In this document: in pieces, positions 1-64,000 of the stretch
How the letters are laid out: every line of letters begins with the position of its first letter
Position numbering within the stretch: the stretch's first letter is position 1
Source: Halothiobacillaceae bacterium
GTDB taxonomy: Bacteria; Pseudomonadota; Gammaproteobacteria; Halothiobacillales; Halothiobacillaceae
NCBI GenBank assembly: GCA_006212015.1
Contig: SDAY01000003.1
Coordinates: 1-64,000, forward strand
Direction of reading: 5' to 3'
Length of the DNA: 64,000 nucleotides
Made by a program: the position numbers and the translations under genes
The notes under the pieces: model-generated
What the model was told of the DNA's origin: nothing
Database searches by the model: none
The model's input: only the letters and a program-made list of their open reading frames with translations

Positions 1-73
1 ACTCAGAAGTGAAACGCGCCATCGCCGATGATAGTGTGGGGCTTCCCCATGTGAAAGTAGGTCACCGCCAAGC
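1..73 (+). rRNA. rrf: 5S ribosomal RNA, 3' part (truncated by window edge)
   Basis: Sequence actcagaagtgaaacgcgccatcgccgatgatagtgtggggcttccccatgtgaaagtaggtcaccgccaagc matches the conserved 3' part of bacterial 5S rRNA, followed by a terminator. Confidence 0.9.
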
Positions 74-81
74 ACCTATCC

Positions 82-118
82 AAAAACCCCCTCAGCCCAA
101 AAGGCTGGGGGGGTTTTT
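82..118 (+). terminator. Rho-independent terminator of the rRNA operon
   Basis: aaaaaccccctcagcccaaaaggctgggggggttttt: GC stem plus T-run directly after 5S. Confidence 0.9.
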
Positions 119-152
119 ACCTTGTGCTCACCTGGAAGATTTGAATAAACCG

Positions 153-818
153 CTAGTTGTTTTTCAGGCACCTATTCAAGGCCTCGAGCCGCTCCTGCGT
201 GCCAATATCGTCCCAGATCCCCATGTGGCGCTCTCCGCTGACGAGTCCTTCGGATGCTGCCTTGCGAAGAAAGGGGGCAAGTTTATGGGGCCCTGGTTCG
301 GCGTTGCGTATGAGCCGGGGGCGGATCACGCTTATCCCTGAAAAGGTCAACCTGCTTTCCCCGTCATTGTGAATTTTCCCATTCTTCAATGCGAAATCGC
401 CGCTTGGGTTGTGGGCGGGGTTGTCGACCATGACGAGGTGGGCCACGCCTTTCAGGTCTGGCGAAAGTTTCGTGAAGGGGTAGTCAGTCCAGACGTCCGC
501 ATTCACGAGGATGAAGGGCTCCTCCCCCAGGAGCGGCAGGGCGCGCGCAATGCCCCCCGCTGTTTCCAGGCCGGTCTTTGCTTCGTGCGAGTATCTAATC
601 GCCACGTTACCGAGCCATCTGTCCCCCAGTGCGGCGTGAATCTGTTTCCCGAGATGGGCGGTGTTGATGATGATGTCGGTGACGCCGGCGGAGGCCAAAC
701 GCTCGATGTGGTGGACAATGAGAGGCCTGTCGCCAGCAATCAGCAGTGGTTTTGGGGTTGACCGGGTCAGGGGAAGCATCCTTTCCCCTTTACCTGCCGC
801 CAGGATCATGGCCTTCAT
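153..818 (-). CDS. murU: N-acetylmuramate alpha-1-phosphate uridylyltransferase (nucleotidyltransferase)
   Basis: MKAMILAAGKGERMLPLTRSTPKPLL nucleotidyltransferase motif; ATG overlaps amgK stop by 4 nt; paired with amgK. Confidence 0.85.
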   Translation of the reverse strand: MKAMILAAGKGERMLPLTRSTPKPLLIAGDRPLIVHHIERLASAGVTDIIINTAHLGKQIHAALGDRWLGNVAIRYSHEAKTGLETAGGIARALPLLGEEPFILVNADVWTDYPFTKLSPDLKGVAHLVMVDNPAHNPSGDFALKNGKIHNDGESRLTFSGISVIRPRLIRNAEPGPHKLAPFLRKAASEGLVSGERHMGIWDDIGTQERLEALNRCLKNN

Positions 819-1795
819 GAGGTTTCTTCCAGGCCTACACGATGATTCAGCCACAGCAGGAAGGGCTCGAACTCGGGATAGGGCAACAATGAGCGCGTGA
901 GGTTGCGCAGGGTGAGTGGAATGTCCTTCAGATATCCCGGCTTGCCGTCCCGATGGTTGAGCCGGGCAAATATCCCGGCCACCTTGAGGTGGCGCTGCGC
1001 GCTCATCAGGTCGAAGTCCTTGCGGAAGCTTTCCCAGTCTTTTTGGCTGGATCCCGCCCCCATCAAACGATGGTGAAATGCACGGACCCACTGCATCACG
1101 CGCTCTTCGGGCCATTCGATGTAGCTGTCGCGCAGCAAGGACGCGAGGTCATAGGTTATGGGCCCTGCGACGGCATCCTGGAAGTCGATCACCCCCGGTG
1201 ATTGCCGTTCGGTGATCATCAGGTTGCGCGAATGGTAGTCGCGATGCACGAAGACCCGCGGCTGGTTGAGGGCGCTTCGGGTTAGCTGATGGTAGGTGCG
1301 CGCCAGCATCCCCCGCTCCGACTCGGTCAGGGTCAGGTCAAGATGTCGCTCCAGGAACCATTGGTCAAACAGCCCCATCTCCCGCTGCAGCAAGGCCTCG
1401 TCATAGAGGGGGAGGCCATCGGTCGCGCATGCCTGCATGTGCTGCAGCGTATCCATGGCATCAGCATACAGCGCATCGGCAGTCGATGCGTTCAGCCGGT
1501 CGAGGTATGGGGTGTTGCCAAGGTCTTCAAGCAGCATCAGCCCCCTGTCCGGGCAGCTGGCATGAATATGAGGCACATGCACGGCATGCCCTTCAAGCAT
1601 TCGCGCGACGCGAACAAAAGGATGGATGTCCTCGTGTTCCGGTGGTGCATCCATCACGATCAAGGTGGTCGCATCGTGCATGACCCTGAAGTACCTTCGG
1701 AAGCTTGCATCCGATGAGGCGGGCTTGAGCGTGCCCGGATCGATGCCAAGCTCTGCCTTGAGCCAGTGCTGGATGAGGCTGATGCGATCGTGCAT
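815..1795 (-). CDS. amgK: N-acetylmuramate/N-acetylglucosamine kinase (aminoglycoside phosphotransferase family)
   Basis: APH-fold motifs VFVHRDYHSRNLM and GVIDFQDAVAGP; adjacent to murU. Confidence 0.85.
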   Translation of the reverse strand: MHDRISLIQHWLKAELGIDPGTLKPASSDASFRRYFRVMHDATTLIVMDAPPEHEDIHPFVRVARMLEGHAVHVPHIHASCPDRGLMLLEDLGNTPYLDRLNASTADALYADAMDTLQHMQACATDGLPLYDEALLQREMGLFDQWFLERHLDLTLTESERGMLARTYHQLTRSALNQPRVFVHRDYHSRNLMITERQSPGVIDFQDAVAGPITYDLASLLRDSYIEWPEERVMQWVRAFHHRLMGAGSSQKDWESFRKDFDLMSAQRHLKVAGIFARLNHRDGKPGYLKDIPLTLRNLTRSLLPYPEFEPFLLWLNHRVGLEETS

Positions 1796-1809
1796 ATCTC
1801 TGATTCAAA

Positions 1810-3063
1810 TCAAACAAAAAGGGTGCTGACACCAAGCGTGATAGCCGCCATGGTGGTGATTCCGGTGCGCATTCCAAGGGACCATCCGCCGATGAAGAGG
1901 GCAAGCATGAACTTGACGGCAGAGTTGGTGAAGGCCGCGATCAAGATCGCGTTGCGCGCGACATCGCTTTCCAGGCCCTGGAGACTCATTTTGGCGACCG
2001 AAAGCGTGATGGCGTCGACATCGGCAAGACCGGCGGCGAGGGCGAGGGCGTAGAGCCCCGAATTTCCGAATGTCTTCTCTGCGCCAGTGGCCATGATCAT
2101 GATGACGGCCAGCAGCAGGCCAAACTTGAGCGCGCTACCGAGCTCGAAGGGGTTGGGAAGGTTGGTCTGATGGATGCTCTCCTCGTTCGGAACCCTGCGC
2201 CAGAAATAGACGGCGACTGCCAGCATCACGAGCGCCATCGCGAGCATGGGGGGCGCGAGCGCCGGGATCAGCGTCGGGTTGATGGCGGCCGCCTCAATCA
2301 GCACGCGGGGGAACATGATGCTGCTGGCGGCGAGTATGCCCGCAGCCAAAAGGTTGCTCGAGTAGCGCCCTTCACGGGCATAACGTGAAAGGCTCAGCGT
2401 CATGGCGGTTGAGGACACGAGCCCACCCAGCAGGCTTGAAAGCATGATCCCTCGCCGGCTACCCGCAAGCTTGATCGACAGGTAGCCCATGAACGACAGG
2501 CCCGACACAAGCACAACCATCCACCAGGCCAAGTGAGGATTGAGGGCCGACCATGGACCGTAGCCCTGATTCGGCAGGAGTGGCAGCATGACCACGGAAA
2601 TCAAAAGGAATTTGAGGGCCGCGTTGAGTTCGCCTGCCGACAGGCGGGTTAGCCAGGCATGCAGCACGGGCTTCAGGCCGAGCAGGATGGTCACAATGAC
2701 GGCGCTGGCGGCCGCAATCAACGGGTAACCCAGGGTGCTTAACAGGCCCAGGGTGAATGTCATGAGCAGGGCGACCTCGGTCGTCATCCCCAACTGGTCG
2801 GCATCGTTTCGCACCGCCTGCCAGTAACCGACGATCACCAGCCCCGCGAAGCCCACAAAGGCAAGGCCGGCGAAGGCAACCGTCAGCTTGAGGGAGGCCA
2901 AGCCAATGAGCCCGCCAAGCAACCCGGCGAGGCCGAACGTCCGGATGCCCGCGACGCGCCCGCCTTCGGGCGCGGCGCGCTCGTGCCAGCCCCGCTCGGT
3001 GCCAATGAGCAGGCCAAGGGCGAGAGCGATGCCCAGTTGCTGAAAGATGACGAGACGTTCCAT
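1810..3063 (-). CDS. MgtC/SapB family, DUF4010-type membrane protein
   Basis: MERLVIFQQLGIALALGLLIGTERGW N-terminus and many TM segments, typical of MgtC/DUF4010 proteins; start trimmed from the 441-aa ORF. Confidence 0.8.
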   Translation of the reverse strand: MERLVIFQQLGIALALGLLIGTERGWHERAAPEGGRVAGIRTFGLAGLLGGLIGLASLKLTVAFAGLAFVGFAGLVIVGYWQAVRNDADQLGMTTEVALLMTFTLGLLSTLGYPLIAAASAVIVTILLGLKPVLHAWLTRLSAGELNAALKFLLISVVMLPLLPNQGYGPWSALNPHLAWWMVVLVSGLSFMGYLSIKLAGSRRGIMLSSLLGGLVSSTAMTLSLSRYAREGRYSSNLLAAGILAASSIMFPRVLIEAAAINPTLIPALAPPMLAMALVMLAVAVYFWRRVPNEESIHQTNLPNPFELGSALKFGLLLAVIMIMATGAEKTFGNSGLYALALAAGLADVDAITLSVAKMSLQGLESDVARNAILIAAFTNSAVKFMLALFIGGWSLGMRTGITTMAAITLGVSTLFV

Positions 3064-3267
3064 GCCCCTATTTAACCCGAACCCGTGCGCGGGCGCGACG
3101 TCGATCACCCCTTTCGCCTCGAATTGAGGGGACAATCAGTCTTGCCGTCACCCGCGAGGCGGCGTGCCGGGCCTCGGTCCTTCTCGTCGCGGCTGGCATG
3201 GGCCTGCCTGATTTGACCGCGGCATCATGTAACATGCACATATTAGAGAATTCTATCGAGGTGGGGC

Positions 3268-3954
3268 GTGATTCTTTTTCGACAGCTGTTTGACGAGGCG
3301 ACCTGGACGCTGACCTATATCCTGGCCGATGCTCGGACTCGTGAGGCCGTCATCATCGACCCCGTCATCGAGCAACGTGATCGCGATTTGAGCGTACTGC
3401 GTGAAATGGGCGTTACGCTCAAATACATACTTGAAACCCATGTGCATGCCGATCATGTCACCGGAGGAGGGGCGCTGCGGCGCGCCGCCGGGGCCATGTT
3501 TGTGGCGGGTGAGGGCACGGCGCTCGAGTGCGCGGATGTCCTCCTGGCCGATGGCGAAACGCTGGTATTCGGTGACGAGGTCATCCATGCGATGACCACG
3601 CCCGGGCATACCAATGGCTGCATGAGCTACCGCTGGCGTGACCGCTTGTTCACGGGCGACACCCTTTTGATCGATGCCTGCGGCCGCACAGATTTCCAGG
3701 AAGGCAGTCCTGACAAGCTGTATGACAGCCTGCAGAGGCTGCTGGCGCATCCGGACGAAACCCTGATTTTCCCGGGGCACGATTATAACGGCCGCAGGGT
3801 CAGCAGTGTCGCGCAGGAAAAGGGCGTCAACCCTTACGTTGCCGGACTGGATCGCGCAGCCTTCGTGGCCAGGATGGAGGCCCTGGACCTGCCGCGACCG
3901 CGTCGCATCGATGTCGCGGTTCCCGCCAACAGGAAGTGCGGGGACGCGGCCTGA
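3268..3954 (+). CDS. MBL-fold persulfide dioxygenase (ETHE1-like)
   Basis: ETHVHADHVTGGG, TPGHTNGCMSY, FTGDTLLIDACGRTDFQ and FPGHDYNGR motifs; GTG start. Confidence 0.85.
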   Translation: MILFRQLFDEATWTLTYILADARTREAVIIDPVIEQRDRDLSVLREMGVTLKYILETHVHADHVTGGGALRRAAGAMFVAGEGTALECADVLLADGETLVFGDEVIHAMTTPGHTNGCMSYRWRDRLFTGDTLLIDACGRTDFQEGSPDKLYDSLQRLLAHPDETLIFPGHDYNGRRVSSVAQEKGVNPYVAGLDRAAFVARMEALDLPRPRRIDVAVPANRKCGDAA

Positions 3955-3955
3955 G

Positions 3956-4292
3956 ATGAATCGCATCACCGTCATGGGCGCGGGATTCGCCGCACCGGGC
4001 GCCCAAGCAGGCTCGCATGGCGGACCCGCAGGCGGTGGTCGCCGCTGAAAATCGTGTGGCCGAGCTTGCCGGCAAACCTGCGGACAAGACCTTCCGCCGG
4101 GAGCTGATTTGCATCATGGTCTCCTTGAGCAAGGGCATCCTCGTCCGCCGTGACCACAAACGCACGACGATCCTCCCGCCCCGCCGTCCGCTGCATTGGG
4201 GCAAGCGCATCTTCGAGGCGAAGCACCTCGGAAACTACCGCAAAGGCGCGTTGTCTGGCGGGGCGGGCATGGGTTACGCTGATCAACCCTGA
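3956..4292 (+). pseudogene. Remnant of NAD(P)/FAD-dependent oxidoreductase (sulfide:quinone oxidoreductase-like)
   Basis: N-terminal fragment MNRITVMGAGFAA at 3956 (Rossmann GxGFA) in one frame. In another frame, the C-terminal fragment RMADPQAVVAAENRVAELAGKPADKTFRRELICIMVSLSKGILVRRDHKRTTILPPRRPLHWGKRIFEAKHLGNYRKG resembles SQR-family C-termini. The central domain is missing. Confidence 0.7.
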
Positions 4293-4296
4293 ATCC

Positions 4297-4827
4297 ATGG
4301 CCCTTCCCGTGCAGCCCGTACTCCAGCAACTCTTCGCCATCTGCCTTCTTCGGGCCGGCCCGCAGGACCTGCCCGCCGATGCGCGTTTGCCCCTCTGGCT
4401 GGCGGCGGCCTATGTCGTGGTGGGGGGGGGGGTGCTTTCCTCCGAACTGAGCTTTGGCGTCGGGGCGGCGCAAGCGGGCGCGGATGCCCTTTTGCTGGCG
4501 GCGTTCACCTGGGCGTTGCTGCGGTTTCGCGGGTTTTCATCGCGTTTCAACCAGACCTACGCCGCGCTGGTTGGCATCAACCTGCTGCTCGCCCTGCTGT
4601 CCTGGCCGCTGTTCGCCATGGCGCCGATGGACCCGGCGGCGACCCCGTTGAGCCTGCCCCAGATCGGCCTCGTCGTCGCCTTGCTGTGGACCATGATCGC
4701 CCAGGGGCAGGTGATCCGCAGCGCCATCGAGACCACGGCCGGCATCGGCCTGCTGCTGGCCTTCGTCTATTTCATCCTCGCCAGCCTGTTCATTGCCGCG
4801 GTCTTTCCGTCGGGGGGCGCGACATGA
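4297..4827 (+). CDS. Hypothetical membrane protein (about 176 aa)
   Basis: Hydrophobic ORF from MALPVQPVLQQLFAI; stop overlaps mpl start by 4 nt; contains an 11-G tract. Confidence 0.75.
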   Translation: MALPVQPVLQQLFAICLLRAGPQDLPADARLPLWLAAAYVVVGGGVLSSELSFGVGAAQAGADALLLAAFTWALLRFRGFSSRFNQTYAALVGINLLLALLSWPLFAMAPMDPAATPLSLPQIGLVVALLWTMIAQGQVIRSAIETTAGIGLLLAFVYFILASLFIAAVFPSGGAT

Positions 4828-6209
4828 AGCGCACCATCCACATCCTCGGCATCGGCGGCACCTTCATGGGCGGCATCGCCCAGCTCGCGCGCGCGGCGGG
4901 TTACACCGTGTCCGGCGCCGACCGCAACGTCTATCCGCCGATGAGCGACCAGCTCGCCGCCGCCGGCATCCCCTGGGTCGAGGGCTATGAGCCTTCGCAG
5001 CTCGATGGCTTTGACGGCGCCGGGGGCGACGTGGAGATGGTGGTCGGCAATGTCATACGGCGCGGCATGCCCATCACCGAGGTCATGCTCGATCGCGGCA
5101 TGGACTACACCTCCGGCCCCGAATGGCTCGGGCGCAACATCCTGCGCGGCCGCTGGGTGCTGGCCGTGGCGGGCACGCACGGCAAGACCACCACCAGCGC
5201 CATGCTGGCCTGGATCCTCGAATACGCGGGCCTCGCGCCCGGCTTCCTGATCGGCGGCGTGCCGAACAACTTCGGCATCTCCGCGCGTCTGGGCGAGGGG
5301 CCGTTCTTCGTGGTCGAGGCGGACGAGTACGACACCGCCTTCTTCGACAAGCGCTCCAAGTTCGTCCACTACCGTCCGCGCACCGCGATCCTGAACAACC
5401 TGGAGTTCGATCATGCCGACATCTTTCCCGATCTTGGCGCGATCCAGACCCAGTTCCACCACCTGGTGCGGATGATTCCCGGCGCCGGGCTGATCCTGCG
5501 CCCGAGCCGGGATGCCGCGCTGGACGCGGTGCTCGAACGCGGCTGCTGGACGCCGGTCGAGACCTTCGGCGCCGGGGGCGTCTGGTCGGTCGGCCCGTCC
5601 AGCCCGGACGGTTCGAGCTTCGAGGTGATGGTCGATGGCCAGCGGGCCGGCGAGGTCCGCTGGTCGCAGCTGGGCGAGCACAACGTTCACAATGGTCTCG
5701 CCGCGCTGGCCGCCGCGCGCCATGCCGGCGTGCCGGTGGCGGTCGGCATCGAGGCCCTGGCCCGCTTCACGGGCGTCAAGCGTCGTCTGGAAGTGCGCGG
5801 CGTGGCCCACGGGGTGACCGTGTACGACGACTTCGCCCATCATCCGACCGCCATCCGCACCACCCTCGATGGCCTGCGCGCCCGTGTCGGCGGCGCGCGC
5901 CTGCTGGTGGCGCTGGACCCGCGCTCCAACACCATGCGCATGGGCGTGCATGCCGACCTGCTCGCGCCTTCGCTCGCGGAGGCCGATGCCGTCTGGCTGT
6001 TCCAGCCCGAGGACGCCGGCTGGGATGTGCGCCGCGTGGCTGATGCCCTGGACTGCCCGAGCTGGAGCGGCAGCGTGGTCGAGGCCATGGTGGATGATCT
6101 GGCCGCGCAGGCGCGCCCCGGCGACCACGTCGTGCTGATGAGCAACGGCAGCTTCGGCGGGGCGCATGGGCGCCTGCTGGACGCCCTGCGCGCAAGGGAG
6201 GGCATGTGA
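4824..6209 (+). CDS. mpl: UDP-N-acetylmuramate:L-alanyl-gamma-D-glutamyl-meso-diaminopimelate ligase
   Basis: MKRTIHILGIGGTFMGGIAQLARAAGYTVSGAD, VAGTHGKTTTSAMLAWILEYAG, DDFAHHPTAI; start trimmed to the ATGA overlap. Confidence 0.93.
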   Translation: MKRTIHILGIGGTFMGGIAQLARAAGYTVSGADRNVYPPMSDQLAAAGIPWVEGYEPSQLDGFDGAGGDVEMVVGNVIRRGMPITEVMLDRGMDYTSGPEWLGRNILRGRWVLAVAGTHGKTTTSAMLAWILEYAGLAPGFLIGGVPNNFGISARLGEGPFFVVEADEYDTAFFDKRSKFVHYRPRTAILNNLEFDHADIFPDLGAIQTQFHHLVRMIPGAGLILRPSRDAALDAVLERGCWTPVETFGAGGVWSVGPSSPDGSSFEVMVDGQRAGEVRWSQLGEHNVHNGLAALAAARHAGVPVAVGIEALARFTGVKRRLEVRGVAHGVTVYDDFAHHPTAIRTTLDGLRARVGGARLLVALDPRSNTMRMGVHADLLAPSLAEADAVWLFQPEDAGWDVRRVADALDCPSWSGSVVEAMVDDLAAQARPGDHVVLMSNGSFGGAHGRLLDALRAREGM

Positions 6210-6817
6210 GCGCGCCGCGCGTCTTCCTCGGCGTGACCGGCGCCTCCGGCCTCGTCTATGCCGAGCGCCTGCTGGAGTGCATGCTGGCGGCGGGTGCTCG
6301 GGTGGACCTGTGCGTCTCCAAGGCGGCGCACCAGGTGGCGGCGCTGGAGATGGATACGCCCTGGCCGGCCCGTCCCGAGGAGCTGCGCCGCTTCTTTCTC
6401 GAACGACTGCCCGGCCTGCCGGGCGCCCTGACGGCCTACGGGCGCGAGGACTGGCTGGCGCCCGCGGCGTCGGGCTCGAATCCGCCGGACGCCGTGGTGA
6501 TCTGCCCCTGCACCACCGGCAGTCTCGCCGCCATCGCGCAGGGTCTGGGCGACAGCCTGATCGAGCGCGCCGCCGATGTCGCGCTGAAAGAGAAGCGCAC
6601 CCTGATCCTCGTGCCGCGCGAGGCGCCGTTCTCCGCCATCCATCTGGAGCACATGCTCGGCCTGGCGCGGCTCGGGGCGGTGATCCTGCCGCCCAATCCG
6701 GGCTTCTACCATCGCCCGCAGAGCATCCATGACCTGGTCGATTTCGTGGTCGCGCGCATCATGGATCATCTCAAGCTGCCGCATCAGCTGATGGCCCGCT
6801 GGGGGGAGAAGGCATGA
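6206..6817 (+). CDS. ubiX: Flavin prenyltransferase UbiX
   Basis: VFLGVTGASGLVYAERLLE, CPCTTGSLAAIAQGLGDSLIERAADVALKE; GTG start overlapping mpl. Confidence 0.92.
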   Translation: MSAPRVFLGVTGASGLVYAERLLECMLAAGARVDLCVSKAAHQVAALEMDTPWPARPEELRRFFLERLPGLPGALTAYGREDWLAPAASGSNPPDAVVICPCTTGSLAAIAQGLGDSLIERAADVALKEKRTLILVPREAPFSAIHLEHMLGLARLGAVILPPNPGFYHRPQSIHDLVDFVVARIMDHLKLPHQLMARWGEKA

Positions 6818-7398
6818 GCGAAACCCTGCCCCTGTTCCCGCTGCATGCCGTGCTGTTCCCGGAGGGCGACCTCGCCCTGCGCGTGTTCGAGACCCGCTAC
6901 ATCGACATGGTGCGCGCCTGCCTGCGCGAAGGTGGGGGCTTCGGCGTCTGCCTGATCCGCGAGGGCAGCGAGGTGGGCGCGCCGGCCATGCCGCACGACA
7001 TCGGCACCTGCGCGCGCATCATCGACACCGGCATGCGCGCCGAGGGCCTGCTCGGCATCTACACCCGCGGCCACCGACGTTTCCGCATCCACGCGATGGA
7101 GGCCCGCCCGGACCAGCTGGTCATGGCCGAGGTCGAGTGGCTGGAGGATCTGGCCTGCGTCGCGCAACCGCCGGAGCCGCTGCGCCGCCTGCTCGCCGGC
7201 CTGATGGGCGTGGAACAGGCGGCCCCCGCCGGCCCCATGAACGACGCGCTCTGGGTCACCTACCGGTTGGCCGAGCGCCTGCCGCTGAAGCTTTGCGAGC
7301 GCCAGACTGTGCTTCAGGCCGACACCCTGGCCGAGGCGCAGGCCGTGATCGAGGCCGCCGTGCGCCGGCTGGGCCTGTGGACGGAGGCGGACGCATGA
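6814..7398 (+). CDS. LON peptidase substrate-binding (N-terminal) domain protein
   Basis: LPLFPLHAVLFPEGDLALRVFETRYIDMVRACLREGGGFGVCLI is characteristic of Lon N-domain stand-alone proteins. Confidence 0.88.
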   Translation: MSETLPLFPLHAVLFPEGDLALRVFETRYIDMVRACLREGGGFGVCLIREGSEVGAPAMPHDIGTCARIIDTGMRAEGLLGIYTRGHRRFRIHAMEARPDQLVMAEVEWLEDLACVAQPPEPLRRLLAGLMGVEQAAPAGPMNDALWVTYRLAERLPLKLCERQTVLQADTLAEAQAVIEAAVRRLGLWTEADA

Positions 7399-7769
7399 GC
7401 CGGGTCATTCATGTCGACGAGCCCGGCCTGATGCGGGCCATCGCTGGGCATGAGCTGCTGTTGATCGCCTTCTGGGCGCCCTGGTGCGGCCCATGCCAGG
7501 CCTTCGCGCCGGTGTTCGATGAGGTGGCCGGGGACAACGAGGGCGTGGCGTTCGGCAAGATCAATGTCGATGCCGAGCCCGCGCTGGCGGCCCGGTTCGG
7601 CGTGCGCTCCATCCCCATGCTGATGGGCGTGCGCGAGGGCGTGGTGCTCTACCAGCAGCCGGGCGCGCTGTCGGCCGGCGACCTGGATGCCCTCGTCGGC
7701 CACCTGCTGGCGGTGGACATGGACGCGGTGCGCGCGGCCTTGCCCGCATCGGATGATCGCCGCGCATGA
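7395..7769 (+). CDS. Thioredoxin family protein
   Basis: FWAPWCGPCQAFAPVFDEVA with WCGPC active site; ATGA overlap with previous gene. Confidence 0.9.
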   Translation: MSRVIHVDEPGLMRAIAGHELLLIAFWAPWCGPCQAFAPVFDEVAGDNEGVAFGKINVDAEPALAARFGVRSIPMLMGVREGVVLYQQPGALSAGDLDALVGHLLAVDMDAVRAALPASDDRRA

Positions 7770-8683
7770 TCCTGGTCATCGGCCAGATGACCGCCATGGT
7801 GCTGATCGGCCTGTGGTGGCAGTGGGCGAGGCCGGGCGGCTGGGAGGCCGGGCAGGCGCGCGGCGCGCTGACCACGCTGGTCTACCATGTGCTGCTGCCC
7901 GCGCTGGTGCTGGGCGTGCTCTGGCGCGCGCCGCTCGGCGCGGACAGCCTGCGCATCGCCGGCCTCGCCGCGCTGGGCGTGGTCGCAAGCATGGGCCTGA
8001 TGGCGCTCATCGCCCGCTTCATGACGCTCACGCGCGGCCAGACCGGCGCGCTGCTGCTGGCGGCCTCCTTCCCCAACGCGACCTACCTCGGCCTGCCGGT
8101 GCTCGAATCCCTGTTCGGCGACCATGGCCGCGCCGTGGCGGTGCAGTACGACCTGTTTGCCTGCACCCCGCTGCTTCTGAGCGTGGGCATCGCCATCGCC
8201 ATCCACTACGGTCGACCGCATGGCGACCAGCCGTTCTGGGTCGGGCTGCTGAAGGTGCCGGCCCTGTGGGCCGCCATCCTGGCCTCCGCGCTGAACCTGT
8301 CCGGCGTGCCTTTCCCCGAGGCGCTGGGCGGCATCCTGGACCGGCTCGGCGCCGGGGTGGTGCCGCTGATGCTGATCGCGCTCGGCATGGGGCTGCGGCT
8401 CGATGCGCTCAAGCCGGCGGCGCTGGCGCGCGTCAGTCCCGTGCTGCTGATCCAGCTCGTCCTCGCGCCCGCGCTGGTGCTGGGGGCGGGCCTGATGCTG
8501 GGCCTTGAGCCCCCCCTGCTGACCGCCGTGGTGCTGGAGGCCGGCATGCCGGTCATGGTACTCGGCCTGGTGCTGTGCGACCGCCACGGGCTGGACACCG
8601 GCCTGTACGCCGCCGCCGCCACGCTTTCCACTCTCCTGAGCCTGCTGACCCTGCCGTTCTGGCATGGCGTGGCGGGCGTTTGA
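7766..8683 (+). CDS. AEC (auxin efflux carrier) family transporter
   Basis: 10-TM-type hydrophobic ORF; ASFPNATYLGLPVLESLFG and LIALGMGLRLDALK typical of AEC permeases. Confidence 0.85.
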   Translation: MILVIGQMTAMVLIGLWWQWARPGGWEAGQARGALTTLVYHVLLPALVLGVLWRAPLGADSLRIAGLAALGVVASMGLMALIARFMTLTRGQTGALLLAASFPNATYLGLPVLESLFGDHGRAVAVQYDLFACTPLLLSVGIAIAIHYGRPHGDQPFWVGLLKVPALWAAILASALNLSGVPFPEALGGILDRLGAGVVPLMLIALGMGLRLDALKPAALARVSPVLLIQLVLAPALVLGAGLMLGLEPPLLTAVVLEAGMPVMVLGLVLCDRHGLDTGLYAAAATLSTLLSLLTLPFWHGVAGV

Positions 8684-8700
8684 ATACATTTGAGGTTGTC

Positions 8701-9228
8701 ATGAACATCAGCAAGGACAAGGTCGTTTTCATCCACTACACCCTGCGCGACGACGAGGGCCAGGTGCTGGACAGCAATGCCGGCGGCGAGGCGCTGCCCT
8801 ACCTGCATGGCCACGGCAACATCATCGCCGGGCTGGAGAGGGCGCTCGAAGGGCGCGCCAGCGGCGAGCGCTTCGAGCTGGCCGTCGAGCCGGCGGAGGC
8901 CTACGGCGAGCGCGACCCGGGCGGCCTGCTCGAGGTGCCGCGCGGCGCCCTGAGCGAGGAGGTCGAGGTCGAGATCGGCAACCTGGTGCAGACCATGGGG
9001 CCGGAAGGGCGCATGGAGTTCACCATCGCGGGCTTCGACGACGACATCGTGATCCTGGACGGCAACCACCCGCTGGCGGGCGTGACCCTGCATTTCGAGG
9101 TCGAGGTCGGCGCCATCCGCGACGCGCACCCGGACGAGATCAAGCACCATCGCGTGCATCCGGCCGGCCATCACCTGATGGTCTCCGACTCGTCCTTTGA
9201 TGAGTTGGCGGATCCGTCCAGGGACTGA
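8701..9228 (+). CDS. FKBP-type peptidyl-prolyl cis-trans isomerase (SlyD-like)
   Basis: YTLRDDEGQVLDSNAGGEALPYLHGHGNIIAGLERALEGRASGERF ... DGNHPLAGVTLHFEVEV, SlyD-type FKBP with IF domain. Confidence 0.92.
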   Translation: MNISKDKVVFIHYTLRDDEGQVLDSNAGGEALPYLHGHGNIIAGLERALEGRASGERFELAVEPAEAYGERDPGGLLEVPRGALSEEVEVEIGNLVQTMGPEGRMEFTIAGFDDDIVILDGNHPLAGVTLHFEVEVGAIRDAHPDEIKHHRVHPAGHHLMVSDSSFDELADPSRD

Positions 9229-9231
9229 GAT

Positions 9232-9366
9232 GCTGTGAATAAATCTACTGCGCGTCCCGATAGCTGCGTTGGGCGGTACTCGCTCCTCGCCTATCGTGTT
9301 GATATGTCTCGTCGCTGCGTTCCGTCCGCCTTGCTCTCGGGCCGCTCGCTACGATTTTTTCACAGC
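9232..9366. repeat. MITE/REP-like intergenic element with imperfect terminal inverted repeats
   Basis: Left gctgtgaataaat (9232-9244) is the reverse complement, with one mismatch, of right attttttcacagc (9354-9366). Confidence 0.6.
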
Positions 9367-9375
9367 CTCTGACCC

Positions 9376-11166
9376 ATGCTGCAGTATCGCATCGCCCCGG
9401 CCAGTCCGGAGAAGCGCGAGTACGCGCTGGAACTGACCGTGCCCGAGCCCGACGTCGCCGGGCAGGCCTTCGCCATGGCCGCCTGGACGCCGGGCAGCTA
9501 CATGGTGCGCGACCATGCGCGCCATGTGACCCGTGTCGAGGCCGAGGATGCGCGGGGGCGCGCCGTGCCGCTCGCCTGGCTGGACAAGCAGACCTGGCGC
9601 GCCGCGCCCTGCGAAGGGCCGCTGACCCTGCGCTGGCGAGTGCACGCGCATGAGCTGTCTGTCCGCACCGCGCATCTGGATAGCCTGTGGGGCTTCGCCG
9701 ACGGCGCGGCCCTGTGGATGCGGCCGCTGGGGCAGGAGCGCATGCCGTGCAGCGTCGAGTTGCTGCCCTCCGGCAGTCCGTTCGCGCGCGACTGGCGCGC
9801 CGGCATCATGCTCGCGCCCGAAGCGGTCGATCACGCGGGCCATGGCCGCTACATGGCCGAGGACGTCGAGGCCCTGCTTGATGCGCCGGTCGCCTTCGGC
9901 CCGTTGCGCGAGCTCGCCTTCGAGCTGCGCGGCGTGACGCATCGCTTCGCCTGGCTTGGGCGGGCGGAGTTTGACGAGGCGCGCCTCGCGGCCGACCTTG
10001 CGCGCGTCTGCGCGTCCGTCGCCAGCCTGTTTGGCGACGAGCCCCTGCCGTTCCCGCGTTACCAGTTCCTCGCCCTGGTCACCGGCGACGGCTACGGCGG
10101 GCTGGAGCACCGCGAGGGCACGGCCCTGCTCTGCCATCGCGGGCATCTCCCGCCGCCGGGCGAGGCGGCGACCACGCCCGGCTACCGCGAATTCCTGGGG
10201 CTGTGCGCGCACGAATACCTGCACGCCTGGCTGGTCAAGCGCATCCGCCCAGCCGCGCTGATGCCTTCGGCCGCGGGCGACCTGCCCCTGGGGGGCGAGG
10301 CCTACACCCGCCTGCTGTGGCTGTTCGAGGGCTGGACCAGCTATTACGACGACCTCGCGCTGGTGCGCGCCGGCCTGATCTCCCGGGACGAATACCTGGA
10401 CGCCGTCGCCGCCACCATGAGCCGCGTGCGCCGGACCCCGGGTCGCCTGCGTCTGTCGCTGGAGCATTCCAGCCTGACGGCCTGGACGCGCCTGTACAAG
10501 GCGGACGAGAACACGCCCAATGTCGGCATCAGCTACTACACCAAGGGCGCGCTGTTCGCCTGGGTGCTGGACGCCGAGCTGCGCCGCCGCAGCGACGACC
10601 GGGTCGGCCTCGATGACCTGCTGCGCGCGCTCTGGCAGGAGCATGGCCTGACCGGGCGCGGGGTCGCTGAGGACGCGCTGGAGGGCTGGTTCGAGGCGCA
10701 GGCCGGGGTCGCCCTGGCCGACCTGTTCGAGGCTGGCCTGCGCGGCACGGCCGAGCTGCCGCTGGAGGACGCGGCGGCCGCCCTCGGCCTGAGCCTGGAT
10801 TGGAGCGCCGAGCGCGAGACCCCATGGCTGGGCGCGGAGGTCAAGGCCGGCGCGCGTGGCGAGGCCGTGTTGGGCACGGTCTATTCGGGCGGCCCGGCCG
10901 AGGAGGCGGGGCTGGCCCCGCGCGATGTGCTGGTCGCCATCGATGGCATGCGGGTCGATGCGGCGAATCTTGATGACTTGCTGAAGCGCCATCGGGTTGG
11001 CCAGGCCGTGCGTATTCACGCTTTCCGTCGTGACGCGTTGTTTGAAACCCATCCCTGCCTGGCTGCCCCGCAAGACGTCCGGGCGCATCTGGCGGAGGAT
11101 GGGCAGGCCGGGGCGGCGGCCGTGCGGCGCCGCATGGCCTGGTGGAAAGGGCCCGGGGCCGATTAG
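9376..11166 (+). CDS. M61 family (glycyl aminopeptidase-like) metallopeptidase with PDZ domain
   Basis: CAHEYLHAWLVKRIRP (HEYxH), LLWLFEGWTSYYDDL, C-terminal PDZ (GTVYSGGPAEEAGLAPRDVLVAIDG). Confidence 0.9.
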   Translation: MLQYRIAPASPEKREYALELTVPEPDVAGQAFAMAAWTPGSYMVRDHARHVTRVEAEDARGRAVPLAWLDKQTWRAAPCEGPLTLRWRVHAHELSVRTAHLDSLWGFADGAALWMRPLGQERMPCSVELLPSGSPFARDWRAGIMLAPEAVDHAGHGRYMAEDVEALLDAPVAFGPLRELAFELRGVTHRFAWLGRAEFDEARLAADLARVCASVASLFGDEPLPFPRYQFLALVTGDGYGGLEHREGTALLCHRGHLPPPGEAATTPGYREFLGLCAHEYLHAWLVKRIRPAALMPSAAGDLPLGGEAYTRLLWLFEGWTSYYDDLALVRAGLISRDEYLDAVAATMSRVRRTPGRLRLSLEHSSLTAWTRLYKADENTPNVGISYYTKGALFAWVLDAELRRRSDDRVGLDDLLRALWQEHGLTGRGVAEDALEGWFEAQAGVALADLFEAGLRGTAELPLEDAAAALGLSLDWSAERETPWLGAEVKAGARGEAVLGTVYSGGPAEEAGLAPRDVLVAIDGMRVDAANLDDLLKRHRVGQAVRIHAFRRDALFETHPCLAAPQDVRAHLAEDGQAGAAAVRRRMAWWKGPGAD

Positions 11167-11915
11167 GGCGGGGCCGGTTCAACGGGGTCGGACACGGCAA
11201 AGGAAATTTCCACGCGGCGATTCTGTGCGCGATGGGCATCGCTGTCGTTGGGGGTCAGCGGGCGATGTTCCGCCATGCCGCGCGCCTCAAGCCGGGCGGG
11301 ATCGACGCCGCCCTGGCTGATCAGTGTCTCCACCACCGTCGCCGCCCGTGCGGCGGACAGCTCCCAGTTCGAGCGGAAGCGCGTGCCGCTGATCGGACGG
11401 TCATCGGTGTGCCCGGTGATGATGATGGCGCCCGGGATCTCTCCCGCGGCCTGGGCCAGCTTGGCCAGGATCGGGGAGAAGTCGGCCTCCAGGTCGGCGC
11501 TGCCCGAGGGGAAGGAGGTCTTTTCCTGCAAGCGGACGATGATCTCGGCGGCACGCCGCTCAATGGTCAGCTTCTGCTCTGCAATTTCCGTTTTCATGAG
11601 CTCCCGCAGGCGTTCGGCGTAGGACTCGGCGCGTTGTTCTTGCGCGCCGGGCTCCCTGGGCCTCGGGTCTCCTCCACGCTCCGGCAACGGTGGGGCGGGC
11701 GGCAGGCTGCGCGCATGGGGCAGGACGCCGTCTCCACCGAGTGCAATCCGCATCGACTGGGCAATGGCGCGGTACTTGTCCGCGTCGACTTCGGAGTAGG
11801 TGAGCAACAGCACGAACAGGGCGAGCAGCAGGGTCATCATGTCCGCGAACGTGGTCATCCATGCGGGGGCGCCGCGCGTCCGATGCTTCCTGTTGCCTGG
11901 AGGGAGAGCGCGCAT
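11163..11915 (-). CDS. MotB-family protein (OmpA-like peptidoglycan-binding stator subunit)
   Basis: PAWMTTFADMMTLLLALFVLLLTYSEVD TM/plug region and OmpA motif ITGHTDDRPI...NWELSAARAATV...NRRVEI. Confidence 0.88.
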   Translation of the reverse strand: MRALPPGNRKHRTRGAPAWMTTFADMMTLLLALFVLLLTYSEVDADKYRAIAQSMRIALGGDGVLPHARSLPPAPPLPERGGDPRPREPGAQEQRAESYAERLRELMKTEIAEQKLTIERRAAEIIVRLQEKTSFPSGSADLEADFSPILAKLAQAAGEIPGAIIITGHTDDRPISGTRFRSNWELSAARAATVVETLISQGGVDPARLEARGMAEHRPLTPNDSDAHRAQNRRVEISFAVSDPVEPAPP

Positions 11916-11920
11916 CGGCG

Positions 11921-12703
11921 TCAGCGGCGGTTGGGGAGCGAAGGATCGATCCGCCCGTATTCCGGCAGGTAGCTCATCAGCATTTGCCTCAGCAGGATGG
12001 GGCTCATCTGGGTCTGAATGCCATCCAGGCCTTCGAGGATCATGCCTTTCTGCATGGCTTCGGCCTCGCTGCGCAAGGCCAGCTTTTCAGCGATCGGCAG
12101 GGCGATGGCATGGGCGATGACGGCGCCGTACAGGGTGGTCAGCAGCGCCACGGCCATGGCGGGGCCAATGCTCTTGGGGTCGTCCATCTGCGCAAGCATC
12201 TGCACCAGTCCGATCAGGGTGCCGATCATGCCCATGGCAGGCGCCACGTCGGCGATCGAGCGGAACATGCGCTGGCCGATCTCGTGCCGTTGCAGGGACA
12301 GGTTGATGTCATTGCTCAAGCGGGCGCGGATGAGTTCGGGGGGCTGGCCGTCGATGCTCATCTGGATGCCGCGCTTGAGGAAGGCGTTGCCGATCTCCTC
12401 GTCCTCGAGCGCAAGCAGGCCGTCGTGCCGTGCGATGCGGGCCAGTTCGACGATGTGTTCGATCAGCTCCGGCGAGGATGCGTCGGTGTGGCTCAGGACC
12501 TGGGCCGCGACCCGGAATGAATGGATGAAGTGACGCAGCGACACCATCGCCAGGGTGACGGCAAAGGTCCCGCCGACCACGAGGATCAGCCCAGGGAGGT
12601 TGAAGAAGATCAGCAGGTTGCCGCCCAGTGCGATCGTGACCAGCAGGATGGCGAGGGCGGTGAGGATGGCAAGGAGAGTGACGGGGTCCACGGTATGCCT
12701 CAT
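11921..12703 (-). CDS. MotA-family protein (proton/sodium channel stator subunit)
   Basis: VDPVTLLAILTALAILLVTIALGG, GGTFAVTLAMVSL, VAPAMGMIGTLIGLVQMLAQMDDPKSIGPAMAVALLTTLYGA; start trimmed. Confidence 0.88.
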   Translation of the reverse strand: MRHTVDPVTLLAILTALAILLVTIALGGNLLIFFNLPGLILVVGGTFAVTLAMVSLRHFIHSFRVAAQVLSHTDASSPELIEHIVELARIARHDGLLALEDEEIGNAFLKRGIQMSIDGQPPELIRARLSNDINLSLQRHEIGQRMFRSIADVAPAMGMIGTLIGLVQMLAQMDDPKSIGPAMAVALLTTLYGAVIAHAIALPIAEKLALRSEAEAMQKGMILEGLDGIQTQMSPILLRQMLMSYLPEYGRIDPSLPNRR

Positions 12704-12761
12704 GTGGGTGTTGTCATGGCAACGGCACGCGGGAGATTTTCTGAAGTCTATAATGCGCCTC

Positions 12762-13715
12762 ATGTCGAAACACTCATGCGATCGCGATGCCGTCCTCCTC
12801 ACCACCCTCTGGGACCGGGTTCTTCACCGGCTGGGGGACGGCCATTGGCATGCGCGTTCGGCCCTGTCCGCAGGCATGGGAGGCGCAACCGGGCGCATGC
12901 TGCGGCGCTTCCGGCACATGGGCGCGCCGCTGCGGTTCGATGCGGCGCGTGGCGTGCGCCTGGAATATCCCCTGACCCCGCTTGTGTCCCGGCGCGGGCT
13001 TGCCATCAAGGCGATGCGGCTTTTTGAGATCGACTCGACCAACGCGGAGATGCTGCGGCGTGCGTCCCGTGGGCTGCGCGGGCCACGGGCCTTGCTGGCC
13101 GAGCATCAGGCCAGGGGGCGCGGGCGGCGCGGGCGCGGCTGGGCCACCCCGCTCGGCGGCGGCATCGCCATGTCCCTGCTCATCCCCCGGGAGCGGATCG
13201 ACCGGCGCATGGTCGTGCCACTCGCCGTGGGCGTTGTGCTCGCTCGCGCCCTGCATCGCATGGGCCTGAAGCGGGTCGCGCTCAAGTGGCCCAACGACCT
13301 GTGGGTGGGGGGGCGCAAGCTTGGCGGCATTCTGGTCGAGGCGCGTGCTCAGGGGGTGGTGATTGGCGTGGGGCTGAATCACAGGTTTCCGCCCGGCTGG
13401 CGGGAGACGATCGGGCAACCGGTCACCAGCCTGGCCGATGAGATGGGCGCGTTGCTCCCCCCAAGGGCGCGGGTGGTGCGAGGCATGCTCGAGGCCTTGT
13501 CGCCGCTGGCAGGGGGGCTGGCTGTCGAATGGCGGGAAGGTTTTGCGCGTTTCGATGCCCTGGCGGGTCGGACGATCCGGGTTCAAGAGGCGTCGGGCGC
13601 GACTTGGGATGGGGAGGCGGGCGGCATTCGCGAGGATGGCGCCCTGCGGGTGCGGGTGGCGGCGGGGGAGCGCTTCTGTCATGCGGGGGATGTCTCCGTG
13701 AGGATGTCGTCATGA
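12762..13715 (+). CDS. birA: Biotin--[acetyl-CoA-carboxylase] ligase / biotin operon repressor
   Basis: EHQARGRGRRGRGWATPLGGGIAMSLL, KWPNDLWVGGRKLGGILVEA; N-terminal HTH-like region. The start could also be 12753. Confidence 0.9.
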   Translation: MSKHSCDRDAVLLTTLWDRVLHRLGDGHWHARSALSAGMGGATGRMLRRFRHMGAPLRFDAARGVRLEYPLTPLVSRRGLAIKAMRLFEIDSTNAEMLRRASRGLRGPRALLAEHQARGRGRRGRGWATPLGGGIAMSLLIPRERIDRRMVVPLAVGVVLARALHRMGLKRVALKWPNDLWVGGRKLGGILVEARAQGVVIGVGLNHRFPPGWRETIGQPVTSLADEMGALLPPRARVVRGMLEALSPLAGGLAVEWREGFARFDALAGRTIRVQEASGATWDGEAGGIREDGALRVRVAAGERFCHAGDVSVRMSS

Positions 13716-14479
13716 GGCTCCTGGTCGACGCCGGCAATACCCGCCTGAAGTGGCGGATGGGCGATGGCGTTACGGCATCATTGCTGCATGGGGGGGCATC
13801 CTTCGACCTGCTTCTGGACAGGGCGTGGGGAGGGCTTGAGCGCCCCTCCGCCGTGGTCGTTGCCTCGGTGACCGGTGCGCGGGTTCGAGAGGCATTGCAG
13901 GCCCGGTCGGAGGCGTTGTGGCCGGGTGTTCAGGTGCACTTCCTGAGCAGTCGCAAGGCATGCTGCGGCGTGCGGCTTGCCTATCCCGAGCCCGAGCGCT
14001 TTGGCATTGATCGGCTGGCGGCACTGGTCGCTGGGCATGCCCGGTCAACCGGCCGACCCTTGGTGATCGTCGATGCCGGCACCGCCGTGACCGTCGATGC
14101 CATGGATGGGCGGGGGAATCATCGGGGCGGGCTGATCATGCCGGGTCGGCGGCTGTTGAGTGAAAGCCTGGTCAAGGGGGCGGAGGCCCTTGGTCCCTAT
14201 GTGCAAGAGGCCGGCATGTCTCGAAGCGGTCCCTTGCAGGACAACACGGAAGACGCGGTGGCGGCAGGCGTCGAATGCATGCTGGTGGGCGGCGTCGAAC
14301 GGGCCATCCGGGAGGTCAGGGCCATGCTCGGGCCGGATGCATCGCTGCTCATCACCGGCGGCGATGGCGAGGTCGTCAGTCATGCGCTCGGTGAAGGGCA
14401 GGCGTGGACCCCCGATCTGGTGCTGGACGGCGTGGCCTTGATGGCGTCGGCGGGCATGTCAGGTTGCCAGCAAGGTTGA
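13712..14479 (+). CDS. coaX: Type III pantothenate kinase
   Basis: MRLLVDAGNTRLKWRM, YPEPERFGIDRLAALVAG, VIVDAGTAVTVDAMD, GGLIMPGRRLL. Confidence 0.93.
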   Translation: MRLLVDAGNTRLKWRMGDGVTASLLHGGASFDLLLDRAWGGLERPSAVVVASVTGARVREALQARSEALWPGVQVHFLSSRKACCGVRLAYPEPERFGIDRLAALVAGHARSTGRPLVIVDAGTAVTVDAMDGRGNHRGGLIMPGRRLLSESLVKGAEALGPYVQEAGMSRSGPLQDNTEDAVAAGVECMLVGGVERAIREVRAMLGPDASLLITGGDGEVVSHALGEGQAWTPDLVLDGVALMASAGMSGCQQG

Positions 14480-14492
14480 AATGACCTAATAT
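14464..14492 (+). promoter_or_regulatory. Predicted sigma70 promoter of the tRNA-tufB operon
   Basis: TTGCCA (14464-14469), 17-nt spacer, TAATAT (14487-14492), followed by GC-rich ccgcgcccg, a stable-RNA-type discriminator. Confidence 0.7.
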
Positions 14493-14503
14493 CCGCGCCC
14501 GTT

Positions 14504-14578
14504 GCCGGCATAGCACAGCGGTAGTGCAACCGCCTTGTAAGCGGTAGGTCGTGAGTTCGATTCCCACTGCCGGCACCA
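14504..14578 (+). tRNA. tRNA-Thr (TGT)
   Basis: gccggcatagcacagcggtagtgcaaccgccttgtaagcggtaggtcgtgagttcgattcccactgccggcacca; cloverleaf with anticodon TGT. Confidence 0.95.
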
Positions 14579-14626
14579 TGCTTGACAGCGTCCATCTGCT
14601 CTTGCAGAATGCGCAACTCGTTTGAC

Positions 14627-14711
14627 GGTGGGGTTCCCGAGCGGCCAAAGGGGGCAGACTGTAAATCTGCTGGCACTGCCTTCGAAGGTTCGAATCCTTC
14701 CCCCACCACCA
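14627..14711 (+). tRNA. tRNA-Tyr (GTA)
   Basis: ggtggggttcccgagcggcc...actgtaaatct...ggttcgaatccttcccccaccacca; long variable arm, anticodon GTA. Confidence 0.95.
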
Positions 14712-14755
14712 TATTCGCTGAGATTGTTCAGTGGATGATGGGAATTGCTCCCAAG

Positions 14756-14829
<74 letters not shown>

Positions 14830-14835
14830 GTTTTT

Positions 14836-14911
<76 letters not shown>

Positions 14912-14962
14912 TTTTCTGTTTGTTGTCCCAGTTGTCCATTTTGACCCATCCGGGGGTGTTTC

Positions 14963-16153
<1,191 letters not shown>

Positions 16154-16165
16154 TCCGCTCGGGTC

Positions 16166-16194
16166 TTGCTTTGATGCGGGGAATCCGTTAGGAT
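16166..16194 (+). promoter_or_regulatory. Predicted sigma70 promoter upstream of tRNA-Trp/secE/nusG
   Basis: TTGCTT (16166-16171), 17-nt spacer, TAGGAT (16189-16194). Confidence 0.55.
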
Positions 16195-16225
16195 TTCCCG
16201 CTTTCCTGTTCAGTGCACGAAATAC

Positions 16226-16301
16226 AGGGCAGTAGCTCAATTGGCAGAGCGACGGTCTCCAAAACCGTAGGTTGGGGGTTCGATTCCCTCCTGCCCTGCC
16301 A
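16226..16301 (+). tRNA. tRNA-Trp (CCA)
   Basis: agggcagtagctcaattggcagagcgacggtctccaaaaccgtaggttgggggttcgattccctcctgccctgcca; anticodon CCA. Confidence 0.95.
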
Positions 16302-16352
16302 CCTTCATGGTGGTCAGGTGCCCAGTTTTTTCATCACAGAAAGCATATCCAC

Positions 16353-16730
16353 ATGGTCGCAAAGACTGAATCGTCGGCGTCCGCGCTAGACAATATCAAG
16401 CTCGCGCTCGCGCTCGGCATTCTGTTGGCGGGTGTGGTTGGTTTCTATTGGTTCGATCATGTTGCAACGGCTTGGCGCGTGCTGGCCCTGCTCGGACTCG
16501 TGGGTCTGGCGGCGGGCCTGGTCGCGCTGACGTCGATGGGGCGTGGTCTTTTCGGTTTTTCCCGTGATGCTCGAACCGAGCTGCGGAAAGTTGTGTGGCC
16601 GACGCGTCAGGAAACCCTGCAGGTCACGCTCTCCGTGCTGGTGCTTGTGTTCATCGTGGGTATTTTTTTGTGGCTCGTGGATGCGTTTCTCTTTTGGGGT
16701 GTGCGCATGATCACGGGGCAGGGGGGCTAA
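16353..16730 (+). CDS. secE: Preprotein translocase subunit SecE
   Basis: 3-TM small protein with DARTELRKVVWPTRQETLQVT. Confidence 0.95.
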   Translation: MVAKTESSASALDNIKLALALGILLAGVVGFYWFDHVATAWRVLALLGLVGLAAGLVALTSMGRGLFGFSRDARTELRKVVWPTRQETLQVTLSVLVLVFIVGIFLWLVDAFLFWGVRMITGQGG

Positions 16731-16733
16731 TTC

Positions 16734-17267
16734 ATGGCCATGCGCTGGTATGTGGTCCAGGCCTTTTCTCAGTATGAGAATGCGGTCAAGCGTGCGCTCG
16801 AGGAGCGCATTCAGCGCGCTGGCATGCAGGATCACTTCGGTGAAATCCTGGTGCCTTCCGAGGAAGTGGTCGAGATGCGGGAAGGGGTGCGTCGCAAGAG
16901 CGAGCGCAAGTTCTTCCCGGGTTACGTCCTTGTCCAGATCGACATGAATGACGAGGCGTGGCATCTGGTGCGTTCCGTGCCGCGTGTGCTTGGCTTCATT
17001 GGTGGTACGCCGGATCGCCCGGCACCGATCAGCGAGAAGGAGGCGGATGCCATCCTCAATCGCATGAAAGAGGGTGCCGAGAAGCCACGCCCGAAGACCT
17101 TGTTCGAAGTCGGCGAGATGGTGCGCATCTGTGAGGGTCCATTCAACGACTTCAATGGCGTGGTCGAGGACGTCGACTACGAGAAGAATCGGATGCGTGT
17201 CGCGGTAAGTATTTTTGGACGCTCCACCCCGGTGGAGCTGGAGTTCGATCAGGTCGAAAAGGTCTGA
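16734..17267 (+). CDS. nusG: Transcription termination/antitermination protein NusG
   Basis: [59 protein letters not shown] domain. Confidence 0.98.
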
Positions 17268-17319
17268 TCGTCAACGGGGAGCCCCAACAAGGCGTTTGCA
17301 CCCAAACGAGTGAGTAAAC

Positions 17320-17751
17320 ATGGCTAAGAAAGTCACGGCTTATATCAAGCTTCAGGTCAAGGCCTGTCAGGCCAACCCAAGTCCCCCCATCGGCCCGGCG
17401 CTGGGTCAGCATGGCGTCAACATCATGGGCTTCTGCAAGGAGTTCAATGCCGCGACCCAGGGCGTCGAGCCGGGTCTGCCGCTGCCGGTAGTGATTACCG
17501 TCTACAGCGACAAGAGCTTCACCTTCATCACCAAGACCCCGCCGGCATCCGTTCTGATCAAGAAGGCGATGGGGCTGAAGAGTGGATCGAGCAACCCGAA
17601 CACCACGAAGGTCGGCACCATCACCCGTGCCCAGCTCGAAGAAATTGCCAAGACCAAGATGCCTGACCTGACCGCCTCCGACATGGACGCCGCCGTGCGT
17701 ACCATCGCGGGCAGCGCGCGCAGCATCGGTCTGAATGTGGAGGGCGTGTAA
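17320..17751 (+). CDS. rplK: 50S ribosomal protein L11
   Basis: [41 protein letters not shown]. Confidence 0.98.
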
Positions 17752-18449
17752 TGGCCAAGCTCACCAAGCGTCAAAGGCTCAACCGCGAGAAGGTTGATGC
17801 AACCCGCGCCTACGCGGTCAAGGATGCGTTCAACCTGCTCAAGGAGCTCGCGACCTCCAAGTTCGTCGAGTCCGTGGATGTCGCCGTGAATCTCGGCGTC
17901 GATCCGCGCCGCTCCGATCAGGTCGTGCGTGGCTCCACCGTGCTGCCGCGCGGCACGGGCAAGACCGTGCGCGTCGCCGTGTTCGCCCAGGGCGCCAATG
18001 CCGAAGCGGCCAAGGCTGCGGGTGCGGATATCGTCGGTTACGAAGACCTGGCGGATTCCATCAAGGCGGGCAAGATGGATTTCGACGTGGTCATCGCCAC
18101 GCCGGACGCCATGCGTGTCGTCGGTCAGCTGGGTCAGATCCTCGGCCCGCGCGGCCTGATGCCGAACCCCAAGGTCGGTACCGTGTCCATGGACCCGGCG
18201 GCCGCCGTGCGCAATGCCAAGGCGGGTCAGGTTCGCTACCGTACCGACAAGGCCGGCATCATCCATTGCACGCTCGGCAAGGTCAGCTTCGATGAGGACG
18301 CGCTGCTGGAAAACCTCAACGCGCTGATCGGTGACCTGAACAAGGCCAAGCCGTCTGCCGCGAAGGGTATCTACCTCAAGCGCATCACCGTATCCACCAC
18401 CATGGGTCCGGGGCTGATGGTTGATCAGGGCAGTCTCGCGACGGTCTGA
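17751..18449 (+). CDS. rplA: 50S ribosomal protein L1
   Basis: [30 protein letters not shown]. Confidence 0.98.
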
Positions 18450-18489
18450 TGATGAAAACGGCGGGCTGGCTCACGTGCCGGTCTGCCAT

Positions 18490-18625
18490 GATTTGGGCTC
18501 CCGGATTCGTCCGGTTGCGTCCAAGACCGCAGGTGCGTTGTTGGTTCAACGCTTAATCATGCCTGCGCAGACGGTGAGGCCCAGGATTCTTGCCTGGTGT
18601 AACACCGTAGGGTGGGATGGAAACA
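18490..18625 (+). promoter_or_regulatory. L10 leader (ribosomal protein L10/L12-responsive mRNA leader)
   Basis: Between rplA and rplJ; contains gtccaagaccgcaggtg...cttaatcatgcctgcgcagacggtga, characteristic of L10 leaders. Confidence 0.8.
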
Positions 18626-18679
18626 TCCCGATTCTAGGCGATGCATGGCCCCAGGGCCGTGCAAACCGAGGTTATTTCA

Positions 18680-19207
18680 ATGGCACTGTCGCTCGAACAG
18701 AAACAAGCTGTCGTCGCTGAAGTCGCTGAAGTCGCCGCCAAAGCTTTTTCCGCTGTTGCAGCGGAATATCGCGGTATTTCGGTCGAGAAGCTGACTGCAT
18801 TGCGTGTAAAGGCCCGTCAAGAAGGCGTTTACCTGCGTGTGGTCAAGAACACCCTCGCCCGAATCGCTGTGCGCGGAACTGATTTCGAATGCATGGCCGA
18901 GGGGATGGTAGGTCCGCTCGTGCTCGCATTTTCGATGGAAGACCCGGGCGCCGCGGCACGTCTGATGCGTGATGCGGCCAAGGAGAACGACAAGCTGAAC
19001 GTCAAGCTTGTCGCCCTCAGTGGTCAGCTGATCGCGGCGTCCGAGATCGATCGCGTGGCCAACCTGCCGACTCGCGACCAGGCCATCAGCATGCTCATGT
19101 CCGTCATGCAGGCCCCGGTCACCAAGTTCGTCCGTACCCTCAACGAGGTTCCGGGCAAGCTGGTTCGTACGGTTGCCGCCATCCGCGATCAGAAGCAAGC
19201 GGCTTAA
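18680..19207 (+). CDS. rplJ: 50S ribosomal protein L10
   Basis: MALSLEQKQAVVAEVAEVAAKAFSAVAAEYRGISVEKLTALR; start trimmed. Confidence 0.97.
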   Translation: MALSLEQKQAVVAEVAEVAAKAFSAVAAEYRGISVEKLTALRVKARQEGVYLRVVKNTLARIAVRGTDFECMAEGMVGPLVLAFSMEDPGAAARLMRDAAKENDKLNVKLVALSGQLIAASEIDRVANLPTRDQAISMLMSVMQAPVTKFVRTLNEVPGKLVRTVAAIRDQKQAA

Positions 19208-19252
19208 GACCTTCAGTTATTTAACAACCCTTTCGCTTTTAGGTACATAACC

Positions 19253-19627
19253 ATGGCAATGAACAAAGAAGACATCCTGGAGGCCATCTCCAACATGACC
19301 GTCCTGGAGATCGTTGATCTGATCTCCGCGATGGAAGAGAAGTTCGGCGTATCCGCCGCCGCTGCCGTAGCCGTGGCCGCGGGCCCCGCCGCCGCTGCTC
19401 CGGTTGTCGAGGAGAAGACCGAATTCGACGTCGTCATGACCTCCTTCGGCGAGAACAAGGTCAGCGTGATCAAGGCCGTGCGTGAAATCACCGGCCTGGG
19501 CCTGAAGGAAGCCAAGGACCTGGTTGAAGCCGCGCCCTCCACCGTGAAGGAAGGCATCTCCAAGGCCGACGCCGAAGCCGTGAAGAAGAAGCTCGAAGAG
19601 GCTGGCGCCAAGGTCGAGCTCAAGTAA
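19253..19627 (+). CDS. rplL: 50S ribosomal protein L7/L12
   Basis: Ala-rich hinge and [47 protein letters not shown]. Confidence 0.98.
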
Positions 19628-19662
19628 TCGATACTGTTTCGCCGCGGCGAAACCCGGTATCT

Positions 19663-19691
19663 GGCTGGCGGCCTGTGTCGCCGGCCTTTTT
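19663..19691 (+). terminator. Intrinsic terminator/attenuator-like hairpin between rplL and rpoB
   Basis: ggctggcggcctgtgtcgccggccttttt: stem plus T-run; position as for the classical rplL-rpoB attenuator. Confidence 0.65.
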
Positions 19692-19818
19692 CCGCTTCAG
19701 GAACCGGAAGTTGCCTGTCGATATGCCCGGGCCCGTATCCGTCGGGACATGCCGACAGTCTGCTGTGCTTTTAAATGACGCTTGCCGTCAGTAAATAGTG
19801 TTACCTCAGAGGTAGTCG

Positions 19819-23907
<4,089 letters not shown>

Positions 23908-23969
23908 TTACACGCCTGGGCGGCGCGCGTTGATGCGCCGTCCCATGTTGCATTTGTGAGAGATTCGCC

Positions 23970-28169
<4,200 letters not shown>

Positions 28170-28191
28170 ACCGACGGGGCGTTGATTGGCA

Positions 28192-28220
28192 TTGACATGA
28201 AGGGTCTTGGTCACTAGAAT
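28192..28220 (+). promoter_or_regulatory. Predicted strong sigma70 promoter of the str operon
   Basis: TTGACA (28192-28197), 17-nt spacer, TAGAAT (28215-28220), upstream of rpsL. Confidence 0.8.
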
Positions 28221-28297
28221 CCGGCCCCTTTCAATGCGGTGCTATGGCTTGATGATCGCCCCGCTTGATCCCATTTGCTGTTGGAGAAGATTTTTAG

Positions 28298-28672
28298 ATG
28301 GCAACAGTCAACCAGCTGGTGCGTAAGCCCCGCACGCGGGTGAGCGAAAAGTCCAATGTGCCCGCATTGCAGAATTCGCCCCAGCGTCGCGGCGTTTGTA
28401 CGCGCGTTTACACCACGACCCCGAAGAAGCCGAACTCCGCACTCCGCAAGGTTGCCAAGGTTCGCCTGACCAATGGCTTCGAAGTCATTGGTTACATCGG
28501 CGGCGAGGGTCACAACCTTCAGGAACACTCCGTCGTGCTGATCCGCGGCGGTCGTGTGAAGGACCTTCCGGGTGTTCGTTATCACATCGTGCGCGGTTCT
28601 CTGGACTGCCAGGGTGTTGCGAAGCGTCGCCAGGGCCGCTCGAAGTACGGCGCCAAGCGCCCGAAGGGTTAA
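28298..28672 (+). CDS. rpsL: 30S ribosomal protein S12
   Basis: [13 protein letters not shown]...[35 protein letters not shown]. Confidence 0.99.
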
Positions 28673-28688
28673 TGTTTTTTCAGGGTAG

Positions 28689-29165
<477 letters not shown>

Positions 29166-29180
29166 TCTAGAGAGACGAGC

Positions 29181-31280
<2,100 letters not shown>

Positions 31281-31308
31281 TTACAAGCATTAATGAGGTT
31301 CATGAATC

Positions 31309-32499
<1,191 letters not shown>

Positions 32500-32504
32500 T
32501 AAAC

Positions 32505-32816
32505 ATGGCGAAGCAAACCATCCGTATCCGTCTGAAGTCGTTCGATCATCGGCTGATCGACCGCTCGGCGAGCGAGATCGTTGATTCCGCCAAGCGTAGC
32601 GGTGCGCGTGTGAAGGGGCCGATCCCCCTTCCCACCAAGACCGAACGCTTTACGGTTCTCGTTTCTCCGCACGTCAACAAGGATGCCCGTGACCAGTACG
32701 AACTGCTGACTCACAAGCGTCTGCTTGAAATCGTCGATCCGACGGACAAGACCGTTGATGCGCTGATGAAGCTCGATCTCGCCGCTGGCGTGGATGTACA
32801 AATCAAGCTGAACTGA
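32505..32816 (+). CDS. rpsJ: 30S ribosomal protein S10
   Basis: [40 protein letters not shown]. Confidence 0.99.
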
Positions 32817-32831
32817 TTCGCTTGCATTGAG

Positions 32832-32938
32832 CCGCGAAAGCGGTTCATTGCGCGGGGCTTTTCATTTGCCTTGATAGCTGCTATATTGCGCAGCTCGCTC
32901 GACCTGGAGGGTTAAGTTCTCCGGGTCGATGTGTTTTT
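32832..32938 (+). promoter_or_regulatory. Promoter/leader-like region between rpsJ and rplC
   Basis: 183-nt gap with stem ccgc-gaaa-gcgg (32832-32843), -10-like TATATT (32882-32887) and hairpin cgacctggagggttaagttctccgggtcg (32900-32928) followed by gtgttttt. Confidence 0.5.
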
Positions 32939-32999
32939 GAGGTTTCAGAAATTTTATTGGCGCCGGTCAATCGTAATCGGTGCTGTAAGAGGAAAAATC

Positions 33000-33650
33000 A
33001 TGTCGCTAGGTGTTGTCGGTCGTAAGGTCGGCATGACTCGCGTCTTTGATGACGCGGGCTTGTCGGTGCCGGTTACGGTGATCGAGGTCACGCCTAATCG
33101 CGTTACTCAGGTGAAAACGCTTGAGAGCGACGGTTACTCCGCCCTGCAGGTGACTGTCGGTGTGCGTCGCGCCACGCGCGTGACCTCGGCCGCTGCGGGT
33201 CATTTCGCCAAGGCGGGTGTCGAGGCGGGTCGTGGCCTGTGGGAGTTCCGCGTGGGTGAGGATGTCCTCTCCCAGTACGAGGCGGGCGCCCAGATCTCCG
33301 TGGAAATGTTCGAGTCTGGTCAGGCGGTTGATGTCACCGGCCAGAGCATCGGTAAGGGTTTTGCCGGTACGGTCAAGCGTCACAACTTCCGTACCCAGGA
33401 CGCGACCCATGGTAACTCCCGTTCGCACCGTGTGCCGGGTTCCATTGGTCAGCGCCAGACCCCGGGTCGTGTATGGAAGGGCAAGCGCATGGCCGGTCAT
33501 ATGGGCGACGAGCGTGTTACTGCTCAGAACCTGACGGTTGTGCGTGTCGATGCCGAGCGCGGTCTGCTGCTGGTCAAGGGCGCCGTTCCGGGCTCTGATG
33601 GCGGTGATCTGATCGTGCGTCCGTCCATCAAGGCGAAGGGGGCCAAGTAA
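33000..33650 (+). CDS. rplC: 50S ribosomal protein L3
   Basis: [20 protein letters not shown]...[34 protein letters not shown]; start trimmed. Confidence 0.98.
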
Positions 33651-34255
33651 TGGAGATCAAACTTCAGAATGGTGGCTCCGTTCAGGTTGCCGACGGCGTG
33701 TTTGGTCGCGAATTCAATGAAGGTCTGGTTCACCAGGCGGTGGTTGCCTACATGGCGGCCTCCCGTTCCGGTACCAAGGCCCAGAAGACCCGCTCCGAAG
33801 TGAGTGGTGGCGGCATCAAGCCATGGCGTCAGAAGGGTACGGGTCGTGCCCGTGCGGGTACGACCCGTTCCCCGATCTGGCGTACCGGTGGTCGCGCCTT
33901 CGCAGCCCAGCCGCGCAACTATGAGCAGAAGATCAACCGTAAGGCTTATCGCGTCGCGATGAGCGGGATCTTCTCCGAGCTGGTTCGCCAGGGTCGCCTG
34001 TTCGTTGTCGATGCTATCGATGTCGAGGCGCCGAAGACCAAGCTTGTTGTTTCCCTGCTCAATGGCATGGGTTTCAATGGCGTGACCCTGCTGGTCCCCG
34101 AGGTTGTGAGCGAGAACCTGTATCTTGCCGCGCGCAACCTGGGTGATGTGGGTGTGCTTGATCCGCGCGCGCTTGATCCGGTGAGTCTGGTCGGTTCCGA
34201 TCAGGTGGTTATCACCGTTGCCGCGCTGAAGATGGTTGAGGAGTGGCTGTCATGA
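33650..34255 (+). CDS. rplD: 50S ribosomal protein L4
   Basis: [33 protein letters not shown]. Confidence 0.98.
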
Positions 34256-34548
34256 ATGCTGAACGTATCCTTCAGGTTCTGCGTGCTCCGCACGTCACCG
34301 AGAAAGCTTCGCTTGTGAATGCGGTGGCTGGCCAGCACGTCTTCAAGGTTGCCACTGATGCAACCAAGATCGAGATCAAGCAGGCTGTCGAATCCCTGTT
34401 CAAGGTCACTGTTGAGCAGGTTAACGTGGTTAACGTCAAGCCGAAGCTCAAGCGTTTCCGTGGGCGAGAGGGCGCGCGTAAGGCATGGAAAAAGGCCTAC
34501 GTGAAGCTGGCTGCCGGTCAGACCATTGATTACGGCGTTGGCGCCTAA
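34252..34548 (+). CDS. rplW: 50S ribosomal protein L23
   Basis: [23 protein letters not shown]...[22 protein letters not shown]. Confidence 0.98.
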
Positions 34549-34568
34549 GCTCACGAGGTTCAAGAATC

Positions 34569-35393
34569 ATGGCTCTTAAGAAAGCAAAACCGACATCACC
34601 GGGCCGCCGCGGCGCGGTGATGATCGACAAGTCGCACCTCTGGAAGGGCACCCCTTGGGCTGCCCTGGTGGAGAAAAAGACCAAGTCCGGTGGTCGTAAC
34701 CATTATGGTCGCATCACCGTTCGCCACATCGGTGGTGGTCACAAGCAGCAGTATCGCCTGATCGACTTCAAGCGCGACAAGGATGGCATTCCTGCCGTTG
34801 TTGAGCGCGTCGAGCACGATCCTAACCGCACTGCCCATATCGCCCTGCTCAAGTACGCGGATGGCGAGCGTCGCTACATTCTTGCCACCAAGGGCATGAG
34901 CGTGGGCGATGCCGTATCTTCCGGCGTCGAGTCCCCGATCAAGCCGGGCAATGCCATGCCGCTGCGCAACATTCCGGTCGGTTCCACGGTGCATGCCATC
35001 GAGCTGAAGCCGGGTCGTGGTGCCCAGATTGCGCGCAGTGCGGGCACCTATGCCCAGCTCATTGCCCGTGAAGGTGCTTACGCCACCCTGCGTCTTCGCT
35101 CCGGCGAGATGCGCAAGGTTCACGTTGATTGCCGTGCCACCCTGGGCGAGGTCAGCAACCACGAGCACAACCTTCGCAACTACGGCAAGGCCGGTGCGAA
35201 GCGTTGGTTGGGCATCCGTCCGACCGTCCGTGGTGTGGTGATGAACCCGGTCGACCACCCGCATGGTGGTGGTGAAGGCCGTACATCGGGTGGTCGTCAC
35301 CCGGTCACCCCGTGGGGCGTTCCGACCAAGGGCTACAAGACGCGCAACAACAAGCGTACTGATAAGTTCATCGTGCGTCGTCGCACGAAGTAA
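34569..35393 (+). CDS. rplB: 50S ribosomal protein L2
   Basis: [28 protein letters not shown]...[30 protein letters not shown]. Confidence 0.99.
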
Positions 35394-35407
35394 TTGAGGG
35401 ATTCAAG

Positions 35408-35683
35408 GTGCCGCGTTCATTGAAAAAAGGTCCCTTTGTGGACCACCACCTTTTCAAGAAGGTTGAGGATGCTGTCCAGGCGGGCAACAAGCGTCCCATT
35501 AAAACCTGGTCCCGTCGCTCCATGATTCTGCCGAACATGGTGGGCCTGACCCTTGCCGTGCATAACGGCAAGCAGCATGTGCCGGTCCTGGTGACTGACC
35601 AGATGGTTGGCCACAAGCTCGGCGAATTCTCCCCCACGCGTACCTACAAGGGTCACGTGGCGGACAAGAAAGCCAAGCGCTAA
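35408..35683 (+). CDS. rpsS: 30S ribosomal protein S19
   Basis: [21 protein letters not shown]...[27 protein letters not shown] start. Confidence 0.98.
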
Positions 35684-35694
35684 GGGGTGACGTG

Positions 35695-36027
35695 ATGCAA
35701 GCCAATGCCGTACACAAATACGCACATATTTCGCCCCAGAAGGTCCGCCTGGTGGCCGACCTCGTCCGTGGCAAGCATGTTGCCGAGGCCCTGCAGATCC
35801 TCAAGTTCACCAACAAGAAGGCCGCTGGCCTGGTGAGCAAGGTGATCCAGTCCGCCATCGCCAATGCCGAACACAATGCAGGTGCTGATATCGATGCGCT
35901 TCGCGTGGCCTCCATCAATGTTGATGAGGGTCCCGTGATGAAGCGTCTTCATGCTCGTGCCAAGGGTCGTGCTAACCGCATCGTCAAGCGCACCAGTCAC
36001 ATCAATGTGACTGTGGCCGAGAAATAA
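35695..36027 (+). CDS. rplV: 50S ribosomal protein L22
   Basis: [44 protein letters not shown]. Confidence 0.98.
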
Positions 36028-36039
36028 GGGAGCACTCGT

Positions 36040-36711
36040 ATGGGTCAGAAAATTCATCCGACGGGTTTCCGTCTCGGCGTATCTACCGGCTGGAATTCCA
36101 CCTGGTTCGCTGATAGCAAGACATTCCCAAAGTATCTGAATAACGACATTCAGGTGCGTGACTACCTCAAGAAGAAGCTTGCCCACGCCTCCGTGAGCAA
36201 GATCACCATTGAGCGTCCCGCGCGTTCGGCCTTCATCACCGTTCACACCGCCCGTCCGGGCATCGTGATCGGCAAGAAGGGTGAGGACATCGAGCGTCTG
36301 CGTGCCGAAGTGGCGCCGATGCTGGGTCTGCCCGTGGCCAACGTCAAGGTAAACGTTGAAGAGATCCGCAAGCCGGAAATGGATGCCCAGCTGGTTGCCG
36401 AAAGCATCACCCAGCAGCTCGAGAAGCGCATCATGTTCCGCCGCGCCATGAAGCGTGCCGTGCAGAACACCATGCGTCTCGGTGCCCAGGGCATCAAGAT
36501 CATCATGTCCGGCCGTCTGGGCGGTGCTGAAATCGCACGTACCGAATGGGTTCGTGAAGGTCGCGTTCCGCTCCATACACTGCGTGCTGAAATCGATTAC
36601 GGCTTTGCTGAAGCCAAGACCACCTACGGCATCATCGGCGTGAAAGTGCTGGTGTACAAAGGTGAAGTCTTTGGTGTTCAGGATGCCGCGTCGAAAAAGG
36701 CAAAGGCCTGA
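36040..36711 (+). CDS. rpsC: 30S ribosomal protein S3
   Basis: [29 protein letters not shown]...KH domain [14 protein letters not shown]. Confidence 0.99.
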
Positions 36712-36721
36712 GGTTTAAGCC

Positions 36722-37135
36722 ATGTTGATGCCAAAAAGAACCAAATTCCGTAAGCAATTCAAAGGCAAGAATCGCGGCCTGGCGCAGGTTGGAAACGAAG
36801 TCAGCTTCGGCGAGTTCGGCCTGAAGTCCGTCGAGCGCGGCAATCTGACCTCCCGTCAGATCGAGGCCGCCCGTCGTGCCATCACCCGTCGCGTCAAGCG
36901 TGGCGGCAAGCTGTGGATTCGCGTGTTCCCGGACACGCCGATCACCACCAAGCCGCTTGAAGTGCGTATGGGTAAAGGCAAGGGTAGCGTCGAATACTGG
37001 GTGGCCAAGATCCAGCCCGGCAAGATGCTGTACGAAATCGAGGGTGTCACCGAAGATATTGCACGCGAGGCCTTTGGTCTTGCCGCCGCAAAGCTTCCGG
37101 TCAAGACAATCTTTGTGTCCCGGACGGTGATGTGA
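36722..37135 (+). CDS. rplP: 50S ribosomal protein L16
   Basis: [38 protein letters not shown]. Confidence 0.99.
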
Positions 37136-37326
37136 TGAATGTAAACGAACTTCGTGGCAAGTCTGCGGACGAGCTGAATCAGGAGCTGCTTGCATTGCGC
37201 AAGGAGCAATTCAATCTGCGCATGCAGGCTGGCCTTTCCCAGGCCGTCAAGCCGCACCAGGTCCGTCAGGTGCGTCGCGATATCGCGCGCATCAAGATGG
37301 TTCTTGGTGAAAGGGCTGAGGGTTGA
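37135..37326 (+). CDS. rpmC: 50S ribosomal protein L29
   Basis: [31 protein letters not shown]...[10 protein letters not shown]. Confidence 0.97.
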
Positions 37327-37328
37327 TC

Positions 37329-37589
37329 ATGACTGAACATACCAAGAGCACCCTCGTGGGTACTGTCGTAAGCGACAAGATGGACAAGTCCATCGTTGTC
37401 CTGATCGAGCGTCGCGTGAAGCACCCGATCTACGGCAAATACATGACGCGCTCCACCAAGCTGCACGTGCATGACGAGAACAACGATTCTCGCGCGGGCG
37501 ACAAGGTGGAAATCGTCGAGTGCCGTCCGGTCTCCAAGACCAAGGCATGGAACCTGGTGCGCGTCATCGAACGCGCCACCGCAGGTTGA
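37329..37589 (+). CDS. rpsQ: 30S ribosomal protein S17
   Basis: [46 protein letters not shown]. Confidence 0.98.
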
Positions 37590-37599
37590 GGACTAATCC

Positions 37600-37968
37600 A
37601 TGATTCAGATGCAATCCGTGCTGGACGCCGCCGACAACAGCGGCGCCAAGAAAGTGCAGTGTATCAAGGTGATTGGTGGCTCCCATCGTCGTTATGCTGG
37701 CGTGGGTGACATCATCAAGGTGAGCGTCAAGGACGCCATCCCCCGTGGCAAGGTCAAGAAGGGCGACGTCTACAATGCCGTCGTCGTTCGTACCGCCAAG
37801 GGCATCCGTCGCGCCGATGGCTCCGTCATCCGCTTCGACGGCAATGCCGCCGTGCTGCTGAACAACAAACTCGAGCCCATCGGTACTCGTATCTTCGGAC
37901 CAGTGACCCGCGAACTCCGCGGCGACAAGTTCATGAAGATCGTATCGCTGGCGCCTGAAGTGCTCTGA
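37600..37968 (+). CDS. rplN: 50S ribosomal protein L14
   Basis: [57 protein letters not shown]. Confidence 0.99.
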
Positions 37969-37983
37969 GTGGGGTGCTGAAAG

Positions 37984-38301
37984 ATGCGCAAGATTCGTAA
38001 AGGCGATGAAATCGTCGTCATCACCGGCAAGGACAAGGGCCGTCGCGGCTCCGTCCTTAAGGTCGGCGAGGGTAACCGTATCCTCGTTCAGGGCATCAAC
38101 ATGGTGAAGAAGCACCAGAAGCCCAATCCGATGACCGGCGTTCCTGGTGGCATCATCGATAAAGAGATGCCGATTGAAGTTTCTAATGTAATGCTGTTTA
38201 ATCCCGCGACCCAAAAGGGTGATCGGGTAGGCTTCCGTACGCTGGACGATGGACGCAAGGTGCGTTTCTTCAAGTCCAACGGCGAAGTCGTTGACGCATA
38301 A
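37984..38301 (+). CDS. rplX: 50S ribosomal protein L24
   Basis: [27 protein letters not shown]...[13 protein letters not shown]. Confidence 0.98.
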
Positions 38302-38310
38302 GGTGCGCCC

Positions 38311-38850
38311 ATGGCCAGACTTAAAGATTATTATCGCCAGACCATCGTAAAGCAGCTTCAGGAGAAGCTGGGCATTGCGAATGTCATGGCCGTTCCACGC
38401 CTGGAAAAAATCACGCTCAACATGGGCCTGGGTGATTCCGCGCGTGACAAGAAAGTGATCGAGAATGCCGTTGCCGAAATGGCAGCCATTTCCGGGCAGA
38501 AGCCGGTCGTGACCTATGCGCGCAAGTCGATCGCGGGCTTCAAGCTCCGCGAAGGCATGCCGCTGGGCGTGAAGGTGACCCTGCGCAGCGAACACATGTA
38601 TGAGTTCCTGGATCGCCTGATCGCGATCTCCACGACCCGTATCCGCGACTTCCGGGGCCTGAACCCGAAGTCCTTTGACGGTCGCGGCAACTACAGCATG
38701 GGCGTTCGTGAGCAGATCATCTTCCCGGAGATCGATTACGACAAGATCGACGCCCTGCGTGGTATGGACATCACCATCACCACCTCTGCGCGTTCGGATG
38801 ATCATGCCCGTGCGTTGCTCGAGGCTTTTGAATTCCCGTTCCGTCGCTGA
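38311..38850 (+). CDS. rplE: 50S ribosomal protein L5
   Basis: [40 protein letters not shown]. Confidence 0.99.
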
Positions 38851-38860
38851 GGGCTGACTG

Positions 38861-39166
38861 ATGGCAAAAACTTCAATGCTGATGCGTGAAAAGAAGCGCA
38901 CCCAGCTGGTAACCAAGTACGCCGCCAAGCGTGCCGAACTCAAGAAGATCATCTCTGCTGAAGAGACCTCCTTCGAGGACCGTATGGCGGCCATGGCCAA
39001 GCTGAGCACGCTTCCGCGCGACTCCAGCAAGTGCCGTCAGCGCAACCGTTGCGAAGTCACCGGTCGTCCGCATGGTGTTTACCGCAAGTTCGGCCTCGGC
39101 CGTAACAAGCTGCGTGAACACGCCATGTCGGGTGATATTCCGGGTCTGCGCAAGGCCAGCTGGTAA
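38861..39166 (+). CDS. rpsN: 30S ribosomal protein S14 (zinc-free type)
   Basis: [28 protein letters not shown]...[36 protein letters not shown]. Confidence 0.98.
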
Positions 39167-39182
39167 TTCGGAGAGTCTATAA

Positions 39183-39575
39183 ATGAGCATGAATGATCCG
39201 ATCGCCGACATGCTGACCCGCGTACGCAACGGTCAGTCGGCGCGTAAGGCCGAAGTAGCCATGCCGTCCTCCAAGCTCAAGCTGGCCATGTGCCAGGTGC
39301 TGAAGGACGAGGGCTACATCGCCGAGTTTCAGGTGAGTTCCGACGTGCGTCCGGTTCTGACCATCAAGTTGAAGTATTTCGAAGGCCGCCCGGTCATCGA
39401 GAAGATCCAGCGCGTAAGCCGCCCGGGTCTGCGTATCTTCCGTGGTGCAACTGAGCTGCCCAAGGTCCTCGGTGGACTGGGTGTGGCCATTGTCTCCACT
39501 TCGCATGGCGTGATGACCGATCGCGTCGCCCGTGCCGCAGGGCATGGTGGCGAGGTGCTTTGCACCGTTAGCTAA
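39183..39575 (+). CDS. rpsH: 30S ribosomal protein S8
   Basis: [33 protein letters not shown]...[22 protein letters not shown]. Confidence 0.98.
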
Positions 39576-39594
39576 GAAATTCAGGTAATAAGTA

Positions 39595-40128
39595 ATGTCC
39601 CGAGTCGCTAAACAACCTATCACAGTGCCCAAGGGCGTCGAGGTGGTACTGGATGGTATGACGCTGCGTGTCAAGGGGCCGAAAGGCGCTCATGACCTCA
39701 ACGTCCACCCGCAGGTCAAGGCTGAAATCAAGGATGGCGTCATCCAGTTCGGTCCGGCTGACGAGGCGCAGGCCTCCAATGCCCTCGCGGGTACCATGCG
39801 TGCCGTTGCCCAGAACATGGTTACCGGCGTGAGTGCTGGTTTTGAACGTCGCCTGCAATTGGTGGGCGTCGGTTATCGCGCCCAGGCCCAGGGCGCGACG
39901 CTCAACCTGAGCCTTGGCTTCTCCCATCCCGTGAACTATGCACTCCCGGCAGGCGTGACAGCTGAGACTCCGTCCCAGACTGAAATCGTCATCAAGGGAA
40001 GTGACAAGCAGGTCGTAGGTCAGGTCGCGGCTGAAATCCGCGGCTTCCGTCCGCCCGAGCCGTACAAGGGCAAGGGCGTCAAGTACGCGAATGAGATCAT
40101 TGTGCGTAAGGAAGCGAAGAAGAAGTAA
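39595..40128 (+). CDS. rplF: 50S ribosomal protein L6
   Basis: [31 protein letters not shown]...[26 protein letters not shown]. Confidence 0.99.
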
Positions 40129-40137
40129 GGTGCCAGC

Positions 40138-40494
40138 ATGAACGCCAAGAAAGAACAACGTCTGCGCCGCGCACGTCGCGGCCGCGCAAAAATCAGCGAG
40201 CTCGGGATGCCGCGTCTGTGCATCTACCGCACGCCGCGTCATATCTATGCTCAAATCATTGCTGCCGATGGCGCCCAGGTCATCGCCAGCGCCTCGACGG
40301 TGGTTGGCGATGTCCGCTCGGGTGTGAAGTACACCGGTAACGTTGATGCCGCTACCGCCGTGGGTCGCACCATCGCCGAGAAGGCGAAGGCGGCAGGTGT
40401 CGAGAAGGTCGCCTTCGACCGCTCGGGTTTCAAATATCACGGTCGTGTGAAGGCGCTGGCGGATGCCGCGCGTGAACACGGTCTGCAGTTCTAA
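40138..40494 (+). CDS. rplR: 50S ribosomal protein L18
   Basis: [30 protein letters not shown]...[28 protein letters not shown]. Confidence 0.98.
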
Positions 40495-40499
40495 GGTGC

Positions 40500-41012
40500 A
40501 TGACGATGAAGGTTGAAGCCGAAAACACCACTACCGACGGCATGATCGAGAAGCTCGTGTCCGTCAACCGTGTATCCAAGACGGTCAAGGGTGGTCGTAT
40601 TTTCTCCTTCACAGCACTGACTGTGGTGGGTGATGGGAATGGCCGCGTAGGCTTCGGTTATGGCAAGGCGCGTGAAGTGCCGGCTGCCATCCAGAAGTCC
40701 ATGGAAAAAGCGCGCCGCAATATGTTCAACGTCGCGCTCAACAACGGCACCCTGCAATATGACATCAAGGGCCGTCATGGCGCCGCTTCTGTATTCATGA
40801 AGCCCGCCAGTGAAGGTACCGGTCTGATTGCGGGCGGTGCGATGCGCGCCGTGTTCGAGGCCGTGGGCGTCCGTAACGTACTTGCCAAGTGCGTCGGCAC
40901 CCGCAACCAGATGAACATGATTCGCGCGACCATCAATGGCCTGCGCGACATGAGTTCGCCAGAGCGCGTAGCCGCCAAGCGTGGCAAGCGCGTGGAAGAT
41001 ATCCTGGGATAA
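40500..41012 (+). CDS. rpsE: 30S ribosomal protein S5
   Basis: [50 protein letters not shown]. The start could be 40500 or 40506. Confidence 0.98.
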
Positions 41013-41016
41013 TGTC

Positions 41017-41205
41017 ATGACCGATAAAGCGAAAATCAAGGTTACGCTCGTCAAGAGCGTCGCCGGCCGACTCCAGGCCCACAAGGCCTGTGTGCGCGGC
41101 CTTGGCTTGCGCCGCATGAATCACACTGTCGAAGTCATCGACACGCCTGAGAATCGCGGTATGATCAACAAGGTTCATTACCTTCTGAGCGTGGAGGCCA
41201 ACTGA
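41017..41205 (+). CDS. rpmD: 50S ribosomal protein L30
   Basis: [51 protein letters not shown]; start trimmed. Confidence 0.97.
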
Positions 41206-41206
41206 G

Positions 41207-41635
41207 ATGCACCTGAACGATCTCAAGCCTGCCGAAGGCAGCAAGAAGGCCCCGCGTCGCGTCGGTCGTGGCATTGGTTCAGGCCTGGGCAAGACGGCTG
41301 GTCGTGGCCACAAGGGCCAGCATTCCCGCGCCGGTCACTACAAGACCGGCTTCGAAGGCGGTCAGATGCCGATGCAGCGTCGTCTGCCCAAGGTCGGCTT
41401 CGTGACCATGAAGTCACTTGTCAGCGCAGAACTTCCGTTGTCCGCGTTGAACAAGGTCGACGGCTCCGAAGTCAGCCTGGCAACCCTCAAGTCCTCCGGC
41501 ATCATCCGTCGTGATATTCGCTTCGTGAAAGTCGTCCTTTCCGGCGAAGTCACCAAGGCGGTCACGCTGAAGGGCATCAAAGCTACCAAAGGTGCTGTCG
41601 CTGCGATTGTCGCGGCCGGTGGCCAGGTGGAGTAA
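41207..41635 (+). CDS. rplO: 50S ribosomal protein L15
   Basis: [43 protein letters not shown]. Confidence 0.98.
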
Positions 41636-41638
41636 AAC

Positions 41639-42985
41639 GTGTCGCGAAACGCAGGCATCGCTGCGCTGGCCGGGGCTGGGAAATTGTCCGAGCTCCGCCA
41701 GCGCATTTTTTTCGTACTTGGCGCCCTGGTGGTGTTCAGGATCGGTACCTTCATCTCCTTGCCGGGCATCGATGCCCAGGTCATGGAGGCGTTGTTCGAA
41801 CAGTCGCGCGGCTCGATTCTGGACATGTTCAACATGTTCTCGGGTGGCGCGCTTGAGCGCATGTCGATCTTCGCGCTTGGTGTCATGCCGTACATTTCGG
41901 CCTCCATCATCGTGCAGCTCCTGACAGTCGTGGTCCCGAGCCTTGAGCAGCTCAAGAAGGAAGGCGATGCCGGCCGGCGGAAAATCACCCAGTACACGCG
42001 TTATGGGACGCTGGGTCTCGCCCTGTTCCAGGCCCTTGGCGTGTCGATCGCGCTTCAGGGGCAACAGGTCGGCGGGGAGTCGCTCGTCATCAACGCCGGT
42101 TACGGCTTCCTGCTGACGGCGACCCTGACGCTGGTCACGGGAACCATGCTCCTGGTCTGGCTCGGTGAGCAGATCACCGAGCGGGGCATAGGCAACGGCA
42201 TCTCCCTGATCATCTTCGCCGGTATCGTGGCTGGCTTGCCCTCTGCGATCGGCGGCACCTTCGAGTTGGTCCGTACCGGGGAGATGAATCTTCTGGTGCT
42301 TTTCCTCCTCATCGGGCTCGCCGTTGCGGTGACCGGCTTCGTGATCTTCGTGGAGCGTGGCCAGCGGCGTATCACCGTGAACTACGCCAAGCGCCAGCAG
42401 GGTGGGCAGATGATGGGTGCTCAGACATCCCACCTGCCGCTCAAGTTGAACATGGCGGGCGTCATTCCGCCGATTTTCGCCTCGAGCATCATCCTGTTCC
42501 CGGCGACCCTGGGCGACTGGTTCGGTCGTTCGGAGGGTATGGAGTGGCTCAAGAACCTTGCCGCCACCCTGTCTCCCGGGCAGCCGTTGTATGTGATGTT
42601 CTATGCCGCGGCGATCATTTTCTTCGCCTTCTTCTACACCGCGCTGGTCTTCAACGCGCGTGAGACGGCGGACAATCTGAAACGATCCGGGGCATTCGTT
42701 CCAGGCATCCGTCCTGGTGAGCACACCGCGCGCTACATCGATGGCGTCCTGACTCGTCTTACATTCTGGGGCGCGATCTACATCACCGTGGTCTGCCTGC
42801 TGCCGGAATTCCTGATCCTGTACTGGAATGTACCGTTTTATTTCGGCGGCACCTCGTTGCTCATCATTGTTGTCGTACTTATGGATTTCATGGCCCAGAT
42901 GCAGGCGCACATGATGTCTCACCAGTACGAAGGCCTGATGCGCAAGGCCCACCTGCGCGGGCTTGGTGGCCTCGGCGGCCGCTGA
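41639..42985 (+). CDS. secY: Preprotein translocase subunit SecY
   Basis: [33 protein letters not shown]-like [35 protein letters not shown] start. Confidence 0.98.
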
Positions 42986-43002
42986 ACATTCGAATTAACC
43001 TG

Positions 43003-43031
43003 TTGAATTAACGAGGCGCGGGGGATATAAT
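43003..43031 (+). promoter_or_regulatory. Predicted sigma70 promoter of the alpha operon with -10 inside a palindrome loop
   Basis: TTGAAT (43003-43008), 17 nt, TATAAT (43026-43031); flanked by GCGCGGG (43016-43022) and CCCGCGC (43032-43038). Confidence 0.75.
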
Positions 43032-43062
43032 CCCGCGCTTCCCATTTTCCTGGGGGAAAAAC

Positions 43063-43419
43063 ATGGCACGTATCGCTGGTATTAACATCCCGGTGAACAA
43101 GCACACTGTCATTGCACTGACTTCGATCTACGGCATCGGCAACGTCCGCGCCAAGCAGATCTGCGTAAGTGCTGGCGTGCGCCCGGACGCAAAGGTTCGT
43201 GATCTGGCGGAAGCCGAGGTCGAGGCCCTGCGCGCCGAAGTCGCTAAGTTCACCGTGGAAGGTGACCTTCGCCGCGAAGTTTCCATGAGCATCAAGCGTT
43301 TGATGGACATGGGTTGCTACCGTGGTCTGCGTCACCGTCGTGGTCTTCCGGTTCGCGGTCAGCGTACCAAGACTAATGCGCGTACCCGCAAGGGCCCGCG
43401 TCGCCCGGTCCGTAAGTGA
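43063..43419 (+). CDS. rpsM: 30S ribosomal protein S13
   Basis: [34 protein letters not shown]...[31 protein letters not shown]. Confidence 0.99.
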
Positions 43420-43457
43420 TTCGGGCTCAATACTTCTGAGTTCAGAGTAGGATTTAA

Positions 43458-43847
43458 ATGGCTAAAGCATCGGCTCAGTCGCGTAAGAAAGTGAAGAAGG
43501 TCGTCACCGACGGCCTCGCTCACATTCACGCGTCTTTCAATAACACCATCATCACGATCACGGATCGCCAGGGCAATACCCTGTCCTGGGCCACCTCGGG
43601 TGGTTCCGGTTTCCGTGGTTCCCGCAAGAGCACGCCGTTTGCCGCGCAGGTGGCGGCCGAGCGCGCTGGCGAGGCCGCCAAGGCCTATGGCCTGAAGAAC
43701 CTCGACGTTCTCGTCAAGGGTCCGGGTCCCGGTCGCGAGTCCGCGGTCCGCGCGCTCAACAATGTGGGCTACAAGGTCGGCAGCATCACTGATGTGACCC
43801 CGATCCCCCACAACGGTTGCCGTCCCCCCAAGCGCCGCCGCGTGTGA
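43458..43847 (+). CDS. rpsK: 30S ribosomal protein S11
   Basis: [50 protein letters not shown]. Confidence 0.99.
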
Positions 43848-43861
43848 TGGAGTATTGATCA

Positions 43862-44491
43862 ATGGCACGTTATATCGGTCCCAAGTGCAAACTGAGCCGT
43901 CGCGAAGGCACGGATCTGTTCCTCAAGTCTGGCGTTCGCGCGCTGGACAGCAAATGTCATCTCGAACGCCCGCCCGGTCAGCATGGTGCTGCCGCGCGTC
44001 GTCCGAAGATCTCCGACTACGCATTGCAGCTGCGCGAAAAGCAGAAGCTGCGTCGTATTTACGGTGTCCTCGAGCGCCAGTTCCGCAACTACTACAAGAA
44101 GGCCTCGGGTCTCAAGGGCTCTACCGGTGAAAACCTGTTGCGTCTTCTCGAGGCGCGCCTGGACAACGTCGTCTACCGTATGGGCTTTGCCACCACGCGC
44201 GCCGAAGCCCGTCAGCTGGTCAGCCACAAGGCGATCGCTGTCAACGGCCAGACCGTGAACATCGCGTCCTACCAGGTCAGCCCCGAAGACGTTGTCGCCG
44301 TGCGTGAGAAGTCCCGCAAGCAGCAGCGCATTGCCGATTCCATCGAGATTACCGCTCAGCGCGGCGGTGCTCCCGAGTGGATGTCGGTGGATGCTTCCAA
44401 GTTCGAAGGCGTGTTCAAGCGTATGCCTGACCGTGCCGATCTGCCTGCCGACATCAACGAGTCGCTGGTCGTAGAACTCTATTCCAAGTAA
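43862..44491 (+). CDS. rpsD: 30S ribosomal protein S4
   Basis: [68 protein letters not shown]. Confidence 0.99.
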
Positions 44492-44508
44492 GACTGGGGA
44501 CTAGCTTC

Positions 44509-45510
44509 ATGCAGGACAAAATGAATGAGCTGCTGAAGCCTCGTGCCATCCAGGTTCAGGCTCACAATCCGCGTCAGGCGCGGGTTGTCCTTGAGCCCCT
44601 GGAACGTGGTTTCGGTCATACTCTGGGTAACGCCCTGCGCCGCATCCTTCTTTCCTCCATCCCGGGCGCTGCGGTGACCGAGGCGGAGATCGAGGGCGTG
44701 GTGCATGAATACACCGCGCTCGAGGGTGTCCAGGAGGATGTCATCGAGATCCTCCTGAACCTCAAGGGGCTGTCGATCGCGCTGCATGGACGTGACGAGG
44801 CATCCTTGACCGTGCGCAAGCAGGGCCCGGGTGTCGTCACCGCAGCCGACCTGAAGGGTGATGCGGCCATCGAGATCCTGAATCCGGATCACGTGATTGC
44901 CCACCTCAACAAGGAAGGCAATCTGAACATGACCTTGCGTGTTGAGCGTGGTCGCGGCTATGTGCCGGCCTCCCAGCGTCGCGCCGATGCCGACGAAAGC
45001 TCTGTCATCGGTCGTCTGCGTGTCGATGCGTCATTCTCTCCGGTCCGCAAGGTCGCGTATGCGGTTGAGCGTGCGCGTGTCGAGCAGCGCACTGACCTGG
45101 ACTCGCTGGTTCTCGATATCGAGACCAACGGCGCTGTCTCCCCGGAAGACGCCATCCGCAACGCGGCGGGCATCCTCCAGGAGCAGCTTGCCGTGTTCAT
45201 CGACCTTCAGGCGGAAAGGATCGAGCGTCCGGTGGTCCGCGAAAGCGGCGTCGATCCGGTGCTTTTGCGTCCGGTCGACGATCTCGAGCTGACCGTGCGT
45301 TCCGCCAACTGCCTGAAGGCGGAGAATATCTACTTTATCGGTGACCTGATTCAGCGTACCGAGATTGAACTGCTCAAGACCCCCAATCTTGGCAAGAAGT
45401 CTCTGACCGAGATCAAGGACGTGCTTGCAAGGCATGGCCTCTCTCTCGGCGTCAAGCTTGAAAACTGGCCGCCGGCTGAACTTCAAAACCTCTCTGACAA
45501 GTCCGCCTGA
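44509..45510 (+). CDS. rpoA: DNA-directed RNA polymerase subunit alpha
   Basis: [50 protein letters not shown]. Confidence 0.99.
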
Positions 45511-45538
45511 TCGGCGGATATGTTGAAGGACTAAGACA

Positions 45539-45916
45539 ATGCGTCACCGTAATATTGGACGTCAGCTGAGCCGCGATGCAGAGCACCGCAACCTCATGCT
45601 GCGCAACATGACTAACTCGCTGTTCACGCACGAGGTCATTCGTACCACCTTGCCGAAGGCGAAGGAACTCCGTCGCATCGCCGAGCCGCTGATCACCCTG
45701 GCCAAGGTTGACAGCGTCGCCAAGCGTCGCCTGGCTTTTGCGCGCACGCGCGACAACGACGTGGTCGGAAAGCTGTTCACTGACCTGGGTCCGCGCTTCA
45801 AGGAGCGTCCGGGTGGTTACATCCGTATCCTCAAGTGTGGTTTCCGCCCTGGCGACAATGCACCGATGGCCTACGTCGAGCTCGTGGACCGTCCGGTTGC
45901 CGCCGACGCTGAGTGA
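45539..45916 (+). CDS. rplQ: 50S ribosomal protein L17
   Basis: [56 protein letters not shown]. Confidence 0.99.
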
Positions 45917-45944
45917 TTTCTCATGCGCTGTTGATGCGTGATTG

Positions 45945-45972
45945 AAAAAGCCGGGTTCATCCCGGCTTTTTT
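45945..45972 (+). terminator. Rho-independent terminator after rplQ
   Basis: aaaaagccgggttcatcccggctttttt. Confidence 0.9.
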
Positions 45973-46046
45973 ATTTTGTGTCGATGGGGTAGGGCATTGA
46001 ATGAAGTAAGTGCCTTTACCCGCATGCTTGCTGAATTTCAGGCCAT

Positions 46047-46073
46047 AAAAAAACCGGCCAATGGCCGGTTTTC
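46047..46073 (-). terminator. Rho-independent terminator of rpsT (possibly bidirectional)
   Basis: aaaaaaaccggccaatggccggtttt downstream of rpsT on the minus strand. Confidence 0.85.
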
Positions 46074-46094
46074 TTCAGGAAGAGCGTTCTGTTA

Positions 46095-46358
46095 TCAGGC
46101 CATGGCCTTGATGTTGCTGTTCAGGCGGCTCTTGGCGCGCGCGGCGGTGTTCCTGTGCAGGATGCCCTTGTTGACCATGCTGTCGATGACCGGCTGGGCT
46201 TCCTTGTAGGCGGCATGGGCCGCGACCTTGTCGCCGCTCCAGATCGCCTTCAGGGTCTTCTTGATGAAGGTGCGCACGCGGGAGCGCAGTGCTACGTTGC
46301 GGATGCGGTTGTTTTCGCTCTGACGAGCGCGCTTCTTGGCGGATGCGATATTAGCCAC
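46095..46358 (-). CDS. rpsT: 30S ribosomal protein S20
   Basis: GTG start (M)ANIASAKKRARQSENNRIRNVALRSRVRTFIKK; start trimmed from the longer ORF. Confidence 0.96.
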   Translation of the reverse strand: MANIASAKKRARQSENNRIRNVALRSRVRTFIKKTLKAIWSGDKVAAHAAYKEAQPVIDSMVNKGILHRNTAARAKSRLNSNIKAMA

Positions 46359-46492
46359 GGAGGTCTCCTGGAAATTTGGCCCTATAACAGGGAGGTATTG
46401 CAAATATGAGGCCGTGCATTATCCGTCAATCCGCGCGGTTGTCAAATATGCGGGTGCGCGCGGGGCTTGTTCCGTGCTGTAGAGTGTTGGCC

Positions 46493-48682
46493 ATGACTCC
46501 GGATGTCCAAATCATAAGTGTTGCGGTGGCGGCCCCCCTTGAAGGCGAGTTTCACTATGTGCCGCCCGCGGGCATGACGGCCGAGGCCTGTCCGGTGGGC
46601 GCGCGCGTGCGCGTCCCCTTCGGGGCGGGGGAGCGCCTGGGGATAGTTCTGGGGCGCCAGGATGGCTCTTCGTTGCCGTTGGATGAACTCAAGCCCATTG
46701 CATCCCTGCTTGACGAGGATGCCTTGCTTGCCCCGGCGGATATCAGGCTTGGCGAATGGCTGGCCAGGTATTACCACGCTCCCCTGGGCGAGGTGTTGGC
46801 GCAGATGCTGCCCGTGGCCCTGAGGGATGGCGGGGGTATGGATCTTCCCGTGCCCCAGGGCTGGGTCGTGGATGATGCCGCGCCCCATGCGGCCAGCCGC
46901 TCAAGGCTGCAAACCGCCCTGTTGGAGCGGTTCCGGTCCTCGGGGGGCATGCTTTCCGACGCTGATCTCTCGGGTCATGCGGCAACCCTGCGTGCCATGC
47001 GTGACAAGGGCTGGGTGCGCCGCATCGCCCTTCCCCAGGGTGGGGGGGGTGTCGCGGATGCGCTCGTTCCGTCGGGCGTGTCATTGAATGAGGAGCAGCA
47101 GGCCGCGTGCTCCATGATCCTGTCCGGGCGCGAGGCCTTTTCCGCCTTCCTGCTCCACGGGATCACGGGCAGCGGGAAGACGGAGGTTTACCTCGCGCTG
47201 ATGGACGATGTGATCGCGCGCGGCGGGCAGGTCCTGGTGCTCGTGCCCGAGATTTCACTGACCCCGCAACTTGTTGAGCGTTTCTCGTCACGGCTCCCCG
47301 GCGGCGTCGTGGTCCTGCATTCGGGCATGACGGACAATGCGCGGCGCGAGGCATGGATAAGAAGCTGGAAGGGTCAGGCCAGGGTCATCATCGGCACGCG
47401 TTCGGCGGTATTCACGCCCATGCCCCGACTTGCCCTGATCGTTGTGGATGAAGAGCACGATGGCTCCTACAAGCAGCAGGAAGGGATGCGCTATCACGCG
47501 CGCGATGTTGCCGTGGTGCGCGCGATGCAGCGCGGGATACCCATCGTGCTTGGCTCCGCGACGCCATCCCTTGAGAGTCTGTTCAATGTCGAACAAGGGC
47601 GCTACAGGCTTTTGCGCCTCAAGAAGCGTGCCGCTGGGGCACGGCTGCCGCGCATGGAGGTGCTGGATGTCCGGCGCCGCCCCATGCATGAAGGCTTGTC
47701 GGCCCCGCTGATTGAGCGGATGCGCGATCATCTGGTCGCGGGCGGGCAGGTGTTGCTGTTCCTCAACCGGCGGGGTTTCGCCCCCGCGCTCCTGTGCCAT
47801 GCCTGCGGCGGGCATGAGTCATGCCGTCAGTGCAGCGCGCCGATGACGGTGCATCGATCCCGCCATCGGCTGGTCTGCCATCACTGTGGCGCGGAGCGCC
47901 CGCTGCCGCGCCATTGCTCAGCCTGCGGCTCGAGCGAGCTGGACATGCCGGGGCAGGGCACGGAGCGCCTGGAGATGGTGATTCAGGGCCTGTTCCCCGA
48001 ATTCCCCTTCGAGCGCATCGACCGGGACACCACCCGTCGCAAGGGCGCGCTTGAGGCGAAGCTTGCCCGCGCCAGGGCCGGCGAGGCGCGGATCCTCCTC
48101 GGGACCCAGATGCTGGCCAAGGGGCATGACTTTCCGGGGGTGACCCTGGCGGTGGTGCTGGATGCCGACCGCGGCCTGTTCAGCAATGATTTCCGTGCGC
48201 CGGAACGGCTGGTGCAATTGATCGTGCAGGTCGCGGGGCGCGCGGGGCGCGCGGAACGCCCCGGAGAAGTGCTCATTCAGACCCACCAGCCCGAGCACCC
48301 CTTGCTGCAGGCGCTGCTGCGGGGTGGGTTCGATGCGTGTGCCAAGGCATTGATGCATGAGCGGCGCCTGGCCAACTTGCCGCCATTCAGCCATCTCGCC
48401 ATGCTCAGGGCCGAGGCCAGGGATGCCGCACGCAGTCTGGCCATGCTTGAGCGCTGCGGCGAATGGATCGCGAGCATGCCGGCGGATGTGCATGTCTACG
48501 GCCCTGTCCCTGCCCCGTTGGAGCGCAGGGCGGGGCGGTTCCGGCATCAGCTGATGCTCTCCAGTCGGCGCCGGGAGGCGCTGCACCTGCTGCTGGACAG
48601 GCTGCTTCCGGCGGTGCGCTCATGGCCTGAAAGCCGTGGGGTACGATGGTCGCTGGATGTCGATCCGCAGGACATGGGCTAA
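46493..48682 (+). CDS. priA: Primosomal protein N' (replication restart helicase PriA)
   Basis: LLHGITGSGKTEVYLALMDD, VDEEHDGSYKQQEGMRYHARDVAVVRA, zinc-binding CHACGGHESCRQCSAPMTVH...CHHCG; start trimmed. Confidence 0.96.
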   Translation: MTPDVQIISVAVAAPLEGEFHYVPPAGMTAEACPVGARVRVPFGAGERLGIVLGRQDGSSLPLDELKPIASLLDEDALLAPADIRLGEWLARYYHAPLGEVLAQMLPVALRDGGGMDLPVPQGWVVDDAAPHAASRSRLQTALLERFRSSGGMLSDADLSGHAATLRAMRDKGWVRRIALPQGGGGVADALVPSGVSLNEEQQAACSMILSGREAFSAFLLHGITGSGKTEVYLALMDDVIARGGQVLVLVPEISLTPQLVERFSSRLPGGVVVLHSGMTDNARREAWIRSWKGQARVIIGTRSAVFTPMPRLALIVVDEEHDGSYKQQEGMRYHARDVAVVRAMQRGIPIVLGSATPSLESLFNVEQGRYRLLRLKKRAAGARLPRMEVLDVRRRPMHEGLSAPLIERMRDHLVAGGQVLLFLNRRGFAPALLCHACGGHESCRQCSAPMTVHRSRHRLVCHHCGAERPLPRHCSACGSSELDMPGQGTERLEMVIQGLFPEFPFERIDRDTTRRKGALEAKLARARAGEARILLGTQMLAKGHDFPGVTLAVVLDADRGLFSNDFRAPERLVQLIVQVAGRAGRAERPGEVLIQTHQPEHPLLQALLRGGFDACAKALMHERRLANLPPFSHLAMLRAEARDAARSLAMLERCGEWIASMPADVHVYGPVPAPLERRAGRFRHQLMLSSRRREALHLLLDRLLPAVRSWPESRGVRWSLDVDPQDMG

Positions 48683-48764
48683 TTAAATAAGGGGCGGGGC
48701 TCCCCGGCGCGCCCTGGGCTGGTTAAAATGATCGATTGCAACATCGTCCCGATGGGTATTTTCC

Positions 48765-50525
48765 GTGAAAGAACAGCTTGAACATCTCGTCTCCCGTGCG
48801 CTGGACGCCTTGCGCGCCGAGGGGCTGCCGCTGCCGGAAAACATCAGCCCGCAGCTGACGCGGGCCAAGGACCGTGGCCACGGCGACTTCGCGTCCAACA
48901 TCGCCATGCAGCTGGCCAAGCCGCTGGGCATGGCCCCGCGCGCCTTCGCCGAGCGCCTGATCGCCGCGCTGCCGTCTGCATCGCTGCTCGAAAAGGTCGA
49001 GATCGCGGGTCCGGGCTTCATCAACCTGTTCGTGCGCGAATCCGCCGTGTTCGACGCCGTCCGTCAGGCGCTGGACGCGGGCGATGCCTTTGGTCATTCC
49101 GCGCACGGGGCGGGCAGGAGGGTCATGGTCGAGTTCGTCTCCGCCAACCCGACCGGCCCGCTGCATGTCGGGCATGGTCGTGGCGCGGCCTATGGCGCGG
49201 CGGTGGCCGACCTGCTGGCCGCCGTCGGCTATGACGTACACCGCGAGTACTACGTCAACGACGCCGGCCGCCAGATGCACATCCTCGCCACATCGATCTG
49301 GCTGCGCTATCTGGAGCTGTGCGGCGCGCGGTTCGCCTTCCCGGCCAACGGCTACAAGTCGACCGGCTATGTCTACGACATCGCCCGCAAGCTTCGGGCC
49401 GAGCATGGCGACGCCTATGCCGCGCCCATCGAGCAGGTGTTCGACGGCATCCCGCCCGACGCCCCTCAGGGCGGCGACATGGACGCCCATATCGATGCCC
49501 TGATCGCCCGTGCCCAGGCCCTGCTTGGGGACGTGCGCTACCGCTACATGTTCGACCTTGGCCTGAACGACATCATCGACGACATCCGCGATGACCTCGA
49601 AGGCTTCGGCATCCGCTTCGAGCGCTGGTATTCCGAGCGCGGCCTGATCGAGCGCGGCGCGGTGAATCGCGCCATCGAGCAGCTGCGCGAACGCGGCCAT
49701 GTCTACGAGCAGGATGGCGCCCTGTGGTTCCGCTCCACCGCCTTCGGCGACGAGAAGGACCGCGTGGTGCAGCGCGCCAACGGCCAGATCACCTACTTCG
49801 CCTCCGACATCGCCTACCACCTGGAAAAATACGAGCGCGGCTTCGAGCGCATGATCGACGTCTGGGGGGCCGACCACCACGGCTACGTGCCGCGCGTGAA
49901 GGCCGCCCTGACCGCGCTGGGCTATGACGCGGCCAGGCTCGACGTGCTGCTGGTGCAGTTCGCCATCCTCTACCGTGGCGGCGAGCGGGCGCAGATGTCC
50001 ACCCGATCCGGCGATTTCGTCACCCTGCGCGACCTGCGCGCGGAGGTGGGCTCGGACGCGGCGCGCTTCTTCTACGTCATGCGCAAGAGCGAGCAGCACC
50101 TCGACTTCGACCTGGACCTCGCCAAGAGCCAGTCCAACGAGAATCCGCTGTACTACATCCAGTACGCCCATGCCCGCGTGTTCAGCGTGCTGCGCCAGCT
50201 GGAGGCCAAGGGCCTGAACCACGACGTGGCGGCGGGCGAGGCCGCCATGGGGCGGCTTGAGCTCGACATGGAGGCCGGGATCGCCCGCCAGATCGGCCAG
50301 TTCCCGGAGCTTGTGCAGCGCGCTGCGCTGGCCTGCGAGCCCCACCAGCTGGTGCACTACCTGCGTGAACTGGCCAGCCAGTTCCACAGCTATTACAACG
50401 CCCACCAGTTCCTGGTGGACGATGCCGAGCTGCGCCATGCGCGCCTGAACCTGATTCGGGCGGTGCGCCAGGTCATTCACAACGGGCTTCGCCTGCTGGG
50501 CGTGAACGCGCCGGAGAGCATGTAA
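48765..50525 (+). CDS. argS: Arginyl-tRNA synthetase
   Basis: [30 protein letters not shown] (HVGH), [14 protein letters not shown] start. Confidence 0.97.
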
Positions 50526-51158
50526 ATGGCACGCGCCAGGCAGGCCAGTCGCAAGCGTTCGGCGCCTGCCGTGCCGCGCGCCCTGTGGGGCATGCTGGCC
50601 GCGGTGGTGATCCTGTTCGTGGTGCTGCTGGCCTGGCTTGGGACGCGCGCGCCACAACCGGACAGCCGTGTTTCCCAGCCGCTGCCGGCGGAGAAGCCCC
50701 GGCAGGCGCCGGCGCAGCAGGATGCGCGCGCGGTGGCCGCGCCCCCGGTCAAGGAGCTCACCCCGCCGCCGCCGCGTTACGAGTTCTACAACATGCTTCC
50801 GGCGCAGAAGGTGGAGGTTCCACCGCCGCCGGCTTCCGCGCCTTCAGCCCCGCCACGGGTGGTCGCACCTGCCGATATCCCTCCCAGGCCGGAGGTGGCG
50901 GTGACCACGCAGGGCGCCACCAGCGGGAGCCGCTTCGAGTTGCAGGTGGGTTCTTTCCGCCGCTATGAAGAGGCCGACCGGCGCAAGGCCGAGCTCGCGC
51001 TGCTCGGGTTTTCCGCCAACATCCAGTCGGCCAACGTGCATGGCGAAACATGGCATCGGGTCAAGGTGGGCCCCCTGCCGGAGGTGGATGCGCGCAAGGT
51101 GCGTGATCGCCTCAAGGCCGTGGGCATGAACCCGCTGCTGGTCAAACAGGGCGGCTGA
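50526..51158 (+). CDS. SPOR domain-containing cell-division-type protein
   Basis: N-terminal TM (MLAAVVILFVVLLAWLG), Pro-rich linker, C-terminal SPOR motif FELQVGSFRRYEEADRRKAELALLG...WHRVKVGPL. Confidence 0.9.
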   Translation: MARARQASRKRSAPAVPRALWGMLAAVVILFVVLLAWLGTRAPQPDSRVSQPLPAEKPRQAPAQQDARAVAAPPVKELTPPPPRYEFYNMLPAQKVEVPPPPASAPSAPPRVVAPADIPPRPEVAVTTQGATSGSRFELQVGSFRRYEEADRRKAELALLGFSANIQSANVHGETWHRVKVGPLPEVDARKVRDRLKAVGMNPLLVKQGG

Positions 51159-51215
51159 TTCGCGCCGGAGTCAGCCGAAGCGGTCGTGCTTCAGGATGGG
51201 CGCGTGGATGACCTT

Positions 51216-51347
51216 GGGGCACCTCGAAAAACCGTCATCGCGAGCCGCGAAGCGGCGCGGCGATCCATTCAGTCTCGATAGAACCATGCGTTATGGATTG
51301 CTTCGCTTCGCTCGCAATGACGAGCCCCAGGTTTTTCGAGGTGCCCC
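51216..51347. repeat. MITE/BIME-like element with perfect 18-bp terminal inverted repeats
   Basis: ggggcacctcgaaaaacc (51216-51233) and its exact reverse complement ggtttttcgaggtgcccc (51330-51347) flank an inverted gtcattgcgagcgaagcgaagcaatccat-type repeat. Confidence 0.8.
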
Positions 51348-51351
51348 TTGC

Positions 51352-52659
51352 TCATTTGATGCCCATCTTTTCCAGTCGATAACGCATCTGCCGGAGCGTC
51401 ATGCCCAGCGATTCGGCGGCCTTGGTGCGATTCCAGCGGTGGCCCTCCAGCGCCTGCAGGATGCTGGCCTCATCATCGTCCTGCGTGCCTGGGTATGGCG
51501 GCGGGGCGATGGTCGGGCCGTGGCTGAAGGACAGGTCGTCCACCCGGATGACCTGGCCATCGCCAAGGGCCACCGCGCGCTCAAGGATGTTCTCAAGCTC
51601 GCGAACATTGCCGGGGAAGTCATGCGCCTGCAGTCGCTTTGCGGCCTCGGGCGACAGGGTGTGCAACGGCTGCCGGTTGCGTTTGGCCAGCGTTTGCAGG
51701 ATGCGCTCGGCAAGCGCCGGGATGTCCTCGGGGTGCTCGCGCAGGGCGGGCGCATTGAGCTGGATCACGTTGAGCCGATAGAACAGGTCCTGGCGGAAAC
51801 TGCCATCCTGCACCCGTTGGGCCAGATTCTTGTGCGAGGCGGAGATGACCCGTGCATCGACGGGTTCCTCGCGGGTGGCGCCGACCGGGCGCACCGAGCG
51901 CTCCTGCAGGGCGCGCAGCAGCTTGACCTGGACCGTCAGCGGCAGGTCGGCCACCTCGTCGAGGAACAGCGTGCCACCATGGGCGGCCTGGAACAGCCCT
52001 TGCTTGTCCGCCGTGGCGCCGGTGAAGCTGCCCTTGCGATGACCGAACAGTTCGCTCTCGATCAGTTCGGAGGGGATGGCGCCGCAGTTGATGGGCACGA
52101 ACGGGGCATCCGCGCGCGGGCCGATGTCATGGATCAGGCGGGCGATGACCTCCTTGCCGGTGCCTGATTCGCCCTGGATGAAGACCGGGGCCTGGCTGCG
52201 CGAGACCTTGGCGATCTGCTGGCGCAGTTCGCGCATCACCGGCGCATCGCCGAGCAGCCGCTCCGCGCCCGCATCCTTGGTCGGCGGGCGCATCTTGAGC
52301 GCGGTTTCCACCATGCCGCGGAGGCGATCGAGGTCGAGGGGCTTGTTGACGAAGTCATAGGCCCCCGCCTTGAGCGCCTGCACGGCGCTCTGCATGTCGC
52401 CATGCGCGGTGATGACGGCGACCGGCAGACCCGGCTGCAGGTGCTGGATGTCGTGCACCAGCATCAGGCCGTCACCGTCGGGCAGGCGCAGGTCGGTCAG
52501 GCAGAAGTCGAACCGTTGCGCCGCGAGCGCCTTGCGCGCCTCGCCCAGGTCGGCGGCGGGCTGGGACTGGATACCCATGCGTTCGAGGCTGATGCCGAGG
52601 AGGGTGAGGATGTCAGGCTCGTCGTCAACGATGAGGGCGCGGGGGGGATGGGTTGTCAT
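51352..52659 (-). CDS. pilR: Sigma-54-dependent response regulator, PilR-like
   Basis: Receiver domain (ALIVDDEPDILTLL), AAA+ FIQGESGTGKEVIARLIHDIG, GAFTGA-like GSFTGATADKQGLF, C-terminal Fis HTH; paired with a PilS-like kinase. Confidence 0.85.
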   Translation of the reverse strand: MTTHPPRALIVDDEPDILTLLGISLERMGIQSQPAADLGEARKALAAQRFDFCLTDLRLPDGDGLMLVHDIQHLQPGLPVAVITAHGDMQSAVQALKAGAYDFVNKPLDLDRLRGMVETALKMRPPTKDAGAERLLGDAPVMRELRQQIAKVSRSQAPVFIQGESGTGKEVIARLIHDIGPRADAPFVPINCGAIPSELIESELFGHRKGSFTGATADKQGLFQAAHGGTLFLDEVADLPLTVQVKLLRALQERSVRPVGATREEPVDARVISASHKNLAQRVQDGSFRQDLFYRLNVIQLNAPALREHPEDIPALAERILQTLAKRNRQPLHTLSPEAAKRLQAHDFPGNVRELENILERAVALGDGQVIRVDDLSFSHGPTIAPPPYPGTQDDDEASILQALEGHRWNRTKAAESLGMTLRQMRYRLEKMGIK

Positions 52660-54260
52660 GCCAGTGCTTCGCGGTGTTCCTGGGGTGGTTCGTGGCGGGG
52701 AAAGATCAGGCGGAAGCAGCTCTCCCCCCGCATATCCGGGTGGTACTGCACGCTCAACTGGTTGGCTTCCGCCAGTTCGCGGGCGATGAACAGGCCCAGT
52801 CCGGTGCCTTGGGGGTGGGTGGTGAAGAAGGGCTCGAACAGGCGCTCGCGCAATTCGGGCGGAATGCCGGGGCCGTCGTCACAAATCTCGATGCAGGGGC
52901 GCTTTTGCGGGCCGAGCGGGCGGGCGTCAATGCGGATATGCGCGTGGCCGACGCGGGGGGCGCCGTGCAGGCGGGCGTTGTCCAGCAGGATAAGGAGCAC
53001 CTGCTCGAGATGGCCGGGATCGACCTGGACGAGCAGCGTGGGTGACGGGGCAAGCTCGATGACCGCATCCTCCGAGGCATGAAGTTCGCGGTACTGTTCG
53101 ATGAAGTGCCCCAGCCAGTCCGACAGCTCGATCGCCTGGGGTTCCGCCAGCTTGCGCCGGGAGGTGAGCAGCACGTTCTCGACGATGCGGTTGATGCGTC
53201 CCACATGGCTGCGAATGATGCCCAGCAGGCGGCGATCCTGCGCATCCTCGATCGTCTGCTCAAGCAGCTGCCCGGCCTGGCCGATGGCGCCGAGGGGATT
53301 GCGCAGTTCATGGGCGATGCTGGCGGTCAGGCGGCCGATGGCGGCCAGCTTGTCGCGTTGCAACTGATCCATCAGGTAGGCGTCGTCCTCGATGAACAGG
53401 GCCGCCGGCCCCTGCGGATTATCCGTAAGCGGCGTGATGCGGACATGCAGCCTTTCTGGCCGGGCGATGCGGACCACGGCCAGACTGTCTTCAGGGTGCA
53501 GGCGCCAGGCGCGCACGGCCTCGGCCAGTTCGGGGTTGATGTCACCGAGTTGCCGATTGCCATGATGCTGGCAATGCAGCAGGCGCAGGGCCGCCTCGTT
53601 GGCATGGTGGGTGTCATTGTTCTCATCGATGACGATGACGCCTTCGTGGGTCCGCGCGAGGATCAGCTGGTTCAGCTGGGTCTCGTTGGCCAGGTCGATA
53701 CCGCGTTGCGCCGCGATCCTCTCCGTCTGTGCAAGCCGCCGTGCCAGGTCGCGCGCGAGAATGGCGACCGCGAACAGGGCCATGCCGAGCAGGCCGGCAT
53801 GGGTGAACAGCATGTCGGCGGGGCCACCATGCTCCACATCCCATTGCGCGAGCACGAGCAGGTGGATGCTGCCCAGCGCGGCAAAGGCCAGCGATTCCCG
53901 CCCACCCAGAAGCAGCGATGCATAGGCCATGCTGATGATCATCAGGATCTGCAGGTTGGCCGCAGGGGCGCCTTCCACATGACCGAGCAGGCCAAGCATC
54001 AGCAGATCCAGCGCCAGCCCAACCTGCAGGCGCGTGGCATAACGGCCCCGTCGCAGCTCGTCGAAGGCCAGCAGCGCCAGTGCGGCAACACCGTAGATCG
54101 CGCTCAAGAGCGTGAACGTGTCATCCTTGTCGAGCTGGAGAAAGGACGATTTGTCGGGCAGGGCATGCGCCGCGAGCAGCAGGGCGGCAACGATCAGACG
54201 ATAGGCGTTGAAGAAGCGCAGGCCGCGCCAGTTGGGCGCGCTGGCGACGGGTTCGCTCAT
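52656..54260 (-). CDS. pilS: Sensor histidine kinase, PilS-like
   Basis: N-terminal multi-TM, PAS-like region, SIAHELRNPLGAIGQAGQLLEQ H-box, CDDGPGIPPELRERLFEPFFTTHPQGTGLGL; start trimmed to MSEPVAS. Confidence 0.83.
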   Translation of the reverse strand: MSEPVASAPNWRGLRFFNAYRLIVAALLLAAHALPDKSSFLQLDKDDTFTLLSAIYGVAALALLAFDELRRGRYATRLQVGLALDLLMLGLLGHVEGAPAANLQILMIISMAYASLLLGGRESLAFAALGSIHLLVLAQWDVEHGGPADMLFTHAGLLGMALFAVAILARDLARRLAQTERIAAQRGIDLANETQLNQLILARTHEGVIVIDENNDTHHANEAALRLLHCQHHGNRQLGDINPELAEAVRAWRLHPEDSLAVVRIARPERLHVRITPLTDNPQGPAALFIEDDAYLMDQLQRDKLAAIGRLTASIAHELRNPLGAIGQAGQLLEQTIEDAQDRRLLGIIRSHVGRINRIVENVLLTSRRKLAEPQAIELSDWLGHFIEQYRELHASEDAVIELAPSPTLLVQVDPGHLEQVLLILLDNARLHGAPRVGHAHIRIDARPLGPQKRPCIEICDDGPGIPPELRERLFEPFFTTHPQGTGLGLFIARELAEANQLSVQYHPDMRGESCFRLIFPRHEPPQEHREALA

Positions 54261-54493
54261 CGCGGGTGATGCTCTTGCCAGGCGCGGGCGTGCCTGGTCG
54301 AGCAGAAGGGCACGCCATTCATGCGCACGGCCTCCTTCTCGGGCAGGACCAGGCCGCACTGGGCGCAGCGGATCGTGCGGACGGGTGGCTGAACATCCGC
54401 GGCCTGCGGCTTTTGTCCGACCGGCCGCATGCGGCGCCAGCGGTAATAAAGGATGGCGAGCAGGATCAGGACAAGCAGAATGACATAGCGCAT
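54257..54493 (-). CDS. PP0621-family small membrane protein with CxxC motif
   Basis: MRYVILLVLILLAILYYRWRR...IRCAQCGLVLPEKEAVRMNGVPFCSTRHARAW; 4-nt overlap with pilS. Confidence 0.75.
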   Translation of the reverse strand: MRYVILLVLILLAILYYRWRRMRPVGQKPQAADVQPPVRTIRCAQCGLVLPEKEAVRMNGVPFCSTRHARAWQEHHPR

Positions 54494-54609
54494 AGATCGC
54501 TAATGTATCCCAGCCGGGATGGCTTGCAAGCGCCGGCGTTGTCCGCGTCGCCCGAATCCATCAAAATGTGACGTTTATCTGAATCTGACCCGCAAGGCGG
54601 AATGCACGC

Positions 54610-55779
54610 ATGAATCTGCATGAATACCAGGCCAAGGCCCTGCTGCGCGATGCAGCCGTGGCCGTGCCCGAGGGGCGCGTCATCCGCGCCATTGAAGATG
54701 TCGCCCCGGCGCTCGAGGCCCTGGGCGATGGCCCCTGGGTCATGAAGGTGCAGGTCCATGCGGGCGGGCGCGGCAAGGCGGGCGGGGTGCGCCGGGTGAA
54801 AAGCATCGACGAGGCGCGGGCCTTCGCCGATGGCTGGCTGGGTCGCCGGCTGGTCACGATCCAGACCGGCGCGGCCGGCCTGCCGGTCGATGTCCTCTAC
54901 ATCGAGCCCGCGACCGCCATCGCGCGCGAGCTGTACCTGAGCCTGATCATCGACCGCGCGACCTCGAAAGTGACCTTCATCGCCTCCGACGCGGGCGGCA
55001 TGGACATCGAGGAGGTCGCCGAGACGACCCCCGGGCGCATCCACGCCCTCAGCGTGCATCCGGCCGCCGGCCTGATGCCCTACCACGCGCGCAAGCTCGC
55101 CTTCGCGCTGGGCCTCTCCGGCGATGCGGCCAAGGCCTTCGGCCCGATGCTCAAGGGCCTGTACGAGGTGTTCACCCGCAAGGACGCCAGCATGCTGGAG
55201 ATCAACCCGCTGGCGGTCACCGAGGCCGGCGAGCTGATCGCGCTGGACTGCAAGTTCGTGCTGGATTCGAGCGCCGGCTACCGCCAGCCCGCCATCATGG
55301 CGATGCGCGACGAGGCGCAGGAAGACCCGCGCGAGCGCGAGGCCGGCAAGCACAGCCTCAACTACGTCACCCTGGACGGCGACATCGCCTGCATGGTGAA
55401 CGGCGCGGGCCTGGCCATGGCGACCATGGACCTGATCCAGCTCGAGGGCGGCACGCCGGCCAACTTCCTCGACGTGGGCGGCGGCGCGACCGCCGAGCGC
55501 GTGGCCGAGGCCTTCAAGCTGATCCTCTCCGACAGCAAGGTGCGCGCCATCCTGATCAACATCTTCGGCGGCATCGTGCGCTGCGACCTGATCGCCGAGG
55601 GCATCCTGCAGGCGGTGCGCGAGGTCGATCTCAGGCTGCCGCTGGTGGTGCGCCTGGAGGGCACCAACGCCGAGCAGGGCCGCGCCATGCTCGCCCACTC
55701 GGGCCTTGCCATCATCGCCGAGACCGACCTGACCCGCGCCGCGCAGGCGGCCGTCCGTGCCGCACAAGGGGACATCTGA
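54610..55779 (+). CDS. sucC: Succinate--CoA ligase (ADP-forming) subunit beta
   Basis: [22 protein letters not shown]...[23 protein letters not shown]-grasp. Confidence 0.95.
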
Positions 55780-55781
55780 AC

Positions 55782-56672
55782 ATGGCCATCCTCATCGACG
55801 GCAACACCCGCGTCATCTGCCAGGGCTTCACCGGCAAGCAGGGCAGCTTCCACTCCGAGCAGGCCATGGCCTACGGCACCCGCATGGTCGGCGGCGTCAC
55901 CCCGGGCAAGGGCGGCACCCGCCACCTCGACCTGCCGGTGTTCGACACCGTATCCGACGCGGTCCGGCAGACCGGCGCGGAGGCAAGCATGATCTACGTG
56001 CCCGCGCCCTTCGCGGCCGACGCCATCCTGGAGGCCGCCGACGCGGGCATCCGGGTGATCGTCTGCATCACCGAGGGCATCCCCGTGCTGGACATGCTCA
56101 AGGTCAAGGCCGCGCTGAAGGACGACCCCGGCGCCCGCCTGATCGGCCCGAACTGCCCCGGCGTCATCACCCCGGGCCATGACGGCCATGGCTGCAAGAT
56201 CGGCATCATGCCGGGCTACATCCACCAGCCTGGGGCAATCGGCATCGTCTCCCGCTCCGGCACCCTGACCTACGAGGCGGTGCACCAGACCACCGGCGCG
56301 GGCCTCGGCCAGAGCACCTGCGTCGGCATCGGCGGCGACCCGATCCACGGCATGAGCTTCATCGACTGCCTGCGCCTGTTCGAGGCGGACCCGCAGACCG
56401 AGGGCATCATCATGGTGGGCGAGATTGGCGGCACGGCCGAGGAGGAGGCCGCCGAGTTCATCCGCGCCTCCGTCAGCAAGCCGGTGGTGGCCTACATCGC
56501 CGGGGCGACCGCGCCCAAGGGCAAGCGCATGGGCCACGCCGGCGCCATCGTCGCGGGCGGGCAGGGCACCGCCGAGGCCAAGTTCGCCGCGCTGGAGGCG
56601 GCTGGCTGCCACATCGTGCGCTCCCCGGCGCGGATGGGCGCACGCATGGCCGAAGTGCTCGGGCGTGGCTGA
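55782..56672 (+). CDS. sucD: Succinate--CoA ligase subunit alpha
   Basis: [46 protein letters not shown]...[17 protein letters not shown]. Confidence 0.96.
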
Positions 56673-56695
56673 TTGAGCGCCAAGAAGCAGGTCTT

Positions 56696-56730
56696 CGCTC
56701 GTCATTGCAAGCGACGCGAAGCAATCCATC
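56696..56730. repeat. Partial REP-like repeat (family gtcattgcgagcgaagcgaagcaatccat)
   Basis: cgctcgtcattgcaagcgacgcgaagcaatccatc, same core as 51.25-51.33 kb and 57.22 kb. Confidence 0.7.
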
Positions 56731-56767
56731 CCTCGCCCGGAAGGGGCATGAGCCGGAAGGTGTCGCC

Positions 56768-58663
56768 ATGAGAATCGCCCTCGCCCAACTCAACCTCACC
56801 GTCGGCGACATCGAAGGCAACGCCGCCAGGGTCATCGACTGGACCCGCCAGGCCGTCGATCGCTTCCAGGCCGACCTGATCGTCTTTCCCGAACTGACCC
56901 TCAGCGGCTATCCGCCGGAGGACCTGGTCAAGCGCGCCGACTTCATGGCCGCGTGTGATGCCGCCGTGCAGCGCCTGCTGCGTGAACTGCCGCAGGGCAT
57001 CGGCGTGGTCATCGGCCTGCCGGAAAACATCGACGGCAAGCGCTACAACAGCGCCATCGTCCTGCGCGACGGCGAGATCGTCGCCCGCTACCACAAGCAT
57101 CGACTGCCCAACTACGGCGTGTTCGACGAACTGCGCTACTTCAGCCCCGGCGCCGAGGCTTGCGTCTTTGAATGGTCCGGTAGGCCTGGCAACGCCAAGG
57201 ACTCGCCGAAAGGCCCGTCCTCCGTCATTGCGAGCGAAGCGAAGCCATCCAACGCGCCCGCAGGGCCATGCGCCCCTGGCTCGCCACGACCCTCTGGGCC
57301 TCGCTATGACGAGATGCATCGGCCGAGTAGCCCGGATGAAGCCTTGGCGGAATCCGGGACGGGCGCCCCCGGACTACACGCCCTGGCGCTGACCCTCTGC
57401 GAGGACATCTGGCACCCCGCGCCCATCGCCCAGGCCCGGGCCGCCGGCGCGCGCCTGATCCTCAACCTCAACGCCTCGCCCTACCAGCACGACAAGCCCG
57501 GCCTCCGCGAACAGACCCTGCGCGCCCGCGCGGCGGAGACCGGCCTGCCCATCGTCTACGTCAACCTCATGGGCGGCCAGGACGAACTGGTGTTCGACGG
57601 CGGCTCCATGGTCATGGATGCGAAAGGCGAGGTGGTCCACCGCCTGCCCATGTTCGAGGAGGCCTTGGGCTGCGTCGAGCTTGCCCCTCTTGAGGGGGAG
57701 GCGGCCTTTTCTCCCCTCTCCCTTGAGGGGAGAGGGGTTGGGGGAGAGGGTGCAGGGCGCCAAGCGGAGGCGCCGGGGTTCTCGATACGCCCCATCGACG
57801 CCATCCGCGCCGAACCGCTGGACGAGACCGCCGCCATCTACCGCGCCCTCGTCCTCGCCATCCGCGACTATGCCCACAAGAACGGCTTCAGGGGCGCACT
57901 GCTGGGGCTCTCGGGGGGCATCGACTCGGCCCTCACCCTGGCGCTCGCGGTCGACGCGCTGGGCGCGGACCAGGTCGAGGCCGTCATGCTGCCCAGCCGC
58001 TACACCGCCGACATCAGCCAGACGGATGCCGCCGCCGAGGCGCAGGCGCTGGGCGTGACCTACCACGTCGTGCCCATCGAGCCCGCGTTCACCGCCTTCC
58101 AGCAGATGCTCGCCCCCCTGCTGCATGGCCCGACCGAAGGCGCCACCGACGAGAACCTGCAGGCCCGCTCGCGCGGCGTGATCCTGATGGGCCTCTCCAA
58201 CGCCACCGGCAAGCTCCTGCTCACCACCGGCAACAAGAGCGAGATGGCGGTCGGCTACGCCACCCTCTACGGCGACATGGCCGGCGGCTTCGCGCCGCTC
58301 AAGGACGTGCCGAAGATGCGGGTCTACCGCCTCGCCAACTACCGCAACACCCTCTCGCCGGTCATCCCCGAACGGGTCATCACCCGCCCCCCCTCCGCCG
58401 AACTGCGCCCCGACCAGAAGGACGAGGACAGCCTGCCGCCCTACCCGGTGCTGGACGCCATCCTCGAGGCCTACATCGAGCGCATGGAAGGCATCCCCGA
58501 GATCGTCGCCAAAGGCTTCGACGAGGCCACCGTGCGCCGCATCGTCCGCATGGTCGACCTCGCCGAATACAAGCGCCGCCAGGCCCCGCCCGGCGCCAAG
58601 GTCACCTCCCGCGCCTTCGGCCGCGAACGCCGCTTCCCGATCACCAACGGGTTTCGGCGCTGA
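56768..58663 (+). CDS. nadE: Glutamine-dependent NAD+ synthetase, with repeat-derived in-frame insertions
   Basis: Nitrilase domain MRIALAQLNLTVGDIEGNAARV...YHKHRLPNYGVFDE...TLCEDIWHP; synthetase domain LLGLSGGIDSALTLALAVDALG...TTGNKSEMAVGYATLYGDMAGGFAPLKDVPK; 631 aa. Confidence 0.93.
   Translation: MRIALAQLNLTVGDIEGNAARVIDWTRQAVDRFQADLIVFPELTLSGYPPEDLVKRADFMAACDAAVQRLLRELPQGIGVVIGLPENIDGKRYNSAIVLRDGEIVARYHKHRLPNYGVFDELRYFSPGAEACVFEWSGRPGNAKDSPKGPSSVIASEAKPSNAPAGPCAPGSPRPSGPRYDEMHRPSSPDEALAESGTGAPGLHALALTLCEDIWHPAPIAQARAAGARLILNLNASPYQHDKPGLREQTLRARAAETGLPIVYVNLMGGQDELVFDGGSMVMDAKGEVVHRLPMFEEALGCVELAPLEGEAAFSPLSLEGRGVGGEGAGRQAEAPGFSIRPIDAIRAEPLDETAAIYRALVLAIRDYAHKNGFRGALLGLSGGIDSALTLALAVDALGADQVEAVMLPSRYTADISQTDAAAEAQALGVTYHVVPIEPAFTAFQQMLAPLLHGPTEGATDENLQARSRGVILMGLSNATGKLLLTTGNKSEMAVGYATLYGDMAGGFAPLKDVPKMRVYRLANYRNTLSPVIPERVITRPPSAELRPDQKDEDSLPPYPVLDAILEAYIERMEGIPEIVAKGFDEATVRRIVRMVDLAEYKRRQAPPGAKVTSRAFGRERRFPITNGFRR
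57223..57312. repeat. REP-like repeat copy inside nadE
   Basis: cgtcattgcgagcgaagcgaagccatcc (57223-57250) with inverted end ctcgctatgac (57300-57310). Confidence 0.75.
57327..57377. repeat. Second palindromic repeat (gtagcccggatgaagc...aatccggg...cccccggactac type) inside nadE
   Basis: gtagcccggatgaagccttggcggaatccgggacgggcgcccccggactac with inverted gtag/ctac ends and cccgga/tccggg arms. Confidence 0.7.
57682..57757. repeat. Third repeat type (ctcccctctcccttgaggggagaggggttgggggagaggg) inside nadE
   Basis: Internal palindrome cccctctcccttgaggggagagggg followed by ttgggggagagggtg. Confidence 0.7.
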
Positions 58664-58702
58664 CTCCTGCCAGAAGCGTCCTCGTGCTCTACGCTTAAGA
58701 GC

Positions 58703-60304
58703 ATGAAGGCGCTTTCACGTCACTCAATCCAGCTTCCAGGCAGCACCTCGGCGAGAGTATTGCTGGGCGTGGGTATCGCGCATTTCCTGTTTATCCTGTG
58801 GTTGGGCCTGACCCGCCATTGGGGTTACCTGACCAGCGCGAATGACCTGGGCGTCTATGACCAGGCCATTTGGGGCATCCTGCATGGCGCCCCCTTCCTC
58901 AATACCGCCACGGACTTCGCCCAGCCCATCAGCCGCCTGGCGATCCATTTCGATCCCATCCTGGCCCTCTTCGCGCCCTTCTATGCAATCTATCCAGCCG
59001 CCGAGTGGCTAATCCTTGCCCAGGCCCTGGCCATTTCCATCACGGCATGGCCCCTCTACCTGCTGGGCATCAGGGTGATGCGATCCGAGAGCGCGGCCCT
59101 GCTCTGGGCCTTGGTCTATCTCTTCAATCCCTTCGTCATCAGCGCGGCAGCATGGGACTTTCAGACCGTCTCGCTGGCCGCGCCGCTGATGGCCCTGGCC
59201 ATGCTGGCCATCGAATCCAGGAATGCGCGGCTGCTGTTGGCGAGCTGCTTCATGCTGCTCATGATCCGTGAGCATTACGGGATTGCCTTGGTGGGGTTCG
59301 GGGTGCTGTGGTGGCTGCGTCAACGCACCTTGCGTCCCGCCCTGCTTGCGGCGGGTATGGGGCTGGGAGGGTTTGTGCTGGTGCTCGGCGTCATCATGAC
59401 CGCCCTCTCGCCCACGGGTGGGCACGTGATGATGAGCCAGGAACTTGGCCAGCTCAGTCGATATGGATGGCTTGGGAACTCCTTGCCTGAGGTGTTGACA
59501 ACGCTGTTGCTCCACCCCGTGGATGTCATGCGCACGGTATGCCTCGAGATGGGGGGCGCGGACTACCTGCTTCTTCTCCTCGGCCCCTTGTTGTTCATGC
59601 CGCTGGTCGGGGTTGAGATGCTTCTCCCGGCGCTGGCGGATCTCGCGGTGAACCTGCTTTCGCACAACCGCATGCCGCGCAGCATATTCGCCTACCATTC
59701 GATCGCGATCATCCCCCTTCTCATGGCCGCCGGGATGCTTGGGGCGGCGCGCATTGCCAGACTCAGTCGTTATTTATCGCTGGGAATCGGTGTGTTGGTT
59801 TTAGGGTCATCCTTGCCCATGACCTACATGGCCTTGCCCATGGCCCTGCCGGGTGCGGCAAATATCTGGCACCCCCTGGAGCGACCGCTGTGGCCCGATC
59901 CGTCCCTGGCGGAAATCAGGACGCTTCTGCCGCCCGACGCGAGCGTGTCGGCCCAAGCCCATGTGGCGCCCCATTTCATGCATCGATCCAGCATCAGGGC
60001 ATTTCCACATGGCGTGGGAGAGGCCGATTGCGTGGTGCTGAGGCTCGCCAGCCCCACAAGCAATAGGGGGGGCGATCCGGGGGAAATTGGCAGCTTGGCC
60101 CATCACCTGAAAATGCCGCCTTCGGTCTATCTCGACGAGGTGCGCGATCTGGTCATGTCTGGGAACTACGGACTCAAGTACTGGAATGCCCCTTGGCTGG
60201 TGCTCTGCAAGGGGCTGGATCTCCCGGCGGAGGAGGCAGACATGATCTTGGTGCGAACGCGGATGCTTGAGCGGACATGGCGGCCGCCTCATGCAGATCA
60301 ATAA
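58703..60304 (+). CDS. DUF2079-like multi-TM membrane protein (GT-C-like)
   Basis: Many TM segments; YLTSANDLGVYDQAIWGILHGAPFLNTATDFAQPISRLAIHFDPILALFAPFYAIYP typical of DUF2079 proteins. Confidence 0.8.
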   Translation: MKALSRHSIQLPGSTSARVLLGVGIAHFLFILWLGLTRHWGYLTSANDLGVYDQAIWGILHGAPFLNTATDFAQPISRLAIHFDPILALFAPFYAIYPAAEWLILAQALAISITAWPLYLLGIRVMRSESAALLWALVYLFNPFVISAAAWDFQTVSLAAPLMALAMLAIESRNARLLLASCFMLLMIREHYGIALVGFGVLWWLRQRTLRPALLAAGMGLGGFVLVLGVIMTALSPTGGHVMMSQELGQLSRYGWLGNSLPEVLTTLLLHPVDVMRTVCLEMGGADYLLLLLGPLLFMPLVGVEMLLPALADLAVNLLSHNRMPRSIFAYHSIAIIPLLMAAGMLGAARIARLSRYLSLGIGVLVLGSSLPMTYMALPMALPGAANIWHPLERPLWPDPSLAEIRTLLPPDASVSAQAHVAPHFMHRSSIRAFPHGVGEADCVVLRLASPTSNRGGDPGEIGSLAHHLKMPPSVYLDEVRDLVMSGNYGLKYWNAPWLVLCKGLDLPAEEADMILVRTRMLERTWRPPHADQ

Positions 60305-60321
60305 AGACGAGGAACCTGTCC

Positions 60322-61053
60322 ATGAACCCTGATATTTACACCCGAATGGCCGAGATCGAGGGCGATCATTGGTGGTTCCGTGCCCGGCGCGAGATCGTGG
60401 CCTCGCTCATCAAGGGACTTCACCTTCCACCAAGGGCAAGGGTGCTCGATGCGGGAAGCGGCACGGGAGGCAATCTTTCCATGCTCGGTGGGTTCGGCGA
60501 GGTTGTAGGCATGGAGCTGGATGAGGGGGCGCGCGCCTTGGCCGCCAGAAAGACGGGGGCGCCCGTGCTGGCAGGACGCCTGCCCGACCAGCTGCCCTTT
60601 CCCGAGGGCAGTTTTGATCTCATCACCCTGCTTGATGTCCTTGAGCATGTGGAAGAAGACCAGCAGACGCTCGTCAAACTTGCAGGGCTGCTCCAGCCGG
60701 ACGGCCATCTTCTTCTGACCGTGCCGGCCTTCCCGTTCCTGTGGAGTGATCACGATGTCGTGCATAGGCACTACCGTCGTTACCGCCTCCGGGCGCTGGT
60801 GAACAGGGTGGAGGCGGCGGGGCTGCGGGTCACCTATGCCAGTTATTACAATACCTTCCTGTTTCCGCTCATTGCAGCAATCCGGCTGATGGAGAAGGCG
60901 GCGGGCATGAAGGGCGGGCATGACCTTGCCGTTCCGTCGCCCTGGCTGAACCGGTTGCTTGGCTGGATCTTTGCCAGCGAGCGGAGGTGGTTGGGGCGTG
61001 TCGTCTTCCCCTTCGGGGTTTCCATCGTGCTCCTGGCGAGGCGCCCATCATGA
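60322..61053 (+). CDS. Class I SAM-dependent methyltransferase
   Basis: HWWFRARREIV, VLDAGSGTGGNLSML motif I, LITLLDVLEHVEEDQQTL. Confidence 0.9.
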   Translation: MNPDIYTRMAEIEGDHWWFRARREIVASLIKGLHLPPRARVLDAGSGTGGNLSMLGGFGEVVGMELDEGARALAARKTGAPVLAGRLPDQLPFPEGSFDLITLLDVLEHVEEDQQTLVKLAGLLQPDGHLLLTVPAFPFLWSDHDVVHRHYRRYRLRALVNRVEAAGLRVTYASYYNTFLFPLIAAIRLMEKAAGMKGGHDLAVPSPWLNRLLGWIFASERRWLGRVVFPFGVSIVLLARRPS

Positions 61054-61442
61054 TGTTGATCCAGTTCATCAAGTTCGGCATCGCGGGACTGGCGGCAACC
61101 CTCATCCATGTGCTCATGGTGTTCATCCTGGTCGAAATGGCGGGCTGGAGTCCGGTCCTGGCCACCTTCCCCGCGTTTCTCTTCGCCTTGGCGGGCTCCT
61201 ATCTTATAAATCACCGCTGGACGTTTGCCGCAATGGGGGAGCATGGTCGCCATTTTCCGCGTTATGCCGTCATTGCAATGATGGGTCTGGGTTTGAACCT
61301 GTTGCTCATGGCCTTGGCTGTGAATGTGTTGCATCTGGGGTACGCATGGGGGCTTGCCTTGGTGCTCATGGTCGTTCCGTTGGCGGGCTTCCTGCTCCAG
61401 CGCAATTGGTCCTTCACCCCGGGCGACGCGGAGGCGAGATGA
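61050..61442 (+). CDS. GtrA family membrane protein
   Basis: QFIKFGIAGLAATLIHVLMVFILVEM...LFALAGSYLINHRWTF; 4 TM; 4-nt overlaps both sides. Confidence 0.88.
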   Translation: MMLIQFIKFGIAGLAATLIHVLMVFILVEMAGWSPVLATFPAFLFALAGSYLINHRWTFAAMGEHGRHFPRYAVIAMMGLGLNLLLMALAVNVLHLGYAWGLALVLMVVPLAGFLLQRNWSFTPGDAEAR

Positions 61443-62398
61443 CGATGTCAACGACGCTGACCATCCTGGTGCCGGTCTTCAACGAGGCCGAGACGCTCCC
61501 CGCCTTTCACCGGCGTCTTGCGACCGTGCTGGACGGGCTCGATCTTGCCGCCGACATACTCTATGTCGACGATGGCAGCACCGATGCCAGTCGGGCGGCG
61601 ATCGCCGCCCTGCGTGAGCAAGATGCCCGCGTCGGCCTGCTTGCCCTGTCGCGCAATTTCGGCAAGGAGATCGCCATGGCCGCGGGGCTTGATCATGCGA
61701 AAGGCGATGCCGTGGTCATCATCGACGCGGACCTTCAGGACCCGCCCGAGCTCATCCCCCAGCTGGTGGCGAAATGGCACGAAGGCTATGACGTGGTCTA
61801 TGCCACGCGCACGGATCGCGACGGGGAGTCCTGGCTGAAGAAGGCGACGGCGCATGCCTTCTACCGCGTGATCCACCATGCGGCCACCTTCGAGATCCCG
61901 CGCGACACCGGGGATTTTCGCCTGCTCAGTCGCCGCGCGGTCGAAGCCCTGCGCCGCCTGCCGGAACAGCATCGCTTCATGAAGGGGCTGTTCACCTGGA
62001 TCGGCTTCCGCCAGACCGGCATCCCCTATCACCGCGAGCCGCGCCATGCCGGCCAGACCAAGTGGAACTACTGGCGGCTGTGGAACTTCGCCCTGGAGGG
62101 CATCACATCCTTCACCACGGCCCCCCTGCGCCTGGCGACCTATCTGGGTTTTCTGATTGCGCTGCTCGCCTTCGCCTATGGCCTTTGGATCGTGCTCGGT
62201 ACGCTCCTGCACGGCAATCCGGTGGCCGGTTACCCCTCCCTGATGGCGGTGGTGCTGTTCCTCGGCGGCATCCAGTTGCTCTTCATCGGCATCCTCGGCG
62301 AATACATCGGCCGCATGTTCGACGAGAGCAAGCGTCGCCCGCTGTACCTGATCGACGCCTACCAACCCTCAGTCTTGACCCGGAGCGAGAGCACATGA
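61439..62398 (+). CDS. Glycosyltransferase family 2 (GtrB/DPM1-type polyprenyl-phosphate sugar transferase)
   Basis: LTILVPVFNEAETLPAFHRRL, ILYVDDGSTDAS, VVIIDADLQDPPELIPQLVAKWHEGYDVVYATRTDRDGESWLKKATAHAFY, two C-terminal TMs. Confidence 0.92.
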   Translation: MTMSTTLTILVPVFNEAETLPAFHRRLATVLDGLDLAADILYVDDGSTDASRAAIAALREQDARVGLLALSRNFGKEIAMAAGLDHAKGDAVVIIDADLQDPPELIPQLVAKWHEGYDVVYATRTDRDGESWLKKATAHAFYRVIHHAATFEIPRDTGDFRLLSRRAVEALRRLPEQHRFMKGLFTWIGFRQTGIPYHREPRHAGQTKWNYWRLWNFALEGITSFTTAPLRLATYLGFLIALLAFAYGLWIVLGTLLHGNPVAGYPSLMAVVLFLGGIQLLFIGILGEYIGRMFDESKRRPLYLIDAYQPSVLTRSEST

Positions 62399-63930
62399 CC
62401 CTCCATCGACTCGTCGCCTGGCTGACCCTGCCCAGGCTGGCCTTTGCCATCCTTTTTCTTGCCCTGCTGGTGACCCGTGACCTGTGGGATCCCGACTATT
62501 TCTGGCACCTCGCCACCGGGCAGTACATCGTCACGCATGGCGAGATCCCGCGTGCGGACATCTTCTCCTTCACCCATCCGGGCAAGCCCTGGGTCGCGCA
62601 TGAATGGCTTTTCCAGGCCATGCTCTACCTGATCCACGAAGGATTCGGCGACTGGGGCGTAAAGCTCATGACGGCCCTGTTGCCGATGACGGCGCTGTAT
62701 TTCGTCTACCGTGCGGCACGCATCGTCCAGCCCACGGGGTGGATGCCGGTCATCGGCTTGATGGTGATCATGATCCTGCTGAGCAGTTTCAGTACGCCGC
62801 GCCCGCAACTCGTCAGCTTTGTACTGTTTGCCTTTCATCTATTCCTGCTGTTCCGGGTCAAGTACGCCAAGGCCGATACGCGCATCCTCGGCTGGTTCGT
62901 GCCGTTCATGGCCCTGTGGGTGAACATGCATGGCGGATATGTCGCGGGCTTCGCCCTGGTGGGGCTGTTCGCCGCGACGGAGGCCATTCAGGCCTGGTAT
63001 CGCGGATGGACCGCCGAGGATGGGCGGGGGCTCAGGGTCCTGGCGTGGGTTCTGGTCGGCATGCTGCTCGCTTCGGCGCTCAACCCGGATCACGTCCGGC
63101 ACTGGCTTTATCCCTTCGAGGTCATGGGCATGGAGGCCTCGCGCAGCATGATCAGCGAGTGGGCGAGCCCCGACTTTCACTACCTGTCGGGCCAGCTCTT
63201 CCTGCTGCTGGTGTTCGGCTATTTCGCCCTGTCGGCCTGGCGGGTCTCCCGGCCGGATCTGACCGAACTTGCCATGCCGATGTTCTTCATCCTCATGAGT
63301 CTCGTCGCCGTTCGACACCAGCAGCTCGCCCTGCTGGCGTTGCTGCCCTTCATGGCCCGGGCCTGGTCACAACTGCCGTTCGAAACCCTGCGCATCCGCT
63401 TTGCGCGGCTGGAGGCCAGGTGGGCGGCGCGCAAGGGTCGGGAGATGGGCGGCCAGCTCGAGGGCGTCCTGAACCTGATCCTGCTGGGCGTGGTGCTGCT
63501 CATCGTGGTGGCCTATGCGCCGGTGCGTGAAGCCTCCTTCACCGAGCGCAGGGATGAACTGGCGCCCTTTGGTGCGGTCGAGTTCATCCAGCAGCATGGC
63601 TTGCGGGGGCGCATCTTCGGCACCTACCACTATGGCGGTTATCTGATTCACGCGCTCTACCCCGAGCAGAAGGTCTTCATCGATGGCCGCGCGGACATGT
63701 ATGGCGACGCCTTCCTCAAGGAACATGGCGATATCTACAGCGGCAAGGTCGGCTGGGACAAGGCCTTCGATCACTGGCAAATCGACATGGTGATGACCGA
63801 ACTGAACGCGCCCATTCATCAGTTGCTCCTGGTTCGCGGGGACTTCGTGCCGGTCTACGCAGACCAGCACAACGGCCTGCTTGTTCGCCGCGAGCTGGCG
63901 AAAGAAAAAAATCTTCCGATTCTTCCTTGA
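62395..63930 (+). CDS. Multi-TM membrane protein, GT-C glycosyltransferase-like
   Basis: WDPDYFWHLATGQYIVTHGEIPRADIFSFTHPGKPWVAHEWLFQAMLYLI; about 10 TM segments; soluble C-terminal part; 4-nt overlap with GT2. Confidence 0.75.
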   Translation: MTLHRLVAWLTLPRLAFAILFLALLVTRDLWDPDYFWHLATGQYIVTHGEIPRADIFSFTHPGKPWVAHEWLFQAMLYLIHEGFGDWGVKLMTALLPMTALYFVYRAARIVQPTGWMPVIGLMVIMILLSSFSTPRPQLVSFVLFAFHLFLLFRVKYAKADTRILGWFVPFMALWVNMHGGYVAGFALVGLFAATEAIQAWYRGWTAEDGRGLRVLAWVLVGMLLASALNPDHVRHWLYPFEVMGMEASRSMISEWASPDFHYLSGQLFLLLVFGYFALSAWRVSRPDLTELAMPMFFILMSLVAVRHQQLALLALLPFMARAWSQLPFETLRIRFARLEARWAARKGREMGGQLEGVLNLILLGVVLLIVVAYAPVREASFTERRDELAPFGAVEFIQQHGLRGRIFGTYHYGGYLIHALYPEQKVFIDGRADMYGDAFLKEHGDIYSGKVGWDKAFDHWQIDMVMTELNAPIHQLLLVRGDFVPVYADQHNGLLVRRELAKEKNLPILP

Positions 63931-64000
63931 CGAACGATGGAGTGTCTCCTAAAAAAGAAGTACGAGGGATTGAAAGCCTGCCGGTTGGCAAGCCCCTCGG

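Follow-up and report, generated by a model that had tools for sequence, protein, structure and literature searches.

The window, a 64,000-nt stretch of Halothiobacillaceae DNA, carries directly downstream of an intact ETHE1-type gene what we consider, with high confidence, to be a pseudogene of the sulfide:quinone oxidoreductase (SQR) gene sqrF, made by one out-of-frame deletion of about 839 bp, the C-terminus then drifting neutrally. It is an ordinary, well-supported pseudogene, and represents ordinary gene loss. The features of the locus are as follows (G000 denotes the genome of the window, other G numbers its relatives, and g2, g3 and g4 genera of the family).

3268..3954, + strand: ETHE1-type persulfide dioxygenase of 228 aa, intact; in the ancestral arrangement the partner upstream of sqrF (PDB matches, position of orthologues)
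3956..3994, + strand: remnant of the sqrF 5' end, its first 13 codons (MNRITVMGAGFAA), where the FAD-binding Rossmann fold begins (match to a congener, start position relative to ETHE1)
3992..3998, + strand: out-of-frame junction left by the deletion; about 839 nt are gone, corresponding to codons ~14-293 of 375 (length compared with the intact G002, G003 and G005 genes)
3996..4241, + strand: remnant of the sqrF 3' end, encoding the C-terminal quinone/membrane domain; eight invariant residues are broken (60-67% identity to the C-terminus of G002/G003, decay statistics)
4242..4292, + strand: read-through tail of the remnant frame past the native C-terminus (KGALSGGAGMGYADQP, then a stop); intact homologues stop here or one codon later
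4299..4827, + strand: small membrane-protein ORF, downstream synteny anchor, same order in G001
after 4827, + strand: putative Mpl (to 6209), then putative UbiX, named by sequence recognition; downstream synteny anchors, same order in G001

The first segment of the remnant, MNRITVMGAGFAA, begins at 3956, one base past the ETHE1 stop codon (3952-3954), which is the site directly against the ETHE1 stop where the intact gene of G005 starts, and 10 of its 13 residues are identical to the congener sequence MSRITIIGAGFAA. The second segment, H-R-A-P-K-Q-A-R-M-A-D..., lies in a different frame from 3993/3996; its homology ends at 4241, while the reading (H)RAPKQARMADPQAVVAAENRVAELAGKPADKTFRRELICIMVSLSKGILVRRDHKRTTILPPRRPLHWGKRIFEAKHLGNYR runs on to a stop at 4292, the native sqrF stop being gone. 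In total, 13 N-terminal and about 80-83 C-terminal codons are retained, joined out of frame. The C-terminal piece matches relatives with E values as low as 1.7e-30, at 67% identity across 82 aa, and was found in 21 of the 39 relatives (22 of 40 genomes including that of the window) at 44-67% identity, each time within a longer open frame of 382-575 codons. An upstream extension of the C-terminal tblastn match into 3882-3995 was rejected as a chance out-of-frame run across the end of ETHE1. Neither fragment alone has a match in Pfam, NCBIfam or PDB, both being too short and too decayed, and their identification therefore depends on the intact relatives. Together, the two homologies bear out the description, in the initial annotation of this DNA, of an SQR-like remnant with its two ends in two frames.

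In G002, G003 and G005, the intact gene comprises 1125 nt of sense codons up to the last homologous codon, with the Lys of the APKQ motif as residue 297, compared with 286 nt from the ATG to that codon in the window (3956-4241). The loss of most of the gene by internal deletion, as initially proposed, is thus supported. However, since the difference of 839 nt is of the 3n+2 type, a single deletion accounts for both the lost middle and the change of frame, and the separate frameshift assumed in the same annotation is unnecessary. Such an event would have taken codons ~14-293, that is, most of the FAD/NAD-type domains together with Cys121, and the remaining C-terminus would have drifted neutrally afterwards. 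No reliable microhomology is readable at the junction, for which an undeleted ancestor is lacking for comparison. The window copy does not have its FAD-binding domains intact and in a single frame, and, judged from the sequence, cannot be an enzyme with codons ~14-293 missing. The remnant frame is nevertheless open from its own ATG (4017-4292, 91 aa), and a residual peptide may be made from it.

The intact orthologues are flavoproteins of 375-379 aa, found in 20 of the 27 genomes of the same family. The protein of G002 (P0001) shows the SQR flavoprotein fold (Pyr_redox_2, PF07992, E=9.6e-20) and aligns along its whole length with sulfide:quinone reductases in PDB (3h8i at 2.6e-23, Acidithiobacillus ferrooxidans entries at about 1e-19). 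In the type VI enzyme TrSqrF of Thiocapsa roseopersicina, Cys121 serves for FAD attachment and Cys332 is flanked by apolar residues, and type VI enzymes are marked by a C-terminal domain that is short and ends in a single helix, and by a quinone site that includes Phe366 and Trp369 (PMC9666304). In the numbering of that study, Cys is present at 121 and 332 in G002, G003, G005, G007 and G013, and the pair is shifted by 4 in G008, G010 and G014. Phe366 is likewise carried at its TrSqrF number, as is Ile333 in P0001, and W369 is found in g3 and g4 but replaced by Met in G002/G003. Because Cys121, Cys332, Ile333 and Phe366 are all found at these positions and the C-terminus is short, the gene was named sqrF. 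Comparison with the published residue numbers alone would thus fit the intact orthologues to type VI SQR (SqrF), with which they share Cys121, Cys332 and its apolar flanks, Phe366 and the Pyr_redox_2 fold, and presumably the short C-terminal domain; the window copy differs in the loss of its middle part. The type I SQR of A. ferrooxidans (3sz0/3t2y) belongs to the same flavoprotein superfamily, but in comparison with it the intact orthologues lack the equivalent of Cys160 (Val/Arg instead) and have a shorter C-terminus, whereas the residues that we take to be the equivalents of Cys128 and Cys356 (type I numbering) are present. The suspicion that the relatives are not true SQRs, raised by the missing Cys160 equivalent, is settled by the type VI description and the C121/C332 pair.

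In agreement with the initial annotation, the neighbour upstream of the remnant is an intact persulfide dioxygenase of the ETHE1 type (257 bits to 9rhq, 251 bits to 4ysb and 196 bits to human ETHE1, 4chl). Its orthologues lie directly upstream of intact sqrF in G005 (sister genus), G008, G010, G014 and G012 (genus g3), and ETHE1 followed directly by intact sqrF is the arrangement of genera g2 and g3. The combination of SQR and persulfide dioxygenase constitutes a bacterial sulfide-oxidation pathway (PMC6245092), to which these related genera correspond; the window locus departs from it in that the dioxygenase is kept and the SQR half is broken. The comparison with sister genomes that had been recommended thus yielded the full-length gene in synteny, the order in G005 being phosphotransferase-like, DUF4010-like, ETHE1, intact sqrF, further genes, Mpl and UbiX. 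The window has the same order, except that sqrF is cut down to its ends; the flanking genes, including Mpl and UbiX, are presumably what their names say, these having been given by sequence recognition.

At the site adjoining ETHE1, every genome of the genus lacks an intact sqrF. The genome closest by ETHE1 (81% identity) is G001, where ETHE1 and the membrane-protein ORF lie just 153 bp apart without any trace of sqrF; in G004, no sqrF start is visible in the 38 bp between ETHE1 and the end of the contig. In G002 and G003, the site after ETHE1 is occupied by unrelated ORFs and intact sqrF is found elsewhere in both genomes, which makes this spot a candidate for variable insertion or relocation. 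The ORFs at these loci (L057 in G002, L058 in G003) are one of 425 aa, and one of 338 aa plus one of 201 aa, on the opposite strand. Two other genes were found broken, either by assembly errors or by decay: UbiX in G001, across three frames (L055, 3851-4436), and ETHE1 in G012, across two (L064, 1169-1778). In the window itself, a run of 11 G (4422-4432) within the small membrane-protein ORF could be slippage-prone or sequencing-sensitive.

The retained C-terminus has itself decayed. Over 79 C-terminal codons, with 39 columns invariant among ten intact members, the remnant breaks 8 of the 39 sites (H>R, L>P, L>R, W>R, D>V, C>R, L>P and Y>H, the C>R change affecting the Cys356 equivalent), compared with 0-4 when intact members were held out in turn. 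With G005 as the outgroup, the remnant-specific changes relative to G002 number 18 at codon positions 1+2 and 7 at position 3, whereas those specific to G002 number 6 and 22, respectively; the ratios differ significantly (Fisher p=0.0003), although this test covers 79 codons only and is partly confounded, through the third-position counts, by the difference in G+C between G002 and the window genome. The relative-rate excess of the remnant at positions 1+2 (18 versus 6) gave a binomial p=0.023. In a small tree of the C-terminal region, the remnant groups with G002/G003 (support 83) on a branch of length 0.49, compared with 0.06-0.08 for the latter two. The locus hence combines a disabling lesion that its orthologues do not have with relaxed constraint on the rest, as expected of a pseudogene. 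Given the many substitutions, the broken invariant sites, the long branch and the absence of any trace in G001, the recent loss that had been assumed is not supported, and the loss was probably not very recent.

These observations bear on the possibility that the deletion is an artefact and that the species has an intact sqrF. The draft is fragmented (227 contigs), and a collapse during assembly could in principle have produced the exact junction, but the C-terminal decay, with eight invariant-site changes (W->R, D->V and C->R among them) and with the native stop lost, argues that a collapse would not explain everything. Furthermore, the genus is without any intact sqrF at this site, and neither the missing middle nor a second copy was found elsewhere in the 99.3%-complete assembly, where only paralogues of at most 31% identity or short matches were recovered. 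An artefact is accordingly very improbable. A 45-bp DNA match at G000:C158 (E 8.5e-4) was discarded as a second copy, the protein search having found no orthologue there. Less probable still is that the 91-aa ORF at 4017-4292 encodes a functional short protein, i.e. a stand-alone membrane or quinone-binding domain: the frame is open and has its own ATG, yet the conservation of this short ORF in relatives, named at the outset as evidence against a remnant, was not observed in any of them (all matches lie within the frames of 382-575 codons), its invariant residues are broken, the FAD-binding domain is missing, and Pfam, NCBIfam and PDB give no match.

The sqrF pseudogene does not stand for the end of sulfide oxidation in this organism. 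The search of the genome for another intact sqr, also recommended initially, revealed no second sqrF but an intact type I SQR, which scores 578 bits against A. ferrooxidans SQR (G000:C170, about 71024-72295), and the same contig carries the flavin subunit of FCSD, likewise intact (about 77100-78480; 357 bits to 1fcd). The view that a sulfide-oxidation enzyme was lost is therefore correct for the type VI SqrF, whereas the type I SQR and the FCSD flavoprotein stay, so that an accessory SQR was lost and not sulfide oxidation as such. The loss would have been tolerated since sulfide oxidation is still covered by type I SQR and FCSD, and glutathione persulfide by ETHE1. Type VI SQR has been described as working at high sulfide (PMC9666304), and the loss of sqrF fits the relaxation of a high-sulfide backup rather than a loss of sulfide metabolism. 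In metabolic reconstructions, the locus should not be scored as an SQR, and no loss of sulfide oxidation should be read from it.

Across the 27 family genomes, in which intact sqrF occurs 20 times, an ETHE1 orthologue is present in 15. ETHE1 without intact sqrF was found in G000, G001, G004, G006 and G018, and G016 has neither. In genus g4, the ETHE1 orthologue is missing in all 11 genomes and sqrF is kept in 10 of them. Since either gene is found without the other, the ETHE1-sqrF pair is not obligatory. It is conceivable, though we put it forward only tentatively, that an ETHE1-SqrF pair is ancestral and has been uncoupled repeatedly within the family, SqrF alone being kept in one genus and the dioxygenase alone in others; if true, the family would serve as a natural experiment on whether the type VI SQR and the persulfide dioxygenase belong to one pathway. 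In g4 genomes (e.g. L006 and L010), where the pattern is the reciprocal one, sqrF lies near Mpl and the ETHE1 orthologue is absent. A full-length sqrF homologue (60% identity) was also noticed in Candidatus Ruthia sp., of the clam-symbiont lineage (L086, 10137-11261), about 3.5 kb downstream of an ETHE1 homologue.
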